From Allobosea sp. OK403 (GTDB taxonomy: Bacteria; Pseudomonadota; Alphaproteobacteria; Rhizobiales; Beijerinckiaceae): 64,000 nucleotides of DNA. The notes under the pieces are model-generated. The model was not told where the DNA came from. It made no database searches and worked only from the letters and a program-made list of their open reading frames with translations. This document shows, piece by piece, positions 1 to 64,000 of this stretch; position 1 is the stretch's first letter, and each line of letters begins with the position of its first letter. The stretch is from positions 1 to 64,000 of the forward strand of contig NZ_FOQV01000003.1 in NCBI RefSeq assembly GCF_900113835.1. Direction: 5' to 3'. Made by a program: the position numbers and the translations under genes.

Positions 1-979
1 CCGACGCCGCAGCCGCGACGACCTCGCCGACATCCGTCACCACAGCTTCCATCGACTGCGCCCGCGCCAGGCGAGCGGCCGAAGCTGCGCGTTCCTGCTC
101 CTGAAGCATCGCGACCTGCTCGGTGCTCTCGCGCAGCACTGAAACCGCGCGCGCCATCGCCCCGATCTCGTCCTGGCGCACAACATGCGGCACATCGACC
201 TTGGTGTCGCCAGCGGTCAGGCGCTGCATGACACCGCTTAGGTCAACCAGCGGCCGTGTGATCGAGCGTTGCGCGAAGAGCAATGCCGCGGCCAGTGAGG
301 CCAGCAGCGCCGACAGCAGCACGGTCGGCAGGATCCATTGCACCTGCTTCGTAAAGGCATCGGCCTCTTGTCCGAGCGCATTGCCGGCTGTCTCATTCTG
401 CGTGCCGAAGGCGACGAGAACATCGTTCAGCGCCTTGCGGTTGGCGCGGTTGAGTTCGTTATTGCCCTGGGCATTCGCCGCCGTCGTCGAGACCTCTCGG
501 CCAAGGCGGACGGTCTCCGAGCGGAAGGTGATGAATTCGCTGATCGCCTTTTCGATCTGCGCCACACGCGCATCTGCGGGAGCAAGCCTCCTCAGATCGA
601 CAGTCATCCTACGCAACTGCTCAAAGCGGCTCTCGATGCCCTTGGCGTAAGGCTCAGCCTCCGCCGCCGTCTTCGACATGTAGATGCCGCGTGACTCCAT
701 CACCACACCGGTGACGAGGCCGTTGAGCCGCTCGGTCAGCAGCGCGATGTCGCCCTGCACGCTCGAGCGCTGGTTGAGATCATTGGCCCGCGACAATGCG
801 TAGAGGCTGAGCCCGGCCGAGACGATGGCGCCCGCGGCGACGATCGCCAGCATCGCGACGATCTTGATGCGAATGGACTTCAAGGACCCGGCCTCCCCGG
901 CCTGTTGTCCCGCTGAATCGGGGCGCATCTCTGGCGCATCTGACCCAGCCGGGTTTTTGAGATGGTTAGGCATCGGCAT
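1..979 (-). CDS. Methyl-accepting chemotaxis protein, N-terminal part (truncated by the window edge)
   Basis: Membrane chemoreceptor that would signal to CheA/CheW. The reverse-strand frame stays open to base 1, so the C-terminal methyl-accepting signalling domain lies outside the window. Visible parts are a first membrane helix around residues 38-58 (MLAIVAAGAIVSAGL), a periplasmic helical sensor of about 150 residues, a second helix around 213-234 (WILPTVLLSALLASL) and a HAMP domain starting with SITRPLVDLSGVMQRL. Several in-frame ATG codons exist (979, 973, 928). 979 is given as the longest, while 928 would also keep the first membrane helix. Transcribed leftward from the 980-1344 intergenic stretch. 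Family is secure, start and ligand are not. Confidence 0.85.
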   Translation of the reverse strand, partial: MPMPNHLKNPAGSDAPEMRPDSAGQQAGEAGSLKSIRIKIVAMLAIVAAGAIVSAGLSLYALSRANDLNQRSSVQGDIALLTERLNGLVTGVVMESRGIYMSKTAAEAEPYAKGIESRFEQLRRMTVDLRRLAPADARVAQIEKAISEFITFRSETVRLGREVSTTAANAQGNNELNRANRKALNDVLVAFGTQNETAGNALGQEADAFTKQVQWILPTVLLSALLASLAAALLFAQRSITRPLVDLSGVMQRLTAGDTKVDVPHVVRQDEIGAMARAVSVLRESTEQVAMLQEQERAASAARLARAQSMEAVVTDVGEVVAAAAS

Positions 980-1344
980 GGTCGCTGCCGCAATGCGTCC
1001 AGGAGATCCGAGCCATGCGCGACCCGCCGCCTCTGTGGCGGAAGCCGGAGCATCGATCGTCGCCGTGACGTTGCGACATCCTGATTCGCGATGAAATCGC
1101 TAAACAAATGCTTAAAATTCAAGCTTCTCGGCCTGTTCGAAACCTGATGAGCTAATTTGCGGACCGTGTTTTCTCGCTATGGTTGTATATTGCTTTGAAT
1201 AACACGCATAGAGATTGCAATTGTTGCCGATTCGTCACAGCTTGTGTCTGCCACAATTTCGCCACGCACTGTTCACCCCACGGCCATCTCGCACACCTTG
1301 AAAGAGGCATCGGGGTATGGCGTGGAACTTGCGCGTCGCTCCTA
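980..1344. other. Intergenic stretch, promoter side of the chemoreceptor
   Basis: No convincing gene. The part 1090-1260 is visibly AT-richer than its surroundings (for example around 1100-1120 and 1180-1220) and should contain the leftward promoter of the chemoreceptor. Short open frames here have no coding character. The stretch ends at a palindromic repeat. Confidence 0.5.
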
Positions 1345-1458
1345 GATCACGTCGCATTCGGACGGCTCCGTCCGAATGCGGAAAAACGTGATCGATTCTA
1401 AAAGTTTAGAGCATTGCTCACGCGGAAAACCGGTACCCACTTTTTCGCGCAATGCTCT
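1345..1458. repeat. Dispersed palindromic element, family R1
   Basis: Two consecutive hairpins. The outer arms GATCACGT / ACGTGATC enclose the inner arms GCATTCGGACG / CGTCCGAATGC. After a short spacer a second palindrome begins AGAGCATTGC and ends GCAATGCTCT, enclosing the core AAAACCGGTACCCACTTTTT. A near-identical copy is at 10271-10383. It ends 46 bases before the L,D-transpeptidase start, so it lies in the promoter or leader of that gene. Confidence 0.9.
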
Positions 1459-1504
1459 AGGTTTCCGCCGCCGCCCGCCAGCTTCACGCATCGAGCCCCC
1501 ATCC

Positions 1505-2248
1505 ATGTCCTCCGCGCCCTCCGCCTTTGCCAGCCTCCCCCTGAAGCGCCTTGCGGCGCTGCTGATGCCTCTTCTGCTCGCGGCCTGCGTGAGCACGCGG
1601 CAAGAGCCCTTCGAGGCGGCGCACGCACCTGGCGTCAGCCCCGAATACCTCGCCATGTATGGCGAACAGCCCGATGAGACCTATCCGCTGCCGGCGACCG
1701 ATGTTTCGGAGGTCGACCCGAAGTTCCTGCGCCAGGAAGTGTCCTACCCGACACGCGAGCGGCCCGGCACCATCGTCGTCGATACCGACAACCGCTTCCT
1801 CTATCTCGTCCGCGAGAACGGCCGCGCCATCCGCTACGGCATCGGCGTCGGCAAGCAGGGCATGTCCTGGCGCGGGCGCGCCACCGTCGGCCGCAAGGGA
1901 ACATGGCCGCGCTGGACCCCGACGCCTGCGATGATCGCGCGCGATCCCCAGAAGAACGGCCCCTGGGCCGGCGGCATGCAGGCCGGCCTCGACAACCCGC
2001 TCGGCGCACGCGCGCTCTATCTCTACCAGGGCGACCGCGACACGATGTACCGCATCCACGGCACCTCGGAGCCCTGGTCGATCGGCCAGTCGGTCTCCAG
2101 CGGCTGCATCCGGATGTTCAACCAGGACATCATCGACCTGCACAGCCGGGTGCCGACCGGGACGACCGTCGTCGTGCTGAACCGCGGCACCTTACTGACG
2201 CCGGCTCCGGGCGAGAACTTCGACGAGTTCACCTCCGACACGATGTGA
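1505..2248 (+). CDS. L,D-transpeptidase, lipoprotein form (YkuD/ErfK family)
   Basis: Periplasmic peptidoglycan enzyme expected to form 3-3 cross-links or attach proteins to the wall. It is 247 residues long. A lipoprotein signal ends in LLLAAC with the lipidated Cys at residue 28. The YkuD catalytic motif [20 protein letters not shown] has His185 and nucleophile Cys201. I chose ATG 1505 because the longer open frame upstream runs through the palindromic repeat and would bury the lipoprotein signal. It is paralogous to the convergent gene at 3368-4159: both carry a [16 protein letters not shown] segment followed by PGTI-V-DT. Substrate specificity is not readable. Confidence 0.93.
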
Positions 2249-2253
2249 GGCCA

Positions 2254-2353
2254 GGGTACTGTCCGATCCAACCGGATCGGACAGTACCCTCGGACTTCGC
2301 TTCGACGCGCTTTCTTCACGTGAACCGGTATCCACGTCGCTCGAAAGCGCATT
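2254..2353. repeat. Dispersed palindromic element, family R3, doubling as terminator
   Basis: A perfect hairpin with 16-base arms (2254-2269 and 2274-2289, loop AACC) starts five bases after the L,D-transpeptidase stop and probably ends its transcript. It is followed by the R3 palindrome GCGCTTTCTTCACGTGAACC ... TCGAAAGCGC. The same arrangement (GATCC hairpin, spacer, R3 palindrome) recurs at 29010-29104 inside glcE. Confidence 0.85.
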
Positions 2354-2453
2354 AGCTGACGGTTCAGGGGCACCGCCTTGATACCGTCACACGCACCCAC
2401 CACCTCTTGATGCGGCGGCGCGACCGCGCCGCCCAGAACGAGAGGAGATGACG

Positions 2454-3269
2454 ATGACGCCGCAAGAACGCGACGTGATCGCCGGGATTTTCGACCGCCT
2501 GAAACAGGCGGCCAACCAGCCCCGCGACCCCGAGGCTGAGCGCTTCATCTCAGAGCGCCTGCGCGAGCAGCCCTATGCGCCCTACGCCATGGCGCAAGCG
2601 GTCTATGTGCAGGAACAAGCGCTGACCAACCTGCAGGCGCAGGTCGAGGATCTGCAGGCACAAATCCGCGATCTGCAGAGCCGGCCGGCCGAGCCCGCCC
2701 CCCAATCCGGCGGCTTCCTGTCAGGCATCTTCGGCGGCGCGCCACGCGCTCCCGAGCCGCAGCGCCCGGGCTCGGTGCCTGCCTTCCCGCAACGCTCGAT
2801 GGGGCAACCCTCCCCGGCCTGGAACAGCCCCCAGCCCGGCGCGATGCAGGCTGCTCCGATGCAGGCGCCCCAGCCGGGCCCCTGGGCCGGCCAGGCGGCT
2901 GCGCCCCAGGCGCCAGCCGGCGGCGGCTTCATGGCCAGCGCGCTCACGACTGCAGCCGGCGTCGCCGGCGGCATGGTGCTCGGCAATGTCCTGACCAATG
3001 CCTTCGGCGGTCATGGCGGCGGCGCGGGAGCGGCCAAGGCGGCCGATCTGGGCTCGATCTCGGACAGCGCCAAGTTCAACCCGCCGACGCCCGACGCCAC
3101 CAAGAACAACGACGCCGCCAGCACCCAGAATGCCGGCGACAACGCGAACTACAATGACGGCTCGTCCGACCCGGCGAACTACCAGAACGCCAACGCCGAC
3201 GCGCCGGCCGATGATGGCTATGACGACGGCTCCAGCTCCGCCGGGGACGACGACGATAGCTGGACCTGA
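2454..3269 (+). CDS. DUF2076 domain protein
   Basis: 271-residue protein of unknown function. The N-terminal 80 residues (MTPQERDVIAGIFDRLKQAA onward) match the DUF2076 pattern, with a short coiled coil (LTNLQAQVEDLQAQIRDLQS). A Pro/Gln/Gly-rich low-complexity linker follows, then a Gly-rich hydrophobic stretch around AAGVAGGMVLGNVLTNAFGG, and finally an Asn/Asp-rich acidic tail ending DDDDSWT. ATG 2454 was preferred over ATG 2448 because the AGAGGAG ribosome site ends at 2447, giving normal spacing only to 2454. It sits between two L,D-transpeptidase genes, so an envelope role is plausible but unproven. Confidence 0.8.
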   Translation: MTPQERDVIAGIFDRLKQAANQPRDPEAERFISERLREQPYAPYAMAQAVYVQEQALTNLQAQVEDLQAQIRDLQSRPAEPAPQSGGFLSGIFGGAPRAPEPQRPGSVPAFPQRSMGQPSPAWNSPQPGAMQAAPMQAPQPGPWAGQAAAPQAPAGGGFMASALTTAAGVAGGMVLGNVLTNAFGGHGGGAGAAKAADLGSISDSAKFNPPTPDATKNNDAASTQNAGDNANYNDGSSDPANYQNANADAPADDGYDDGSSSAGDDDDSWT

Positions 3270-3307
3270 TCGCGCGCCGCTCTTCAGCAGCGCCGACAAA
3301 CACGAAA

Positions 3308-3344
3308 CCCGCCCGGTTCGCTCCGGGCGGGCTTCTGCGTTTTC
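3308..3344 (+). terminator. Rho-independent terminator after the DUF2076 gene
   Basis: Arms CCCGCCCGG (3308-3316) and CCGGGCGGG (3323-3331) with a six-base loop, followed by CTTCTGCGTTTT. It lies between two convergent genes and may serve the plus-strand gene mainly, because the T-rich side is downstream on plus. Confidence 0.85.
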
Positions 3345-3367
3345 CTAGCCCTCGAAGGCAGCGCGCC

Positions 3368-4159
3368 TCAGATCACCAGCACCTTCGCGCCGACGCGGAC
3401 GCGCTCATAGAGGTCGGTGACATCGTCATTGGTCATGCGGATGCAGCCCGAGGAGACCGCCTGGCCGATCGTATACGGCTCGTTGGTGCCGTGGATGCGG
3501 TAGAGCGAGGAGCCGAGATACATGGCGCGCGCGCCCAGCGGGTTCTCAGGCCCGCCTTGCATGAAGCGCGGCAGGTCGGGGCGGCGCTTCAGCATCTCGG
3601 CCGGCGGCGTCCAGCTCGGCCATTCCGCCTTGCGGCTGACCGTCTTCATGCCCGCCCAGGAAAAGCCGGGGCGGCCGACGCCGATGCCGTAGCGTAAGGC
3701 GCGCCCACCCGGCTGGACCAGGAAGAGGAAGCGCTGCGGCGTGTCGATGATGATCGTGCCGGGCTTCTGCGGGCCGTCATAGGCGACCTCCTGCTTGCGG
3801 AAGCGCGGATCGATGACGCGCTCGATCGGGCGCTCCACCTCGACGGGCTCGCCGAGCGCGGCCATGCGGCGGCCGGGCGCGCGCGGCTGGGCCGCAGGCT
3901 CGAAGGGATCGGCCGCAGGCTCGGCGCTGCGCCCATAGGTGGCGTAGGCGCCTGGGCGATTATAGACCGCCCCGCCCCGGGCCATCGGCGTCGGGTCGCG
4001 GCCGGTCATCAGCATCTCGATGAAACCGCCGCCGTAACTGCTCCGCCCCGAGGAGGCGGTCGCCATCGGATCGCCCGGCAGCGGCTGGGCATAGTTCTGG
4101 GCCAGGGCCGGCCCGCTCAGCACAAGGGCGGCGAGCGGCAGGAGAAGGACTGGACGCAT
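3368..4159 (-). CDS. L,D-transpeptidase, secreted form (YkuD/ErfK family)
   Basis: 263 residues with a cleavable signal peptide (MRPVLLLPLAALVLSGPALA then QNYAQ). A variable Pro/Ala-rich region to about residue 110 precedes the YkuD domain. The catalytic motif [20 protein letters not shown] has His223 and Cys239, and the protein ends shortly after, at KVLVI. Unlike the gene at 1505 it lacks a lipobox. The two share the whole catalytic half and are convergent around the DUF2076 gene, which suggests duplication and then division of labour between a tethered and a soluble enzyme. Role in 3-3 cross-linking is known for the family and inferred here. Confidence 0.93.
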   Translation of the reverse strand: MRPVLLLPLAALVLSGPALAQNYAQPLPGDPMATASSGRSSYGGGFIEMLMTGRDPTPMARGGAVYNRPGAYATYGRSAEPAADPFEPAAQPRAPGRRMAALGEPVEVERPIERVIDPRFRKQEVAYDGPQKPGTIIIDTPQRFLFLVQPGGRALRYGIGVGRPGFSWAGMKTVSRKAEWPSWTPPAEMLKRRPDLPRFMQGGPENPLGARAMYLGSSLYRIHGTNEPYTIGQAVSSGCIRMTNDDVTDLYERVRVGAKVLVI

Positions 4160-4320
4160 GACGCAACTCTCTCGACATCAATCTGCCGGAGAGCCTGCCG
4201 AGCGGCAGGAGAAGGAATGGTGAATCGTTGACTCTGCGGCGCGCGACAGGCGGTTAATCCCGCCAATTCAACGAATTAACCTTAGCGATCCGGCAAGGGA
4301 CAGGGTGAACGAAGCGTTGC

Positions 4321-7300
4321 TCACCAGGTCACGCGCAGACCGAGATTGCCCTGCACCGAGCGCCGGTCCTTGCCGCCCAGCGCGATGGTGTAGCCGCCCG
4401 CGGCGTAAAGGCTCACCGCCGACGACAATTTGGCGATGACACCGCCGCCGATCTCGAGCGAGGTGCCGCCGAATTTGGTCGGGATGACGTCGGCCGTATC
4501 GAAGGTGATTTTGTCGGTCCTCTCGAAATTGTGCCAGAGATTGAGGTTGAGATAGGGCTGCCACTGCACGGAGCCGGCCTGGAACGCGCCCTGCAGGCGC
4601 GCCCCGACCCGGCCGGTGACGGCGTCGCTGGCACTGAGGGCCAGGCTAGCGAAGCGGTCCTGCACCGTCCCCAGCGAGAGATGCTGCCAGATCAGTTGCG
4701 CCTGCGGCTCCAGCGTCCAGCCCGTCCAAAGCCCGATCGGATAGCCGCCCTCCAGGGAGGCCGTCACGGCGCTGCCGTCGAGTTTCCCAACAACGCCGCG
4801 GTTCGAGCGCCCGTCGCCATCGACCCAGCTATGCATCAGCACCGCGTCCAGATACCAGCCGGAGGGGCCCAGATGCGTCCAGTAGGCGCCCAGGCTGTTG
4901 GCGTCGAGAACGAGCTTGCCGACCGGATTGCGCAACTGGCCAAGCGCGAAGCCACGCACATCGCCGTCAGTGCGGCCATAGCCGTAGAACAGGCCGAACC
5001 TGTCGCGATGGCCGCTCGGCCGATCGATGCCGTAGAGGTCGAGCCCGGCCTGCAAGCCCCAGATCCGGCCATCGAACTCCGGATCGACCGTGCCGGACCA
5101 GCGCTGGTTCGTGCGCTCGCCGAAAACGCGGCCCCAGCCCGCCGGCATGCTGCCCTCGCCCGAGAGCAGCCCCTGCTCGCCCTGGCGCTTGTGGAAGGTG
5201 CCCAAAGTCGCCAGCCCGAGCTGGCGCACCATGGCCGGCATGGCGGCATAGATTGGAACCTCGACACGGTAGAGCGGCACGGGCGCCGAACCCGCCGGAG
5301 GAGCAGGCGGAAGCGGCGGGGAGCCCGATGCCGCAACCGGCGGCGGCTCGCCGGCGGAGGCTGCGACGACGGCGTTTCGCAGATACCAGTTATTGGCGGT
5401 GCCTGGAGCCGTGCCGCCATGGAACAGCAGGTACTCATAGGCACCTGCCGCCACCGGCCCGGCGAGCGAGAAGGCGCCCGCGCCCGTCGTGCCGCCATTG
5501 ACGGCATCGACGACCAGGATGCCGCTGCCCGCCGTCAGGGCGCCGGGCCCGCCGACATTGCTGATCTGCAAGGCGGAGCTGCCGCTCGCGGTTCCGCCGT
5601 TGATCACAAGCCTGTCCGAGGGCGAGCCGTCGCTGCCGAGGAAGGTGTTGAGGGCGAGCTGGCCGTTCTGACCGACATAGCTGGAGACGACCAGCCTGTT
5701 GCCGATGCCGGTTCCACCGAGCTGCGCGAGCCCTGCATTGGTCAAGGTGCCGACAATGGTGAAATCGCCCTTCGCACCGCCGGCGAAAGCGGCGACCGTA
5801 TCGGCGACCGCAATCGTGCCGGCGTTCGTGACGGCGCCCGTGACCGTGCCATAGCCGCCCAGCGTCGCCCCTGCCGCCACCGCGACCGGACCACCGCCGG
5901 AGAGCGCCGCCAGCGGGCTGCCTGCATTGCCGACAGCCAGCGTGCCCGCGCCGACCGTGGTCCCACCGCTATAGCTGTTGTTCGCCGTCAGCACGGTCGT
6001 GCCCGTGCCGAGCTGGGTGAGCGCGCCTGTGCCGGAGACGGTTCCGGGGAAGGTCACGATGTCGGACCGATTGAAGGCCAATGTACCGTTGTTGACGACA
6101 TCGCCCAAAATGCTGCCCGTGGTGCCGCCGATGCCGAGCTGCAGCGTGCCCTGCGTGATGGTCGTGCCGCCGGTATAGCTGTTCGTATTGCTCAGGCTCA
6201 GCGTGCCGGCCTCGGTCTTCTCGAGCGCACCCGTTCCCGAAATGACGCCCGCATAGGTTCCCGCATCCGGCTGGGAGAAGCGCACCAGGCCGTTATTGGT
6301 CACGGTCGGCGTCATGCTCTGGGCCCGGCCTTCGAGCGTGCCGGCAGGGTCGACGATCATCTGGCCGGCATAGGCCGAATTGTCGCCGGTGAGCCGCAAG
6401 GTGCCCTGCTGCACGGTTGCGACCTGAATATCGGTAAGCGACCCGCTCAGGGTCCAGGTTCCGGCGTCGGTCTTGGTCAGGAATTCGAAGCCGGTGACGA
6501 GGCTGGCATTGAGCGAGGACAGGCCAGCCCCGCCAAGCGTGATCGTGTCGATGCCGTCGCCACCCATGATGCGCTGCGTGGCCGGCAGGTTCAGGTCGCG
6601 CAGCGTCGCGCTGTCATTGCCGGGCCCCATATCGACGAAGCCGCCGATCGTGCCGCCGCCGGCCCAGATGAAGACATCGTCGCCGGTGCTCATCAGAATA
6701 TTACCGCCGATCGCGCCGCCGGTCACGGTGACGCTGTCGGTTCCGCCGCTGACGCTGATATTGCCGCCAATGCTGCCGCCGGAAATCGTGATGGTGTCGT
6801 TGCCGAAGCCGGTCACCAGATTGCCGATGATCGTTCCGCCCGACATGTTGAAGATGTTGTTGTCGAGCTTCATGTCGACGCGCCCGATGCTGCCGCCGGT
6901 CATGGTGGCGACGTCGCCATCCTCGAAGGCGCCGACGATCGTTCCTCCCGACATGACGAAGATATCGCGCCCGTCGCCCTGCTGCAGCGACTGGATCTGA
7001 CCGCCGGTCATGATGAAGGTGTCGATACCGGCGCCTTGCTGGACCGCGCCGTTGACCGTGCCCGCATTGATCTCGAACCGATCGGCGCCCGGCCCTGTCG
7101 TCACGCCTCCGGTGATCAGGACAGTGCTGCCCAGCGAGAGGGTGATGTTGGAGATGCCAGCCGGGTCGGTGTTGGTGTAGCTCGCGATGGTGCCGCCGAG
7201 CAGCGTCACCGTCTTGGTTCCCGCCCCGCCGGTGATGCCACCGCTGAGGGTGCCGGCAGTGACGGTCAGGCTATCGTTGCCGGCCTGGAGATTGAGCGGC

Positions 7301-7452
7301 GCAACCGTCGGGTCGGGCGGCGTCGCGTCGCAGACGACGACATCGTTGCCGGCGGAGGTCGGTCCGCATCCGGCCCAGACGGTATCGGTCGCCATGAAAA
7401 GGCCGAGAGCGGAGGTTGTCGACAGGATCCAATCGCGGTGGCGCCAGCCCAT
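4321..7452 (-). CDS. Autotransporter (type V secretion) with beta-helix passenger
   Basis: 1043-residue outer-membrane protein. A signal-like N-terminus (residues 1-27) is followed by a long repetitive passenger rich in GGSIGGNI-, GGTIVG- and MTGGSI-like turns. Then come three autotransporter-associated strand repeats of the type LEKTEAGTLSLSNTNSYTGG followed by TTI-QGTLQLG. A Pro-rich linker around residue 710 (PPPVAASGSPPLPPAPPAG) leads into a C-terminal beta-barrel of about 300 residues ending LGLRVTW, with the terminal aromatic residue expected of outer-membrane barrels. The Asp/Asn-rich repeats (GPGADRFEINAG, GNDTITISGG) recall calcium-binding turns. Adhesin or surface function is inferred. 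A 1018-codon open frame on the opposite strand is a by-product of codon use. Confidence 0.93.
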   Translation of the reverse strand: MGWRHRDWILSTTSALGLFMATDTVWAGCGPTSAGNDVVVCDATPPDPTVAPLNLQAGNDSLTVTAGTLSGGITGGAGTKTVTLLGGTIASYTNTDPAGISNITLSLGSTVLITGGVTTGPGADRFEINAGTVNGAVQQGAGIDTFIMTGGQIQSLQQGDGRDIFVMSGGTIVGAFEDGDVATMTGGSIGRVDMKLDNNIFNMSGGTIIGNLVTGFGNDTITISGGSIGGNISVSGGTDSVTVTGGAIGGNILMSTGDDVFIWAGGGTIGGFVDMGPGNDSATLRDLNLPATQRIMGGDGIDTITLGGAGLSSLNASLVTGFEFLTKTDAGTWTLSGSLTDIQVATVQQGTLRLTGDNSAYAGQMIVDPAGTLEGRAQSMTPTVTNNGLVRFSQPDAGTYAGVISGTGALEKTEAGTLSLSNTNSYTGGTTITQGTLQLGIGGTTGSILGDVVNNGTLAFNRSDIVTFPGTVSGTGALTQLGTGTTVLTANNSYSGGTTVGAGTLAVGNAGSPLAALSGGGPVAVAAGATLGGYGTVTGAVTNAGTIAVADTVAAFAGGAKGDFTIVGTLTNAGLAQLGGTGIGNRLVVSSYVGQNGQLALNTFLGSDGSPSDRLVINGGTASGSSALQISNVGGPGALTAGSGILVVDAVNGGTTGAGAFSLAGPVAAGAYEYLLFHGGTAPGTANNWYLRNAVVAASAGEPPPVAASGSPPLPPAPPAGSAPVPLYRVEVPIYAAMPAMVRQLGLATLGTFHKRQGEQGLLSGEGSMPAGWGRVFGERTNQRWSGTVDPEFDGRIWGLQAGLDLYGIDRPSGHRDRFGLFYGYGRTDGDVRGFALGQLRNPVGKLVLDANSLGAYWTHLGPSGWYLDAVLMHSWVDGDGRSNRGVVGKLDGSAVTASLEGGYPIGLWTGWTLEPQAQLIWQHLSLGTVQDRFASLALSASDAVTGRVGARLQGAFQAGSVQWQPYLNLNLWHNFERTDKITFDTADVIPTKFGGTSLEIGGGVIAKLSSAVSLYAAGGYTIALGGKDRRSVQGNLGLRVTW

Positions 7453-7589
7453 GGCAGTACCATCTCCCTAACGATTATTCCGTCGTCCTCCGATCGTTCC
7501 GTAGTCTCGCTTGCCCTGTTGCAGCCGCGCGAATTGAGCCCCTCGGCACCTCGACGTGCCGCACCAGATGTCGGGACCACGGGATGAAG

Positions 7590-7860
7590 GTCGACAGCTT
7601 ATTGTTTCTCAATGTTACTGAGATTAGCATCGACGTCTAGTTTGATTCCAAATTTCCGCGAGTACCGTAAGGTTTTCTCAGAAATGAATCCATTACACTC
7701 GCCGCGATAAGGCGAAATTATCCTGATTTTTGTCGGACTAAGTATACTTTCTAAAAACAAATGCCTATTGTAGCTCGTTAATTACATAAAATTTTCGCGT
7801 TAACCGAAAAGTCATTGAAATTAGTCGAAATCTTCTCTGGATTGCAACGTACAACGCCAC
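7590..7860. promoter_or_regulatory. AT-rich upstream region of the autotransporter
   Basis: This 270-base stretch is far richer in A and T than anything nearby (for example 7690-7830) and contains no credible gene. It lies upstream of the leftward autotransporter and downstream of the leftward flippase gene, so it most likely holds the autotransporter promoter and possibly an AT-dependent silencer or activator site. No specific box could be assigned with confidence. Confidence 0.45.
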
Positions 7861-7906
7861 GTTGCGCTGCCCGCTTCGCTCTCGCCTCAAGCGGCTACGA
7901 GGTGTC

Positions 7907-9337
7907 TCAGCTGCGCCCGATTCGCCGGGTCATCCACCAGAGCCGCGCCGTCGTGCGGCAGCGCGCGACATCGCAGGTCAGGATGAGCGCGCCATAGACC
8001 GCGACGCCGATGGAGATCTGCAAGGCCAGCTCGACCGGAGCGGAGAATTGCCGTCGCAACGGCCAGATCACGGCCGCCATCACAGCAGCCGCCAGCACGA
8101 CCAGGGCGCAATCGCGCAGAGGCGGCAAAACCGGCAGCGCACGCAAGGCCGCCGTCGCCATCACCGCGAGCACGACCAGGAAGGCCGCCGTCTGGCCGAA
8201 GGCGTAGGCCGCGGGCCCCAGCGTCGACGCCAGGCCGAGCCCGAGCGCGAGATTGACGCCAAGCCCGAGCAGCGCGGCAAGCGTTGCGATGCCGGTGCGC
8301 TTGCCGATCAGGAAGACCGGATAGAGGGCGGCCTGGAAGATCGTGATCGCCGCGAAGCCCGGGATCAGGATCGCCATATAGTTGGCGAAACGGCCCTGGA
8401 AGCTCGGCGGCACGATCAAGCGGTCGAAGGCCGGCAGCACCATCCATAGCCCGACAGCGATGGGCAAGGCGACCATCAGCACGAGCAGGATGTTCTTGGC
8501 GATGCGCTTTTGCGCAGCGATCCGGCCGCGCGTCTCGTCGAGGCGGATGATCTCGCGCAGCAGTACGATTTCGAGCGTCGCCCCCAGCGTCCCGAACAAG
8601 CGCAAGCCCATATCGGAGGCGAGCGAGAAATAGCCGGCCTCGGCATAGCCCTGCGCATCGGCCAGCAGCGAGCGGTTGAGCAGCGGGATCAAGGAATAGA
8701 TCGCATTGCCCGCCACGAGCGGCAGCGCGTAGACGAAGAAGCTCCAGGCGACGTCCTTGCGCGCGGCAGCCAGCGAGAGCGGCGCATCGGCAAGCGCGCG
8801 CCGCACCGCCAGGAGCGAGACCGCGGCGCTGAATAGGCCGCCGAGCAGCACGACCGTCGGATCCCGCGTCAGCCAGGCCCCGCCGACCATCAGGATCAGC
8901 GCCATGATGTTCTTGACGATGATCAACCGGGCATAGGCGGCGTCGAGGAAGCGGGCCCGGGCGATCGCCCCGTGATAGTCGAACAGCCCCGCCCCGATTC
9001 CGGCCAGCACAGCGGCCGAGAGCAGCATCGCGGGCAATTTGAAGTCGATGCCGACGGCGACGGCGACGACGAGCAGGCCACAAAGCGAGATGCAGATGCC
9101 CGCGACCAGGAGGTCGAGCGTCGCGCGGATCTCGGGCTGGGTCTCGCGCGTCGTCAGCGAATAGAAACGCAGGGCCGATATCCTCAGCCAGTCGAGCAGC
9201 GCCGTATTGACCAGCACGATGATGGCCGCGCCTATGGCGTAACGGCCGAACTCGGCCGGGCCGAGGAAGAAGGCGATGAGCAGACCGAGGACGAAGTTCA
9301 GCCCGGCATTGATGACGAAGGGCAGCAGGACGGTCAT
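7907..9337 (-). CDS. Polysaccharide flippase-like membrane protein (Wzx/MVF type)
   Basis: About 476 residues forming some 12-14 membrane helices, beginning MTVLLPFVINAGLNFVLGLL. The pattern of paired helices, with GPAEFGRYAIGAAIIVLVN near the N-terminus and NAIYSLIPLLNRSLLA midway, is that of the polysaccharide transport/lipid-linked oligosaccharide flippase superfamily. The ATG at 9337 was preferred to an upstream TTG at 9367 because it starts directly at the first helix. No glycosyltransferase neighbours are present, so the substrate (O-antigen, exopolysaccharide or other) cannot be named. Confidence 0.8.
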   Translation of the reverse strand: MTVLLPFVINAGLNFVLGLLIAFFLGPAEFGRYAIGAAIIVLVNTALLDWLRISALRFYSLTTRETQPEIRATLDLLVAGICISLCGLLVVAVAVGIDFKLPAMLLSAAVLAGIGAGLFDYHGAIARARFLDAAYARLIIVKNIMALILMVGGAWLTRDPTVVLLGGLFSAAVSLLAVRRALADAPLSLAAARKDVAWSFFVYALPLVAGNAIYSLIPLLNRSLLADAQGYAEAGYFSLASDMGLRLFGTLGATLEIVLLREIIRLDETRGRIAAQKRIAKNILLVLMVALPIAVGLWMVLPAFDRLIVPPSFQGRFANYMAILIPGFAAITIFQAALYPVFLIGKRTGIATLAALLGLGVNLALGLGLASTLGPAAYAFGQTAAFLVVLAVMATAALRALPVLPPLRDCALVVLAAAVMAAVIWPLRRQFSAPVELALQISIGVAVYGALILTCDVARCRTTARLWWMTRRIGRS

Positions 9338-9475
9338 GTCGTCTCGGTCTCGGCGCCAATGCGGCAAGGGTCCCTCGACTCAGGCGAAAACCGGAATCGT
9401 GCCGTCTCACTGGCCTAACTGGCTGGGTGCGGTTTTCCAAGCGGGAGCAGCGCAGCGAGACCTCGAGTCCGCCTG

Positions 9476-10240
9476 ATGCCGAGCGAACCGCTGTTTTATC
9501 TCGTCGGCTGGGCGACGACGCTCGTCATCGCCATCGGCAAGAGCGCCTTTGGCGGCGGGCTCGCCATTCTCGGCATTCCGTTGCTGGCGATCGTTACCGA
9601 GCCGCTCGATGCCGCGATCATGGTCGCCATGCTGGTCTCGCTAATGGACATGATGGCGCTGCGCAGCTTCGGCGCCTCGACCTGGTCGAAGCCCGATCTC
9701 GCCTGGCTCCTGCCCGGCCTCGTTGTCGGGATCGGCATCGGCTATCTCGTCTTCGTCCGGATCGATCCGCGCATCGTCACGCTTGTAATCGGGCTGACGA
9801 CGCTCGCCTTCACTGCGCAATGGTTCCTGAAGGGGCGGCTTGCGGCTCCTGGCTCCCGTCCGGTCTCGGGCAAGCTCGCTTTGCTCGCCGGCACGGCCTC
9901 GGGCTTCACCACCTTCGTCGCGCATGCGGGCGGGCCGCCGGTCGCGATGTATCTGCTCGGGCGTGGCCTGCCCAAGAGCACGCTGGTGGGCACGACCATC
10001 GCGCTCTTCACGCTCGGCAACTGGCTGAAGCTGCCGCCCTATTTCGCGCTCGGGCTGAAGCATACTGAGGCCTTGTGGGGGGCGCTCGCACTCGCGCCGG
10101 CCGTGCCGGTCGGCATCTGGCTCGGGCATGTCGTGCATCGCAAGCTCGACCAGAAGACGCTGTTCATCTGGTGCTATGGCCTGCTGGCGGTCGCCGCCGC
10201 GAAGCTCTCGGTCGACGCGGCGCTCGCGCTGTTGCGCTGA
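9476..10240 (+). CDS. TauE/SafE family permease
   Basis: 254-residue membrane protein of the sulfite exporter TauE/SafE (UPF0721) family, which exports or imports small organic or inorganic sulfur anions. The N-terminal half carries GKSAFGGGLAILGIPLLA, and the second half GFTTFVAHAGGPPVAMYLL, the typical repeated motif of the two inverted halves. About eight helices. It stands alone between the divergent flippase gene and an R1 repeat, so the substrate is unknown. Confidence 0.88.
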   Translation: MPSEPLFYLVGWATTLVIAIGKSAFGGGLAILGIPLLAIVTEPLDAAIMVAMLVSLMDMMALRSFGASTWSKPDLAWLLPGLVVGIGIGYLVFVRIDPRIVTLVIGLTTLAFTAQWFLKGRLAAPGSRPVSGKLALLAGTASGFTTFVAHAGGPPVAMYLLGRGLPKSTLVGTTIALFTLGNWLKLPPYFALGLKHTEALWGALALAPAVPVGIWLGHVVHRKLDQKTLFIWCYGLLAVAAAKLSVDAALALLR

Positions 10241-10270
10241 GGGAATGCGGACTTGCGGAACTGCACACTC

Positions 10271-10383
10271 GATCACGTCGGATTCGGACGATAGCGTCCG
10301 AATGCGAAAAACGTGATCGATTCTAAAAGTTTAGAGCATTGCTTCAGCGAAAAACCGGTACCCACTTTTTCGCGCAATGCTCT
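10271..10383. repeat. Dispersed palindromic element, family R1
   Basis: Second copy of the 1345-1458 element. GATCACGT / ACGTGATC outer arms and ATTCGGACG / CGTCCGAAT inner arms are followed by the AGAGCATTGC ... GCAATGCTCT palindrome around AAAACCGGTACCCACTTTTT. It ends 34 bases before the acetyltransferase start, the same orientation and position relative to a downstream gene as the first copy. Confidence 0.9.
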
Positions 10384-10417
10384 ATTCGTGCAGCCGCATA
10401 AGCCGTAAGCGATCGCC

Positions 10418-10921
10418 ATGACCGCCCTGCTCCCGCCCATCCGCGACGCCCGCGATTCCGACTCCGAGCCGCTCGCCGCCCTCATCGCCGCGAGCTTCGC
10501 GGAATATCCGAACTGCTTTTTCGAATGGTCGGAATTCCCCGAACTGCGTGCGCCCGCCAGCCATTTCGCTGGGAAAGGCGGCCGGCTCTGGATCGCCGAT
10601 GCGCCCGGCGGCGCTATCGCCGGCTCGCTCGGCGTCACGCCCGTGCCGGAGCAGAACGCGGTCGAGATCACCAAGGTCTATGCTGACCCGGCTTTTCGCG
10701 GCTCCGGCCTGGCGCAGGTGCTGTTCACCGAGGCGCTGCGCTTCGCGGAGGCCGGCGGCTATGATGAGATGATGCTGTGGTCCGATACGCGCTTCGCGCG
10801 CGGCCACCGCTTCTACGAGAAGCTGGGTTTCGTGCGCTGGCCGGCGGCGCGCTATCTCGCCGACGTCTCCGAGACCTGGGAATACCATTTCCGCAAGCGC
10901 CTGACCGGCGTCTCGGCATGA
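10418..10921 (+). CDS. GNAT family N-acetyltransferase
   Basis: 167 residues. The acetyl-CoA binding region VEITKVYADPAFRGSGLAQV shows the R-G-x-G-L/A loop of the GNAT fold, followed by ALRFAEAGGYDEMMLWSD and the FYEKLGFVR strand-helix. Transfers an acetyl group from acetyl-CoA to an unknown amine. Its TGA overlaps the ATG of the next gene by four bases (ATGA at 10918), so the two are translationally coupled. Confidence 0.9.
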   Translation: MTALLPPIRDARDSDSEPLAALIAASFAEYPNCFFEWSEFPELRAPASHFAGKGGRLWIADAPGGAIAGSLGVTPVPEQNAVEITKVYADPAFRGSGLAQVLFTEALRFAEAGGYDEMMLWSDTRFARGHRFYEKLGFVRWPAARYLADVSETWEYHFRKRLTGVSA

Positions 10922-11760
10922 CGCTTCCGACGGCGCTCCGCGGCATTCTCGGCATCGCGCTGCTCACCGCCATGGATGCGGTGGTCAAAGGGCAGATGCG
11001 CGAGCACCCCTTCTTCCCAGCCCTGTTCATGCGCTTCGCCATGGGCAGCCTGTTTGCGCTCATCTTCGTCGCGATCGCCCGCCCGCCGCGCCCAACGCGG
11101 GCAAGCGTGATCGGCAATACGATCCGCGTTCCGGTCGTCGTGCTCACCGCCGGCAGCTTCTTCTATTCGGTCTCGCTGCTGCCGCTGGCGGAGGCGCTGA
11201 CGCTCGCCTTCCTGGCGCCTGTCTTCGTCGCGCTGCTGGGCGCACTCCTGCTCAAGGAAAAGCTCAGCGGACGGGTCTTCCAGGCACTCGGCTTCGGCCT
11301 CGCCGGGATGCTCATCATGGTCTGGCCGCGCCTGCAGGGCCATGTCACCAACGCCGAACTCGGTGTCGCGGCCGCCCTGTTCTCGGCCGTGGCCTATGCC
11401 TTCAACCTGGTCCTGCTCCGGCGCATCGCGCAGAAGGAGCATCCGGCGATCATCGTGCTGTTCCAGAACGGCGGGCCGGCCTTGTGCCTCGCCATTCCCG
11501 CCGCGCTCGCCTTCGTGCCGATGAATTGGGCCGACATCGGGAGCTATGCCCTGGCCGGCGCACTGGGCGTCGGCGGGCATTTGATGCTGGTTTCAGCCTA
11601 TGCCCGCGCCGAGGCGTCACGTCTCGCGCCGCTCGAATACACCGCGCTGATCTGGGCGAGCCTGCTCGGCTACCTGATGTTCGGCGAGGTGCCGCTGTTC
11701 ACGACCTTCGCCGGCGCCTTGCTGATCGTCGCGGGCGCGATCGCGGTGAGCCGGAGGTAG
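10918..11760 (+). CDS. EamA/DMT superfamily permease
   Basis: 280 residues with ten predicted membrane helices arranged as two EamA repeats, ending in SLLGYLMFGEVPLFTTFAGA and IVAGAIAVSRR. Drug/metabolite transporters of this kind export amino acids, nucleosides or metabolites. I chose ATG 10918 (MTLPTALRGILG) because it overlaps the stop of the acetyltransferase in the ATGA arrangement. The longer open frame upstream merely reads the acetyltransferase out of frame. Coupling to an acetyltransferase suggests that the two handle the same compound, but this is only inference. Confidence 0.9.
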   Translation: MTLPTALRGILGIALLTAMDAVVKGQMREHPFFPALFMRFAMGSLFALIFVAIARPPRPTRASVIGNTIRVPVVVLTAGSFFYSVSLLPLAEALTLAFLAPVFVALLGALLLKEKLSGRVFQALGFGLAGMLIMVWPRLQGHVTNAELGVAAALFSAVAYAFNLVLLRRIAQKEHPAIIVLFQNGGPALCLAIPAALAFVPMNWADIGSYALAGALGVGGHLMLVSAYARAEASRLAPLEYTALIWASLLGYLMFGEVPLFTTFAGALLIVAGAIAVSRR

Positions 11761-11919
11761 GCGCGGAGCGCGCTTCGCCGCCGAAAGGGCTGTGGACGCT
11801 CGACGTCTATATCAGCGATCCGCACCTCAACAGGGTCGATGCGAAGCTACCCGATTTCCGCTGAGGTCGGCGGCCATGGCCGCAACTACGGGCAGGCCGC
11901 CTCATCTCTCTGGCCGCGA

Positions 11920-12777
11920 TCATGCCGCCTCCCCGGCCTGCTCGCAAAGCCAGGCGCAAAACTGCCGGGGCGCCAGGCGGGGGTCGTCGTTGCGCATCAG
12001 CGCAAAATGCCAGGCCGGCCCGCTCAGCACGTATTGAAACGGCGCGATCAACACGCCCTCAGTCAAAAGCGGCCGGAACAGCAAGGGCGACAACAGCGCC
12101 ACGCCCACGCCCGCCAGCGCCGCGCTGGCGTCCAGCTCGTGCGTCGGGTAATCGACCGCCGCAAAGCGCAGGCCCTGCGGGATCCCGCATTGCGCACCCT
12201 TGAACCATTGATCCCAGTCGGGATGCGGCAAAAGGTCGAAGTCAGCCAGCGCCTCCGGTGCACCGAGCGTCCGCGCCCCGAGCAGGGACGGCGCCAGCAT
12301 CGGCGTCACTTCAACCGGCGCGAGCCGATATTCTTCAAGCCCCGCCCATCCGCCGCGGCCAGTTCTTATGGCGACGTCGAACGCGCCAGCGTCGCGAATA
12401 TCCGCGGAAACGTCGACCTCGATTACAGGCGCTCCCGGCACTGGATGGCGCGCCAGACGCGGCGCAAGCCAACGTGATGCGAATGTCGGCGGCGCTGTGA
12501 GTCTGAGCGGTGGCGTCGCCGCCTGAAATTCATCGAGCGCGCCGGCAATTCCATCCAGCGCCTTGCGGACGTGGCTTGCCAGCACAGAGGCGGCGACCGT
12601 CGGGACCACCCGCCGCCCAGCACGCGTGAAAAGCGGCTGGCCGAGTTCGGACTCCAGCGTACGCATGCGCAGGCTGACCGCCGCCGGCGTCAGATACAGG
12701 CGCTCGGCCGCGCGCGCGAAGCTCCGGGCGGAGACACAGGCTTCCAATACTCGCAGAGATTCCAGGGAGGGCCGCAT
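11920..12777 (-). CDS. LysR family transcriptional regulator (GcvA-like)
   Basis: About 285 residues. The N-terminal winged helix-turn-helix reads SFARAAERLYLTPAAVSLRM followed by RTLESELGQPLF, and the GcvA-type substrate domain follows. Start at ATG 12777 (MRPSLESLRVLEACVS) puts the HTH at the normal position; a GTG at 12792 (VKKLIM) is an alternative. Divergent from the DUF3237 gene at 12903, which is its most likely target together with itself. Inducer unknown. Confidence 0.9.
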   Translation of the reverse strand: MRPSLESLRVLEACVSARSFARAAERLYLTPAAVSLRMRTLESELGQPLFTRAGRRVVPTVAASVLASHVRKALDGIAGALDEFQAATPPLRLTAPPTFASRWLAPRLARHPVPGAPVIEVDVSADIRDAGAFDVAIRTGRGGWAGLEEYRLAPVEVTPMLAPSLLGARTLGAPEALADFDLLPHPDWDQWFKGAQCGIPQGLRFAAVDYPTHELDASAALAGVGVALLSPLLFRPLLTEGVLIAPFQYVLSGPAWHFALMRNDDPRLAPRQFCAWLCEQAGEAA

Positions 12778-12807
12778 GATCAGCTTCTTCACATGACCAG
12801 GATCTCT

Positions 12808-12817
12808 ACTGATCAGT
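12808..12817. promoter_or_regulatory. Candidate operator between LysR and DUF3237 genes
   Basis: Perfect ten-base palindrome ACTGATCAGT in the 125-base divergent intergenic region, 31 bases upstream of the LysR ATG. Position fits an autoregulatory LysR site, but length and symmetry alone are weak evidence. Confidence 0.3.
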
Positions 12818-12902
12818 TTCCCTTGTGACGACGACAAGCAAAGCTCGTTTTCGAGGCAGGACGCCTTGGCTCAGGGTGGGGGGCAAGAATAGGAGCTTGG
12901 TC

Positions 12903-13361
12903 ATGTCCCTGCAATCTCGACACCTGTTTACACTCCTGATCACCCTGCACCCGCCGCTGGATCTAGGCCGGACGCCGGCCGGCGACCGACGCATCTTTCC
13001 CGTCTCGGGTGGACACTTCCGCGGAGAGCGCCTGAACGGCGCGGTATCACCGATGATCGGCTCCGATCTCCTGCTTGCTCGCGCCGATGGCACATTTCAG
13101 CAAGACGTCAGGCTTCTGCTGGTCGCCGATGACGGGGGTCTCATCCTCATGACCTATCGCGGCGTCAGGCGCGCGCCGCAGGCCGTCGACGAACGTCTGG
13201 GTCGCGGTGAAACGGTCGACGCTTCCGAGTATTATCTGCGCACGACGCCGTACTTCGAGACCGCCGCGCCTGCGCACGCATGGCTCAACGGGATTGTCGC
13301 GGTCGCGATGGGCGGACGATGTCCGGGCGGCGTCGAATACCAGGTCTTCGAAGTGCTCTAA
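12903..13361 (+). CDS. DUF3237 (UPF0311) family protein
   Basis: 152 residues of the DUF3237 family, function unknown. Characteristic features are HLFTLLITLHPPLDLG at the start, RIFPVSGGHFRGERLNGAV in the first third, ADGTFQQDVRLLLVADDGGLI in the middle and YYLRTTPYFETAAPAHAWLN before the end. ATG 12903 is preceded by AGGAG at normal spacing; an open frame extends upstream to 12825 but lacks family resemblance. Divergent from a LysR gene that probably controls it. Confidence 0.85.
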   Translation: MSLQSRHLFTLLITLHPPLDLGRTPAGDRRIFPVSGGHFRGERLNGAVSPMIGSDLLLARADGTFQQDVRLLLVADDGGLILMTYRGVRRAPQAVDERLGRGETVDASEYYLRTTPYFETAAPAHAWLNGIVAVAMGGRCPGGVEYQVFEVL

Positions 13362-13593
13362 ACCTTAGTGTCTTCGCCGCTCCAGCGCGTTGCGAGCAAG
13401 TTCTTCGGAATCGTCATCGGTGACGATCGCGTTGAATCCATGCGCCTTCGATGCGTCCGGCACGCTCATGACCGGCGTCGATCTCATGCGAGGGCGGGTT
13501 GAAACCATATCGCTCGCGTCTCGAACGCTCATTGATCATGACCGCAGCGGACGCGATCTCGACCAGCCGGCGCTGACGCCGACGGCCTCGATC

Positions 13594-13968
13594 TCAGGCG
13601 GCGCCGCAATAGGCCTCGATGCGATAGCCATCCGGGTCGACCACGAAAGCCGCATAGTAATCGGGACCATAGGCTTCCCGCAGGCCGGGCCGGCCGTTAT
13701 CGGCTCCGCCCTGAGCGATCGCGGCGGCATGGAACGCATCCACGCTCTGCCGCGTCGGCGCGACGAAGCAGAAATGCAGGTTCGAGCCGGGATCGGGCGG
13801 CACCGGCTTCGCGACCGCTCCGAGCCAGAAGGCGACGGCGTCCCGGCCATAACCCAGCGAGGCCTCGTCCTCGCTCAGGCAGCGATAGCCGAGCGCACCG
13901 AGCGCGGCATCGTAGAAGCGCTTCGAGCGGGCGATCTCGCCGACGCCGATGGAAACATGATCGAGCAT
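13594..13968 (-). CDS. VOC family (glyoxalase/bleomycin-resistance fold) protein
   Basis: 124-residue single VOC domain: MLDHVSIGVGEIARSKRFYD at the start, LHFCFVAPTRQSVDAFHAAA in the middle and AAFVVDPDGYRIEAYC at the end. Metal-binding candidates are His4, the His in LHFCF and the Glu in RIEAYC. Substrate is unknown. It follows the 13992-14492 gene by 23 bases on the same strand, so they form a small operon facing away from the AraC-type regulator at 14577. Confidence 0.88.
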   Translation of the reverse strand: MLDHVSIGVGEIARSKRFYDAALGALGYRCLSEDEASLGYGRDAVAFWLGAVAKPVPPDPGSNLHFCFVAPTRQSVDAFHAAAIAQGGADNGRPGLREAYGPDYYAAFVVDPDGYRIEAYCGAA

Positions 13969-13991
13969 GGTCGTCTCCCTTTCAGAGTGGG

Positions 13992-14492
13992 TCAGGGTGT
14001 CGTACGGCGCGCCTGAAAATCGGCCTGCAGCCTCCAGCTCACACCGTCATCGGGCGAAGTTTCGCCAAGCCAACGAAAGGAATCGCGTGTGATCTCGGTA
14101 AAGCGCCAGCGTATCGCGACACCGTCCCCGGTCTTGCCGTGCTGGACGATGTCGCGGCCTTCGGCACGGCCGATCTGGCGCGTGTAATATTGCTTCAGCG
14201 GGTCGCTCCAAAGGATGTGCCAGGCATCGAGCGCAGGGTCGTAGATCCGCAGCGTCGTACCGTGGAAGAAGCCGGGCAGGATCCAGACATCCTGGATCGC
14301 GCGTCCCTCCAGAACCCAACCGAAGCCGATACTTCCCTTGGCCTCGTGCCGGGCGCCATCATCGGCATGAATGACGGCATCCATCGTCCAGGCACCGATG
14401 AGCCAACCATAGAGCGCCATCCCGCCGACCCTGTCAGGCGCGGGCGCATCCGCGTGAAGCATGTCGAGGAAGGGTGCTGACGCTGCTGCCAT
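13992..14492 (-). CDS. Conserved hypothetical protein (DUF1579-like, calycin-type)
   Basis: 166 residues with no signal peptide or membrane helix. The pattern GMALYGWLIGAWTMDAVIH, GSIGFGWVLEGRAIQDVWIL and TTLRIYDPALDAWHILWSD resembles small lipocalin-like/DUF1579 proteins that bind hydrophobic ligands. I do not assign a function. Likely cotranscribed with the VOC gene downstream and divergent from the AraC regulator, which is the probable controller. Confidence 0.7.
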   Translation of the reverse strand: MAAASAPFLDMLHADAPAPDRVGGMALYGWLIGAWTMDAVIHADDGARHEAKGSIGFGWVLEGRAIQDVWILPGFFHGTTLRIYDPALDAWHILWSDPLKQYYTRQIGRAEGRDIVQHGKTGDGVAIRWRFTEITRDSFRWLGETSPDDGVSWRLQADFQARRTTP

Positions 14493-14576
14493 GTTCGGGC
14501 TCCCGCTGAGGGCATATCCCTCGATCTAGAGCCCCCGCCCCTCCCGGCGCTTGGGGAAAATTGCTAAACTGCGGCG

Positions 14577-15431
14577 ATGACTGCGACCTCGCATCTTCTG
14601 GCCTCGGGCCCCGGCTGGCGCGTGCAGGACATCATCTGCACCGCTGGGCCCGGCGACCGCGCCTTTGAGGAACAGCACGCGCATTGCTGCATCGCGGCGG
14701 TGACGAGCGGCAGCTTCAGCTACCGCTCCAGCCAGGGCGCCGCGCTGCTCGCGCCGGGCGCGCTCCTGCTCGGCAATCAGGGGGCCTGCTTCGAATGCGG
14801 CCACGACCATGCGGCCGGCGACCGCTGCCTCGCCTTCCAGTTCGACCCGGCCTATCTGGAAGACATCCTTGCCGGCGTCCCCGGCGTGCGGCAGCTCGCT
14901 TTCGCCCGCGCCCATCTGCCGCCCTCACAGGCGCTCGCCGGCCTGATGGCCGAGATCGTAACCAGCGACGGCGGCGCCGCCTATGAGGAGCTCGCCGTCC
15001 GGCTGGCCGGCGCGGTGGCGGCAAGGCTTGCAGACGAGCCGCCGGCAACCGCCGCGCCGACGGCGCGCGACGCCTGCCGCATCACCCGGGCCCTGCGATG
15101 GATCGAGGCGTGCTCCCAGGAGACGCTGAGCTTGACCGAGCTTGCCCGGGAAGCCGCGATGAGCCGCTATCATTTCCTGCGGACGTTCAAGGCGCTGATC
15201 GGCATGACGCCGCATCAGTTCCTGCTCAGGACGCGCCTGCATCGCTCGGCGCTCCTGCTGCGCGGCTCGGAGCATGGGGTCGCGCAGATCGCCTTCGATT
15301 GCGGGTTTGGCGATCTCTCGACCTTCAACCGCCACTTCCGCCTGGCAATGGGCACAAGCCCCAGCGCCTATCGCGCGAGCCGGGACCGCCCACCGCATGG
15401 ATATGCCGACCTGACACGGTTCCGAGTTTAA
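14577..15431 (+). CDS. AraC family transcriptional regulator
   Basis: 284 residues. N-terminal cupin-like sensing half (FSYRSSQGAALLAPGALLLG), then a C-terminal double helix-turn-helix: LSLTELAREAAMSRYHFLRT, FKALIGMTPHQFLLRTRL, and the second HTH VAQIAFDCGFGDLSTFNRHF ending in AMGTSPSAYR. Divergent from the lipocalin-like/VOC pair, with only 84 bases between starts. The stop is directly adjacent to the convergent thioesterase stop. Confidence 0.92.
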   Translation: MTATSHLLASGPGWRVQDIICTAGPGDRAFEEQHAHCCIAAVTSGSFSYRSSQGAALLAPGALLLGNQGACFECGHDHAAGDRCLAFQFDPAYLEDILAGVPGVRQLAFARAHLPPSQALAGLMAEIVTSDGGAAYEELAVRLAGAVAARLADEPPATAAPTARDACRITRALRWIEACSQETLSLTELAREAAMSRYHFLRTFKALIGMTPHQFLLRTRLHRSALLLRGSEHGVAQIAFDCGFGDLSTFNRHFRLAMGTSPSAYRASRDRPPHGYADLTRFRV

Positions 15432-15911
15432 TCAGGCCTTCGCCTTCGCCGGAAAGATCAGGCAGGTCTCGGTGCCGTGCGCGAGCAGCTTGCCGCGCTC
15501 GTCGACGAGGCGGCCCTCGGTCGTCGCGACCGTGCCGCCGCGATGGATCAGCTTGCCCTCGCAGCGCAGCGTGCCGCTATCGGGCATGACCGGGCGGACA
15601 TAGTTGAGCTTCATCTCCAGCGTCGTGTAGCCCTCGCCCAGCTTGAGCGTGGTGTGCGCGGCGCAGGCCATGGCGGAATCGAGGATCGTCGCGGTCCAGC
15701 CGCCATGGATCGTGCCGAGCGGATTGAAGAAGCGCACTGAGGGCTTGCCGACGAAGACGACGCGCCCCTCCTCGACCTCGACGAGATCGAGATCCATCGC
15801 CTCCGCGATAGGCGGGCCGGGATGGCGGCCCTCGACTATGCCGCGCAGGAAACCGAGCCCGTCCTCGGCGAGCAGCACGTCCCGCGTCACCACCCCGAAC
15901 TTGCGCGCCAT
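15432..15911 (-). CDS. PaaI family hotdog-fold thioesterase
   Basis: 159 residues. The hotdog signature FFNPLGTIHGGWTATILDSA contains the HGG motif of the PaaI family, followed by TTLEMKLNYVRPVMPDSG. Probably hydrolyses an acyl- or aryl-CoA. It lies downstream of a MarR gene on the same strand with a short palindrome between them, suggesting regulation by that MarR protein. Substrate unknown. Confidence 0.9.
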   Translation of the reverse strand: MARKFGVVTRDVLLAEDGLGFLRGIVEGRHPGPPIAEAMDLDLVEVEEGRVVFVGKPSVRFFNPLGTIHGGWTATILDSAMACAAHTTLKLGEGYTTLEMKLNYVRPVMPDSGTLRCEGKLIHRGGTVATTEGRLVDERGKLLAHGTETCLIFPAKAKA

Positions 15912-15929
15912 CGCTGTCTCTCACCTATT

Positions 15930-15941
15930 GTGTACCTACAC
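15930..15941. promoter_or_regulatory. Candidate MarR operator
   Basis: Inverted repeat GTGTA-CC-TACAC located 19 bases upstream of the thioesterase ATG and downstream of the MarR gene stop. Position and symmetry fit a repressor site over the thioesterase promoter. Not tested. Confidence 0.4.
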
Positions 15942-15977
15942 GTTAAGTGGCTTAAGGATCGCCGGTCAAGCCGCGTC

Positions 15978-16433
15978 TCAGTCCGCCAGGCGTGCCACGC
16001 GGCGCAGCGCCTTCAGCCCCTCGCGGGTTTCGTTCCAGCGTTCCTTGCCGAATCCGCCCTCGATCCGCTCCTGAGCCTGATGCCAATAGGGGATCGCGGC
16101 CTCGATCGCCGCCCTGCCCTTTTCGGTGACCGCATAGACCGAGGCGCGGCCCTTGCCCTCCACGGGAACGATCAGCGCCTCGGCCGCCAGCAATTGCAGA
16201 TTGCGGGTCAGCGAGGTGCGCTCCAGGGCGAAACGCTCGGCCAGTTCGGTGACGGAGCGCCAGGCGCCGGTGCTGAGCGCCGAGAGCAGCACGAACTGCG
16301 TGATCTTCAACCCGCTCGGGCGCATCGCCTCGTCATAGGCTCGCGTCACCGCCCGCGCCGTCATGCGCACATGCAGCGCCACGCAGGAGCGGGCGATATC
16401 GTCGAGCCGGGGATCGGGCGCAGATGTCGTCAT
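15978..16433 (-). CDS. MarR family transcriptional regulator
   Basis: 151 residues of winged-helix MarR type: GLKITQFVLLSALSTGAWRS, then the recognition HTH VTELAERFALERTSLTRNLQ and the wing PVEGKGRASVYAVTEKGRAA. Homologues usually act as dimeric repressors released by small aromatic ligands. Neighbouring thioesterase 66 bases downstream is the likely target. Start MTTSAPDPRL at 16433. Confidence 0.92.
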   Translation of the reverse strand: MTTSAPDPRLDDIARSCVALHVRMTARAVTRAYDEAMRPSGLKITQFVLLSALSTGAWRSVTELAERFALERTSLTRNLQLLAAEALIVPVEGKGRASVYAVTEKGRAAIEAAIPYWHQAQERIEGGFGKERWNETREGLKALRRVARLAD

Positions 16434-16444
16434 TTCGCCATGCT

Positions 16445-16570
16445 AGAGCAGGATACGAAAAAGTGGGCACCGGTTTTTCGCATCGATCCTGCTCTAACTT
16501 TTTGATGAGAGACGGATTCAGATGCCAGATCGGATCACTTTGTGATCCATCTGACATCATCCGGCTCTAG
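16445..16570. repeat. Dispersed palindromic element, family R2
   Basis: First palindrome AGAGCAGGAT ... ATCCTGCTCT around CGAAAAAGTGGGCACCGGTT, then GATGAGAGACGGATTCAGAT leading into a second hairpin (CAGATCGGATCA / TGATCCATCTG) and ending CCGGCTCTAG. Related copies at 44409-44539 and 45099-45226, and a half copy at 36937-37004. Confidence 0.9.
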
Positions 16571-16638
16571 GTGTTCAACCCGCTTTGCCAGCAAGCCCCC
16601 GGCGCCACCTTCGCATTCACTTTATCGCCGGATGATTT

Positions 16639-16667
16639 CTTGACTCTCCGGGGTGACGCGCCTATCT
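16639..16667 (+). promoter_or_regulatory. groES: Heat-shock (sigma-32 type) promoter of groESL
   Basis: CTTGA at 16639-16643 and CCTATCT at 16661-16667 are separated by exactly 17 bases, matching the alphaproteobacterial RpoH promoter pattern (CTTGA, 17-18 bases, CYTAT-T). It lies 107 bases upstream of groES and just before the CIRCE operator. Confidence 0.75.
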
Positions 16668-16679
16668 CCCCGCCATCGG

Positions 16680-16706
16680 TTAGCACTCGATACCCGAGAC
16701 TGCTAA
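16680..16706 (+). promoter_or_regulatory. CIRCE operator (HrcA binding site)
   Basis: TTAGCACTC, nine bases, GACTGCTAA. This matches the CIRCE inverted repeat TTAGCACTC-N9-GAGTGCTAA with one mismatch in the right arm. HrcA repression at this site is well known for groESL operons. Together with the RpoH-type promoter just upstream it indicates dual control. Confidence 0.92.
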
Positions 16707-16773
16707 CAGGTGCCCGTCGCGGGTTCGCCATCGAGCGCCCGCATCGAATTAGATCCAAGAGGAAGACAGAACC

Positions 16774-17061
16774 ATGAAGTTCCGTCCGCTGCATGACCGC
16801 GTTGTGGTCCGTCGCCTTGATGGCGAAGAGAAGACCAAGGGTGGCATCATCATCCCCGATACCGCCAAGGAAAAGCCCCAAGAGGGTGAAGTCATCGCCG
16901 TCGGCCCGGGCGGCCGCGACGAAGCCGGCAAGCTGACCCCGCTGGACGTCAAGAAGGGCGATCGCGTCCTGTTCGGCAAGTGGTCGGGCACCGAGGTCAA
17001 GATCGATGGCCAGGATCTCCTGATCATGAAGGAATCCGACGTCATGGGCGTCATCGGCTGA
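16774..17061 (+). CDS. groES: Co-chaperonin GroES
   Basis: 95 residues, complete, cytoplasmic heptameric lid of GroEL. Begins [20 protein letters not shown] and contains the mobile loop ([20 protein letters not shown]) and [20 protein letters not shown]. Encoded 47 bases upstream of groEL behind a CIRCE operator and a heat-shock promoter, the classical groESL arrangement. Length and composition match the family exactly. Confidence 0.99.
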
Positions 17062-17096
17062 ACGCCAAGCGACCGCCCATCCCCGTTTTCATGTAA

Positions 17097-18746
<1,650 letters not shown>

Positions 18747-18780
18747 TCCAAGCCACCTCGCTCCTTGCGAAGACTGTGGA

Positions 18781-18807
18781 AGGCCCGGCGCAAGCCGGGC
18801 CTTTTTC
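18781..18807 (+). terminator. Rho-independent terminator of groESL
   Basis: Arms AGGCCCGGC (18781-18789) and GCCGGGCCT (18794-18802) with a GCAA loop, directly followed by a run of T. Confidence 0.95.
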
Positions 18808-18932
18808 ATGTCCGGCAGATGACAATTTGCTGATCTTCCGGTGCCGCCATTGAATGGCCGCATCCTCTGCGACATGGTCAGAATCGCGATGGCATCTCGT
18901 CATCCCCAGCCATTTCCGCAGGATCCTTGCCC

Positions 18933-21020
18933 ATGCGCCCTTTGAGCATCGCCGTCGCCGTGCTTGCCGTGATCGCCCTCATCGTCGGCCAGCAAAGCGG
19001 CAGCGCCGGAGCCATCGGGATGGGCGTCATCGGCCTGCTGCTTGCCGCCGCGACATGGCAGGCCGCCGCGATCGCGACGTTTCTCAGGATCTTCTCGGTC
19101 ATCTTCGGCGTCGAGTATGTGCTCACCGGCGCCGCCTTCCTGGTCGCCCAATCCGGCGCCTGGCCCCAGGCCTGGCAGGCGCTCGTGCCGCCGGCCAGCC
19201 TGACGATCACGATCGCGGTCTTCGGCCTGGTGGTCTACGCGATCTCGTTCGTGCCGAGCATCCAGCGCATCGCGCGGCTGGCCTCCCCCTATTTCGAGGC
19301 TCAGGAGCCGACGGCCGCTCAGATGTGGCCGGCGGGACCGTTCAGGATCGGCACGGGCCGGATGGGAGTGCTGCTACTGGTCTTCCTGGTCGTGCTCAAC
19401 CAGTTGCAGGTCGGCATCTCGCTCAGGCTGTCCTTCTTCAACCGCGATTTCTACAACGCGATCCAGGAGAAGGACGCCGCCAGCTTCTGGTACCAGCTCA
19501 TCTATGTGTTCAGCGTCTGGGCGGCGATCTCGGTCATCTCCAACCTGATTGAGCTCTTCGCCAACTACACGCTGCTGATCCGCTGGCGGCGCTGGATGGC
19601 GGAGAAGTTCAGCGCCGCCTGGCTGCGCAACGGTACCCACTACCGCGTCTCTCTTGCGGGCAGCGCCGACAACCCCGACCAGCGCATCGCCGAAGATACC
19701 CGCTCCTTCGTCAACCAGACCTACGGCTTCGCGCTGCCGCTGTTGACGCAGGTGTCGACACTGGTCTCGTTCTCGATCATCCTCTGGTCCATCCCAGTGG
19801 CGAGCAAGGTGCCTGGCACCGATATCACCGTTCCCGGCTTCATCTTCTGGATGGCGCTGATCTACTCGGTCGCGGCAACCTGGCTCGCCCACATGATCGG
19901 GCGGCCCATGATCGGGCTGGAGTTCGAGCAGGAACGGCGCGAGGCGACTTTCCGCTTCTCGCTGGCGCGGCTGCGCGAATACTCCGAACAGATCGCGCTG
20001 ATGCGCGGCGAGGGCTCGGAGCAGCGCCACCTTAGCCAGCGCTTCGGCGATATCGTATCCAATTTCTACCGACTGGTCTGGGCGCGACTGAAACTGAACA
20101 GCTTCATCTACTCATTCGGCCAGGCTAACGTCGTCGTCCCCTATATCCTGTTAGCTCCGCATTACTTCGCCGGTACGATTACACTCGGCATCATGACGCA
20201 GGTCGCCTCGGCCTTCGACCGGGTCCAGACCGCGATGTCCTTCTTCATCGATCGTTACCAGACGATCGCCCAATATGTCGCCTCGATCAACCGCCTCACC
20301 ACCTTCGAGGCCGCGATCGCGCAGGCGGCAAGCGCCAGCGACAAAGGCATCCATGAGGTGCCCGCCAAGGGCGACGCGGTGCATGTCGACGAGGCCACGC
20401 TCAGCCTGCCCAACGGCCAGCCGATCGTGCGGGTCCGCGATCTCGACCTCGGCACAGGCCAGCGGACACTGGTCATCGGCCCGTCGGGCTCGGGCAAGTC
20501 GACGCTGTTTCGCGCCATTGCCGGGATCTGGCCCTTCGGCCAGGGCAAAGTCGGCATCCCCACCGGAGCCGAGATCATGCTGCTGCCACAGCGCCCCTAT
20601 CTACCCCAGGGCAGCCTGCGCGCGGCGCTTGCCTATCCCGCGCCGGTGGATGCCTATGGCGAGGCCGAGATCAAGGCAGCAATGCATCTGACCAAGCTCG
20701 ACCATCTTTCCGAGCGGCTCGACGAGGTCGATCTCTGGGGCCAGCGTCTTTCCGGCGGCGAGCAGCAGCGCCTGGCCGTGGCACGCGCCCTGCTGACGAA
20801 GCCCGACTGGCTCTTCCTGGATGAAGCGACAGCCTCGCTCGACGAGAAGCTGGAGGGCGAGATCTATGCCGCGATCGAGCAGGCGCTGCCGCAGACCAAG
20901 ATCGTCTCGATCGGCCACCGCTCGACGCTGCGGGCGATGCATGATTCGATCGTGATCATGCAGCCGAACGACGACGGCACCTTCAGCCCCAAGGCGGAAA
21001 GCCGGGAGATGGTCGGTTAG
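18933..21020 (+). CDS. ABC transporter, fused permease-ATPase (SbmA/YddA, ABC_membrane_2 type)
   Basis: 695 residues. N-terminal hydrophobic segment with extra helices (residues 1-100), then the SbmA/BacA-like membrane domain (RLSFFNRDFYNAIQEKDAAS, NPDQRIAEDTRSFVNQTYGF) and a C-terminal ATPase domain. The ATPase carries Walker A GPSGSGKST, signature LSGGEQQRLAVARA, Walker B DWLFLDEATASLD and switch His in SIGHRSTLRAMHD. The NPDQRI-D motif is typical of the ABCD/YddA group that moves fatty acyl compounds, vitamin B12-like molecules or peptides. ATG 18933 has AGGA nine bases upstream, better than the TTG at 18927. Confidence 0.92.
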   Translation: MRPLSIAVAVLAVIALIVGQQSGSAGAIGMGVIGLLLAAATWQAAAIATFLRIFSVIFGVEYVLTGAAFLVAQSGAWPQAWQALVPPASLTITIAVFGLVVYAISFVPSIQRIARLASPYFEAQEPTAAQMWPAGPFRIGTGRMGVLLLVFLVVLNQLQVGISLRLSFFNRDFYNAIQEKDAASFWYQLIYVFSVWAAISVISNLIELFANYTLLIRWRRWMAEKFSAAWLRNGTHYRVSLAGSADNPDQRIAEDTRSFVNQTYGFALPLLTQVSTLVSFSIILWSIPVASKVPGTDITVPGFIFWMALIYSVAATWLAHMIGRPMIGLEFEQERREATFRFSLARLREYSEQIALMRGEGSEQRHLSQRFGDIVSNFYRLVWARLKLNSFIYSFGQANVVVPYILLAPHYFAGTITLGIMTQVASAFDRVQTAMSFFIDRYQTIAQYVASINRLTTFEAAIAQAASASDKGIHEVPAKGDAVHVDEATLSLPNGQPIVRVRDLDLGTGQRTLVIGPSGSGKSTLFRAIAGIWPFGQGKVGIPTGAEIMLLPQRPYLPQGSLRAALAYPAPVDAYGEAEIKAAMHLTKLDHLSERLDEVDLWGQRLSGGEQQRLAVARALLTKPDWLFLDEATASLDEKLEGEIYAAIEQALPQTKIVSIGHRSTLRAMHDSIVIMQPNDDGTFSPKAESREMVG

Positions 21021-21040
21021 TTACCCCCGCTTCCGGAGGA

Positions 21041-21346
21041 GCGCGGGGAACCCTCTCCTATAAGGAGAGGGCAGGTGAGGTGTCGGCCGTTTGATGCTTT
21101 GGCCGTGGTCTCACCGCTGCTCCATCGTCATTGCGAGCGTAGCGAAGCAATCCAGGGGACGTAGAGCGAGCCCTCCTGGATTGCTTCGCTACGCTCGCAA
21201 TGACGGCAAGGTTTCAACGCCACTGGTCCAGGGGCCGACACCTCACCCCTGCCCCTCTCACTGAACCCGGGTATACCCGGGTTCAGCACTCAGAGTGTCG
21301 AAGTCGGGTAGACCCGACTTCGATGCAGGAGAGGGGTTCCCCGCGC
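21041..21346. repeat. Composite nested palindromic element with terminal inverted repeats
   Basis: Outer arms GCGCGGGGAACCCTCTCC (21041-21058) and GGAGAGGGGTTCCCCGCGC (21328-21346) are inverted repeats. Inside them a second pair (GGCAGGTGAGGTGTCGGCC / GGCCGACACCTCACCCCTGC) encloses a third palindrome at 21126-21206 (CGTCATTGCGAGCGTAGCGA and its complement). Two further small hairpins follow: CTGAACCCGGG-TATA-CCCGGGTTCAG and GAAGTCGGGTAGACCCGACTTC. No open frame of interest. A related unit is at 39581-39838. Confidence 0.85.
21126..21206. repeat. Palindromic element CGTCATTGCGAGCG family (R5), nested
   Basis: CGTCATTGCGAGCGTAGCGA plus AGCAATCCAGG at the left and the complement CCTGGATTGCTTCGCTACGC plus TCGCAATGACGG at the right. 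Sits in the centre of the composite element 21041-21346, so one repeat has apparently inserted into another. Confidence 0.9.
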
Positions 21347-21374
21347 CCCGAAATGACGATGGCGGTTCCCGCGC

Positions 21375-21857
21375 TCAGAGACCGCGCTCGAAGCGCACCT
21401 CGCCGGCCGCGCCCTTGACGACCAGCTTGCCGTCGACGATGTCCCAATTGCGGGCGGCGCGCAGCGCGGTGAGATAGGCGCGCTCGAAATCGAGCAGGCC
21501 CTTGTCGCAGGTCCGCTTGGTCAGCGCGATCGGCCCGACCGCGAGGCCCTGCTGGCGCAGCGGATAGGCGGTAGCCGAGAAGGTGTTGCAGCCGCCAAAG
21601 CCGGTGCCGCGCAGATTGGCGTCGATCAGGAAGGTGGCGCGGCGATCGGAGATCGGCTTGCCGTTCAGCGAACTCGCGGCCCAGGAGGCGCCGGTCGGGA
21701 AGGACTTCTCCTGCTCGGCTGGCGGAATCTGCTGCTGTTGCTCCTGCGGCGCCTGCCGGCCGCGCCGGCTTTGGGCCTCGGCGGAACCAGCCATGAGCGA
21801 AGCCATCGGCACAAGCGCGGCGAGAAGGGCGGCATAGCCAAAGCGTCGGTTCGTCAT
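21375..21857 (-). CDS. META domain (HslJ-like) exported protein
   Basis: 160 residues with a signal peptide (MTNRRFGYAALLAALVPMAS followed by an AEA-type cleavage site), a Gln-rich linker (QAPQEQQQQIPPAEQ) and a META domain. The domain begins SWAASSLNGKPISDRRATFL and contains GTGFGGCNTFSATAY and LALTKRTC-like AIALTKRTCDKGLLDFE features. The N-terminus of META proteins often carries this single Cys near GCN. Homologues are linked to stress or novobiocin resistance, but the molecular role is unknown. ATG 21857 chosen; 21875 would add six residues before the signal. Confidence 0.82.
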   Translation of the reverse strand: MTNRRFGYAALLAALVPMASLMAGSAEAQSRRGRQAPQEQQQQIPPAEQEKSFPTGASWAASSLNGKPISDRRATFLIDANLRGTGFGGCNTFSATAYPLRQQGLAVGPIALTKRTCDKGLLDFERAYLTALRAARNWDIVDGKLVVKGAAGEVRFERGL

Positions 21858-22037
21858 TCTATCACCCGCAGTCATGCCCGCGACGATAGCGCGCGAGCTC
21901 TCCCTGTTGAAAGCGCGTAACGGCGTATTGTTCCGGGATCAATCAGGAAGGTGAGCCATGGACCCGAATTGCGGGATTTATGGGGCCTGCGCCCACCGAC
22001 ATCAGCAATCTCCGCCGCCCCCTGTCCGGCGCAGCGA

Positions 22038-23012
22038 TCAGATGCGCGCCAGCAGCCGCTCGATCAGCGGATTGGCCTTGCGGAAGACGTAATCGGGCGC
22101 GCTCACCGTGATTTCGTCCGCGCCCGACCGCGCGAGATGCTCGACCAGCGCGAAAACCGACTTCTCCGGGCAGTGCAGCACCTGCACGCCGCCCTGCCCG
22201 GCCAGGCCGAAAGGCAGCCTCGCGCCGAACTGGGTGGTGATCGCCTCGAGCGCTTCCGACGTCACGCCGATATCGCGGGCGCGGATCTCGCGCACGGTGC
22301 GCGCCTCTTCCTCAGCGGCGATTCGCGACAGGATGGCGGTCGCAGCAGCGCGCGCCCGCGCGCCCCAAGGCGCCCGCACGGAAGCGACGAGATTGGCTTC
22401 CGACGCCAACATCACGCCATCGTCGAGCACCTTCAGGGCGTTGGCCGCCAAGGTGCTGCCGGTCGTGGTGATGTCGACCACGATCTCGGCCGTGCCGGCG
22501 GCGGGCGCTCCCTCGGTCGCGCCCAGGCTCTCGACGATGCGGTAATCGGCAAGGCCGTGCTGGGCGAAGAAGCGGCGGGTCAGGTTCACATATTTCGTGG
22601 CGACGCGCAGCTTGCGGCCCTGGCGGACGCGCATGGTCGAAGCGACATCGTCGAGATCGGCCATGCTGCGCACATCGATCCAGGCCTGGGGCACTGCGAC
22701 GACGACATTGGCGTGGCCGAAGCCGAGCGGGGTCAGCATCGCGACGGCGGCATCCGCATCGGGAACCTGCTCGCGCACCAGATCCTCGCCGGTGACGCCG
22801 AGATGGACCGCGCCCGAAGCCAGCTGGGCGACGATCTCGTAAGCCGAGAGGAAAGCGACCTCCGCCCCCTCCAGCCCGGCGATGGTGCCGCGATAATCGC
22901 GCGCGCCGCGCGACTGCACGAATTTCAGCCCGGCGCGGCCGAAGAAGGCGGTGGCGTTCTCCTGCAGCCGGCCCTTGGAGGGAACGGCGAGGACGAGGGC
23001 CGGATCGCTCAT
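22038..23012 (-). CDS. hisG: ATP phosphoribosyltransferase catalytic subunit HisG
   Basis: First enzyme of histidine biosynthesis, condensing ATP and PRPP. 324 residues, starting [20 protein letters not shown], with the PRPP-binding loop [20 protein letters not shown]. The four-base overlap with hisZ (stop and start share ATGA at 23009-23012) shows translational coupling and agrees with the HisG-HisZ complex. The length is typical of alphaproteobacterial HisG proteins that still depend on HisZ, in my recollection longer than the 200-230 residue short form. Confidence 0.95.
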
Positions 23013-24121
23013 GACTTGTCTCCCGCCAGCCGGTCGAGCCAGAGCGAAGCGCCCACCGCCGGAATGGAACCGGGCGCCCCGAGCCGCCCCAGCACATGGT
23101 CGTAGCGCCCGCCGCCGGCGACCGGCTTGCCGTCAGCGCGGGCGGCATCATGCAATTCGAAGATGAAGCCGGTGTAGTAGTCGAGATTGCGGGCGAAACC
23201 GGCGGCGAAGGCGATCTGCGTCACATCGACCCCGCGCACGGCAAGGAAGCCGGTGCGCTCGTCGAACGCGTCGAGCTGGCGGCCGAGATCGAGCGAGGCG
23301 CGCTCGGCCAGAGCGCGCAGGGAGGCCGACGCCGTGTCGGGATCGCCGGAGATGGCGAGCACCTGGCCGAGCAGCGCCTTGACGTCGGCATTGACCGGGT
23401 TCTCACGCTCGGCCGCCCGCGCCAGGAAGCGCTCGGCGATGTCGCCGGCCGTCCGGCCACCCACCGTCGAGATGCCGGCGATCGACAAGACATCCTCGAC
23501 GAAGGCTTTTGCCGCCTTGGGATCCTGGCCTTCCAGCGCCTTGAGCAGGCCGGCATGAGCGGCATCGCCCTCAGGCTGCGGGGCGTCGAGCGCGGCGGTG
23601 GCCTCTGCGCCCTTGCCCTGCACGGCCGCGCGCATGAAGCGGCGGCGGGCGCCCTGGGGCACGGCGAGCCCGTCGAGCAAGGCATTGAGCAAGGCGACAT
23701 CGCCCATCACGATCTTCGGCTCGGCGAGGCCGAGCGCGGCGGCGGCCTCGATCGTCAGCGCCATGATCTCGGCGTCGGCAGCGGCGAAATCGGTGCGGCC
23801 GAAGGATTCAAGCCCGGCCTGCGAGAACTCGCCGGGTTCGCCCGAGCGCATGCGGAAGACCGGGCCGGCATAGGCATAGGCCGCAGGCTCGGTCGAGCGT
23901 GCGGCGATGTGATCGAGCGCGACGGGAATGGTGTATTCGGGCCGCAGGCACCAGTCGCGCCCCTCGGCATCCTGCGTCATGAAGATGCGGCGGCGGATAT
24001 CCTCGCCGGAGAGGTCGAGGAAGACGTCGGCAGGCTGCAGGATCGCCGGCTCGGCGCGGCCATAGCCTTCGCGCGCGAAAAGCGCGATCACGGTCTCGAT
24101 GCTGGCACGGATGGCGGGCAC
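23009..24121 (-). CDS. hisZ: ATP phosphoribosyltransferase regulatory subunit HisZ
   Basis: 370 residues, a class II aminoacyl-tRNA synthetase-like protein without ligase function that activates HisG and mediates histidine feedback. Shows [40 protein letters not shown] and [14 protein letters not shown], the HisS-like motifs. The gene lies between hisS and hisG on the same strand, the conserved order hisS-hisZ-hisG seen in this lineage. Start [15 protein letters not shown] at 24121. Confidence 0.94.
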
Positions 24122-24213
24122 GGCGGTTGATCCTGTTGCGGCCGCTGTCCTAGCAGCGGCGTGCGGTATTTTCGACGGTTTTTAGGGAATTGGGTGAACG
24201 GGATTTGGAGAGG

Positions 24214-24365
24214 CGTCATTCCCAGGCGGAGCGCCTCACCGTCATGGTCGGGCTTGTCCCGACCATCCACGTCTTCCGCCGTCGCGCGCTACGACCAAGA
24301 CGTGGATGCTCGCCACAAGGGCGAGCATGACGGCTGGAGCCCCAGGTCAAGCCCGAGCATGACGG
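24214..24365. repeat. Palindromic element of the CGTCATTCC superfamily (R8), overlapping the hisS 3' end
   Basis: Left edge CGTCATTCCCAGGCGGAGCG, right edge CCCCAGGTCAAGCCCGAGCA followed by TGACGG. Internal inverted pairs include GTCGGGCTTGTCCCGAC and CCACGTCTTCC / AAGACGTGG. The last 19 bases (24347-24365) are the stop and final codons of hisS. Confidence 0.8.
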
Positions 24366-25927
24366 GCAAGCACCCGCTTCACCCCTTCGACCAGCTCCGC
24401 CACCGGCACGGCAAACTGCGCCTGCGCCTGCCGCTCCTTGTGCTCGGCGGAATCCTTGACCTCGCGCCCGGCGGCGGCGAGCTCGGCCCCCAGGATCAGA
24501 TCCTTGATGATCACGGTGCCGGCGTCCCGTTCAGAAGAACCTTGAATGACCGCGCAGACCGCGCCGCGCTTGTCGGCATATTTCATCTGGGCGTTGAAGC
24601 CCGACGAGCCGAGATAGAGGTCGGCCCGCAGCAAGGGCTTGCCGGCCTCATCCCTGGCCTGGCGCAGCTCAGAGACGAAAGCCTGATAGCCCGGCATGTG
24701 CTCGGGCGACTTGTTGTCCATCGCGGTGACGACGACGAGCGGGAGCTCCGCCTTGGCGTCGACGATCGGCGATTTCACCGCCTTCAACGCCGAATAGAGC
24801 CTGGACACGCCGATCGAGAAGCCCGTGGCCGGCACCGGCTCGGGCCGGAAGCGCCCGACGAGCCCGTCATAGCGCCCGCCGCCCGCGACAGAGCCGAAGC
24901 GCACGACCTGGCCGTCGTCATTGGTGACCGGGAAGGTCAGTTCGACCTCGTAGACCGGGCCGGTGTAATATTCGAGGCCGCGGACGACTGAGGGGTCGAT
25001 GCGGATGCGGTCGTTGCCATAACCCGACGCAACCAGCAATTTCGACATCTCGTCGAGCGTATTGACGCCTTCATACAGTACCGGATTCTCGCTACTGAGA
25101 GAATCCCAGGCTGTCTTGCTGACATCCCAGTCTTCAATGCCGGTCAAAACGTCGAGGAAGGCAGTGCGGCCTGCGTAAGTTGAAAAATCGGCACGAAGCA
25201 GTGCCAAGACAACATTGCTCTGCGGCTCACTCAGCCCCGCGCCCTTCGTAAAATCCCCGCTCTCGTCCTTGCGCCCGTCGCCAAGCAGCAGCTTCACGCC
25301 TTCCGGACCGAACTTGTCGAGCTTGTCGATCGCGCGCAGCACGGTCAGCCGGCGGCCGGCATGTTCCTCGCCGCCCAGCCCGATCGCCTCCATCACGCCG
25401 TCGAGCACCTTGCGGTTGTTGACCTTGACGACATAGTCGCCGCGCTTGATGCCCAGCGCCTCCATCGTATCGGCGGCGAGCATGCAGATCTCGGCATCGG
25501 CCGCGACCGAACCCGCGCCGACGATATCGGCGTCGAACTGCATGAACTGGCGGAAACGCCCAGGACCCGGCTTCTCATTGCGGAAGACATAGCCGGCGCG
25601 ATAGCTGCGATAAGGCTTCGGCAGCGCGTCGTAATTCTCCGCGACATAGCGGGCGAGCGGCGCGGTCAGGTCGTAGCGCAGCGAGAGCCACTGCTCGTCA
25701 TCGTCCTGGAAGGAGAAGACGCCCTCATTGGGCCGGTCCTGATCGGGCAGGAATTTGCCGAGCGCATCGGAAAACTCGACGAAGGGCGTCTCGACCGGAT
25801 CGAAGCCATAACGCGAGAAGCTCTCGCGGATGACCCCGAGCATGCGCTCGGTTGCCGCGACGTCGGCGGGGCCGCGATCGACGAAACCACGCGGCTGGCG
25901 GGCTTTGAGCTTGTCGGGCTTCGACAT
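24347..25927 (-). CDS. hisS: Histidyl-tRNA synthetase
   Basis: 526 residues, class II synthetase charging tRNA-His. Motif 2 region [20 protein letters not shown], the histidine-binding [18 protein letters not shown] and motif 3 [15 protein letters not shown] are present, followed by the anticodon-binding domain. The N-terminal [20 protein letters not shown] and the insertion with [15 protein letters not shown] fit the alphaproteobacterial type. ATG 25927 chosen over an open frame reaching 26014. The C-terminal RHARA is encoded by the edge of a palindromic repeat (see findings). Confidence 0.96.
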
Positions 25928-26088
25928 GGGATCTACTTCTCGGTCATGCGCGGCAGCGGCCGGCGCCGCTGGGTTCTTCCGCGTCGGGTTAGCCCGCTGG
26001 CGCGCCAGGGGCAAGCGCAGCGGCCGTCATCGCGCTGGTTTGGCAATGACAGCGCCGCAGCATCGCGCGGCGCAGCATGGGGGAAGAC

Positions 26089-26793
26089 ATGATCACCCGC
26101 CGGCTCCTGGGCGTCTTCGCCTGCCTCTTCGCCGCCGTCCTGCTGACCGCCTGCAGCCCCAGCGAGGCCGACCAGCGCAAGGCCTTCATCGCCTTCCTCA
26201 AGGACGACGTGCTCGCCAAGACGGGTCTGCGCCTGCCGCAGCCCGACGCCGAGAAGCAGAAATCCTTCGGCGCCTATGCCGAGCACTATGCCGTCATCAC
26301 CCGCTTCCATGAGCGCATGAACGCCTCCGTCGCCAAGCCTATGCAGGAGACGCTGGCCAAGAGCATGCCGCGCTCGATCGAGGATATCGTCGCGCGCAAG
26401 GCCGATCTCGTCACCGTGCGCAGCGGCTTCGCCGGCATGCGCGACGCGCTTGATCAGGCGCTCGCGACGGCGGCAAGCGAGAAGGCGGCGCTGAAGCAGC
26501 CCGAGGATCTCGCTGCTGTCTACGCGGCTGTCTACGACAAGGCCGTCACTGCGCCAGCCACCGCATTCCGCCAGGTCTTCCCGACCGCCGACGACGCCTT
26601 CGCAGCGATCATCGCGCTTGCCGATCTGATCGAAAGCAACCGGAAGGCGATCAAGCTCAACGGCTCGCAGATGGAGATTTCCAATCCCGCGCTGCGAACG
26701 AAAGTGCAGGCTGCGCTCGAAGCGATGAACGCCAAACAGCGCGGCATGACCGAGGCGCAGCAGACGCTGCGCCGGGCGGTTTTCGGGAATTAG
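26089..26793 (+). CDS. DUF3053 lipoprotein
   Basis: 234 residues of the DUF3053 family, function unknown. Lipoprotein signal MITRRLLGVFACLFAAVLLT followed by AC, with Cys21 the lipidated residue. The mature part is helical (RKAFIAFLKDDVLAKTGLRL, QKSFGAYAEHYAVITRFHER). ATG 26089 is preceded by GGGGAAG; an ATG at 26077 would add only four residues. Convergent with glcF, with a perfect palindrome between them. Confidence 0.85.
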   Translation: MITRRLLGVFACLFAAVLLTACSPSEADQRKAFIAFLKDDVLAKTGLRLPQPDAEKQKSFGAYAEHYAVITRFHERMNASVAKPMQETLAKSMPRSIEDIVARKADLVTVRSGFAGMRDALDQALATAASEKAALKQPEDLAAVYAAVYDKAVTAPATAFRQVFPTADDAFAAIIALADLIESNRKAIKLNGSQMEISNPALRTKVQAALEAMNAKQRGMTEAQQTLRRAVFGN

Positions 26794-26823
26794 GGCGGGC
26801 TGCTTGGGTTCGGAAGACGAGAA

Positions 26824-26868
26824 AGGCGGGGGGAACCCTCTCCCTACGGGAGAGGGTTCCCCCCGCCT
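26824..26868. terminator. Perfect 21-base-arm palindrome between convergent genes
   Basis: Arms 26824-26844 (AGGCGGGGGGAACCCTCTCC plus C) and 26848-26868 are exact complements around a three-base loop TAC. It probably terminates both the DUF3053 gene and glcF. The GGGGAACCCTCTCC arm is the same sequence that forms the ends of the composite element at 21041, so it belongs to that repeat family. Confidence 0.85.
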
Positions 26869-26913
26869 GCGCGATTTCAGGCAGAGGCACTCCGCGAGTA
26901 GGAACGAAGCCCG

Positions 26914-28290
26914 CTACTCCGCAGCAATCAGCCGCCCCGGCTCCCTGACCGGCACGTCCGCGATCCCCGCTGCCGCCAGCTTCTCGGGCAAGGGGCCGCC
27001 CGTCGCCCAGTCCAACAGTTCGGCGGTGTGGACGACCGGCGTCGTCGCGCCCTTGTCGGCAAAGCCCTTGGCGAGCTGGGTCATGCAGCCGATATTGCCG
27101 GTCGCGACCAGCACCGGCCGGGTCTTCTCGATATTGCCGATCTTGCGCTCGCGCAGCTGTCCCGCGATCTGCGGCTGGAGGATGTTGTAGACGCCGGCCG
27201 AGCCGCAGCAGATATGCCCCTCCGGCACCTCCTTGACCTTGAAGCCGGCGGCCGAGAGCAGGCGCTTGGGGCCGTCCTTGAGCTGCTGGCCATGCTGCAT
27301 CGAGCAGGCGGAGTGATAGGCGATCGGAATCGCGAGATCGCGCGCATGGCGCAGGTCGATCGTCTCGAGGAACTCGGTCACATCCTTGGCCAGGCCTGAG
27401 ACCGTGGCGGCCGTCTTGGCGTAGGCCGGCTCGTTGCGGAACATGAAGCCGTAATCCTTGATCGTGGTGCCGCAGCCCGAGGCCGTGATCAGGATCGCAT
27501 CCAGCCCCTCGCCGGTGACCTCAGTCATCCAGGCGTCGATATTGCGGCGGGCGAAGGCGAGCGCGTCGTGCTCGCGGCCCATATGATGGACGAGCGCGCC
27601 GCAGCAGCCCTCGCCCTTGGGCAGCACAACCTCGACGCCATGGCGCGTCAGCAGGCGGATCGTCGCCTCGTTGATCGCGGGATCGAGCACCGGCTGGGCA
27701 CAACCCGACAGGAGCGCGACGCGCTTGCGGCGCACGCCGGTGACGGGAAAACTTTGCGGCCCCTCCATCGTCGAGCGCGACGGCAGCCGGGCGGGCGCGA
27801 GCGCCAGCATCGCCTTCAGGCGCGCTCCGACGCCCGGCAGGCTGCCGAGCACGCCGGCAAAGGGCTTTGCCAGCATCGCGCCCAGCATGGCGAGCCTGAA
27901 GCGACCGGGATGCGGCAGGATCACTGAGAGCAGGCGGCGCAGCGCCTTGTCGGCGAAGCCGCGCTCATAAGTCTCCTCGATATGGGCGCGGGCATGGTCG
28001 ACGAGGTGCATGTAGTTCACCCCCGAGGGGCAGGTCGTCATGCAGGAGAGGCAGGAGAGGCAGCGGTCGACATGCTTCACCACCTCTTCGGTGGCGGGCT
28101 TGCCGTTCTCCAGCATGTCCTTGATCAGATAGATGCGCCCGCGCGGGCTATCGAGCTCGTCGCCGAGCAAGAGATAGGTCGGGCAGGTCGCGGTGCAGAA
28201 GCCGCAATGCACGCAGGTGCGCAAGATCTTCTCCGACGCCGGCAGGCGCGGATCGGAGGCGAGATGGGCGGGGGAGAAGTTGGTCTGCAT
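26914..28290 (-). CDS. glcF: Glycolate oxidase iron-sulfur subunit GlcF
   Basis: 458 residues. Two 4Fe-4S binding motifs, CVHCGFCTATCPTY and CLSCLSCMTTCPSG, followed by two CCG-type heterodisulfide-reductase domains (GEGCCGALVHHMG, GHICCGSAGVYN). Works with GlcD and GlcE to oxidise glycolate to glyoxylate and pass electrons to the respiratory chain. Last gene of the leftward glcD-glcE-glcF operon, separated from glcE by a palindromic repeat of about 150 bases. Confidence 0.95.
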   Translation of the reverse strand: MQTNFSPAHLASDPRLPASEKILRTCVHCGFCTATCPTYLLLGDELDSPRGRIYLIKDMLENGKPATEEVVKHVDRCLSCLSCMTTCPSGVNYMHLVDHARAHIEETYERGFADKALRRLLSVILPHPGRFRLAMLGAMLAKPFAGVLGSLPGVGARLKAMLALAPARLPSRSTMEGPQSFPVTGVRRKRVALLSGCAQPVLDPAINEATIRLLTRHGVEVVLPKGEGCCGALVHHMGREHDALAFARRNIDAWMTEVTGEGLDAILITASGCGTTIKDYGFMFRNEPAYAKTAATVSGLAKDVTEFLETIDLRHARDLAIPIAYHSACSMQHGQQLKDGPKRLLSAAGFKVKEVPEGHICCGSAGVYNILQPQIAGQLRERKIGNIEKTRPVLVATGNIGCMTQLAKGFADKGATTPVVHTAELLDWATGGPLPEKLAAAGIADVPVREPGRLIAAE

Positions 28291-28329
28291 GGCTACGCTC
28301 TGATCGTCCTGTCACCCGCAACGGCTCTT

Positions 28330-28480
28330 CCCTTCTCCCGGATGGGAGAAGGTGGCGCGGAGCGCCGGATGAGGGTGTCCCCTCTCAATAGGAGGTGCTG
28401 CGGCTCCGTCCCACCACAACAATCAGCGGCACACCCTCATCCCTGCCCTTCTCCCATCCGGGAGAAGGGTTCCCCGCGCC
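28330..28480. repeat. Palindromic element of the GGGGAACCCTTCTCCC family between glcE and glcF
   Basis: Hairpins CCCTTCTCCCGGATGGGAGA and TTCTCCCATCCGGGAGAAGG flank a pair of inverted segments (CGGATGAGGGTGTCCCC and GGCACACCCTCATCCC). The right end GGTTCCCCGCGCC matches the ends of the composite elements at 21041 and 39581. It lies inside the glc operon, so it may process or partially terminate the transcript. Confidence 0.8.
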
Positions 28481-28484
28481 TCTC

Positions 28485-29774
28485 TCAAATCCCCGCATAC
28501 ATCCGGCCCGGCTCGAAAATGCCGGCCGGATCGAAACTCGTCTTGATGCCGGCCGTGACCCGCAGCAGCGGTTCGGGCATCGGATCGAACACCGGCACGC
28601 TGGCGCGGATCGCGTCCGGCGCGCGCACCAGCGTGGCGTGACCGCCGAGCGGCTTGATCGCGGCGCGGATCGCGGCTGCGCCGGCATCATCCGCATCGGG
28701 CACCGCGAGCCAGACCAGCCCGCCGCCCCAATCATAGAACCAGCGCGCCTGTGGCAGCGCATTCGCTATGGCTGCCGTCGCCCTGGGTCCGTTCGTCGGC
28801 GCCAGCGACAAGCGCCAGACCGCCTCTTGCGTGCCGGCGAAGAAGCCTGCGTCGCGCACATCCTGCCACAGCGCCTCGGAGGCCGCTCCCTCCAGCATCT
28901 CCGGCGTGCCATGGGCGGTGAGGAGCGTGGCGAGCTCGGCGGCGCGATAGTCGATCGAGGCGGAGAAATTCTCCAGCCGCAGCAGCGTGCGGGCCTCACC
29001 CGAGCCGTTTCCGATCCAATTGGATCGTTCAACAGCTCCAGCTCTTTGTTTTGACGCGTTTTCTTCACGCGAACCGGTGTCCACTTCGCTCGAAAACGCT
29101 CTAGCGCCGATGCCAGCCGGCAGATGCGCCGCCGCGAAAGGCTCGAAGGGCGAGCCGAGCGCAGTCGAGAGCAGCCCGACCGCCGCCTCGTCCGGCAAAC
29201 CGCGCCAGACCAGCGTGACGACGCGCTCCGGCTTCGGCAGCACGCGGAAGACGACCTCGGTGAGGAAGCCCAGCGTCCCGAAGCTGCCGGCGACGAGCTT
29301 CACAAGATCAAGCCCGGTGACGTTCTTCATCACCCGCCCACCGGACTTGATCGCCTCGCCTCGGCCATTGATCAGCCTGATGCCGATGAGCGAATCGCGC
29401 GCCGCGCCAGCATTGATGCGGCGCGGGCCGGAAATATTGCCCGCCGCAACCGCCCCGATCGTCGGCGCTCCTTCTGTGCCCAGCAGCGCGCGATGGTCCA
29501 TCGGCTCGAAGGGCAGCATCTGGCCGCGTTCGGCCAGCGTCTCCTGCACAAGCGAAAGCGGCGTGCCGGCGCGCGCGCCGATCACCATCTCGGCGGGCTC
29601 ATAGAGCGTGATGCCGGTGAGGCCGGCGCTGGAGAGCGTGCTCGCCGCCTGCGAGGGCCGCCCGAGGCCGCTGCGCGTGCCGCCACCGCGAATGGCGAGC
29701 GGTATGCCGCTGGCGAACACGGATTTGACGACGGCGCAGGCCTGCGCCTCGGTGGTGGGTGTGTGGATGATCAC
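28485..29774 (-). CDS. glcE: Glycolate oxidase FAD-binding subunit GlcE, with an in-frame palindromic insertion
   Basis: 429 residues. FAD-binding (PCMH-type) half with PLAIRGGGTRSGLGRPSQAA and GGRVMKNVTGLDLVKLVAGS, C-terminal GKTSFDP-like end (IKTSFDPAGIFEPGRMYAGI). GTG 29774 (VIIHTPTTEAQACAVV) has AGGAGG six bases upstream, so I prefer it over the open frame to 29840. Residues about 224-255 (ARAFSSEVDTGSREENASKQ onward) are encoded by an R3 palindromic repeat and look unlike the family. Without them the protein is about 397 residues, close to the usual length. The frame remains open, so the product may be functional. Confidence 0.92.
   Translation of the reverse strand: MIIHTPTTEAQACAVVKSVFASGIPLAIRGGGTRSGLGRPSQAASTLSSAGLTGITLYEPAEMVIGARAGTPLSLVQETLAERGQMLPFEPMDHRALLGTEGAPTIGAVAAGNISGPRRINAGAARDSLIGIRLINGRGEAIKSGGRVMKNVTGLDLVKLVAGSFGTLGFLTEVVFRVLPKPERVVTLVWRGLPDEAAVGLLSTALGSPFEPFAAAHLPAGIGARAFSSEVDTGSREENASKQRAGAVERSNWIGNGSGEARTLLRLENFSASIDYRAAELATLLTAHGTPEMLEGAASEALWQDVRDAGFFAGTQEAVWRLSLAPTNGPRATAAIANALPQARWFYDWGGGLVWLAVPDADDAGAAAIRAAIKPLGGHATLVRAPDAIRASVPVFDPMPEPLLRVTAGIKTSFDPAGIFEPGRMYAGI
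29010..29104. repeat. R3 palindromic element inserted in frame inside glcE
   Basis: Aligns along its length with the intergenic element at 2254-2353: CCGATCCAATTGGATCG hairpin, a 25-base spacer, then GACGCGTTTTCTTCACGCGA and the complementary TCGCTCGAAAACGCTCTAG. It is read through without a stop by glcE on the minus strand. Confidence 0.9.
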
Positions 29775-29783
29775 GCACCACCT

Positions 29784-30185
29784 CCTGTCTTTCCGGGGCT
29801 TCGCGCAGCGAAGAACCCGGAACCCACGACGGGGCGACACACGTCAAGCGAGCCCTTCATAGAGGTCTTTCCATTCGGGATTCATGTCCTCGATCAGTGT
29901 GATCTTCCAAGCCCTGCGCCACTTCTTCTGAATCTTTTCCCGGTCAATGGCATCCCGGATGTCCTCGAACTGCTCGTACCAAACCAGCCGATCAACCCCA
30001 TAGCGACTCGTGAACCCTGCATTCTGCTTCGACTTGTGTTCATAGGTACGCCTCGCAACATTGTTGGTGACGCCGAGATAAAGTGTACCGCTCCGCTTGC
30101 TGGCCATGAGATAGACGAAACAGGTCATCGCGCTCACCCAGCCGTGGGTTCCGGGTTCTCGCTTCGCGAGCTCCGGAATGACAGG
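29784..30185. mobile_element. Candidate mobile element: GIY-YIG gene between terminal inverted repeats
   Basis: Left end 29784-29829 begins CCTGTCTTTCCGGGGCTTCG and continues GAAGAACCCGGAACCCACG. Right end 30142-30185 begins CGTGGGTTCCGGGTTCTCGC and ends CTCCGGAATGACAGG. The two ends are inverted repeats of about 45 bases with only a few mismatches. Between them lies a single small gene, the GIY-YIG protein at 29844-30128. The unit separates glcD from glcE, which are adjacent in ordinary glc operons. No target duplication was recognised. Mobility is inferred from structure only. Confidence 0.6.
29844..30128 (-). CDS. Small GIY-YIG nuclease-family protein
   Basis: 94 residues, a single GIY-YIG domain of the UPF0213/URI-like type. 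The first strands read MTCFVYLMASKRSGTLYLGV followed by TNNVARRTYEHK, with the catalytic Tyr/Arg (RRTYEHK) and the Glu in DIRDAIDREKIQKKWRR. Start ATG 30128 gives the canonical N-terminus; the longer frame upstream reads the right-hand inverted repeat. It sits between glcD and glcE on the same strand and is bracketed by inverted repeats, so it looks like cargo or the enzyme of a small element rather than a glycolate gene. Confidence 0.88.
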   Translation of the reverse strand: MTCFVYLMASKRSGTLYLGVTNNVARRTYEHKSKQNAGFTSRYGVDRLVWYEQFEDIRDAIDREKIQKKWRRAWKITLIEDMNPEWKDLYEGLA

Positions 30186-30187
30186 TT

Positions 30188-31624
30188 TTATGCCGCAACT
30201 CGCCCTTCCAGCGGAAACACCTTCGCGGGATTGAGCAGCCACTGCCCATCGAACACCGCCCTCACCCGCATCTGCTGCTGCAGATCCTCGGGATTGAACT
30301 GCACCGTCATCAGGTCGCGCTTCTCGATGCCGACGCCGTGCTCGCCGGTCAGGCAGCCGCCGACCTCGACGCAGAGCTTGAGGATGTCCATGCCGGCATC
30401 CTCGGCCTTCTGCGCCTCGATCGGGTCGTTGCAGTTGTAGAGGATCAGCGGGTGGAGATTGCCGTCCCCGGCATGGAAGACATTGGCGACGCGAAGCCCA
30501 TAGCCCTTCACGATCTCGTCCATGCGCCGCAGCACATGCGGCAATTGCCCGGTCGGGATCGTGCCGTCCATGCAGATATAGTCGGCGATGCGACCGGTCG
30601 CGCCGAAGGCGGATTTGCGGCCCTTCCAGATCGCCGCCGTCTCCATCGCCGACTTGCTCTCCTTGACGGTCTTGACGCCATGCTCGCGGGCAATAGTGAC
30701 GATGCGGGCAAGCTGGGCGTCCATCTCGGCATCCGAGCCCTCGACCTCGATGATCAGGAGCGCCTCGACATCCATCGGATAGCCGGCATGGGCGAAGGCC
30801 TCGCAGATCTCGATCGCCGGCTTGTCCATGAACTCCATCGCGACGGGAATGATGCCGGCGCCGATGATGGCGGCGACCGCCTCGCCCGCCTGCTCGCTGG
30901 TGGGGAAGCCGAACAGCACCGGGCGCGCGCCTTCGGCCGAGCGCAGGATGCGCACGGTCGCTTCCGTGACGATGCCGAGCTGGCCTTCCGAACCGACGAT
31001 CAGGCCGAGGATGTCGAGGCCGCCGGAATCGAGATGGGCACCGCCGATTTCAACGACGCTGCCGTCGAGCATCACCAGCGTGACGCCGAGCACGTTGTTG
31101 GTGGTGACGCCGTATTTCAGGCAATGCGCACCGCCCGAGTTCATGCCGATATTGCCGCCGATCGAGCAGGCGAGCTGCGAGGACGGGTCGGGCGCGTAGA
31201 AGAAGCCTTCCGCCATGACTTCGCCGGTGACGGCGAGATTGGTGACGCCGGCCTGCACCTTGGCGACGCGGTTGGCGTAATCGATCTCGAGGATACGGTT
31301 CATTTTGGAGACGCCGATGACGACAGCGTCCTCCTGCGGGATCGCGCCACCGGCGAGCGACGTGCCCGCCCCACGCGGCACGACCGGCACGCCCTGGGCG
31401 CTGCAGAATTTCAGCACCGCCGCGACCTCCTGCGTGGTCGAGGGCAACACGACGGCCAGCGGCAGGCGGCGATAGGCGGTCAGCGCATCGGTCTCGTAAG
31501 GCCTGCGCTCATCGGCCGAGGTGATCAGCGCCTCGGGCGCGACCAGGCGGCTCAGGCCGGCGATGATCTCGTCGCGGCGAGCGAGGATGCTCTCATCGGG
31601 CACGGGAAAGGCGATGGCGGACAT
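30188..31624 (-). CDS. glcD: Glycolate oxidase subunit GlcD
   Basis: 478 residues, FAD-linked oxidase. PCMH-type FAD-binding domain with VPVVPRGAGTSLAGGAIPQE and GGNIGMNSGGAHCLKYGVTT, and a C-terminal oxidase domain with VFHAGDGNLHPLILYN and GGCLTGEHGVGIEKRDLM. Catalytic subunit for glycolate (and possibly D-lactate) oxidation. First gene of the glcD-glcE-glcF operon; the start lies 239 bases from a divergent LysR gene that probably controls it. Confidence 0.96.
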   Translation of the reverse strand: MSAIAFPVPDESILARRDEIIAGLSRLVAPEALITSADERRPYETDALTAYRRLPLAVVLPSTTQEVAAVLKFCSAQGVPVVPRGAGTSLAGGAIPQEDAVVIGVSKMNRILEIDYANRVAKVQAGVTNLAVTGEVMAEGFFYAPDPSSQLACSIGGNIGMNSGGAHCLKYGVTTNNVLGVTLVMLDGSVVEIGGAHLDSGGLDILGLIVGSEGQLGIVTEATVRILRSAEGARPVLFGFPTSEQAGEAVAAIIGAGIIPVAMEFMDKPAIEICEAFAHAGYPMDVEALLIIEVEGSDAEMDAQLARIVTIAREHGVKTVKESKSAMETAAIWKGRKSAFGATGRIADYICMDGTIPTGQLPHVLRRMDEIVKGYGLRVANVFHAGDGNLHPLILYNCNDPIEAQKAEDAGMDILKLCVEVGGCLTGEHGVGIEKRDLMTVQFNPEDLQQQMRVRAVFDGQWLLNPAKVFPLEGRVAA

Positions 31625-31658
31625 GAACAGCCTCTATCGTTGCAGACATCCGGCCCCC

Positions 31659-31744
31659 CGTCATTGCGAGCGCAGCGAAGCAATCCAGTCTCGTAGAGCG
31701 CAGTGGCCCTGGATTGCTTCGTCGCTGCGCTCCTCGCAATGACG
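31659..31744. repeat. Palindromic element CGTCATTGCGAGCG family (R5)
   Basis: Left arm CGTCATTGCGAGCGCAGCGA followed by AGCAATCCAG, right arm the complement CTGGATTGCTTCG ... CTCGCAATGACG. Same family as 21126-21206. It fills most of the divergent region between glcD and the LysR gene. Confidence 0.9.
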
Positions 31745-31835
31745 ATGGCGGCGAGTCACGCTCAAGGTGGAGCATGGCCGCAGCAATCCTAGACCAATTC
31801 CAACTGGCTTGCAGTGCAACCAACGTCCATGATTA

Positions 31836-31850
31836 TTTCCAATTCGGAAA
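31836..31850. promoter_or_regulatory. Candidate operator upstream of the glc-side LysR gene
   Basis: Inverted repeat TTTCC-AATTC-GGAAA located 14 bases before the LysR ATG. It could be an autoregulatory site; symmetry only. Confidence 0.3.
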
Positions 31851-31863
31851 AGATGAGGGCGCT

Positions 31864-32769
31864 ATGGACCGGTTCGGCGATCTCGACGTCTTCGCCCATG
31901 TCGTCACGGCCAAGAGCATGTCGGCGGCGGGCCGCCAGCTCAACCTCTCGCCGGCCGTCATTTCCAAGCGCATCCGGCGTCTGGAGGAGCGGCTCGGCGT
32001 GCGCCTGCTGCAGCGCACGACACGGCAACTCTCGCTGACCGAGGCCGGCCAGGGCTTTTATGAGCGCGTGGTCTCGGTGCTGTCCTCGATCGAGGATGCC
32101 GAGTCCTGGGTCGCCAGCGGCGCAGGCCAGGCGCGCGGCACGCTGCGCGTCTCGGCGCCGACCTCCTTCGGGCGGCTGCATATCGCGCCGCATCTCAAGC
32201 CCTTCCTCGATGCGCATCCGCAGGTGACGGTCGACCTGATCCTGGGCGACGCCTTCGTCGACATCGTCGGCGAAGGCTTCGACCTGGCGGTGCGCATCGC
32301 CGACCTCCAGGATTCGAGCCTCGTCGCCAAGCGGCTCGCGCCGAATCACCGCGTGCTTTGCGCCACGCCGGGCTATCTCGCCGCGAACGGCACGCCCGGC
32401 AGCATCGAGGATCTGGCGCGCCATACGCTGATCGCGCACAACGCCGACCATTGGCGATTGGACGGGCCGGGCGGGCCAGTCAGCGTGCGCGTCAACGGAC
32501 CCTTACGGACCAATTCGAGCGAGGTGGTGCGCGAGGCGCTGCTGGCCGGCCTCGGCATCGCGCTGCGCTCGACCTGGGATGTCGGGCCGGAGCTGAAATC
32601 GGGCGCCTTGCAACGCGTCCTGCCGGAGTATTCCGTCGGCAAGCGCGTCGCGGTCTACGCGGTCTATCCCAGCCGCCGGCATATGGAGCAGAAGGTGCGC
32701 GCCTTCGTCGACTATCTCGGCGAGCTCTATGGCGCGACACCATACTGGGATGAGGGGCTGGGGTTGTGA
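31864..32769 (+). CDS. LysR family transcriptional regulator, divergent from glcD
   Basis: 301 residues. Winged HTH MDRFGDLDVFAHVVTAKSMS, AAGRQLNLSPAVISKRIRRL, EERLGVRLLQRTTRQLSLTE, followed by a substrate-binding domain (GTLRVSAPTSFGRLHIAPHL) of the CrgA/AaeR-like subgroup. ATG 31864 gives the canonical start; the open frame to 31714 runs through the R5 repeat. Divergent position makes the glycolate oxidase operon the likely target. Confidence 0.92.
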   Translation: MDRFGDLDVFAHVVTAKSMSAAGRQLNLSPAVISKRIRRLEERLGVRLLQRTTRQLSLTEAGQGFYERVVSVLSSIEDAESWVASGAGQARGTLRVSAPTSFGRLHIAPHLKPFLDAHPQVTVDLILGDAFVDIVGEGFDLAVRIADLQDSSLVAKRLAPNHRVLCATPGYLAANGTPGSIEDLARHTLIAHNADHWRLDGPGGPVSVRVNGPLRTNSSEVVREALLAGLGIALRSTWDVGPELKSGALQRVLPEYSVGKRVAVYAVYPSRRHMEQKVRAFVDYLGELYGATPYWDEGLGL

Positions 32770-32843
32770 GGCGCATAGTTGGCGAAGCCGCCGATCTGTG
32801 CTCCCGATAACCCGACACCAAAACGGCCCAGGGATTGGAAATC

Positions 32844-33770
32844 ATGTTCGGCGTTCTCGAAGGCACCGGCGTCGAGGTTCTCGACCAGCGCTTCCATCGC
32901 ATCGTGCCCGGCTCCGCCCGCGTCGAGCGCCTCTGGACCGGCGCGCGCTGGTCGGAAGGGCCTGCCTGGTTTCCCGCCCACCACATGCTGGTCTGGTCGG
33001 ACATCCCCAATGACCGGATGCTGCGCTACGACGCGCTGAGCGGCCAGGTCGGCGTCTTCCGCCAGCCGGCCCGGAACTCCAACGGCAACACGGTCGATCG
33101 CCAGGGCAGACTCGTCACCTGCGAACATGGCGGGCGTCAGGTGACACGAACCGAGCATGACGGCTCCGTCACCGTGCTGGCGAGCCACTTCAACGGCAAG
33201 CGGCTGAACTCGCCCAATGACGTCGTGGTCAAGTCGGACGGCTCGATCTGGTTCACCGACCCCGATTACGGCATCCTCACCGATTATGAGGGCAACACAT
33301 CCGACAGCGAGATCGGGCGTTGCAACGTCTATAGAATAGACCCGCAGTCGGGCGCCGTGACCATCGTCACCGATGATTTCGTCAAGCCCAACGGCCTCGC
33401 CTTCTCCCTCGACGAAAGCATCCTCTACATTGCCGATACCGGCGCGAGCCATGACCCCGCCAACGGCCCGCGCCATATCCGCGCCTGCCGGCTCGGCGCG
33501 GACGGCGCGACGCTCGGGCGCTCCGAGATCTTCGCGACCTGCACGGCTGGCCTGTTCGACGGCTTCCGGCTGGATGTGACCGGCCGGATCTGGACCAGTG
33601 CGGCCGATGGCGTGCACATCTACCACCCCGACGGCACGCTGATCGGCAAGGTCGCGATCCCCGAGACCGTCGCCAACGTCGCCTGGGGCGGCCCCAAGCT
33701 CAACCGCCTGTTCATCTGCGGCACGACCTCGCTCTACGCCGTGATGACGCACACCAACGGCGCGCGCTGA
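32844..33770 (+). CDS. SMP-30/gluconolactonase family protein
   Basis: 308 residues, six-bladed propeller lactonase. EGPAWFPAHHMLVWSDIPND carries the metal-binding Glu; NGNTVDRQGRLVTCEHGGRQ and RLNSPNDVVVKSDGSIWFTD (Asn-Asp pair) and NGLAFSLDESILYIADTGAS provide the remaining Ca/Zn ligands. Hydrolyses sugar lactones in the family. ATG 32844 is preferred over TTG 32835. It stands between a LysR gene and an orphan binding protein. Confidence 0.93.
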   Translation: MFGVLEGTGVEVLDQRFHRIVPGSARVERLWTGARWSEGPAWFPAHHMLVWSDIPNDRMLRYDALSGQVGVFRQPARNSNGNTVDRQGRLVTCEHGGRQVTRTEHDGSVTVLASHFNGKRLNSPNDVVVKSDGSIWFTDPDYGILTDYEGNTSDSEIGRCNVYRIDPQSGAVTIVTDDFVKPNGLAFSLDESILYIADTGASHDPANGPRHIRACRLGADGATLGRSEIFATCTAGLFDGFRLDVTGRIWTSAADGVHIYHPDGTLIGKVAIPETVANVAWGGPKLNRLFICGTTSLYAVMTHTNGAR

Positions 33771-33839
33771 GCGAGGGGGGCAGGTCACGTCGCATTCGGT
33801 CTGATGCCGCAGGGCCGACGATTCCAGCCCGAACCACGC

Positions 33840-33987
33840 CGTCATTCCGGGGCAGGCGGCAGGCCTGAGCCCGGAACCCAGAACCGATGCCCGCGACGTT
33901 TGAGGCTCGCCATGCGAGCGCGTTATGGAGAATCCGCATCGGTTCTGGGTTCCGGGCTCGATCCTTCGGATCGCCCCGGAATGACGG
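33840..33987. repeat. Palindromic element CGTCATTCCGGGGC family (R7), without a gene
   Basis: Left end CGTCATTCCGGGGCAGGCGG ... GAGCCCGGAACCCAGAACCG, right end CGGTTCTGGGTTCCGGGCTC ... GCCCCGGAATGACG. Shares GTCATTCCGG and CCCGGAACCCA with the ends of the GIY-YIG element at 29784-30185, but the centre is only a short non-coding spacer. Confidence 0.85.
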
Positions 33988-34109
33988 CGGTGTTTCCAGA
34001 TCAAGTCGTCGCACTTGCCGGCCCCCGCGACATGGCGCCCGGACAGCCACCCCGCCCGTGGCATAGGCCTTGCTGAACGGCATGCAGCTTCCCCCATAGA
34101 GGTGCATGC

Positions 34110-35717
34110 ATGTTCAAACGCTTGCCAATATTTAAACGCTTGGTGGTCTCGGTCGCCCTCGCCCTTTCCATGGCCAGCGCGGCGCAGGCGGAATCGGTCG
34201 TCCGCTACGGCATCTCGCTCGCCGACATCCCGCTGACCTCGGGCCAGCCCGACCGCGGCGCCGGAGCCTACAAGTTCACCGGCTATACGCTCTACGACCC
34301 GCTGGTCGCCTGGGAGATGGACATCGCCGACAGGCCGGGCAAGCTCGTGCCCGGGCTCGCGACCGAGTGGAAGGTCGACGCCGCCGACCAGAAGAAATGG
34401 CTCTTCACCCTGCGCGAGGGCGTGACGTTCCATGATGGCAGCGCCTTCGACGCCAACGCCGTGGTCTGGAACCTCGACAAGGTCCTGGACGAGAAAGCCC
34501 CGCATTACGACCGCCGCCAGGCCGCACAGGTGAAGCCGCGCCTGCCGTCGGTCGCGAGCTACCGGGCGGTCGATGCGAAGACCGTCGAGATCACCACCAA
34601 GGCGGTCGACTCGTTCTTCCCCTATCAGATGCTCTGGTTCCTGGTTTCGAGCCCGGCGCAATATGAGAAGCTCGGCAAGGACTGGGACAAGTTCGCGCTG
34701 ACGCCCTCGGGCACCGGCCCGTTCAAGCTCGACAAATTCGTACCGCGCGAGCGCGCCGAGCTCGTCAGGAACCCGGATTACTGGAACAAGAACCGCCTCG
34801 CCAAGGTCGACCGCCTGATCCTGCTGCCGATCCCAGAGGTGCTGGCGCGCACCAATGCGCTGATCACCGGGCAAGTCGACCTGATCGAGACGCCGGCTCC
34901 CGACACCGTGCCGCGCCTCAAGCAGGCCGGCATGAGGATCGTCGAGAACGTCACGCCCCATGTCTGGAACTACCATCTCAGCGTGGCGCCGGGCTCGCCC
35001 TGGACGGATCTGCGCCTGCGCAAGGCGATGAACCTCGCCATCGACCGCAACGGCATCGTCGAATTGCTCAACGGCCTCGCCAAGCCGGCGGTCGGCCAGG
35101 TCGATCCGGCAAGCCCCTGGTTCGGCAAGCCGAATTTCCAGATCAAATATGATCCCGATGCCGCCAGGAAGCTGCTGGCCGAGGCCGGCTATTCCAAGGA
35201 GAAGCCGCTGAAGGCGACCTTCGTCATCGCCCAGGGCGGCACCGGACAGATGCAGTCGCTGCCGATGAACGAGTTCATCCAGCAGAACCTCAGGGATGTC
35301 GGCATCGAGCTCGAGTTCAAAGTCGTCGAGCTCGAGGTGCTCTATACGCGCTGGCGCAAGGGCGCGAAGGACGAGATGAACGCCGATGTGACCGCGAACA
35401 ACATCGCCTATGTCACCTCCGACCCGCTCTACGCGATCATCCGCTTCTTCCACTCCAACCAGGTTGCGCCGGTCGGCGTGAACTGGGGAACCTGGTCGAG
35501 CCCGGCGGTCGACGCCTTGCTGGACGAGGCCACCAAGACCTTCGACGTCGCCAAGCAGGATGAATTGCTGGCCAAGGCCCATGCCCAGATCGTCGACGAC
35601 GCCGTGCTGGTCTGGGTGGTGCACGACACCAACCCGCATGTGCTGTCCCCGAAGATCAAGAAGTTCGTGCTGGCCCAGCACTGGTTCCAGGACCTGACCA
35701 CGATCGGGGTGGATTGA
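34110..35717 (+). CDS. ABC transporter substrate-binding protein, family 5 (peptide/nickel type)
   Basis: 535 residues with a signal peptide (MFKRLPIFKRLVVSVALALS, cleaved after AAQA). Family 5 features: FTGYTLYDPLVAWEMDIADR, WLFTLREGVTFHDGSAFDAN, GTGPFKLDKFVPRERAELVR and KAMNLAIDRNGIVELLNGLA. Binds peptides or other solutes for an ABC importer. No permease or ATPase genes adjoin it, so it is an orphan. Closely paralogous to the binding protein at 52613-54262, which shares the SDIP-T-G-P start and the GIVELLNG segment. Confidence 0.93.
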   Translation: MFKRLPIFKRLVVSVALALSMASAAQAESVVRYGISLADIPLTSGQPDRGAGAYKFTGYTLYDPLVAWEMDIADRPGKLVPGLATEWKVDAADQKKWLFTLREGVTFHDGSAFDANAVVWNLDKVLDEKAPHYDRRQAAQVKPRLPSVASYRAVDAKTVEITTKAVDSFFPYQMLWFLVSSPAQYEKLGKDWDKFALTPSGTGPFKLDKFVPRERAELVRNPDYWNKNRLAKVDRLILLPIPEVLARTNALITGQVDLIETPAPDTVPRLKQAGMRIVENVTPHVWNYHLSVAPGSPWTDLRLRKAMNLAIDRNGIVELLNGLAKPAVGQVDPASPWFGKPNFQIKYDPDAARKLLAEAGYSKEKPLKATFVIAQGGTGQMQSLPMNEFIQQNLRDVGIELEFKVVELEVLYTRWRKGAKDEMNADVTANNIAYVTSDPLYAIIRFFHSNQVAPVGVNWGTWSSPAVDALLDEATKTFDVAKQDELLAKAHAQIVDDAVLVWVVHDTNPHVLSPKIKKFVLAQHWFQDLTTIGVD

Positions 35718-35738
35718 GGAAAAGCCGCGCCGCTGGGT

Positions 35739-36848
35739 TCAGCGCTCCGGCGGCGCGTCCTTGATCCGGGCGACGATGAACGGCATCGCCAGGCCGATCA
35801 GCAGGAAGCGCGTGAGGTGGTGGGAGCCGACATAGAGCGTGTCGAGCCCCATGGCGAAGGCGAGCATCGCCATGGCCTCGAGCCCGCCCGGCGCAAAAGC
35901 GGTCATCGCGCTGGCATAGGGCACGCCAGCCAGCCGGGCCGCCGGCCAGGCGAAGGCGAAGGCAACGGCGATCGAGACGAAGAAGCCGCCGACCGCAAGC
36001 GGGAACAGTCCCAGAAGCTCCGGCCGGGGGATATGCGCGATACGCCCGCCCATGGTGGAACCCAGCAACACCAGCACGGCGGTCTGGATCTCGGGTGGCA
36101 ATGTGCCGTGGACGAGGCCCGTGCCATGCAGGACGGCGCTGGCGAAGGTTGCGCCGAACATCATCGGCGCCGCCATGCGCAGCCGATCGAAGACGAGCCC
36201 GACCGCCAGGCCGCAGAGCAGCACGAACAGCATCGTGTCGGCCCCGACGATATCGGCCTGTGGTACCGGCACCGCCGAATGGGCCCCGCTCAGCTGCATC
36301 GCGCCCGGGAGCAGCGCCACCAGGACGAGCAGGCGGAAGAGCTGAACGACCGAGATCCGGCCAATATTGGCGCCCTTCGCCTGCGCCACGGCCAGCACCG
36401 TCGCGAGCGCGCCCGGTGCCGAGGCGAGCAGGGCATCGATCCAGGACCAGCGCGCGACATAACGCAGATACGCCCCTGTCAGGATCATGATCGCCGCCAT
36501 GCCGAGCAGAAGCACGACGAGCGAGGCCGGGTAGCGGGCAGCGGCTGCGAGCGCCTCGGGCGTCGCCGCCGAGCCGATGATCGTGCCGGACAGGAGCACC
36601 GTCGAATCGAACCACGACCGGCGCAGAGCAGGCAGCGGGCGCAGGAAGGCGACCGTCGCGCTCAGTATCATCGAGCCTGACAGCCAGGCCGCGGGCGCGC
36701 CCAGCAGGGCGAAGGCGGCGCCGCCAAGCCAGGCGATGCCGATGGTCACGGCCTCGCGACCCAGAACAGCCAGCCGTGTCGAGGGATAACCGAAAAGCGC
36801 CATCGCATCCACGACCGCGCCAGAAGCGGGCGGCTCCGGCGCACTCAT
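35739..36848 (-). CDS. AbrB family membrane protein (PF05145-like)
   Basis: 369 residues, about ten helices in two similar halves typical of the AbrB/putative ammonia monooxygenase family: GAPAAWLSGSMILSATVAFL in the first half, GSTMGGRIAHIPRPELLGLF and YASAMTAFAPGGLEAMAMLA in the second. The name ammonia monooxygenase is historical; a permease role is more likely. ATG 36848 starts MSAPEPPASG; a TTG at 36872 is possible. Convergent with the binding-protein gene. Confidence 0.85.
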   Translation of the reverse strand: MSAPEPPASGAVVDAMALFGYPSTRLAVLGREAVTIGIAWLGGAAFALLGAPAAWLSGSMILSATVAFLRPLPALRRSWFDSTVLLSGTIIGSAATPEALAAAARYPASLVVLLLGMAAIMILTGAYLRYVARWSWIDALLASAPGALATVLAVAQAKGANIGRISVVQLFRLLVLVALLPGAMQLSGAHSAVPVPQADIVGADTMLFVLLCGLAVGLVFDRLRMAAPMMFGATFASAVLHGTGLVHGTLPPEIQTAVLVLLGSTMGGRIAHIPRPELLGLFPLAVGGFFVSIAVAFAFAWPAARLAGVPYASAMTAFAPGGLEAMAMLAFAMGLDTLYVGSHHLTRFLLIGLAMPFIVARIKDAPPER

Positions 36849-36936
36849 GAACGCGGGGCGCGGCGAGGTCAATTTCGCCGCCGCGCCGGCAGCGCAACGA
36901 TACCCTGCAGCGAAAGCGCGCCGGCTCGCACTCCTT

Positions 36937-37004
36937 GATGAGAGACGGATTCAGATTTCAGGCGGGATCACGAAGCGACCCCGTCTGAAATCATCCGGCT
37001 CTAG
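36937..37004. repeat. Half copy of palindromic family R2
   Basis: GATGAGAGACGGATTCAGAT, then the hairpin TTTCAGGCGGGATCA / TGATC-like partner CCCGTCTGAAA, ending CATCCGGCTCTAG. It lacks the AGAGCAGGAT half present in the other three copies. Its terminal CTAG contains the stop codon of the aminotransferase gene on the minus strand. Confidence 0.85.
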
Positions 37005-38194
37005 CGCGCGGCGAGCGCCGTCTGGAGACGCGCCACGACCTCGACGAGGTCGGACGCCTTGCGCGCGAAGCAGAGCCGCAAGCCGGTCTCGCCACCCGGG
37101 CCGAAGGCCGTTCCCGGGGCGAGGCCGACATTGGCCTTGTCGACCAGCTCGATCGCCAGCGCCCGCGAGTCGCTGCGGCCGTCGACGCTGAAGAACTGAT
37201 AGAAGGCGCCATCAGGTGCCGCGAGCGAGACCCGGTTGGTCGCCAGCAGACCCTCGGAGATGATCTTGCGGCCTTCGGCGGCACGCGCGATCTGCTGCGC
37301 GACGAAGGGTTCGCCCTCCTCGAGCGCGGCGATGGCGGCGCGCTGGACGAAAACGGGCGAGCCCGAGGTCGAATACTGGATCAGGTTCTCGATGACCTGG
37401 CCGAGCGCAGCGGGCGCCTCGATCCAGCCGATGCGCCAGCCGGTCATGGCCCAGTTCTTCGAGAAGGTCTGGACGAAGAGGACGCGGTCCTCCGGCTCCA
37501 TCACGTCATGGAACGAAGCGGCGCGCGGGGAGCCGTCATAGACGAAGCGGGCATAGATCTCGTCGGCGATGATCCAGATGCCGTGCTTGCGGGCGAGAGC
37601 AAGCAGCGCGCCCATCTCCGCCTTCGTCGCGGTCCAGCCGGTGGGGTTGGCCGGCGAGTTGATCACCAAAGCGCGGGTCCTGGGCGTGATCGCGGCGGCG
37701 AGCTTGCCGAGATCGAGATTGAAGCGGCCATGCTCCAGATCCATCGGCACGCAGACGGCCTTGGCGCCGGCGATGCCGATCGCGGCGGCGAAGTTCGGCC
37801 AGGCCGGGGTCGGGATCACCAGTTCGTCGCCGGGGCCGGCGATCATGCGGACCGCGATCTGGACCGACTGCATGCCCGAGCCGGTGACGAAGAAGCGGTC
37901 GGAGGAGAAGGGCTGGCCGTAAAGCGTGGTGTGGTAGCGGGCGAGAGCCTCGCGCAATTCGGGGATGCCACGCTGCCAGGTGTAGAATGTCTCGCCATCG
38001 GCCAGCGACTTGTTGGCGGCGCGCGCGATGAAATCGGGCGTCGGAAGGTCGCCCTCGCCGACCCAGAGCGGGATCAAGCCCTGCTTGAGGCGGCCGTGAT
38101 TGACCACCTCGACGATACCGCTCTCGGGCGCGTTGCGGGCTTCGGGCCTCAGATCGGCGATCAGGCTGGCGCCCGGCAACGTCGTGGTGGTCAT
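37001..38194 (-). CDS. PLP-dependent aminotransferase, class I/II (aspartate aminotransferase-like)
   Basis: 397 residues, fold type I. Lys in QTFSKNWAMTGWRIGWIEAP forms the PLP Schiff base, IIADEIYARFVYDGSPRAAS carries the Asp-x-x-Tyr cofactor contacts, NSPANPTGWTATKAEM the Asn, and TGLRLCFARKAS the substrate-carboxylate Arg. Donor and acceptor not determinable. It is isolated between AbrB and mscL. The TAG stop lies inside the end of an R2 repeat. Confidence 0.93.
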   Translation of the reverse strand: MTTTTLPGASLIADLRPEARNAPESGIVEVVNHGRLKQGLIPLWVGEGDLPTPDFIARAANKSLADGETFYTWQRGIPELREALARYHTTLYGQPFSSDRFFVTGSGMQSVQIAVRMIAGPGDELVIPTPAWPNFAAAIGIAGAKAVCVPMDLEHGRFNLDLGKLAAAITPRTRALVINSPANPTGWTATKAEMGALLALARKHGIWIIADEIYARFVYDGSPRAASFHDVMEPEDRVLFVQTFSKNWAMTGWRIGWIEAPAALGQVIENLIQYSTSGSPVFVQRAAIAALEEGEPFVAQQIARAAEGRKIISEGLLATNRVSLAAPDGAFYQFFSVDGRSDSRALAIELVDKANVGLAPGTAFGPGGETGLRLCFARKASDLVEVVARLQTALAAR

Positions 38195-38277
38195 GAACTG
38201 AACCTCGCGAAAGTGACCCGCCTTCCTTTAGCCGATAGCGGCGCGGGCAAGCATGAAATCGCGAGATCGGGTCGATC

Positions 38278-38303
38278 GGTCGCGGTGATGAATCGCCGCG
38301 ACC
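38278..38303. terminator. Stem-loop between mscL and the aminotransferase gene
   Basis: Arms GGTCGCGG (38278-38285) and CCGCGACC (38296-38303) around a ten-base loop, 12 bases beyond the mscL stop on the minus strand. No T run follows, so it may act as a weak or Rho-assisted terminator. Confidence 0.45.
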
Positions 38304-38315
38304 GGTCGAAGGTCT

Positions 38316-38735
38316 TCAGGCCGACTGCTTCTTCAGAAGGTCGCGGATTTCGGCGAGCAGGACGATGTCCTCGGCCGGGGGAGCGGGCGGCGGCGGGGCC
38401 TCGGCCTTGGTGCGCTGCAGCCTGTTGATGCCGCGCACGACCAGGAACAGCACGAAGGCGATGATCAGGAAGTTGATCGCCACGGTCACGAATGAACCAT
38501 AAGCGAAGACCGCGCCCTGCTTCTTGGCCTCGACGAGGATGGGAGAGGTCACCGCCTTGTTGAGGCCGATGAAGTAGTTCGAGAAATCGACGCCGCCGAG
38601 CGCTCCGATGAAAGGCATGATCACGTCGCTGACCAGCGAATCGACGATCTTGCCGAAGGCTGCGCCGATGATCACACCGATGGCGAGATCGACGACATTG
38701 CCCTTCAGTGCGAATTTCTTGAATTCCTCAAGCAT
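38316..38735 (-). CDS. mscL: Large-conductance mechanosensitive channel MscL
   Basis: 139 residues. [20 protein letters not shown] leads into the first pore helix [20 protein letters not shown], the periplasmic loop follows, and the second helix is [20 protein letters not shown]. The C-terminal bundle is preceded by a Pro-rich linker ([20 protein letters not shown]). Opens on hypo-osmotic shock to release solutes. Length and all landmarks match the family. Confidence 0.97.
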
Positions 38736-38973
38736 GGTCTGCCCCCTTCTTGCGGCTGTCTTGCTCGCGGCACGCGTTAGCCCAGCGCCGAAGCTGAAAC
38801 GCTAACGGAGTCGCGCGGGCGTTAGAAGAGCCTGTTCGCCGCAAAGCTGCAGCCTGCACAGATAGCTAGAGCCCGCCCCATGATCAGGAGGCCGCTCCAC
38901 CTCGTCAGGCTCGCCCTCGTGGCGAGATCTCCACCGTAACCGACGCAAAGCCGGAAAGCTGCCGTTCCAGGTG

Positions 38974-39270
38974 TCAGCTCGGGGTCGGAAGCTGACAAAA
39001 AAAATAGGATTCTTTCCACCTTCGTATGAAGCGGACGATCCCCACAGGGAGGAAGATTGCAAATGCAACTGGCGGACCAGCGAACCATAGCATGAGCTTC
39101 AGAGAATGATTGTCGCCGTCCACCCAATTAGAGCCAAATTGAATTAGAATAAATGCCGAGATCAAAACTGCCCATACATGATATTTATTTGGCAATATCG
39201 CCACAATCACGCCAATAAATAACGCTGTACCGCCCCAAAGATATAAGTAATTCAACCAAATAACCGACAT
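38974..39270 (-). CDS. Small hypothetical membrane protein in an AT-rich patch
   Basis: 98 residues, no recognised family. Three hydrophobic segments: LYLWGGTALFIGVIVAIL, VWAVLISAFILIQFGS and KLMLWFAGPPVAFAIFLPVG. The tail IVRFIRRWKESYFFCQLPTP is basic then aromatic. Start MSVIWLNYLY at 39270; the longer frame to 39297 adds little. The surrounding 39000-39310 is much richer in A and T than flanking genes, which suggests recent acquisition. It could still be a chance open frame. Confidence 0.5.
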   Translation of the reverse strand: MSVIWLNYLYLWGGTALFIGVIVAILPNKYHVWAVLISAFILIQFGSNWVDGDNHSLKLMLWFAGPPVAFAIFLPVGIVRFIRRWKESYFFCQLPTPS

Positions 39271-39297
39271 CGACCTCCTTCCTTCCGCGTGACACAT

Positions 39298-40097
39298 ATA
39301 ATTGCGCAGAGAGTCTGAAGATCACCTCACTGCCCGCTATGGGTCGAAAGCAGGCGATGTCGCCCGCCTGAAGAACGGACCTCAATTATCGCTGAGATCG
39401 AGTGTCGGTCGTGGTGAACTCCCGCCCTTGTGGCGAGCATCCACGTCTTGAACATCGCCCTCGCCCGACGAAGACGTGGGTGGCCGGGACAAGTCCACGG
39501 CTGTCCGGTTCGCCGTGAGCGCCCGATCGAAAAGCTTCGTTCATTGAAGGCTTTTCCAGCGGGCGGGGACGAATGAGACAGGCGCGGGGAACCCTTCTCC
39601 CGTGTGGGAGAAGGGCAGGGATGAGGGCAGGCCAGACAACCAGATCGCGCAAGCCGCTCCGCATCGTCTCCTGCGCTTTCAGGATGAGCCGGCGCTGCGG
39701 CGCGGTCGCGCCTCAATAATCAGCGGCAGGCCCTCATCCCTGCCCTTCTCACTGAACTCGGGCTTGCCCGAGTTCAGCACTCAGAGTGTCGAAGTCGGGT
39801 AAACCCGACTTCGATGCGGGAGAAGGGTTCCCCGCGCTCTTCATCCGGCGCTTCGCGTCACCTCCGCCCGCGAGGGGAGAGCCGTGCATGATCCGCTCAG
39901 AGACCAAAACCTCAACCGGACAGCCGTGGGACAAGCTCGACCATGACGAACACCATCCTATTCATGCGTGTCGCGTGGGAGGCTAACATCATCCGCCCCT
40001 GGCTATTCCGGCCCGGCAGTCGCGCCGAAAGCGCTATGGCGAGGGGCTCGCGACGCAGCTAGGTTGCGCAACGCCGAATTGCGGCGCTGGAGGCGCA
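39298..40097. other. Long intergenic region with repeats only
   Basis: 800 bases without a credible gene. 39581-39838 is a composite palindromic element. 39310-39580 and 39840-40097 contain fragments resembling other repeat edges, for example ACGTGG and GACAGCCGTGGGACAAGCTC near 39920. The rightmost part should hold the promoter of the hybrid kinase gene at 40098. Confidence 0.5.
39581..39838. repeat. Composite palindromic element with terminal inverted repeats
   Basis: Outer arms CGCGGGGAACCCTTCTCCC at the left and GGGAGAAGGGTTCCCCGCG at the right are exact inverted repeats. Inside is a second inverted pair (GGCAGGGATGAGGGCAGGCC and GGCAGGCCCTCATCCCTGCC). Then come the hairpins CTGAACTCGGG-CTTG-CCCGAGTTCAG and GAAGTCGGGTAAACCCGACTTC. 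The latter two are shared with 21041-21346. Confidence 0.85.
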
Positions 40098-43000
40098 ATG
40101 ATCCCCGCTTGGTCCGTGGTCCTGGTGGCGCTGGCCTATCTGTGCGGCCTGTTCGCGGTCGCCCATATCGCCGACACGTCCGGGCACAGGCTGATCACCG
40201 GCCGGGCGCGCGCGACGATCTACGCGCTGGCGCTCGGCGTCTACTGCACCTCCTGGACCTTCTACGGCTCTGTCGGCTTCGCCAACCGCGCCGGCTTCGA
40301 CTTCCTGGGCATCTATGTCGGGCCGATCCTGGTGATCGGCTTCGGCCACCGCTTCGTCGGCCGCATCGTCGAGATCGCCAAATCGCAGAACATCACCTCG
40401 ATCGCCGATTTCGTCGGCGCGCGCTACGGCAAGAGCGAGCGCGTGGCGGCGCTGGTCTGCATCGTCGCGGTCATCGGCGCGCTGCCCTATATCGCGCTCC
40501 AGCTCAAGGCGGTGGCGAACTCGCTCTCGGTCTTCCTGATCGCCACCGGCGGCCATGCCCTGACGCCTGAGGTTCCCGTCCTGAACGACCTCGCCTTCCT
40601 GGTGGCGATGGTGCTGGCGGGCTTCGCCTGCGCCTTCGGCACACGCCATATCGATGCCACCGAGCACCAGGACGGCCTCGTCATCGCAATCGCGGTCGAG
40701 TCGCTGATCAAGCTCGTCGCCTTCCTCGTGCTCGGCGTCTTCATCGTCTACGGCCTGTTCGACGGCGCCGGCGATCTCCTCGCCAAGGCGGCGCGATTGC
40801 CCAACGGCGCGCCGCCGCTGTGGGAGCGGACCTCGAGCTGGCCGACCTTCCTGACCCTGACCCTGCTTTCCTCCTGCGCCGCGCTGCTGCTGGCGCGGCA
40901 GTTCCACATGACGATCGTCGAAAATCGCGACGCCCGCGACGTCCGCCGCGCGGCCTGGATGTTTCCGCTCTACCTCATCCTGATCAATCTCTTCGTGCTG
41001 CCCTTGGCGATGGCCGGCGAATTGCTGATGCCGGGCGCCGAGATCGACCGCGACATGACCGTGCTGCTGCTGCCGCTGCAGAGCGAGGCCGGGCTGCTCG
41101 CGCTCGTCGTCTTCGTCGGCGGGCTTTCGGCCGCGACCGCGATGGTGATCGTCGCGTCCGTCGCGCTCGCCATCATGATCTCGAACCACCTCGTCATGCC
41201 GCTGCTGCTGCGCGGGCGCGGCGGCCTGAGCGACCCCGCGAGATCCATGGCGATGCTGACCGCGCAGCGCGGCGGCAGCAGCAACAGCAACGGCACGACG
41301 GGCGGCGATCTCGGCTCGCAGGTCGTGATCATTCGCCGCGCCGCGATCCTGCTCGTGATCCTGCTCGGCTATGCCTATTACCGCGTCGCCGGCGAGGCCG
41401 CCCTGGTCTCGATCGGCCTGCTCTCCTTCGCCGCGACGGCGCAGATCGCGCCGGCCTTCTTCTGCGGGCTGGTCTGGCGGCGCGGCACGGCGCTTGGCGC
41501 CGCGGCGGGCCTGACCATCGGCATCCTGGTCTGGACCTATACGCTCCTGCTGCCGAGCCTCGCCCGTCCCGGCAGCCTCTGGGAGGCGCTGGTCAACGAA
41601 GGGCCATACGGCATCGCGGCGCTGCGGCCGGAAGCGCTGTTGGGGCTCGATCTGCCGGCTCTGCCACATGGCGTGGTCTGGAGCCTGGGCCTCAACATCC
41701 TCGCCTATATCGGCTTCTCCCTGCTGCGGCCCGCCAATGCGATGGAGCGGCTCCAGGCCAATGCCTTCGTCGAATCCGACAAGGCGACGATGGCGCAATC
41801 CTTCTCGCTCTGGCGCTCCAGCGTCACTGAAGCCGAATTGCAATCGACCATCGGCCGCTATCTCGGTCAGGAGCGGACGCAGCGTGCCTTCGAGGGCTTC
41901 GCCAGCGGGCGCGGCGAGGAACCCAACGCCAATCGCGAGGCCGATATCCATATGCTGCGCTTCGGCGAGCACCTGCTCTCCTCGGCGATCGGCGCAGCGT
42001 CATCGCGCCTCGTGCTGTCGCTGCTGCTGCGGCGGCGCAACCTCTCGACCGAAGCCGCCTTCAAGCTGCTCGACGACGCTTCGGCCGCGCTGCAATACAA
42101 TCGCGACATTCTCCAGCACGGGCTCGACCATGCCGGCCAGGGCATCACCGTGCTCGACCGGAACCTGCGCCTGCTCGCCTGGAACCAGGCCTTCATCCAG
42201 CTCTACGACCTGCCGCCCTCGCTGGTGCGTTTCGGCACCGGCCTCGACGAGGTCGTGCGCTACAATGCGGCGCGCGGCGCCTATGGCGACGGCCAGCAGG
42301 ACGAATTGATGGCGGCGCGGCTGGAGAGCTTCGTCAGGGATCGTGAGCCGGTGCGGCTCAAGCTCTACCCGTCCAAGAAGGTCATCGAGATCCGCTCCAA
42401 CCCGCTGCCCGATGGCGGCCTGGTCACGACCTATACCGACATCACCCAGGAGGTGCAGGCGCATGAGGAGCTCGAGCGCACCAACGAGACCCTGGAGCGC
42501 CGCGTCGCCGAGCGCACCGAGGAGATCCTGCGGGTCAACACCGAATTGCAGCGCGCCAAGGCCGAGGCCGACGAGGCCAACGCCTCGAAAACCCGCTTCC
42601 TCGCCGCCGCCAGCCATGACATCCTGCAGCCGCTGAATGCGGCGAGACTCTACGCCACCTCGCTGGTCGAGCGCGACCGCGCCGCCGGCAGCCCCGACCT
42701 CGCCGAGAACATCGACGCCTCGCTCGACGCGGTCGAGGAGATCCTGACCGCGCTGCTCGAGATCTCGCGCCTCGACGGCGGCGCGCTGAAGCCCGAGATC
42801 ACCGCCTTCCGCGTCGATGAATTGATGCGCCAGCTCCAGCGCGAATTCGAGCCGAGCGCGCAGGAGAAGGGCTTGAAGCTCGTCTTCATGCCAACGGCGA
42901 TGGCGCTGCGCTCGGACCGGCGCCTGCTGCGCCGCCTGCTACAGAACCTCGTCTCGAACGCGATCAAATACACCCCCAGCGGCAAGATCGTGGTGGGCTG

Positions 43001-43682
43001 CCGCCGACGCGGCGCGCAGGTTTCGGTCGAGGTGCTCGATACCGGGCTCGGTATCCCGCAAAGCAAGCAGAAGACGGTGTTCCGCGAGTTCCAGCGGCTC
43101 GACCAGGGGGCGAAGGTGGCGCGCGGCCTGGGGCTCGGCCTCTCCATCGTCCAGCGGATCGCGCGCACGCTCGACCACAAGCTGACCCTGGTCTCGACGC
43201 CGGGACGCGGCACGCGCTTCTCGGTTCTGGTGCCGCGCGCCTCGCCACTGCCGGCGATGTCGACCAGCGCCGCGCCGCGCCATGCGCCGGCGGGCCAGCT
43301 CGCCGGGCTGAAGCTGCTGGTGCTCGACAATGAGCCGGCGATCCTCGACGGCATGAAGCAGTTGCTCGGCGGCTGGGGCTGCGTGGTCACGATCGCGGCC
43401 AGCGTCGAGGAGGCTCAGCTGTCGCTGCGTACGCATGGCGACCCCGACGTGCTGATCGCCGATTACCATCTCGACCATGGCAACGGCCTGACCGCGATCA
43501 GCACGCTGCGCCAGCGTACCAGTACGGCCTTGCCGGCGATCCTGCTGACGGCTGACCGCACGCCGCAGGTGCGCGAGGCCGCCGCCGCGCTCGACGTCCA
43601 CCTGCTGAACAAGCCGCTGAAGCCCGCCGCCTTGCGCGCGCTCCTGGCGCAGTGGCGGGCGACGCGGCTGGCTGCGGAGTAG
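40098..43682 (+). CDS. Hybrid sensor kinase: sodium/solute symporter-like membrane domain, PAS, histidine kinase, receiver
   Basis: 1194 residues. Residues 1 to about 480 form some thirteen helices of the PutP-type symporter fold (CTSWTFYGSVGFANRAGFDF, FAATAQIAPAFFCGLVWRRG). A PAS-like domain follows around 675-790 (HAGQGITVLDRNLRLLAWNQ), then a coiled coil, and the kinase core with His840 in FLAAASHDILQPLNAARLYA. The ATPase boxes are QNLVSNAIKYTPSGK, DTGLGIPQSKQ and RGLGLGLSIVQRI. A C-terminal receiver (LKLLVLDNEPAILDGMKQLL) has phospho-acceptor Asp1122. Architecture resembles CbrA/NahK-type sensors of nutrient status. No response regulator gene adjoins it. Confidence 0.93.
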   Translation: MIPAWSVVLVALAYLCGLFAVAHIADTSGHRLITGRARATIYALALGVYCTSWTFYGSVGFANRAGFDFLGIYVGPILVIGFGHRFVGRIVEIAKSQNITSIADFVGARYGKSERVAALVCIVAVIGALPYIALQLKAVANSLSVFLIATGGHALTPEVPVLNDLAFLVAMVLAGFACAFGTRHIDATEHQDGLVIAIAVESLIKLVAFLVLGVFIVYGLFDGAGDLLAKAARLPNGAPPLWERTSSWPTFLTLTLLSSCAALLLARQFHMTIVENRDARDVRRAAWMFPLYLILINLFVLPLAMAGELLMPGAEIDRDMTVLLLPLQSEAGLLALVVFVGGLSAATAMVIVASVALAIMISNHLVMPLLLRGRGGLSDPARSMAMLTAQRGGSSNSNGTTGGDLGSQVVIIRRAAILLVILLGYAYYRVAGEAALVSIGLLSFAATAQIAPAFFCGLVWRRGTALGAAAGLTIGILVWTYTLLLPSLARPGSLWEALVNEGPYGIAALRPEALLGLDLPALPHGVVWSLGLNILAYIGFSLLRPANAMERLQANAFVESDKATMAQSFSLWRSSVTEAELQSTIGRYLGQERTQRAFEGFASGRGEEPNANREADIHMLRFGEHLLSSAIGAASSRLVLSLLLRRRNLSTEAAFKLLDDASAALQYNRDILQHGLDHAGQGITVLDRNLRLLAWNQAFIQLYDLPPSLVRFGTGLDEVVRYNAARGAYGDGQQDELMAARLESFVRDREPVRLKLYPSKKVIEIRSNPLPDGGLVTTYTDITQEVQAHEELERTNETLERRVAERTEEILRVNTELQRAKAEADEANASKTRFLAAASHDILQPLNAARLYATSLVERDRAAGSPDLAENIDASLDAVEEILTALLEISRLDGGALKPEITAFRVDELMRQLQREFEPSAQEKGLKLVFMPTAMALRSDRRLLRRLLQNLVSNAIKYTPSGKIVVGCRRRGAQVSVEVLDTGLGIPQSKQKTVFREFQRLDQGAKVARGLGLGLSIVQRIARTLDHKLTLVSTPGRGTRFSVLVPRASPLPAMSTSAAPRHAPAGQLAGLKLLVLDNEPAILDGMKQLLGGWGCVVTIAASVEEAQLSLRTHGDPDVLIADYHLDHGNGLTAISTLRQRTSTALPAILLTADRTPQVREAAAALDVHLLNKPLKPAALRALLAQWRATRLAAE

Positions 43683-43706
43683 TTGAAGCCCCGGCTGGCC
43701 CGGAAC

Positions 43707-44267
43707 TCAGCGCCCGGACGAACCCGCCTGCCGCATCGCCTCTTCCGACACCAGGAAGGCCGCGACCTCAGGGCTCGGCTCCGGGCTCGTCGCCCCGACG
43801 CCGATCTCCGCCATCAATGTCGCGACGGGCACATAGCTCTTGCCGGAACGGTCGTAGAGCGCGGCGCGGACGAGCGCGACGGCCGCGACGATCTCGCTGC
43901 CGTCGCGCGCCCGGCTCAGCACGCGATGCTGCATCACCAGCCAGCTATCGCTCCAGCACAGGATCGCCGTCTCGAGCCGGAAGGGCCTGAACGATCGCAA
44001 TTCCCGGCGGAACCGGATGGTGCCCGCATTCACCACCGGCACCCAGCGATGGCGCAGCACGGCGCGCCACAGCCCGGTGCGGAGCATCAGGTCGGTGCGG
44101 CCGAGATCCATCAGCGTCCAGTACCGGCCATTATTCATGTGCAGGCTGGTGTCGAGATCATGCGGCCAGACGCGGAAGGCCAGCAGCGAGGGCGCCTCCA
44201 GAGGCTTGAGCCTTGGACGGAACGGGCTGGTCAGGAGCAGCCAGAGCAGGCGCAGCCAGAGATTCAT
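43707..44267 (-). CDS. Thioesterase family protein (hotdog fold, THEM6-like)
   Basis: 186 residues. N-terminal hydrophobic helix (MNLWLRLLWLLLTSPFRPRL), then a hotdog domain with the family hallmark FRVWPHDLDTSLHMNNGRYW in which the Asp is the likely catalytic residue. FRRELRSFRPFRLETAILCW and WLVMQHRVLSRARDGSEIVA follow. Probably a membrane-associated acyl-CoA or acyl-ACP thioesterase; substrate unknown. Convergent with the hybrid kinase gene. Confidence 0.85.
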   Translation of the reverse strand: MNLWLRLLWLLLTSPFRPRLKPLEAPSLLAFRVWPHDLDTSLHMNNGRYWTLMDLGRTDLMLRTGLWRAVLRHRWVPVVNAGTIRFRRELRSFRPFRLETAILCWSDSWLVMQHRVLSRARDGSEIVAAVALVRAALYDRSGKSYVPVATLMAEIGVGATSPEPSPEVAAFLVSEEAMRQAGSSGR

Positions 44268-44408
44268 CGCGGCTTCCCGATTAACGATGGTTTACCTGTA
44301 AACATTTGCACATATGTGACCAGATCCCGCTTGGCTACACCATCGACATCGGCTCATGCTGCGAGCCGACAGGATGCTTGCGCATTCGCGGGCGCTCGGC
44401 CCGCCCCT

Positions 44409-44539
44409 AGAGCAGGATCAATTGCGAAAAAGTGGGAACCGGTTTTTCGCAATTGATCCTGCTCTAACTCTTGGATGAGAGACGGATTCAGATGTCAGAT
44501 GGGATCACTCAATGATCTCATCTGAAATCATCCGGCTCT
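44409..44539. repeat. Dispersed palindromic element, family R2
   Basis: AGAGCAGGATCAATTGCGAA ... TTCGCAATTGATCCTGCTCT around AAAGTGGGAACCGGTT, then GATGAGAGACGGATTCAGAT and the hairpin CAGATGGGATCA / TGATCTCATCTG, ending CATCCGGCTCT. It ends 22 bases before the start of the phosphatase-like gene. Confidence 0.9.
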
Positions 44540-44561
44540 TGCGACCGACAGGACCTTCGGC

Positions 44562-45074
44562 ATGCCGACCTTGCACGTCTCATCCCTGTCGCGGCTCCAC
44601 GAGACCGTGGCGGCCGTGCGCGCCAGCCATGTGGTGACGCTGATCAACGTCAACACGGTGGTCGAGCGGCCCGCCGGCGTCGCACCGGAGCGCCACCTCT
44701 TCCTCGGCATGTCGGACATCGTCGCCCCCATGGACGGGCACGTCGTGCCGGCCGAGGCGCATGTCGAACGCTTCCTGCATTTCGTCAGCGAATGGGACCG
44801 CACCGCGCCGCTGGTGATCCATTGCTGGGCCGGCATCAGCCGCTCGACGGCGGCAGCCTTCATCGCCGCCTGCGCGCTCGGGCCGGGACGCAATGAGGCG
44901 GACATCGCCACCGCCTTGCGCGCCGCCTCGCCCTCAGCGACACCGAATGCGCGGCTCGTCGCCATCGCCGATGGGATGCTCGGCAGGCAGGGCCGGATGA
45001 GCGCCGCGATCGAGCGGATCGGCCGGGGCGAGGATGCCTTCGAGGGCACGCCGTTTCAGCTCGCCCTGGCCTAA
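44562..45074 (+). CDS. Tyrosine phosphatase family protein
   Basis: 170 residues. The CX5R active-site loop HCWAGISRSTAAAFIAA provides Cys and Arg of a cysteine-dependent phosphatase; the general acid would be an Asp near LGMSDIVAPMDGH. Homologues are usually annotated as protein tyrosine phosphatases of alphaproteobacteria with unknown substrate. Start MPTLHVSSLSRLHE; it is isolated between two R2 repeats. Confidence 0.88.
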   Translation: MPTLHVSSLSRLHETVAAVRASHVVTLINVNTVVERPAGVAPERHLFLGMSDIVAPMDGHVVPAEAHVERFLHFVSEWDRTAPLVIHCWAGISRSTAAAFIAACALGPGRNEADIATALRAASPSATPNARLVAIADGMLGRQGRMSAAIERIGRGEDAFEGTPFQLALA

Positions 45075-45098
45075 AAGGCGGGTGGAATCCGGCCCTCG

Positions 45099-45226
45099 AG
45101 AGCAGGATGCGAAAAAGTGGGCACCGGTTTTTCGCAATCGATCCTGCTCTCACTTTTAGATGAGAGACGGATTCAGATTTCAGATGAGATCACTCTGTGA
45201 TCCCATCTGAAATCATCCGGCTCTAG
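45099..45226. repeat. Dispersed palindromic element, family R2
   Basis: AGAGCAGGATGCGAAAAAGT ... TTCGCAATCGATCCTGCTCT, then GATGAGAGACGGATTCAGAT and hairpin CAGATGAGATCA / TGATCCCATCTG, ending CCGGCTCTAG. Second R2 copy within 700 bases; together they bracket the phosphatase-like gene in direct orientation. Confidence 0.9.
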
Positions 45227-45360
45227 CCCGGCAGCATCGTGCGGGCATGGGCGCAGCTCGCGTCGAAGACGGCGCGATTTTTCCGTTCCGACGCAGAATA
45301 TTGCTTGCGCCCGCCGGATTTTGCGACAATGCATCCGGCAAGAGGGATTTTGCCAGCGCC

Positions 45361-45825
45361 ATGACGATCGAACTCGATTCCCGCGACCGTTCCATCCTGC
45401 GCATCCTGCAGATGGACGGGCGGATCACCAATTCCGACCTTGCCGAGAAGGTGCATCTGTCGCCCTCGGCCTGCCTCCGCCGGGTCCGCCAGCTCGAGGA
45501 GAGCGGGCTGATCCGTGGCTATGCGATGCTGCTCGATGACAAGATCGCGGGCTTTCCGGGCACCGCCTTCGTCTTCGTCACGCTCGACCAGCAGGGCCGC
45601 GCCTCGCTCGAAGGCTTCGAGCAGGCGGTGCAGAACCTGCCCGAGATCCTGGAATGCCACCTGCTCGCCGGCGCGCATGATTATCTGATGCGCGTGATCT
45701 ACCGCGACAGCGCCGATTTCGAGCGCATCCACACCGACATCATCACGCAATTGCCGGGCGTCACCCGCGTGCAATCGACGCTGACGCTGCGCACCATCAA
45801 GAAGAGTTCGGCGCTGCCGGTGTGA
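45361..45825 (+). CDS. Lrp/AsnC family transcriptional regulator
   Basis: 154 residues. HTH MTIELDSRDRSILRILQMDG, RITNSDLAEKVHLSPSACLR, RVRQLEESGLIRGYAMLLDD, then the ligand-binding RAM domain (NLPEILECHLLAGAHDYLMR). Regulates amino-acid metabolism in the family; target unknown here, since the neighbours are repeats and xseB. ATG 45361 is canonical; the upstream open frame reads the repeat. Confidence 0.93.
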   Translation: MTIELDSRDRSILRILQMDGRITNSDLAEKVHLSPSACLRRVRQLEESGLIRGYAMLLDDKIAGFPGTAFVFVTLDQQGRASLEGFEQAVQNLPEILECHLLAGAHDYLMRVIYRDSADFERIHTDIITQLPGVTRVQSTLTLRTIKKSSALPV

Positions 45826-45888
45826 CGCGCGGGGTTGCGGCACGCGCCCCGGAGACCGATAAGCTCTGGTCAAACGGGAATCGCGCCA

Positions 45889-46146
45889 GTGACTGAAGCC
45901 AAGCAGAACTCAGACATCGCCGCCCTGCCCTTCGAGGCGGCGCTCAAGGAACTCGAGGCGATCGTCGCCAAGCTCGAACGCGGCGACGTGCCGCTTGAAG
46001 AATCGATCGACATCTACACGCGCGGCGAAGCCCTGAAGGCGCGCTGCGACGCGCTGCTGAAGCAGGCCGAGGCGCGCATCGAGAAGATCACGCTGGGCGC
46101 CGACGGCAAGCCCACGGGGACCGCGCCACTCGACGTCGAGCAATAA
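45889..46146 (+). CDS. xseB: Exodeoxyribonuclease VII small subunit
   Basis: 85 residues, starting at GTG ([20 protein letters not shown]). The XseB helical hairpin reads [20 protein letters not shown] followed by [20 protein letters not shown]. With XseA it degrades single-stranded DNA. GTG 45889 gives the usual length and start; the longer frame from 45835 has no family resemblance. No xseA nearby, as is common. Confidence 0.94.
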
Positions 46147-46184
46147 TCTCCCGCCGGAGCGCTTTTACTGCACTCGACAATGAT

Positions 46185-47105
46185 CTAGCCGGCGCCGGCC
46201 CCTGTCGGCAGACCAACGACCAGCTCCTCCACCAATCGCGCGACATGCTGAACGCCGGCGTCCCTGCCGCGCCGCCTGTGCCAGGCGATGTGCAGCGGGA
46301 AGCCCTCGACCGCGATCGGCGGCGGCAATGCGATGAGGCTCTCCTGGCCGGAGAGTGGCAGGCACCGGCTCGGCAGCAACGCGATCATGTCCGAGCCCGC
46401 AAGCAACGGCGGCACCATCAGGAAGCTCGGCACGACCATGCCGACATGGCGCGTGCGGCCGAGCCGCGCCAGGGCTTCGTCCAACGCGCCATGGGTCTCT
46501 CCGCGCCCCGAGACCAGGACATGCGGATAGGCCAGCCAGCGATCGAGAGCGAAATCGACGGCCGCCGGGTGACCCTTGCGCATCGCGACGAGATAGGTCT
46601 CGCGCAGCAGCTCCTGGCGCGTGAAATCGGCCTCGACTGTCGGAAAGACCGAGACCGCGAGATCGATCGATCCCCGCGCCAGCCCTTCGAGCGCGGCGCT
46701 TGCGCCATGCCAGGGCATGATGGCGAGCGTGATGCCAGGCGCCGCCTTCACCAGATGCGCCTGTAGCGCGGGAGCGATCGCGACGGCGGGATGATCGGCC
46801 ATGACGATCCGCACCGTCTGCCGGATCGCCGACAGGTCGGGCTCCTGCTGCCGCAACAGCGCCGCCATGCCGGCCAGCACGTCCTTGACCGGCAGCGCCA
46901 GCGCCTGGGCCTTCGGCGTCAGCACCATCCCCCCGGTGCCGCGCTCCAGCAGCCTGTCGCCGAAGAGCTGGCGGCAGCGCTCGAGCGCGCTCGACGCCGC
47001 CGGTTGCGACAGGCCGAGACGCTCCGCGGCCCGCGAGACATGAGCCTCGTCGAGCAACGCGTCGAGGACGACGAGCAGGTTGAGATCGACGGCGCGCAAA
47101 TTCAT
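46185..47105 (-). CDS. LysR family transcriptional regulator (NodD-like subgroup)
   Basis: 306 residues. MNLRAVDLNLLVVLDALLDE, HVSRAAERLGLSQPAASSAL and ERCRQLFGDRLLERGTGGMV form the DNA-binding half typical of the NodD/PcpR-like subgroup. Divergent from the NAD(P)H oxidoreductase gene at 47191 with 85 bases between starts, where a T-N11-A motif is found. Likely activator of the oxidoreductase-pirin pair in response to an electrophile or quinone; this is inference. Confidence 0.93.
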   Translation of the reverse strand: MNLRAVDLNLLVVLDALLDEAHVSRAAERLGLSQPAASSALERCRQLFGDRLLERGTGGMVLTPKAQALALPVKDVLAGMAALLRQQEPDLSAIRQTVRIVMADHPAVAIAPALQAHLVKAAPGITLAIMPWHGASAALEGLARGSIDLAVSVFPTVEADFTRQELLRETYLVAMRKGHPAAVDFALDRWLAYPHVLVSGRGETHGALDEALARLGRTRHVGMVVPSFLMVPPLLAGSDMIALLPSRCLPLSGQESLIALPPPIAVEGFPLHIAWHRRRGRDAGVQHVARLVEELVVGLPTGAGAG

Positions 47106-47112
47106 GGAATGA

Positions 47113-47133
47113 ATGATACGATATATGAATCAT
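47113..47133. promoter_or_regulatory. LysR-type T-N11-A box
   Basis: ATGAT-(11 bases)-ATCAT with the canonical T-N11-A core, centred between the divergent LysR and oxidoreductase starts. Good symmetry and position for the LysR binding site. Confidence 0.6.
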
Positions 47134-47190
47134 CCATTGGAATGATTTTCTGGCGCGCAGCATCCTCCTGTCACCGCAAAGGAGGTTGCC

Positions 47191-47751
47191 ATGCCCAAGA
47201 CCCTGATCCTGCTGTTCCACCCGCATTTAGAGCGCTCGCGCGCCAACAAAGCGCTGTGCGAGGCCGCCCATGGCCTGCCTGATGTCGAGATCGTCGATAT
47301 GCAGGCGCTCTATCCCGATGGCCGCATCGACACCGACGCGGAAGTCCACAGGCTCATCGCCGCCGACCGCATCGTCTTCCAGTTCCCCTTGCAGTGGTAT
47401 TCGACGCCGCCTCTGCTCAAGTCCTGGCAGGACGCGGTGCTGACGCGGATGTTCTACATCGCCTATGAGGCGGAAGGCGCGAAGCTCGCCGGCAAGCCGC
47501 TGCTCGTCGTAGCCACGGCCGGCAACGCGCCCGACGCCTATGCGCCTGATGGCGCGAACCTGTTCCCGCTGCACGATCTGCTGAAGCCGCTGCGGGCGAC
47601 CGCCCATCGCTGCGGCCTCGCCTGGGCCGAGCCCTTCCTGATCTACAACGCTCACAAGGCCGATGACGAGGCGCTGCAGGCAGCGGCCGAGCATTATGTC
47701 GTGCGGCTCGGACGGCTTGCCGCCACCGAGTCAGGGGACAAGGCCGCCTGA
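47191..47751 (+). CDS. NAD(P)H-dependent oxidoreductase, flavodoxin fold (quinone reductase-like)
   Basis: 186 residues. LILLFHPHLERSRANKALCE is the flavin phosphate-binding start, DRIVFQFPLQWYSTPPLLKS the flavin-contacting loop and GKPLLVVATAGNAPDAYAPD the second cofactor loop. Belongs to the KefF/MdaB/NQO-type group reducing quinones or similar electrophiles by two electrons. Preceded by AAAGGAGG and followed 83 bases later by pirin, forming a probable operon under the divergent LysR gene. Confidence 0.92.
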   Translation: MPKTLILLFHPHLERSRANKALCEAAHGLPDVEIVDMQALYPDGRIDTDAEVHRLIAADRIVFQFPLQWYSTPPLLKSWQDAVLTRMFYIAYEAEGAKLAGKPLLVVATAGNAPDAYAPDGANLFPLHDLLKPLRATAHRCGLAWAEPFLIYNAHKADDEALQAAAEHYVVRLGRLAATESGDKAA

Positions 47752-47834
47752 GCATGCCGGGCTGCCCAGCGCTGGGCACTCTTGCCGGGGCCGATCAATC
47801 CCGTCAGATTCAGGCAAAGCAAGGAGCCAAGCTC

Positions 47835-48755
47835 ATGTCCCAGCTACCTGACGAAGACCCCGTCCTCGGCGATGCCCGCTCCTGCCAGGCGATCGAGCAG
47901 GTGATCGTGCCGCGCGCACGCGATCTCGGCGGCTTCTCGGTCAGGCGGGCCCTGCCCTCGATCGGGCGCAAGATGGTCGGCCCTTTCATTTTCTTCGACC
48001 AGATGGGGCCGGCCGAGTTCCATCTCGGCGAGGGGCTCGACGTGCGCCCGCACCCGCATATCGGGCTGTCCACGGTGACTTATCTCTTCGACGGCGAGAT
48101 CATGCATCGCGACTCGCTCGGCACCGCGCTCGCCATCAAGCCCGGCGCCGTCAACCTGATGACCGCCGGGCGCGGCATCGTCCATTCCGAGCGCACCGGC
48201 CTCGAGGCGCGCGCCAGCGGCCCGCGCCTCTACGGCATCCAGGCCTGGCTCGCCTTGCCGAGGACGCATGAGGAGAACGCGCCGGAGTTCATCCATCACG
48301 CCGCGCCCGAATTGCCGCGCATCGTCGAGGGCGGAAAGCGCATCAGCCTGATCATGGGCTCCGCCTATGGCCAGAGCTCGCCGGTGAAATTCCCCTGGGA
48401 GGCGCTCTATGCCGAGGCCGTGCTCTCGCCCGGCGCGATCCTGCCGCTCGACCCCGATTATGACGAGCGCGCGATCTATATCGTGACGGGCAAGGTCGAC
48501 ATCGCCGGCGACGAGTTCGGCGCCGGCCAGTTGCTGATCTTCAAGCCCGGCGACCGCATCTCGATCCTCGCCGTCGACCAGACCCGCCTGATGATCGTCG
48601 GTGGCGAGCCGATGGATGGGCCGCGCCATATCTGGTGGAACTTCGTCTCCTCCTCGAAGGAGCGCATCGACCAGGCCAAGGCGGAGTGGAAGGCCGGCCG
48701 CTTCGACACCGTGCCCGGAGACGAGACCGAGTTCATTCCGCTGCCTGAGAGCTGA
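47835..48755 (+). CDS. Pirin family protein
   Basis: 306 residues, bicupin. Metal-binding N-terminal cupin: DVRPHPHIGLSTVTYLFDGE, IMHRDSLG and GRGIVHSERTG supply the His/Glu ligands. Pirins act as quercetinase-like dioxygenases or redox sensors. ATG 47835 has AAGGAG at normal spacing; the open frame upstream to 47754 lacks family similarity. Downstream of a quinone-reductase-like gene, a pairing that suggests detoxification of quinones or flavonoids. Confidence 0.93.
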   Translation: MSQLPDEDPVLGDARSCQAIEQVIVPRARDLGGFSVRRALPSIGRKMVGPFIFFDQMGPAEFHLGEGLDVRPHPHIGLSTVTYLFDGEIMHRDSLGTALAIKPGAVNLMTAGRGIVHSERTGLEARASGPRLYGIQAWLALPRTHEENAPEFIHHAAPELPRIVEGGKRISLIMGSAYGQSSPVKFPWEALYAEAVLSPGAILPLDPDYDERAIYIVTGKVDIAGDEFGAGQLLIFKPGDRISILAVDQTRLMIVGGEPMDGPRHIWWNFVSSSKERIDQAKAEWKAGRFDTVPGDETEFIPLPES

Positions 48756-48798
48756 GAGAAACTCAGGCTGCCACCACCCCCGCCCCTCGAAAGCCAGC

Positions 48799-49701
48799 AT
48801 GCCCATGCAACGGGATTTGCTCACGCCCGATCCGGGCTCATTGAGGCTGCGCGGCTTTCTCTGGGCCGGGCTCAGCGTCTTGATCTTTTCCGGCTGGTTC
48901 GTCGTCACGCGCTTCAGCGTCACCCGCATCCTCAGCGTCTGGGACCTGACCGCGCTGCGCTACGGCATCGGCGGAATCCTGCTCGCGCCGGTGCTGCTGC
49001 GCGGCTTGCCGCCCCGGGCCTGGCGCAATGGCTTCGTCTTCGCGCTGCTCTGGGGGGCGCCCTTCGCGATCCTGGTCGCGCTCGGCGTGCAGATGACCTC
49101 GGCCGCGCGCGCAGCCTCGGTGACGCCGACATTGATGCCGGTCTTTGCCGGCTTGCTGGGCTGGGCGCTGCTGCGCCAGCGCCCAGGCGCGGTCCGGCTC
49201 GCCGGCTATGCCGCCATCGCCGCCGGGCTTGGCGGCCTCGTCCTGACCGCGAATGGCGGGCAGGCCGCGCCGAGCCTGCTCGGGCTCGGCCTGCTCGCAC
49301 TCGCGGCGGCGATGTGGGCGAGCTACACGCTGCTCCTGCGCCGCAGCGGCCTGAGCGCGATCCAGTCGGCGGCGCTGATCTGCTTCTGGTCGGCCGTGAT
49401 CTTCGTGCCGGTCTATCTTGCCCTCGGCATCAGCCGTCTCGGACAGGCCCCGACCGCAGAAATCGCGGTCCAGGGCTTCTATCAGGGCGTGCTGATGAGC
49501 AGCATCGCGCTGATCAGCTTCAATCGCGGCGTGGCCTTGCTAGGCTCCTCAGCTGCGGCTGCGATGATCGCGCTGGTGCCGGTCGCCGCCTCGCTCCTCG
49601 GCATCGTCTTTCTTGGCGAGGTTCCAGCGGTGGCGGAAGGGGTTTCGATCGCGATCATCGTCGCGGGCGTGCTGCTGGCGGCGCGCCCCGCCCGGTCATG
49701 A
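48799..49701 (+). CDS. EamA/DMT superfamily permease
   Basis: 300 residues, ten predicted helices in two EamA repeats: FLWAGLSVLIFSGWFVVTRF ... VTPTLMPVFAGLLGWALL in the first and MWASYTLLLRRSGLSAIQSA ... LVPVAASLLGIVFLGEVPAV in the second. Exports unknown small metabolites. ATG 48799 and ATG 48805 are both possible. Its stop overlaps the convergent MFS gene by six bases. Confidence 0.9.
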   Translation: MPMQRDLLTPDPGSLRLRGFLWAGLSVLIFSGWFVVTRFSVTRILSVWDLTALRYGIGGILLAPVLLRGLPPRAWRNGFVFALLWGAPFAILVALGVQMTSAARAASVTPTLMPVFAGLLGWALLRQRPGAVRLAGYAAIAAGLGGLVLTANGGQAAPSLLGLGLLALAAAMWASYTLLLRRSGLSAIQSAALICFWSAVIFVPVYLALGISRLGQAPTAEIAVQGFYQGVLMSSIALISFNRGVALLGSSAAAAMIALVPVAASLLGIVFLGEVPAVAEGVSIAIIVAGVLLAARPARS

Positions 49702-50940
49702 GCGGGCCGCAAGCCAGGCCTTGTTTGCGGCGGGGGCGACTTCGCCCTCCGGCATGGTCCTGAGCCCGGGCATCCGCGACGCCAGGATCGCCAGCGTCGA
49801 GAGCGCGAAAAGCCCGACCGGCAGCAGCATCGCCGTCTGCAGGCCGAACGCCTCGCCAGCGAGGCCTCCCGCCAGCGCGCCCACCGGCCGCATGCCGTAC
49901 ATCGCCGTGGTGAGCGTGGCGCTGACGCGGCCGAGCAGGGCCTGCGGCGTCACCGCCTGGCGCAGGCTGGTCTGGGTGATGAACCAGAGGATCGGCCCGA
50001 AGCCGAACAGGAAGAAGGCAAGCGCCAGCGCCGGCCAGCCGAGCGAGGCCGGGGCGAGCGCGAGCACCCCCGCTCCGAGCAACGACGAAGCCGGACCGAA
50101 GACGAGCAGGAGGCCGGTCGGCAGTCTTGCGATCAGAACGGGGCCGCTGAGAGCCCCCACGATCAGGCCCGCGCCATAGACGGAGGAGGCAAGGCCGATC
50201 GTCTCAGGCGCCAGCAGCAGGACGCGGGCTGCATAAGGCGTGACGATCGCGAGGAAGGCGAAGAAGGCCATGTTCCAGCCGATGGCGCAGAGCGCGATCG
50301 GCCTGAGGTAAGGGTGGCGCGCGACGAAGGCGGCGCCCTCAGTGATGGCGCGATGCAGCGGGAGGCGCGGCTGGGCGGGCGGGCGGTCTCCCGGCAGGCG
50401 CGTGGCGGCGGCGAGCACGACGAGACCTGCCAGCGCGCATATGATGAGGCCGAGCGCGCCCATGCCATGCGCCACCGCCCAGCCGGCGAGCAGCGGGGCG
50501 GCCAAACTGAAGCAGGCGCGGCCGAGTTCGAGCCGGCCATTGGCGCGCGGCAATGTCGACACCGCGACCATGCGCGGCAGCAACACGAAGATCGACAGCG
50601 CGATCACCACCGGCCCCGAAGCGGCGATGAAGGTCGAGAGGCCCAGGGGCCATCCGACCAGGCCCAGCGCCAGCAGCCCCGCTCCCATCAGCGAGCCCGC
50701 CAGCATCAGCCCGCCGCCGAGCATGACAAGGCTGCGCGGTGCGATCCGATCGGCGAAGACGCCGGCCGGCAGCGAGACCAGGAGCCAGGCCGCCGATTGC
50801 GCCGCGACCAGCAGGCCGACAAGGCGCGGGCTCGCCCCGCCTTGCGTGGCGGCCAGCGAGATCGTGTCGAGCGCCAGCTTGTCGGCAAATTGCGAGGAGA
50901 CGCCGGCGAGGAGAAGAGCAATCGGGACGGGCGACGACAT
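49696..50940 (-). CDS. MFS transporter
   Basis: 414 residues, about twelve helices. The MFS loop 2-3 motif appears as AGVFADRIAPRSLVMLGGGL; the second half has YGAGLIVGALSGPVLIARLP and LLGRVSATLTTAMYGMRPVG, typical of the enterobactin exporter/macrolide efflux-like (MFS_3) group. ATG 50940 (MSSPVPIALLL) was preferred over 51030. Substrate unknown. Confidence 0.88.
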   Translation of the reverse strand: MSSPVPIALLLAGVSSQFADKLALDTISLAATQGGASPRLVGLLVAAQSAAWLLVSLPAGVFADRIAPRSLVMLGGGLMLAGSLMGAGLLALGLVGWPLGLSTFIAASGPVVIALSIFVLLPRMVAVSTLPRANGRLELGRACFSLAAPLLAGWAVAHGMGALGLIICALAGLVVLAAATRLPGDRPPAQPRLPLHRAITEGAAFVARHPYLRPIALCAIGWNMAFFAFLAIVTPYAARVLLLAPETIGLASSVYGAGLIVGALSGPVLIARLPTGLLLVFGPASSLLGAGVLALAPASLGWPALALAFFLFGFGPILWFITQTSLRQAVTPQALLGRVSATLTTAMYGMRPVGALAGGLAGEAFGLQTAMLLPVGLFALSTLAILASRMPGLRTMPEGEVAPAANKAWLAARS

Positions 50941-51061
50941 CGGGGCGTTTCCTGCTTGCGGGAGACCGCAAACTCGCCCATCGCCGGAGCCGAACCCACC
51001 CGTTTCCTGTCTTTGGGGAGGGTTGCTCATGCTAGGGAGCAGAACGCCCTCGGGACCACCG

Positions 51062-51168
51062 CGTCATCCTGGACAAGCCGCGCAGCGGCGCAGATCCGGG
51101 ATCCATCGGAGAGCGCCGAGCCCTCCGATGGATCCCGGGATTTCGCTGCGCGAAACCCAGGATGACGG
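51062..51168. repeat. Palindromic element CGTCATCCTGGACAAGCCGC family (R6)
   Basis: Left arm CGTCATCCTGGACAAGCCGC ... GATCCGGGATCCATCGGAG, right arm CTCCGATGGATCCCGGGATT ... CCCAGGATGACG. Nearly identical to 57184-57290. Confidence 0.9.
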
Positions 51169-51195
51169 CGCGTTTCAGAGCTAGGTCGGTAAACC

Positions 51196-52608
51196 CTACG
51201 CCACCATCGCCGGCACGCGCTCGTGGTAGTCCGTCGCCTGCTGCAGCGCGTAGCCGATGCGCAGCGCCATCGCTTCCTCATAGCCCGGGCAGCAGATCTG
51301 CAGGGAAAGCGGCAGACCTCCAGTCGTGAAGCCGTTGGGCAGCGAAAGCGCGCACATCTCCATGAAATTGCCGAAGCGGGTGAAGCGCGAAGGCATCAGG
51401 GCCTGGTCGACCTCGTCGAGCCTGATCGCCGCCATCGCTGTGCTCGGCGTCAGCAGCGCATCGACGCCCGCCATCGCCGCCGCCATCAGCGCCCTGCACT
51501 CGACCTGCTGGCGCTTGGTGGCGAGATAGTCCTGGGCCGAGACCCTGGCCCCGACGAGCACGCGCGCCCTGACGGCATCGTCCATCGTCACGGCGGCGTC
51601 CTCGGCCATCGCGCCGTCGTTGAAATAGGCCTCCGCCTCCAGGATCGCCTGCGCCCTGGTGAAATCGCTGAAGGCGAAGGGCAGCACGACATCGACGATC
51701 TCGGCGCCGAGCCCGGCCAGGGTCTCGAGCGAGCGGTCATAGGCCGCCAGCACCTCCTGCGCGCAGCCCTCGCGCTCGGAGGCCGGCATGCGCCCGAGCC
51801 GCAGGCCCCGCACGCCGCGCTTCAGGGTCGGCAGCGGATCAACGGGCGCGATGCCGCGCGTGTTGGGATCGAGCGGATCGGGCCCCTGCAGCACATTGTA
51901 GAGCAGGGCCGCATCCTCGACGTCGCGCGCCATCGGGCCCGGCGTGTCGAGCGAGGTCGAGAGCGGCAGGATGCCATGGGTCGAGGCCCGGCCGATGGTG
52001 AGCTTGAGGCCGGTCAGGCCGCAGAAGGAGGCCGGCAGGCGGACCGAGCCGCCGGTATCGGTGCCGATCGCCCAGGGCGCGAGGCGGGCCGCCACCGCCA
52101 CGCCCGAGCCGTTGCTGGAGCCGCCGGGCGTGCGCGCATGCTCGGGGTCCCAGGGGTTCCAGGGCGTGCCCATATGCTGGTTGGTGCCCCAGCCGCCGAA
52201 GGCGAACTCGACGGTATGGGTCTTGCCGAGCACGATCATGCCCTGCGCGATCATGCGCCTGGCAATCGTCGCGGTCACGGTCGAGCGGCGCGTGCGCCAG
52301 TGCGCCGAGCCGCCGGTGGTGATGCGGCCCTCCAGCTCGATCAGATCCTTCAGCGCCACCGGCACGCCATGGAGCGGGCCGACGGCATGGCCGGAGCGGA
52401 TCGCCTTGTCGGCGCCCTCGGCCGCAAGCCTGGCGTCCATGCCGTAGACGGTGACGAAGGATTGGAGTTTCGGTTCGAATCTGTCGATGCGCTTCAGGAA
52501 CGCATCGACGACATCGACGGGCGACACTCTTTTGGCGGCGATCTCGCGGGCCAGCACATGGGCCGGCAGGAAGGCGAGGTCGGTGACGTGGCGCGAGACG
52601 TCGTTCAT
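51196..52608 (-). CDS. Amidase, amidase-signature family
   Basis: 470 residues. The signature region reads GGSSNGSGVAVAARLAPWAI followed by GTDTGGSVRLPASFCGLTGL; the Ser-cisSer-Lys triad is Lys in GVPVALKDLIELEG, Ser in GGSSNGS and nucleophile Ser in TGGSVRLP. Hydrolyses an amide, substrate unknown. It is four bases from the downstream end of the binding-protein gene transcribed in the same direction, so the two form an operon in which an imported amide might be hydrolysed. Confidence 0.93.
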   Translation of the reverse strand: MNDVSRHVTDLAFLPAHVLAREIAAKRVSPVDVVDAFLKRIDRFEPKLQSFVTVYGMDARLAAEGADKAIRSGHAVGPLHGVPVALKDLIELEGRITTGGSAHWRTRRSTVTATIARRMIAQGMIVLGKTHTVEFAFGGWGTNQHMGTPWNPWDPEHARTPGGSSNGSGVAVAARLAPWAIGTDTGGSVRLPASFCGLTGLKLTIGRASTHGILPLSTSLDTPGPMARDVEDAALLYNVLQGPDPLDPNTRGIAPVDPLPTLKRGVRGLRLGRMPASEREGCAQEVLAAYDRSLETLAGLGAEIVDVVLPFAFSDFTRAQAILEAEAYFNDGAMAEDAAVTMDDAVRARVLVGARVSAQDYLATKRQQVECRALMAAAMAGVDALLTPSTAMAAIRLDEVDQALMPSRFTRFGNFMEMCALSLPNGFTTGGLPLSLQICCPGYEEAMALRIGYALQQATDYHERVPAMVA

Positions 52609-52612
52609 GGGA

Positions 52613-54262
52613 TCACTGCATGCTCACGAGGGTCAGGTCGACGAACCAGGATTGCGGGGAGACGAAGCCCTTGACCTTGCCCGACATCGCACGCGGGTTG
52701 AGGTCGTGGACGATATAGAGCCAGGGCGGATTATCGACGAGCCGCTCATGGGCGATGGCGGTCTGCTCGGCCACCACCTTCGGATCGGTCGTGGCCGCCA
52801 GCTTCGCGAAGGCCGCCTCAAAAGCGTCGTCCTTCCACTGCGCGAAGTTGAAGCCGTTGGGCGGCGCGCCGGCAGCCGCAAAATAGCGCGCCATCACCGC
52901 GACATCCGAGGAGGGCGAGCTGATGTTCAGGCTCAGCGAACCGTTCAGGGCCGGCGCGTCCGGCAGGGCGCGCATATTGTTCAATAGCACCTGCCATTCC
53001 GAGACGACGAACTCGACATTGACGCCGCAGGCCTCCTTGAGATTGGCCTGCAGGAACTCGTTCATCGGCAGCGGCGACATCTGGCCGGAGCCCGAGGTCG
53101 AGATCATCACCTTGAAGGCGAGCGGCTTCTGCGCGGAGTAGCCGGCCTCCGCCAGCAGGGCCTTGCCCTTGGCGGGGTCGAATCCGTAACGGTTCACTGG
53201 CTTGCCGAAATCGGGATCGCTCGCCTTGAGCCAGCCGACCGCAGGCTCGGCCGTGCCGTTGAGCAGCTCGACGATGCCGGCGCGGTCGATGCAATAGTTC
53301 AGCGCCTGGCGGACCTTGACGTCCTTGAAGGGGCTGTTGGTCGCCCCGATGCTGTAGAACCACGGCCAGACATGCGGGTAGGAGCCGGTGACGATCGAGA
53401 AGCCGGCCTGCTTCAGCGAGGGGATGCCGTCGGCGGGCGGCACCTCGATCCAGTCGACCTGGCCGGTGCGCAGGGCGGCGAGCCGGGCATTCGCCTCCGG
53501 GATCGGCTGCAGCACGACCTTCTCGAGCTTGGCCTTCTTGGCTGCGTCCCAATAGCCGTCATTGCGGATCAGCTCGACCCGCTCGCGCGGGGCGACACTG
53601 CCGATCCGGAAAGGCCCGGTTCCAGCCGACCCGACGAGCCCGACCTTGGCCCAGTCGCGCCCTGCCTTTTCGAAGGAGGCCGGCGAGGAGAACAGGATCA
53701 GGGCCGCCATATAAGGATAATAGGAGGCTGGGCTGGCGGTGGTGATCGCCACCGTCATGGCGTCGAGCTTGCGATAGCCGGTCGTGATCGGCGCGCGCGC
53801 CCGCACAATGCCGGCCGCCGGCGGCTCGAATTGCGGGGCGTCCTTGTTGAAATAGCGCTCCAGGTTCCAGATCACCGCATCGGCGTCGAAGGCGGTGCCG
53901 TCATGGAAGGTCACGCCACGGCGCAGATGGAAGATCCATGTCTTGGGGTCGTCGGGCGACTGCTCCCAGCGCTCGGCCAGGCCCGGACGCAGCGGCGCCA
54001 GCCGATCTGTCGTCGTCAGGTCCCAGAGCACCAGACTCTCGAAGACGGGGTAGCCGAGAAAGCGCATGCCCTCGAAGCCGTTATTGGGCATGCCGGTCGT
54101 GGTCGGGATGTCCGAGGCGGTCATCGCGATGCGCAAAGTCTGGGCCGTAGCCGCTTGCGGAACGAGCAAAGCGCAGCCGATGCCGGCGAGCGCGCCGAGC
54201 AAGGCCGGTTTCAAACGGGCAAAGGCTGCGATCAATGACCAACGAAAACGGCTTTCCGGCAT
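52613..54262 (-). CDS. ABC transporter substrate-binding protein, family 5
   Basis: 549 residues with a signal peptide ending in PQAATA. Family 5 features: RFLGYPVFESLVLWDLTTTD, WIFHLRRGVTFHDGTAFDAD, GTGPFRIGSVAPRERVELIR and QALNYCIDRAGIVELLNGTA. ATG 54262 has AAGGAG at ideal spacing; the open frame to 54421 is rejected. Cotranscribed with the amidase gene and without permease genes nearby. Paralogous to 34110-35717. Confidence 0.93.
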   Translation of the reverse strand: MPESRFRWSLIAAFARLKPALLGALAGIGCALLVPQAATAQTLRIAMTASDIPTTTGMPNNGFEGMRFLGYPVFESLVLWDLTTTDRLAPLRPGLAERWEQSPDDPKTWIFHLRRGVTFHDGTAFDADAVIWNLERYFNKDAPQFEPPAAGIVRARAPITTGYRKLDAMTVAITTASPASYYPYMAALILFSSPASFEKAGRDWAKVGLVGSAGTGPFRIGSVAPRERVELIRNDGYWDAAKKAKLEKVVLQPIPEANARLAALRTGQVDWIEVPPADGIPSLKQAGFSIVTGSYPHVWPWFYSIGATNSPFKDVKVRQALNYCIDRAGIVELLNGTAEPAVGWLKASDPDFGKPVNRYGFDPAKGKALLAEAGYSAQKPLAFKVMISTSGSGQMSPLPMNEFLQANLKEACGVNVEFVVSEWQVLLNNMRALPDAPALNGSLSLNISSPSSDVAVMARYFAAAGAPPNGFNFAQWKDDAFEAAFAKLAATTDPKVVAEQTAIAHERLVDNPPWLYIVHDLNPRAMSGKVKGFVSPQSWFVDLTLVSMQ

Positions 54263-54444
54263 GTCGTCTCCTTGAGTGGCGGCTCTCGCAAGGGAAGCTC
54301 GAACCCGAAGCTCGAACGCACTGATCGCAATTTGCAGGCCAGCGCCATTCGGACAAGACCCGGGTGGCCTGCCTCTGCAAGTGCATATCCGTCGCGCCTT
54401 GACGCCCTTGTGTCGGTCCATGCCGATGCGATAGACCGGGACCC

Positions 54445-56358
54445 GTGACCAAGCGCCCCTTCACCCCGCTGCTCGACCGCGTTCAGACGCCTCAGGATCT
54501 GCGCAAGCTCCCCGAGAGCGAATTGCGCCAGCTCGCCGACGAATTGCGGCTGGAGACGATCGACGCGGTCTCCGTCACCGGCGGCCATCTCGGCGCGGGG
54601 CTCGGCGTGGTCGAGCTCACGGTCGCGCTGCATCACGTCTTCAATACGCCGGACGACCGGCTGATCTGGGATGTCGGCCATCAGGCCTATCCGCACAAGA
54701 TCCTGACCGGCCGGCGCGAGCGCATTCGCACGCTGCGCCAGCCTGGCGGCCTGTCCGGCTTCACCAAGCGCTCCGAGAGTAAATACGATCCCTTCGGCGC
54801 GGCGCATTCCTCGACCTCGATCTCCGCCGGGCTCGGCATGGCGGTCGCGCGCGATCTCGCGGGCAAGCCCAACAATGTCATCGCCGTGATCGGCGACGGC
54901 GCGATGTCGGCCGGCATGGCCTATGAGGCGATGAACAATGCCGGCGCGCTCGGCTCGCGCCTCGTCGTCATCCTGAACGACAACGACATGTCGATCGCCC
55001 CGCCAGTGGGGGCGATGTCGGCCTATCTCGCCAGGCTCGTCTCGGGCCGGACCTATCGCTCGCTGCGCGAGGTCGCCAAGCATCTGGCCGAGCGGCTGCC
55101 GCGCTTCTTCCACGACAAGGCCAAGCGCACGGAAGAATATGCGCGCGGGTTCTGGACCGGCGGCACGCTGTTCGAGGAACTCGGCTTCTACTATGTCGGG
55201 CCGATCGACGGGCATAATCTCGACCATCTCCTGCCCGTGCTGCGCAATGTGCGCGATGCCGGCAACGGCCCGATCCTCGTCCATGTCGTGACCCAGAAGG
55301 GCAAGGGCTACGCTCCGGCCGAGGCCACGCCTGACAAGTATCATGCAGTGGTCAAGTTCGATCCGGTCACCGGCCTGCAGGCTAAGGCCCCGGCCAATGC
55401 GCCGAGCTACACCTCCGTCTTCGGCAACGCGCTGATCAAGGCCGCGCGCGAGGACGACAAGATCGTCGCCGTGACCGCCGCCATGCCTTCGGGCACCGGG
55501 CTCGACGCCTTCGGCAAGGAATTCCCGGGCCGGACCTTCGATGTCGGCATCGCCGAGCAGCATGCGGTCACCTTCGCGGCCGGGCTCGCCACGGAAGGCT
55601 TCAAGCCGTTCTGCGCGATCTATTCGACCTTCCTGCAGCGCGCCTATGACCAGGTCGTGCATGACGTCGCGATCCAGAAGCTGCCGGTTCGCTTCGCGCT
55701 CGACCGTGCCGGCCTCGTCGGCGCGGACGGCGCGACCCATGCAGGCGCTTTCGACATCGCCTATCTCGCCTGCCTGCCCGACATGGTGGTGATGGCCGCC
55801 GCAGACGAGGCCGAACTGACCCATATGGTCGCGACAGCGGCCGCCTTCGATGAGGGGCCGATCGCCCTGCGCTATCCGCGCGGCGAAGGCGTCGGCGTCG
55901 AGATTCCGCAGATCGGCGTACCCCTGGAGATCGGCCGGAGCCGCGTGGTCCGCGAGGGTACGCGCGTCGCGCTGCTCTCGCTCGGCACAAGGCTGGCGGA
56001 ATGTCTGATCGCGGCCGAGCAGCTCGGCCAGCGCGGTCTTTCGACCAGCGTCGTCGATGCGCGCTTCGCAAAACCGCTCGACGAGGCGCTGATCCTGCGG
56101 CTCGCCCGCGAGCACGAGATCCTGGTCACGGTCGAGGAAGGCTCGGTCGGTGGTTTCGGCAGCCATGTGCTGCATCTCTTGGCGCGCAGCGGCATGCTCG
56201 ATGGCGGACTCAAGGTCCGGACCCTGACCCTGCCCGACATCTTCCAGGATCAGAACAAGCCCGAGGCGATGTACGCCCAGGCCGGGCTCGACGCGGCGGG
56301 CATCGTGCGCACCGTCGAAGGCGCGCTCGGCGTCCCGAGCGCGATCAAGCGGGCCTGA
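54445..56358 (+). CDS. dxs: 1-deoxy-D-xylulose-5-phosphate synthase
   Basis: 637 residues, first enzyme of the MEP isoprenoid pathway, joining pyruvate and glyceraldehyde 3-phosphate with thiamine diphosphate. [20 protein letters not shown], the ThDP/Mg motif [20 protein letters not shown] through ILNDNDMS, and [20 protein letters not shown] are all present. Starts at GTG 54445. Followed 19 bases later by tlyA, an arrangement common in this group. Divergent from the binding-protein gene. Confidence 0.97.
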
Positions 56359-56377
56359 GCGCGTTTCGCGCGCCGTC

Positions 56378-57103
56378 ATGAAGACCCGGGCCGACCAGTT
56401 CCTCGTCGAGCGCGGCATCTTCGAGAGCCGGGCGCGGGCGCAGGCCGCCATCACGGCAGGGCTCGTCACGGCGGATGGCGCGGTCGTCCGCAAGGCATCA
56501 GTGATGCTGGCCGCCGATGCGCAGGTTACGGCGGAGGCACCCCACCCTTACGTCTCGCGTGGCGGCCTCAAGCTCGCAGCCGCGCTCGACGCCTTCGGCT
56601 TCGATCCCGAAGGCCGCATCTGCCTCGATGTCGGCGCCTCGACCGGCGGCTTCACCGACGTCCTGCTGAAGCGCGGCGCCGCCCATGTCACCGCCGTCGA
56701 TGTCGGCCGCGAGCAGTTCCACGCCTCGCTGCGCGAGCATCCGCGCGTGCGCAGCCTGGAGGGGCAGGATGTGCGCAAGCTCGCGCCCTCGGAGCTGCCC
56801 GAACCGCCTTCACTGGCGGCAATCGATGTCAGCTTCATCTCGCTCAAGCTCGTCCTGCCCGCGGTCGCGGCACTGCTAGCGCCCGAGGCCGGGATCGCAG
56901 CCTTGATCAAACCGCAATTCGAGGCCGGCCGGGCCGCGCTGAAGAAGGGCGTCGTGCGTGACGAGGCCGTGCATGAGCGCGTCTGCGCCGAGATCACCGC
57001 CACGCTGGAAGCGCTCGGCTTCACGATCCTGGGGCTTAGCCCCTCCCCGATCGAGGGGGGCGACGGCAACCGCGAATTCCTGATCGGCGCCAAGCGCGGC
57101 TAG
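56378..57103 (+). CDS. tlyA: TlyA family rRNA (cytidine-2'-O)-methyltransferase
   Basis: 241 residues. N-terminal S4 RNA-binding domain (RADQFLVERGIFESRARAQA), then a FtsJ-like Rossmann methyltransferase domain with the SAM motif CLDVGASTGGFTDVLLKRGA and AAIDVSFISLKLVLPAVAAL; HVTAVDVGREQFH follows motif I. Known homologues methylate 16S and 23S rRNA and were earlier called hemolysin A. Second gene after dxs. Its TAG stop forms the first bases of an R3 palindromic element. Confidence 0.94.
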   Translation: MKTRADQFLVERGIFESRARAQAAITAGLVTADGAVVRKASVMLAADAQVTAEAPHPYVSRGGLKLAAALDAFGFDPEGRICLDVGASTGGFTDVLLKRGAAHVTAVDVGREQFHASLREHPRVRSLEGQDVRKLAPSELPEPPSLAAIDVSFISLKLVLPAVAALLAPEAGIAALIKPQFEAGRAALKKGVVRDEAVHERVCAEITATLEALGFTILGLSPSPIEGGDGNREFLIGAKRG

Positions 57104-57150
57104 AGCGTTTTCGCGCGAAGTGGATACCAGTCCGCGTGAAGAAAACGCGT
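57100..57150. repeat. Palindromic element, family R3 (short copy)
   Basis: CTAGAGCGTTTTCGCGCGAA and GTGGATACCAG followed by the complementary CGCGTGAAGAAAACGCG. Reverse orientation relative to the copies at 2254 and 29010. It begins at the tlyA stop codon and may act as its terminator. Confidence 0.85.
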
Positions 57151-57183
57151 GATAGAGTATACTGCTTATGCTCGGAAACACGC

Positions 57184-57290
57184 CGTCATCCTGGACAAGC
57201 CGCGCAGCGGCGCAGCTCCGGGATCCATCGTAGAGCGCAGTTCCCTACGATGGATCCCGGGCCTACGCTTCGCTACGCCCAGGATGACGG
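57184..57290. repeat. Palindromic element CGTCATCCTGGACAAGCCGC family (R6)
   Basis: Left arm CGTCATCCTGGACAAGCCGC ... CTCCGGGATCCATCGTAG, right arm CTACGATGGATCCCGGGCCT ... CCCAGGATGACGG. Pair of the 51062-51168 element. A fragment of the R5 family (CATTGCGAGCATGCCGAAGC) follows near 57350. Confidence 0.9.
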
Positions 57291-57395
57291 CGTGTTTCCG
57301 AGCAAAGACAGCAAGCTCCGGCACACCGTCGATACGGCTCGAACCGCCATTGCGAGCATGCCGAAGCAATCCAGGGGTCGCGCAGCAGGGACGGG

Positions 57396-57899
57396 TCAGC
57401 GCCCGAACAGCCCGTCGATCTCGCTCTGCAGGCCGCGCGCCGAGATGCCGCCGAGATCGATCTGCCCGTTGGCGTTGATGAACCGGGTCGCGCGGCCGAT
57501 CAGGCTGCGCAGCGCTTCGCTGGCGACCTCGACAACCACCGGCGCTTCCCGTTCGTCCCTCAGATCTCCCAGCAGCGCGGTCACCGTCGCGATCAGCCGG
57601 CTCATGGCGCGGCAGAGCTCTTCGAAGGCCTGTCTGCGCGCGGGATCGAGAGCCTCATAGGCCTGGAGCGCCGAAGCGGCGCAGCGCAATTGCGACGCCT
57701 CGAAATGCCCGCGATAATCGACGACGCGCCAATCCTTGAGATCGTCGAGGATATCGAAATCCATCGGCGCCATCTCGATCAGCATCAGTGCTTCGCCGTA
57801 GCGGTTGAGATAGTCGGTCGACAGATGGGGTTCGGCCGCTATGTCCGGCAGGTCATCCTCGGCAGCAGCCGGCGCTCGCATCGCAGAGACGGTCATCAA
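57396..57899 (-). CDS. Hypothetical protein
   Basis: 167 residues, family not recognised. Soluble, acidic and mostly helical: HLSTDYLNRYGEALMLIEMA, AALQAYEALDPARRQAFEEL-like ASALQAYEALDPARRQAFEE, then CRAMSRLIATVTALLGDLRD, and it ends LQSEIDGLFGR. The start could be 57899 or the next codon (MTVS at 57896). It faces away from the SRAP gene at 57986. Codon use agrees with its neighbours, which supports it being a real gene. Confidence 0.65.
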   Translation of the reverse strand: MMTVSAMRAPAAAEDDLPDIAAEPHLSTDYLNRYGEALMLIEMAPMDFDILDDLKDWRVVDYRGHFEASQLRCAASALQAYEALDPARRQAFEELCRAMSRLIATVTALLGDLRDEREAPVVVEVASEALRSLIGRATRFINANGQIDLGGISARGLQSEIDGLFGR

Positions 57900-57985
57900 G
57901 AGCCCCGAGAATGCGGGGACTATGCGTGTTCAAAGACAAATAAAGTGTTGATCGCGCCCGCCGCACTCGCCACATCTGTCACCTC

Positions 57986-58750
57986 ATGTGCGGACGCTAC
58001 GCCATCACCCTGCCCCCCGAGGCGATGCAGAAGCTCTTCGCCTATGGCGAGCGGCCGAACTTCCCGCCGCGCTACAACATCGCGCCGACGCAGCCCGTGC
58101 CCGTAGTGCGGCTGGACGGGGGCGTGCGCCAGTTCATCCTGATGCGCTGGGGCTTCATCCCCGGCTGGGTCAAGGATGTGAAGAGCTTCCCGCTGGTGAT
58201 CAATGTTCGGGGCGAAAGCGCGCGCGAAAAACCCTCCTTCCGCGCGGCCTTCATCCGCCGACGCTGCCTGATGCCGGCCGACGGCTTCTATGAATGGCAC
58301 CGCACCAGTCAGGGCCGCCAATCGGAGAACCACGCCTTCCTGTTCCGTCGACCCGATCGCGGCCTGTTCGCCTTCGCCGCACTCTGGGAGACCTGGCATT
58401 CGCCCGACGGCTCGGAGATCGATACCGTCGCCCTGGTTAACGGCCCGGCCAATGGCTTGATGTCGGCGATCCATGACCGCTGCCCGGTGATCCTCGATCC
58501 CCGCGATTACGACGCCTGGCTCGACCCCGCCGCCACGCCCGACGAGGCCGCGACGCTACTCAAGCCTCCGCCCGAGGACCTGCTGGAGATGGTGCGCATC
58601 GGCACCGCCGTGAACAAGGTCGTCAATGACGGGCCGCAGATCCAGGAGCCGTTCGACGCCTCGGCCGTCGCGCCTGCTCCTGCTCCCGCGCGCCATGCGC
58701 GCAAGGCGACCCGCAACCCCGAAAACGAGGGGCAAGGCAGCCTGTTCTGA
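57986..58750 (+). CDS. SOS response-associated peptidase (SRAP, HMCES/YedK family)
   Basis: 254 residues. The catalytic Cys2 follows Met1 directly (MCGRYAITLPPEAMQ), and the family residues appear in ERPNFPPRYNIAPTQPVPVV (active-site Asn), GFIPGWVKDVKSFPLVINVR, CLMPADGFYEWHRTSQ (Glu) and GLMSAIHDRCPVIL (His). Forms covalent crosslinks to abasic sites in single-stranded DNA and shields them. A Pro/Ala/Arg-rich tail extends past the core. No obvious LexA box was found in the short upstream region. Confidence 0.95.
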   Translation: MCGRYAITLPPEAMQKLFAYGERPNFPPRYNIAPTQPVPVVRLDGGVRQFILMRWGFIPGWVKDVKSFPLVINVRGESAREKPSFRAAFIRRRCLMPADGFYEWHRTSQGRQSENHAFLFRRPDRGLFAFAALWETWHSPDGSEIDTVALVNGPANGLMSAIHDRCPVILDPRDYDAWLDPAATPDEAATLLKPPPEDLLEMVRIGTAVNKVVNDGPQIQEPFDASAVAPAPAPARHARKATRNPENEGQGSLF

Positions 58751-58821
58751 AGCGCGAATTGTGGTCTGATCGCCTGGAGCCGGAGCAGGATTCCGGCAAT
58801 GACGAAGCGAGGATGACGCCT

Positions 58822-60420
58822 ATGCATGGCCGCCGCCCGACGATGAGCTCCCGCCACGGCATGGTCGCCGCCGCCCATCCCTTGGCGGCGCAGGCCGGCG
58901 CGCGCCTGCTCGCCCAGGGCGGCAACGCTTTTGATGCCATCGCCGCGACGGCAGCCGCGCTCAACGTGGTCGAGCCCTTCATGTCGAGCCTGTTCGGCAT
59001 GGGCTCGGCGACGATGTGGATCGCGGCCGAGAATCGCATCCGGGTGCTCGATTTCGTGCCGCCGATCCAGGCGAGCTTCCCGGCCGAACGCTTCAGCAAG
59101 CGCTCCGATCTCGCACGCGGCGCGCTCTCCGTCGCCATGCCGGGCAATCTCGCCGGCTGGTGCGAGATCGCCGGCAGATATGGCCGCAAACCGCTCGGCG
59201 ATATCCTGGCGCCCGCGATCGCGCTTGCCGAGGGCGGCTTCCCGCTCGCCGAGTTCGGCGTCGCCGAATTCAACGAGCAGGCGCCGATGCTCGAGGCCTG
59301 GCCCGAGCTCTATCCGGCCTTCGCCCAGGCCTATCTGCCCGATGGCGCCCCGGTGAAGCTCGGCACGCTGCTGCGCCAGCCCGACCTCGCGCGCACCCTC
59401 TCCGAGATCGCGGCGAACGGCCCCGAGCATCTCTATCGCGGCGCGCTCGGCGAGCGCATCGTTGCGCATCTCGCCTCGCTTGGCGGCACGATGACGATGG
59501 CCGATCTCGCCGCTGTCGCCCCGCGCTGGCGCGAGCCGCTGAGCGCCTCCTATCGCGGCCTGGACATCCATGTGCCACCGCCGACCTGCGAGGCCTTCCA
59601 GTTCCTTTTGTCCCTGCGCATTCTTGAAGGCTTCGAGATCGGTAGCCTGCCCCAGGACGGGCCGGAGCATCTCGACCTGGTCTATCGCGCCATCCGGCTC
59701 GCGGCCGGCATCCGCATCGCCCACAACAATCCCTCGCCGGACAAGCTCACCGAGATCCTCTCGGACGCCTTCGTCGAACAGTTGCGGGCGCGCGCACGCG
59801 ACGGCAAACCGATAACCGGCCCGACCGAACAATGGACGCCGCAGGAGGGCGAGGATCCGGCCCACACCACTTCGTTTTCGGTCGGCGACGCCGAGGGCAA
59901 TCTGATCTGCATCACCAACAGCCTGGGCGCGCCCTTCGGCAGCGGCATCGTGGTGCCCGGCACCGGGCTTTGCCTCAACAACTTCCTCTACTGGGCCGAT
60001 GTCCAGACCGGCAGCCCCAACCGCTCGAAAGCCGGCTCGGAACTGCCGATGTGCATGTCGCCGAGCATCTCGACGCGGGACGGCAAGCCGGTACTCGCGC
60101 TCGGCACGCCCGGCAGCTACGGCATCATGCAGACGCAAGTGCAGGCGATGGTGCAATATCTCGACTTCGCCCTGCCCTTGCAGGAGGCGATCGAGGCGCC
60201 GCGCGCCAGGCTCTGGGACGGCCGCTTCATCCAGGCCGAGAACCGCATCGCGCCGGAGACGATCGCCGAACTCCAGCGGCGCGGCCACGCGATCGAGGCT
60301 TTCGATGTCGGCTGGACGATGCGCTGCGGCGGCATGCAGGCGGTCGCGCGCGATCCCGCGACGGGTGTGCTAACCGGGGCGGCCGATCCGCGGCGGGATG
60401 GGTATGTGGTGGCGACCTAG
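58822..60420 (+). CDS. Gamma-glutamyltransferase family protein (no signal peptide)
   Basis: 532 residues, Ntn-hydrolase precursor. Autoprocessing would occur before Thr349 in DPAHTTSFSVGDAEGNLICI, giving a large and a small subunit. Other family motifs are MVAAAHPLAAQAGARLLAQG, GGNAFDAIAATAAALNVVEP and SSLFGMGSATMWIA. The N-terminus lacks the secretion signal seen in classical periplasmic GGT, so it is likely cytoplasmic, perhaps a GGT-like acylase or hydrolase. ATG 58822 has GAGGAT at good spacing; 58813 and 58759 are alternatives. Confidence 0.88.
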   Translation: MHGRRPTMSSRHGMVAAAHPLAAQAGARLLAQGGNAFDAIAATAAALNVVEPFMSSLFGMGSATMWIAAENRIRVLDFVPPIQASFPAERFSKRSDLARGALSVAMPGNLAGWCEIAGRYGRKPLGDILAPAIALAEGGFPLAEFGVAEFNEQAPMLEAWPELYPAFAQAYLPDGAPVKLGTLLRQPDLARTLSEIAANGPEHLYRGALGERIVAHLASLGGTMTMADLAAVAPRWREPLSASYRGLDIHVPPPTCEAFQFLLSLRILEGFEIGSLPQDGPEHLDLVYRAIRLAAGIRIAHNNPSPDKLTEILSDAFVEQLRARARDGKPITGPTEQWTPQEGEDPAHTTSFSVGDAEGNLICITNSLGAPFGSGIVVPGTGLCLNNFLYWADVQTGSPNRSKAGSELPMCMSPSISTRDGKPVLALGTPGSYGIMQTQVQAMVQYLDFALPLQEAIEAPRARLWDGRFIQAENRIAPETIAELQRRGHAIEAFDVGWTMRCGGMQAVARDPATGVLTGAADPRRDGYVVAT

Positions 60421-60452
60421 TTATGGTCGCACGATCTGGGGGATTATCACTG

Positions 60453-60755
60453 ATGGCCATCAAGCTTCACCCGAGCTTTGCCGTCCATCCCGGCGAATGG
60501 CTCAGGACCGAGATCGTCGAGCCGCATGGCCTCAGCGTCACTGTCGCGGCCGAGAAGCTGGGCGTGACCCGTCAGGCCATGAGCAATCTGCTGAACGGCC
60601 ATGCCGGCCTGTCGGCCGAAATGGCGATCCGCTTCGAGAAGGCTTTCGGCCTGCACGCCGACACGATGCTGCGGATGCAGGCCGCGCACGACCTCGCAAA
60701 GGCGCGGGCGCTTGAGAAGGACATCAAGGTGGAGCGGGTCGCAGCGGCGGCTTGA
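60453..60755 (+). CDS. higA: HigA-type antitoxin, XRE family (orphan)
   Basis: 100 residues. PSFAVHPGEWLRTEIVEPHG is the HigA/VapI N-terminus and LSVTVAAEKLGVTRQAMSNL followed by LNGHAGLSAEMAIRFEKAFG the helix-turn-helix. It normally follows a HigB toxin gene, but only 32 bases separate it from the gamma-glutamyltransferase gene and no toxin is visible on either side. It is therefore an orphan regulator. It directly precedes the reverse-transcriptase island. Confidence 0.9.
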   Translation: MAIKLHPSFAVHPGEWLRTEIVEPHGLSVTVAAEKLGVTRQAMSNLLNGHAGLSAEMAIRFEKAFGLHADTMLRMQAAHDLAKARALEKDIKVERVAAAA

Positions 60756-60914
60756 GGTGGTCGACATGCAGGCGTGGAGCCGATGACGAGAGTTGAGCGC
60801 CACTGCGCGACCGGTCCGGATGGCGGCCGAAGGTGTTCACCGGACGGCCATGCCCCAAGAAAGTACCCACATCATCTTGAACCAAGAATGCACCGTACAT
60901 ACTATACCTCGCGT

Positions 60915-61044
60915 GTCCATGGTTGCCATGGCGTCTGACGTGAAGCTGGACATGTCCATGCGGATCGCGCGCCAAGGTGCCATCGCCAAGGTGGCAGTTT
61001 CTGCCGAGGTGTCTGTTGTCGCGGCCCTGCCGTGCGAAGAGGAT
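60915..61044 (+). repeat. 130-base direct repeat, copy A
   Basis: Begins GTCCATGGTTGCCATGGCGT and ends CGTGCGAAGAGGAT. Contains the palindromes CCATGG-TTG-CCATGG and GGACATGTCC and the hairpin GGCAG-TTT-CTGCC (60993-61005). Identical base for base to copy B. Confidence 0.97.
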
Positions 61045-61269
61045 ATGCCGAACCTGACCGTTGACCAGGAAGCTGTGAATGCACCGTCAAATGACGGCCC
61101 CCAAGCAGCAGATTGGCATTTCAAGCGGCGGGCGAGGCCGGGGCGGAAAGCGCTTGACGTCGCCAAAAACCTGTTAGGGTGAAAGGTGGAGGAATGTGTG
61201 AAGTCGCCCCGAAAAACCAGCTCGCCTGAGCTGGCCTTCCGGCATGTGCGCTTGCGTACTCGCCGTAGC

Positions 61270-61399
61270 GTCCATGGTTGCCATGGCGTCTGACGTGAAG
61301 CTGGACATGTCCATGCGGATCGCGCGCCAAGGTGCCATCGCCAAGGTGGCAGTTTCTGCCGAGGTGTCTGTTGTCGCGGCCCTGCCGTGCGAAGAGGAT
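61270..61399 (+). repeat. 130-base direct repeat, copy B
   Basis: Identical to copy A and in the same orientation, 355 bases further on, ending 55 bases before the reverse transcriptase start. Flanking bases diverge at once on both sides (T versus C before, A versus G after), so the duplicated unit is exactly delimited. Confidence 0.97.
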
Positions 61400-61454
61400 G
61401 GGTGCCTGTCAACGGTCGGGACCAGTATGCGCGGGGGGCCCGAGCGGAGAATTG

Positions 61455-62807
61455 ATGGCTGAGCTGTTTCAAGAGGTCAGAAGTGAACGGAATATCTTTT
61501 CCGCTTGGCGGCATGTGAAGCGCAGCGCGCTTACTTCCGGCAACCAAGATATCCGGGGCATGGCTTCTGAATTCGAGCACGCCCATCAAAAACATCTTCG
61601 TAGAATAATCACACAGCTTCGCGAAAATCGATTTATATTCGATCCCGTTGACGGCGTTCTTAAGGATAAACGGAAGAGGGAAGCGCAGGGTAAAGACCCC
61701 CGCCCCATTGCGATTGCAACCCTAAAAAACCGCGTCGTGCAACGCGCTATACTTCAGATTCTTCAGCCGAGAGAAGCACGCGACTTGCGAGATGTCGACT
61801 CTCGATTCGAAACAAAACGAGACGACCGTCTTGGCAAGATCAATAATGTGAATAGGTCTGAATTCGGCGTCGGCGGCTTGATCTACCCTTACGGTGGAGT
61901 ACGTCCTGCCATTGAGAAAATCATGGGCGCGATCGACACGGGAGCAAAATACTTTTACCAATCTGATATAAAAGCATTTTTTACTAAAATTCCCACGCGG
62001 AACGTCGTTGACTTCGTTCGTAGAGAGACGCGCGACGATGCCCTGGCAGACCTCTTTGAACAAGCTCTTGCAGTCCACCTCGCGAACGCGGACGAACTAA
62101 AAGGCTACGCGGATCTGTTTCCCAAGGGCGGCATTGGCGTAGCGCAAGGTTCATCCTTATCAGCATTCGCAGGAAATGTATTACTTTACGAAATGGACCA
62201 CGAACTCAACAACACCGGCGTCACCGCCGTTCGATATATTGACGATATCCTAATAGTCTCCGAAAATGAAACCGACTTAGAGTCCGCTATTACGCTCGCA
62301 AAATCGAGACTTGAGGGCTTTGGTTTTGGACTATATTCACCCGCTAACGGATCTGATAAAGCGGCAAGGGGAGAATGCGACAAAGCGATCAATTTCCTTG
62401 GGTGCACAATTCAGCCAAGGCGGTGCGTGCCGAGCAAGGCGTCAATCGACAAACTCATAAGTGGCGTTGCTTCATCTCTCTCCGCTTCCAAGTCCGCAAT
62501 CAATGATGCACTCAAGACTGGAAAGCGGCTCGATTCAAGAATGTCACAGAGTGCAGTCCTGCACCAACTTGGAGACAAGATATACGGGTGGCAAAAATCA
62601 TTCGCGTTCTGCAATGAAGATCAGCCGTTCCGTCATGTTGATGATCAAATCACCAACCACGTCTCCGGCTATCAAGGTTTTATATCTCGAAAACTAGCCG
62701 ACATTGACACCCCAAGACAAATGATGATCCTTGGAATACCAGCAACATCCACCCTATTTCTTACAGATAAGGCAAGAAACAGATCTAAATCTGCGACAGC
62801 CAAATAA
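61455..62807 (+). CDS. Stand-alone reverse transcriptase, class not assigned
   Basis: 450 residues. Fingers motif KDPRPIAIATLKNRVVQRAI at 80-99, first catalytic Asp171 in YQSDIKAFFTKIP, turn motif GVAQGSSLSAFAGNVLLYEM at 228-247 and the catalytic YIDD at 261-264 (AVRYIDDILIVSE). A helical C-terminus follows (GDKIYGWQKSFAFCNEDQPF). No maturase X, endonuclease or integrase domain is visible, so it is not a typical group II intron enzyme. The turn motif lacks the SQ of diversity-generating enzymes. It looks like one of the stand-alone, often defence-related groups. ATG 61455 is preceded by GGAGA. The base composition is much AT-richer than its neighbours, a sign of transfer. Confidence 0.88.
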   Translation: MAELFQEVRSERNIFSAWRHVKRSALTSGNQDIRGMASEFEHAHQKHLRRIITQLRENRFIFDPVDGVLKDKRKREAQGKDPRPIAIATLKNRVVQRAILQILQPREARDLRDVDSRFETKRDDRLGKINNVNRSEFGVGGLIYPYGGVRPAIEKIMGAIDTGAKYFYQSDIKAFFTKIPTRNVVDFVRRETRDDALADLFEQALAVHLANADELKGYADLFPKGGIGVAQGSSLSAFAGNVLLYEMDHELNNTGVTAVRYIDDILIVSENETDLESAITLAKSRLEGFGFGLYSPANGSDKAARGECDKAINFLGCTIQPRRCVPSKASIDKLISGVASSLSASKSAINDALKTGKRLDSRMSQSAVLHQLGDKIYGWQKSFAFCNEDQPFRHVDDQITNHVSGYQGFISRKLADIDTPRQMMILGIPATSTLFLTDKARNRSKSATAK

Positions 62808-63251
62808 ATATTGACATCATCATCGAACAAAAAAGCCGCCGCCAATCATCTATTCAAGTACCATTTCCTCTTGGGCCCGGCGCGCACTTCGGCACAATGT
62901 CGACTGTAGCTGGCTCCAGAGCGAGCGTAGGCTAGCGCAAGAGTGAGGGCCTGCCGCTGGTTTTGGACGCGCGACCATGCCGCAGCGCCTTCTACTGAAA
63001 GGGCACACCCTCATCCGGCGCTCCGCGCCACCTTCTCCCGTCCGGGAGAAGGGAAGAAGGCGTCGCGGTTCCCGTCAAAACTGCCGCTCGAAGCCCTGCG
63101 TCGCCGACATGCCCCCGCCCCGCTCATTTCAGCCAGGAGGCAGTGACACCGCACGCGGCATCTAGATAAACTGCCTACACATCATCGCCTGCGTAGAATT
63201 TTATAATCGTCAACACAGCCAATCCGAACAAATTCTTCTCCGGGATCCATC
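62808..63251. other. Intergenic region after the reverse transcriptase
   Basis: No credible gene and no third copy of the 130-base repeat. Composition shifts back from AT-rich to the GC-rich background near 62870, which marks the probable right edge of the acquired segment. 63001-63053 is a palindromic repeat. The last 60 bases are again AT-richer and should hold the promoter of the aminotransferase gene. Confidence 0.5.
63001..63053. repeat. Palindromic fragment of the CTTCTCCC family
   Basis: GGGCACACCCTCATCCGGCG followed by CTTCTCCCGTCCGGGAGAAG. Matches the left part of the 28330-28480 element. Confidence 0.75.
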
Positions 63252-64000
63252 ATGACCACGCCGAATTTCGACTTGCTGATCGACCGCCGCGGCACGCATT
63301 CGGCGAAATGGGACATGATGGAGGCAAATTTCGGCGTCCCAGCCGCCGACGGTATCGCCATGTGGGTGGCCGATATGGATTTCCAGCCACCGGCCTGCGT
63401 GCAGGCGGCGGTCGAGGCGATGGCCGGCCACGGCGTCTACGGCTATTTCGGCGATGACCGGAGCTATCGCGACGCCATCCGCTGGTGGATGAAAAACCGC
63501 CATGGCTGGGAGGTCGAGCCGCAGGCGATCTTCACCACCCATGGCCTTGTCAACGGCACCGCGCTCTGCGTCGAGGCCTTTACCAAGCCCGGCGACGGCA
63601 TCGTGCTGATGACGCCGGTCTACCACGCCTTCGCCCGCATCATCACTGCTGCCGGCCGGCGCGTGGTCGAATGCCCGCTCGCGCTCGCGGATGGGCGCTA
63701 TGTCCTCGACATCCCCGGCTGGGATGCGCGCATGACCGGCAGCGAGCGCATGCTGATCCTGTGCTCGCCGCATAATCCGGGCGGGCGCGTCTGGACAGCG
63801 GACGAATTGCGCGCCATCGCCGATTTCTGCAAGCGCCACGACCTCATCCTCGTCTCCGACGAGATCCACCACGATCTGGTCATGCCCGGGCAGCGCCATA
63901 CGGCGATGCCGCTCGCTGCGCCCGACATCCTCGACCGGCTGGTGATGATGACGGCGACGACCAAGACCTTCAACATCGCCGGCAGCCATATCGGCAACGT
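63252..64000 (+). CDS. MalY/PatB-type PLP-dependent aminotransferase or C-S lyase (truncated by the window edge)
   Basis: First 249 residues of a fold type I PLP enzyme. The MalY/PatB signature includes NFDLLIDRRGTHSAKWDMME, IAMWVADMDFQPPACVQAAV, the aromatic VYGYFGDDRSYRDAIRWWMK, CSPHNPGGRVWTAADELRAI (PLP Asn) and LVSDEIHHDLVMPGQRH. The Schiff-base Lys lies in MTATTKTFNIAGSHIGN at the very end. Homologues are cystathionine beta-lyases or aminotransferases. The 3' end is outside the window. Confidence 0.93.
   Translation, partial: MTTPNFDLLIDRRGTHSAKWDMMEANFGVPAADGIAMWVADMDFQPPACVQAAVEAMAGHGVYGYFGDDRSYRDAIRWWMKNRHGWEVEPQAIFTTHGLVNGTALCVEAFTKPGDGIVLMTPVYHAFARIITAAGRRVVECPLALADGRYVLDIPGWDARMTGSERMLILCSPHNPGGRVWTADELRAIADFCKRHDLILVSDEIHHDLVMPGQRHTAMPLAAPDILDRLVMMTATTKTFNIAGSHIGN

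Follow-up and report, generated by a model that had tools for sequence, protein, structure and literature searches.

Group II intron-like 4 (G2L4) reverse transcriptases (RTs) are reportedly treated as break-repair enzymes in the original Cell 2022 paper. The group was named in earlier literature, the available part of which describes the YIDD motif as unique to G2L4 (PMC4244168). In the sections of PMC12337344 that were available, G2L4 is a double-strand-break-repair enzyme that works by strand annealing and MMEJ, and it is presented there as a DNA-repair enzyme without an RNA partner. The break-repair role also appears in the accessible part of PMC13015716. For a gene that is assembled by an RT, the precedent is DRT2, as described in the covered sections of PMC11100668. 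The DRT10 system includes a SLATT gene, and a 9-nt motif forms its repeats (PMC12632851, in part). Here, we describe a G2L4 RT preceded by a leader with long direct repeats and a possible split gene. We found no mention of a leader RNA, repeats, or a split gene for G2L4 in the partly covered literature on this group.

The reverse transcriptase and its leader

The window (the whole 64,000-nucleotide stretch of Allobosea sp. OK403 DNA that was analysed) encodes a complete, free-standing RT. The residues named in the initial annotation were exactly as noted (Asp171, QGSSLS at 231 to 236 [Q231-S236], and YIDD at 261 to 264). RVT_1 was the only Pfam match of the protein at E <= 1. The initial placement of the RT in an unassigned group did not hold, since the YIDD motif and the 25-row clade described here assign the enzyme to G2L4. 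The top PDB matches were the G2L4 entries 9d5x and 9d4s (E values of 4e-58 and 1e-57), with residues 1 to 107 and 147 to 428 aligned to the G2L4 structures. In a maximum-likelihood tree of 45 RTs (one tree search), the window RT, 23 other proteins, and the crystallised G2L4 9d5x formed a clade with 100/100 support. The RT5 motif was YIDD in 22 of the 23 clade partners and FIDD in L030. By alignment, the 9-aa insertion of RT3a is mostly present, and the position of the Arg190/Arg191 pair, which locks the RT3a plug in the G2L4 crystal (PMC12337344, in the part available), falls in a 2-residue gap.

Other assignments of the RT were rejected by model scores. The group II intron RT/maturase model TIGR04416 gave 123.8 bits against a cut-off of 300, and the NCBIfam Drt2 model gave 35.6 bits against 390. 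The only retron model listed was of the St85 family (37.6 bits against 235), and the best structures were those of G2L4. PADLOC, applied to the RTs and the HigA-like protein only, placed RT_UG17 as the second-best model for the RT (120 bits). At gathering scores, Rfam gave no match in the window, neither to a group II intron RNA nor to any other known RNA family. Relaxing to E <= 10 over 60700 to 63250 returned four matches, all to unrelated families and at chance level.

The gene upstream encodes a HigA-like antitoxin (TIGR02607) and ends at 60755. The 699 bases between this end and the RT start, as well as the repeated DNA within them, were as initially described: the leader contains an exact 130-bp repeat, termed R1 and R2 (Table 1). 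The next best match to this repeat in the 6.6-Mb genome had an E value of 0.1. The order of the elements is P1-R1-a1-tail-P2-leader peptide-R2-a2-RT. No terminator was found in 60700 to 61500.

Table 1. Features of the leader and RT, in positions of the window
Feature	Coordinates	Strand	Remarks
Whole module (leader + RT)	60758..62936	+	absent here in three relatives
P1 promoter-like site	60877..60905	+	TTGAAC-N17-TACTAT, 9 nt before R1, predicted from sequence
R1, first direct repeat (130 bp)	60915..61044	+	repeat search
R1-plus-tail open frame	60916..61182	+	88 codons + stop; supposed C-terminal part of split gene
a1	61053..61063	+	11 nt complementary to a2
P2 promoter-like site in spacer	61154..61180	+	TTGACG ... 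TAGGGT; putative
AAAAAC element with CCAGCTC/GAGCTGG hairpin	61211..61235	+	conserved in alignment
Small ORF, hydrophobic N-terminus + R2 + short tail	61244..61462	+	overlaps RT start
R2, second direct repeat (130 bp)	61270..61399	+	repeat search
a2	61410..61420	+	complementary to a1
G2L4 reverse transcriptase	61455..62807	+	ATG 61455, stop ends 62807; 450 aa

In three genomes of the same genus (G001, G019, and G032), the match to the left flank ends at 60749-60757, and that to the right flank starts at 62937-63094. Between these matched flanks, they carry 513, 667, and 1438 bp of other DNA, respectively, and therefore the leader and RT occupy one variable place. A dispersed repeat starting at 62937 makes the right edge of the module uncertain. 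By eye, neither the DNA before R1 nor the DNA after the RT stop is conserved. We rejected the module as phage cargo, since the top-scoring RTs of the phage collection were ~22 to 25% identical, and a plasmid origin, with the best RT match among plasmids at 31%. Scanning IMG/VR with the window RT alone found nothing. A DNA pattern gave two IMG/VR contigs carrying the unit, and an alignment scan gave nine loci, of which two were these same contigs and two were not G2L4.

Repeat pairs upstream of related reverse transcriptases

Our collection comprised 24 G2L4 loci, 20 of which had ~1 kb or more of upstream DNA and were assessable; L006, L023, L048, and L049 had <250 bp upstream. Loci on the same contigs (L034/L046 and L033/L047) or at the same places (L080/L084 and L081/L085) were counted once, and L079 and L083 (G1158), which give the same leader as the Labrenzia locus L005, were not counted. 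When homologous loci were aligned, a check that the initial annotation had proposed for its leader, paired repeats were found at 18 of the 20 assessable loci. The lack of a conserved leader in homologous loci, which the annotation had named as grounds for refutation, was thus not what we observed. It is almost certain that the RT and the leader form one unit.

The six close relatives of the RT that were examined first are 59 to 68% identical at the amino acid level. In four of them (L005, L019, L020, and L021), the leader is 80 to 84% identical in nucleotides over 340 to 356 bp, and a second R is present in addition. R2 is 86 to 90% like that of the window in five close relatives. The contig of L006 begins 58 bases before its R2, and L028 has a single R that is 76% like the window's. 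Within each of five loci, R1 and R2 are 98 to 100% identical.

Across all 18 paired loci, the repeats are 103 to 138 bp long, with R1/R2 identities of 95.6 to 100%, and start 328 to 384 bp apart. R2 ends ~47 to 69 bp before the extrapolated RT start, a distance that is approximate because several RT starts (e.g., in L022, L084, and L088) were extrapolated from alignment. Distant G2L4 loci (28 to 37% amino acid identity) are also paired, with unrelated repeat sequence, at 103 bp in L022, 128 bp in L029, 137 bp in L030, and 137 bp in Pseudomonas aeruginosa L042; further pairs were found in L050, L051, L052, L055, L056, L084, and L085. Side-by-side reading of the repeats ruled out one R sequence being reused over deep lineages. 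A possible counterpart of the AAAAAC element, GCAAAAACGTGCCA, occurs in L029, L030, L042, and L084. The two unpaired exceptions are L028, which by eye consists of a P1-like site, one R, a2, and the RT, and L024, which has one R remnant. Both look like deletion products of R1 x R2 recombination.

As controls, we used 15 RTs of other groups (14 frames and L091), and none had a repeat pair, defined as a repeat of >=80 bp at >=85% within up to 1.3 kb before the RT. RVT_1 loci with no ORF passing the motif filter (L058, L061, L062, L064, L066, L067, and L069) or with 205 bp upstream (L068) were outside the controls, and L063 corresponds to the RT of the window itself. Among the 337 other ORFs of this DNA, the test flagged 12, eight by looking into the RT leader and four at two other places.

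A second RT group with repeat pairs came from Acinetobacter plasmid records. These RTs carry YADD and lie away from G2L4 in the tree (99/96 with L087). Four of the six relatives of the Acinetobacter RT have a pair, namely, L072 and L086 (126 bp, 96% alike), L088 (135 bp), and L089 (129 bp, with an RT match that begins at residue 77 of L072). No repeats were found in the two others, L087 (36%) and the partial L090. The Acinetobacter/Acetobacter RT relatives H55, H58, and H61 were outside these counts.

One could ascribe the repeats to assembly errors or unrelated duplications. The contigs of L048 and L049 begin 82 and 152 bases upstream of the RT, positions that would lie inside R2 if the spacing is that of their relatives, and thus repeats do disturb assembly. 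Such an artefact is nonetheless hardly credible, as the same layout is found in many independent assemblies, including plasmid records labelled complete (NZ_CP131792.1, NZ_CP027659.1, NZ_CP077849.1, and CP119252.1), and its recurrence, set against none of the 15 control RTs, contradicts chance.

A permuted reading frame

The frame of R entered from R1 stays open for 42 to 79 codons past R1 in 16 loci, 14 of them directly and two (L042 and L051) with R1's letters. On the other side, the N-terminus is hydrophobic in a small ORF that leads into R2 and crosses it, such as MQKRANAARQAVKAIATAVILACLL... in L042, where the ORF is annotated as a hypothetical protein. This "leader peptide" was called by eye from hydrophobicity. 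The shared R frame is open on both sides; therefore, leader, R, and tail would be continuous only if R2 preceded the post-R1 sequence. Judged from the sequence, leader-R-tail looks like a circularly permuted small gene on the chromosome. The initial annotation mentioned neither this permuted frame nor the lineage-specific repeat sequences or the position of R1 relative to a predicted transcription start. Small indels close to the 5' end of R1 in L030 and L085 break the frame when R1's letters are used, and R2's letters are needed to keep it open.

Of the other frames, 5 of 32 cross R, and none of those five continues for more than 36 codons. The chance of an open frame in dinucleotide shuffles was 0.015 to 0.415 in ten G2L4 lineages, 0.013 in L072, and 0 of 400 shuffles in L088 and L089. 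Both the frame and the thresholds were chosen with the data in view, and open frames are common at 60% GC. In the Acinetobacter loci, a single frame extends from R1 across R2 with no stop over 171 to 175 codons, and the repeat periods (399, 378, and 387) are multiples of 3. A joined frame with no stop at all occurs in the Acinetobacter group only.

Codon constraint was detected in R within the window's clade (pN of 0.18 and pS of 0.35; 43 of 45 pairs, which are not independent), compared with 12 and 11 of 45 pairs in the shifted frames. Coding constraint in the tail after R1 (pN of 0.22 and pS of 0.29) did not exceed that of a shifted frame (0.22 and 0.29 for shift 2). The spacer was rejected as an ordinary coding gene, since change is even over codon positions. 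For L088 versus L089, pN was 0.43 and pS 0.61, which is near saturation. By eye, the leader peptide has no start codon common to the W clade, and starts vary in the window's clade. The peptides had no Pfam match at E <= 1 and only one PHROGs match, to a function-unknown family (E of 0.48), while for the R1-plus-tail frame, neither Pfam nor PHROG gave a match at E <= 1.

These frames might instead be two ordinary small genes, R1-tail and leader-R2, that share a domain and are kept alike by gene conversion, with the RT an unrelated repair enzyme on the same module. Both halves are open on the chromosome as it is, and the module sits at a variable place, as this explanation would have it. However, R1-tail lacks a consistent start codon or leader peptide by eye, and the repeats keep a similar distance from the RT in a second RT group and among unrelated lineages, which points to a functional link between repeats and RT. 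We consider two independent genes very improbable.

A tentative RNA-templated model and its relation to known systems

We tentatively favour, at a little below an even chance, an RNA-templated gene model in which the RT would use R1/R2 as a retrovirus-like strand-transfer repeat and circular or tandem DNA would restore the gene. Transcription from P1 would begin at R1, pass R2, and continue into the RT gene. Starting near a2, possibly aided by a1:a2 pairing, the RT would copy R2, then the spacer, and finally R1 as far as the 5' end of the RNA. The nascent cDNA end, which is the complement of R1, could then re-anneal to R2 and be extended again, like the retroviral R-to-R jump. The product would be tandem or circular (R-tail-P2-leader)n DNA, and only in this product would P2-leader-R-tail form one small gene, ~90 to 120 codons long and hydrophobic at its N-terminus. 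Its chromosomal form would stay permuted, with the duplicated middle part of the gene splitting it. The equivalent joining in the Acinetobacter group would yield an endless frame. If the product is made only with an active RT, the gene would be gated, and its protein may be a growth-arrest or defence effector, which is speculative.

An R1-to-R2 jump would explain at once why the repeats are kept alike, why the left edge tends to lie at a start site, why the frame is rotated, and why an RT is present. To place the left edge, we averaged a simple sigma-70 score over 13 lineages aligned on R1, with the near-duplicates L051, L085, and L086 left out of this and the other 13-lineage tests. The mean score was highest at -5 to 0 of the R1 start (9.99 at -4, with a median over windows of 7.82), and the left edge of R1 tends to coincide with the predicted transcription start. 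P1 scored strongly in the window, L022, L030, and L055. Its score was unremarkable in L042, L052, L056, and three Acinetobacter rows, which we count against the RNA-templated model. A stricter promoter scan flagged no plus-strand promoter in the window, neither P1 nor P2. The promoter-like spacer motif of P2, CTTGACxTxGxCAAAAACCTGxTAGG, is conserved even in L022, whose RT is 35% identical.

Identity of R1 to R2 within a locus (95.6 to 100%), compared with 86 to 90% likeness of R2 between close relatives, counts for the RNA-templated model, although R1 and R2 could be homogenised by RecA gene conversion without an RT. The R1/R2 differences number 27, with none in the window. Most of them (19) fall in the 5' half, compared with 5 in the 3' half and 3 in the last twentieth, a 5' bias that copying from the 3' end would be expected to produce.

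An alternative with no RNA template is a DNA recombination switch, in which R1/R2 recombination or annealing repair would excise a ~355-bp circle with the joined gene or delete the gene. It would restore the joined frame equally well, it has in L028 and L024 the single-repeat forms it predicts, and it agrees with the published strand annealing and MMEJ activity of G2L4 (PMC12337344, in the sections available). We nevertheless find it unlikely. It does not account for the tendency of R1 to start at the promoter start site or for the 5'-biased differences. Moreover, direct repeats of this length should disappear unless renewed or selected for, whereas both copies are kept in 18 of 20 loci.

The leader had further been called hairpin-rich, for which we obtained moderate support only: the 540-nt leader folded with a z score of -2.3, and the single repeats ranged from -0.5 to -2.3. 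Covariance in the leader was modest as well, with two-sided changes at 4 of 59 consensus pairs. In the shared predicted fold of R2 and tail, 97.5% of cells are paired, and 3 of 500 shuffles reach four two-sided pairs. For a1:a2 in the window, none of 500 shuffles paired as strongly, while 4 of 19 a2 stretches from other loci paired equally well. In 7 of 13 lineages, own a1:a2 pairing exceeded that of 95% of shuffles, and in 6 of 13 it did not, with a mean energy of -25.3 kcal/mol compared with -20.0 kcal/mol across loci (standard deviation of 7.0). In retrons, inverted repeats named a1 and a2 enclose the template region. Since pairing across loci is often equally strong, a1:a2 is suggestive only.

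The shared fold of R2 and tail would also suit a structured non-coding RNA, acting as template or cofactor as in retrons and DRT2/9/10, with incidental frames and repeats that serve only folding or template jumping. The nucleotide conservation of the leader in four relatives and the negative codon test of the spacer agree with this. What makes it doubtful is that R is under codon constraint in one frame, that this frame crosses the joint without a stop in the 16 loci noted above, and that the AT-rich Acinetobacter units are open for their 171 to 175 codons.

Extending the RNA-templated model to both G2L4 and the Acinetobacter YADD RTs is somewhat more tentative still. These enzymes, of which G2L4 has so far been viewed as a domesticated DNA-repair enzyme, may be gene-assembly machines, with a secreted or membrane peptide made only from RT-made DNA via R-to-R transfer. 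If this is true, G2L4 would gain an RNA and a DNA substrate that are unmentioned in the G2L4 literature as covered and would be linked to RT systems, such as DRT2, that produce genes not present in the linear genome. It would also supply a search rule, namely, long direct repeats 330 to 400 bp apart, just before an RT and flanking a permuted frame, which would reveal further genes of a kind that gene prediction may overlook. Whatever the mechanism, the natural role of the enzyme becomes directly testable through the conserved leader and its repeats, present at 18 of 20 G2L4 loci.

In retroviruses and LTR elements, the R region is a direct repeat that starts at the 5' end of the RNA and is suited to strand transfer. 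Unlike those elements, the window RT protein has no integrase domain. Diversity-generating retroelements resemble the locus in having two near-identical repeats beside an RT, one of them in a small reading frame. We rejected this class, as by eye the 27 R1/R2 differences have no adenine-specific bias; the window RT also differs in falling within the G2L4 clade, in a tree with no knowingly included RT of that class.

With the G2L4 of PDB entries 9d5x and 9d4s, the window RT shares the clade, YIDD, and a free-standing gene without a recognisable intron RNA. It differs in the alignment gap at Arg190/Arg191 of the RT3a plug and in the leader, repeats, and split gene, which go unmentioned in the available sections on those structures. 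DRT10 (UG17) would be alike in combining an RT with a non-coding RNA and a repeated DNA product, although a partner of the SLATT type was not noticed here. The DRT2 RT (UG2, with the neo gene) belongs to another RT group, jumps on 3-nt ACA repeats, and has a promoter formed at the junction (PMC11100668, in part), whereas here the repeats are 103 to 138 bp, a promoter-like site lies inside the unit, and the putative gene is on the leader's strand. In both cases, the RT lies beside a leader RNA, predicted here, and tandem copying would assemble a gene that the linear genome lacks. The endless joined frame predicted for the Acinetobacter group would be a further likeness to DRT2.

A shared element upstream of R2

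The element GCAAAAACGTGCCA lies in the spacer between the two direct repeats, upstream of R2, and is identical letter for letter in four lineages (spacers of L029, L030, L042, L051, L084, and L085). The R sequences of these four lineages look unrelated to each other. Read in the frame of the supposed leader peptide, GCAAAAACGTGCCA gives QKRA; its possible counterpart in the W clade, the clade of the window, is without a start codon.

Two other loci come from contigs that begin shortly upstream of the RT, L048 by 82 bases and L049 by 152 bases. By our inference, both starts fall within R2, and such breaks would be what collapsed repeats or tandem or circular DNA produce.

Solitary repeats and module flanks

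The R family of the window also occurs as lone copies or fragments on two Rhizobium plasmids and in one genome, and no RT was found beside any of the three (L031, L032, and L038). In L038, a site resembling P1, the promoter-like site before R1, and 85 bases from the 5′ end of R lead into a different open frame.

The module itself is immediately followed by a member of a dispersed repeat family, many copies of which are found across genomes from the same genus (77 to 91% identity among the matches listed). In three relatives, too, the HigA-family antitoxin gene of the window comes before the variable site; no neighboring HigB-like ORF was noticed in the window. A control repeat scan returned a further direct repeat in the window.

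Coordinates of solitary R copies and of features flanking or outside the module
Feature	Coordinates	Source or details
Lone R copy or fragment	L031:5001-5124	Rhizobium plasmid, CP140805.1
Lone R copy or fragment	L032:5001-5076	Rhizobium plasmid, NZ_CP071682.1
Lone R copy or fragment	L038:1501-1585	Genome G400
HigA-family antitoxin gene	window 60453-60755	TIGR02607
Dispersed repeat	window 62937-63075	
Further direct repeat	window about 44401-44553 and 45089-45241	153 bp, 85.6%, spacing 688

Related units and the G2L4 structure

In L042:5001-11209, the P. aeruginosa unit adjoins a recombinase, a TIR-domain protein, an inovirus-type Gp2, and an integrase, a neighborhood like that of a mobile element. 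At L087:1998-4780, a gene annotated as a DNA damage-inducible protein comes after the Acetobacter sister RT that has no repeats, and lies on the opposite strand.

The crystal structure shows an Arg-Arg pair in RT3a, which corresponds to the residues before AQG in the G2L4 alignment. By this alignment, the pair is present in L042 but missing from the window RT, L005, L028, L029, and L030. Thus, the salt bridge is probably not general across the G2L4 clade.
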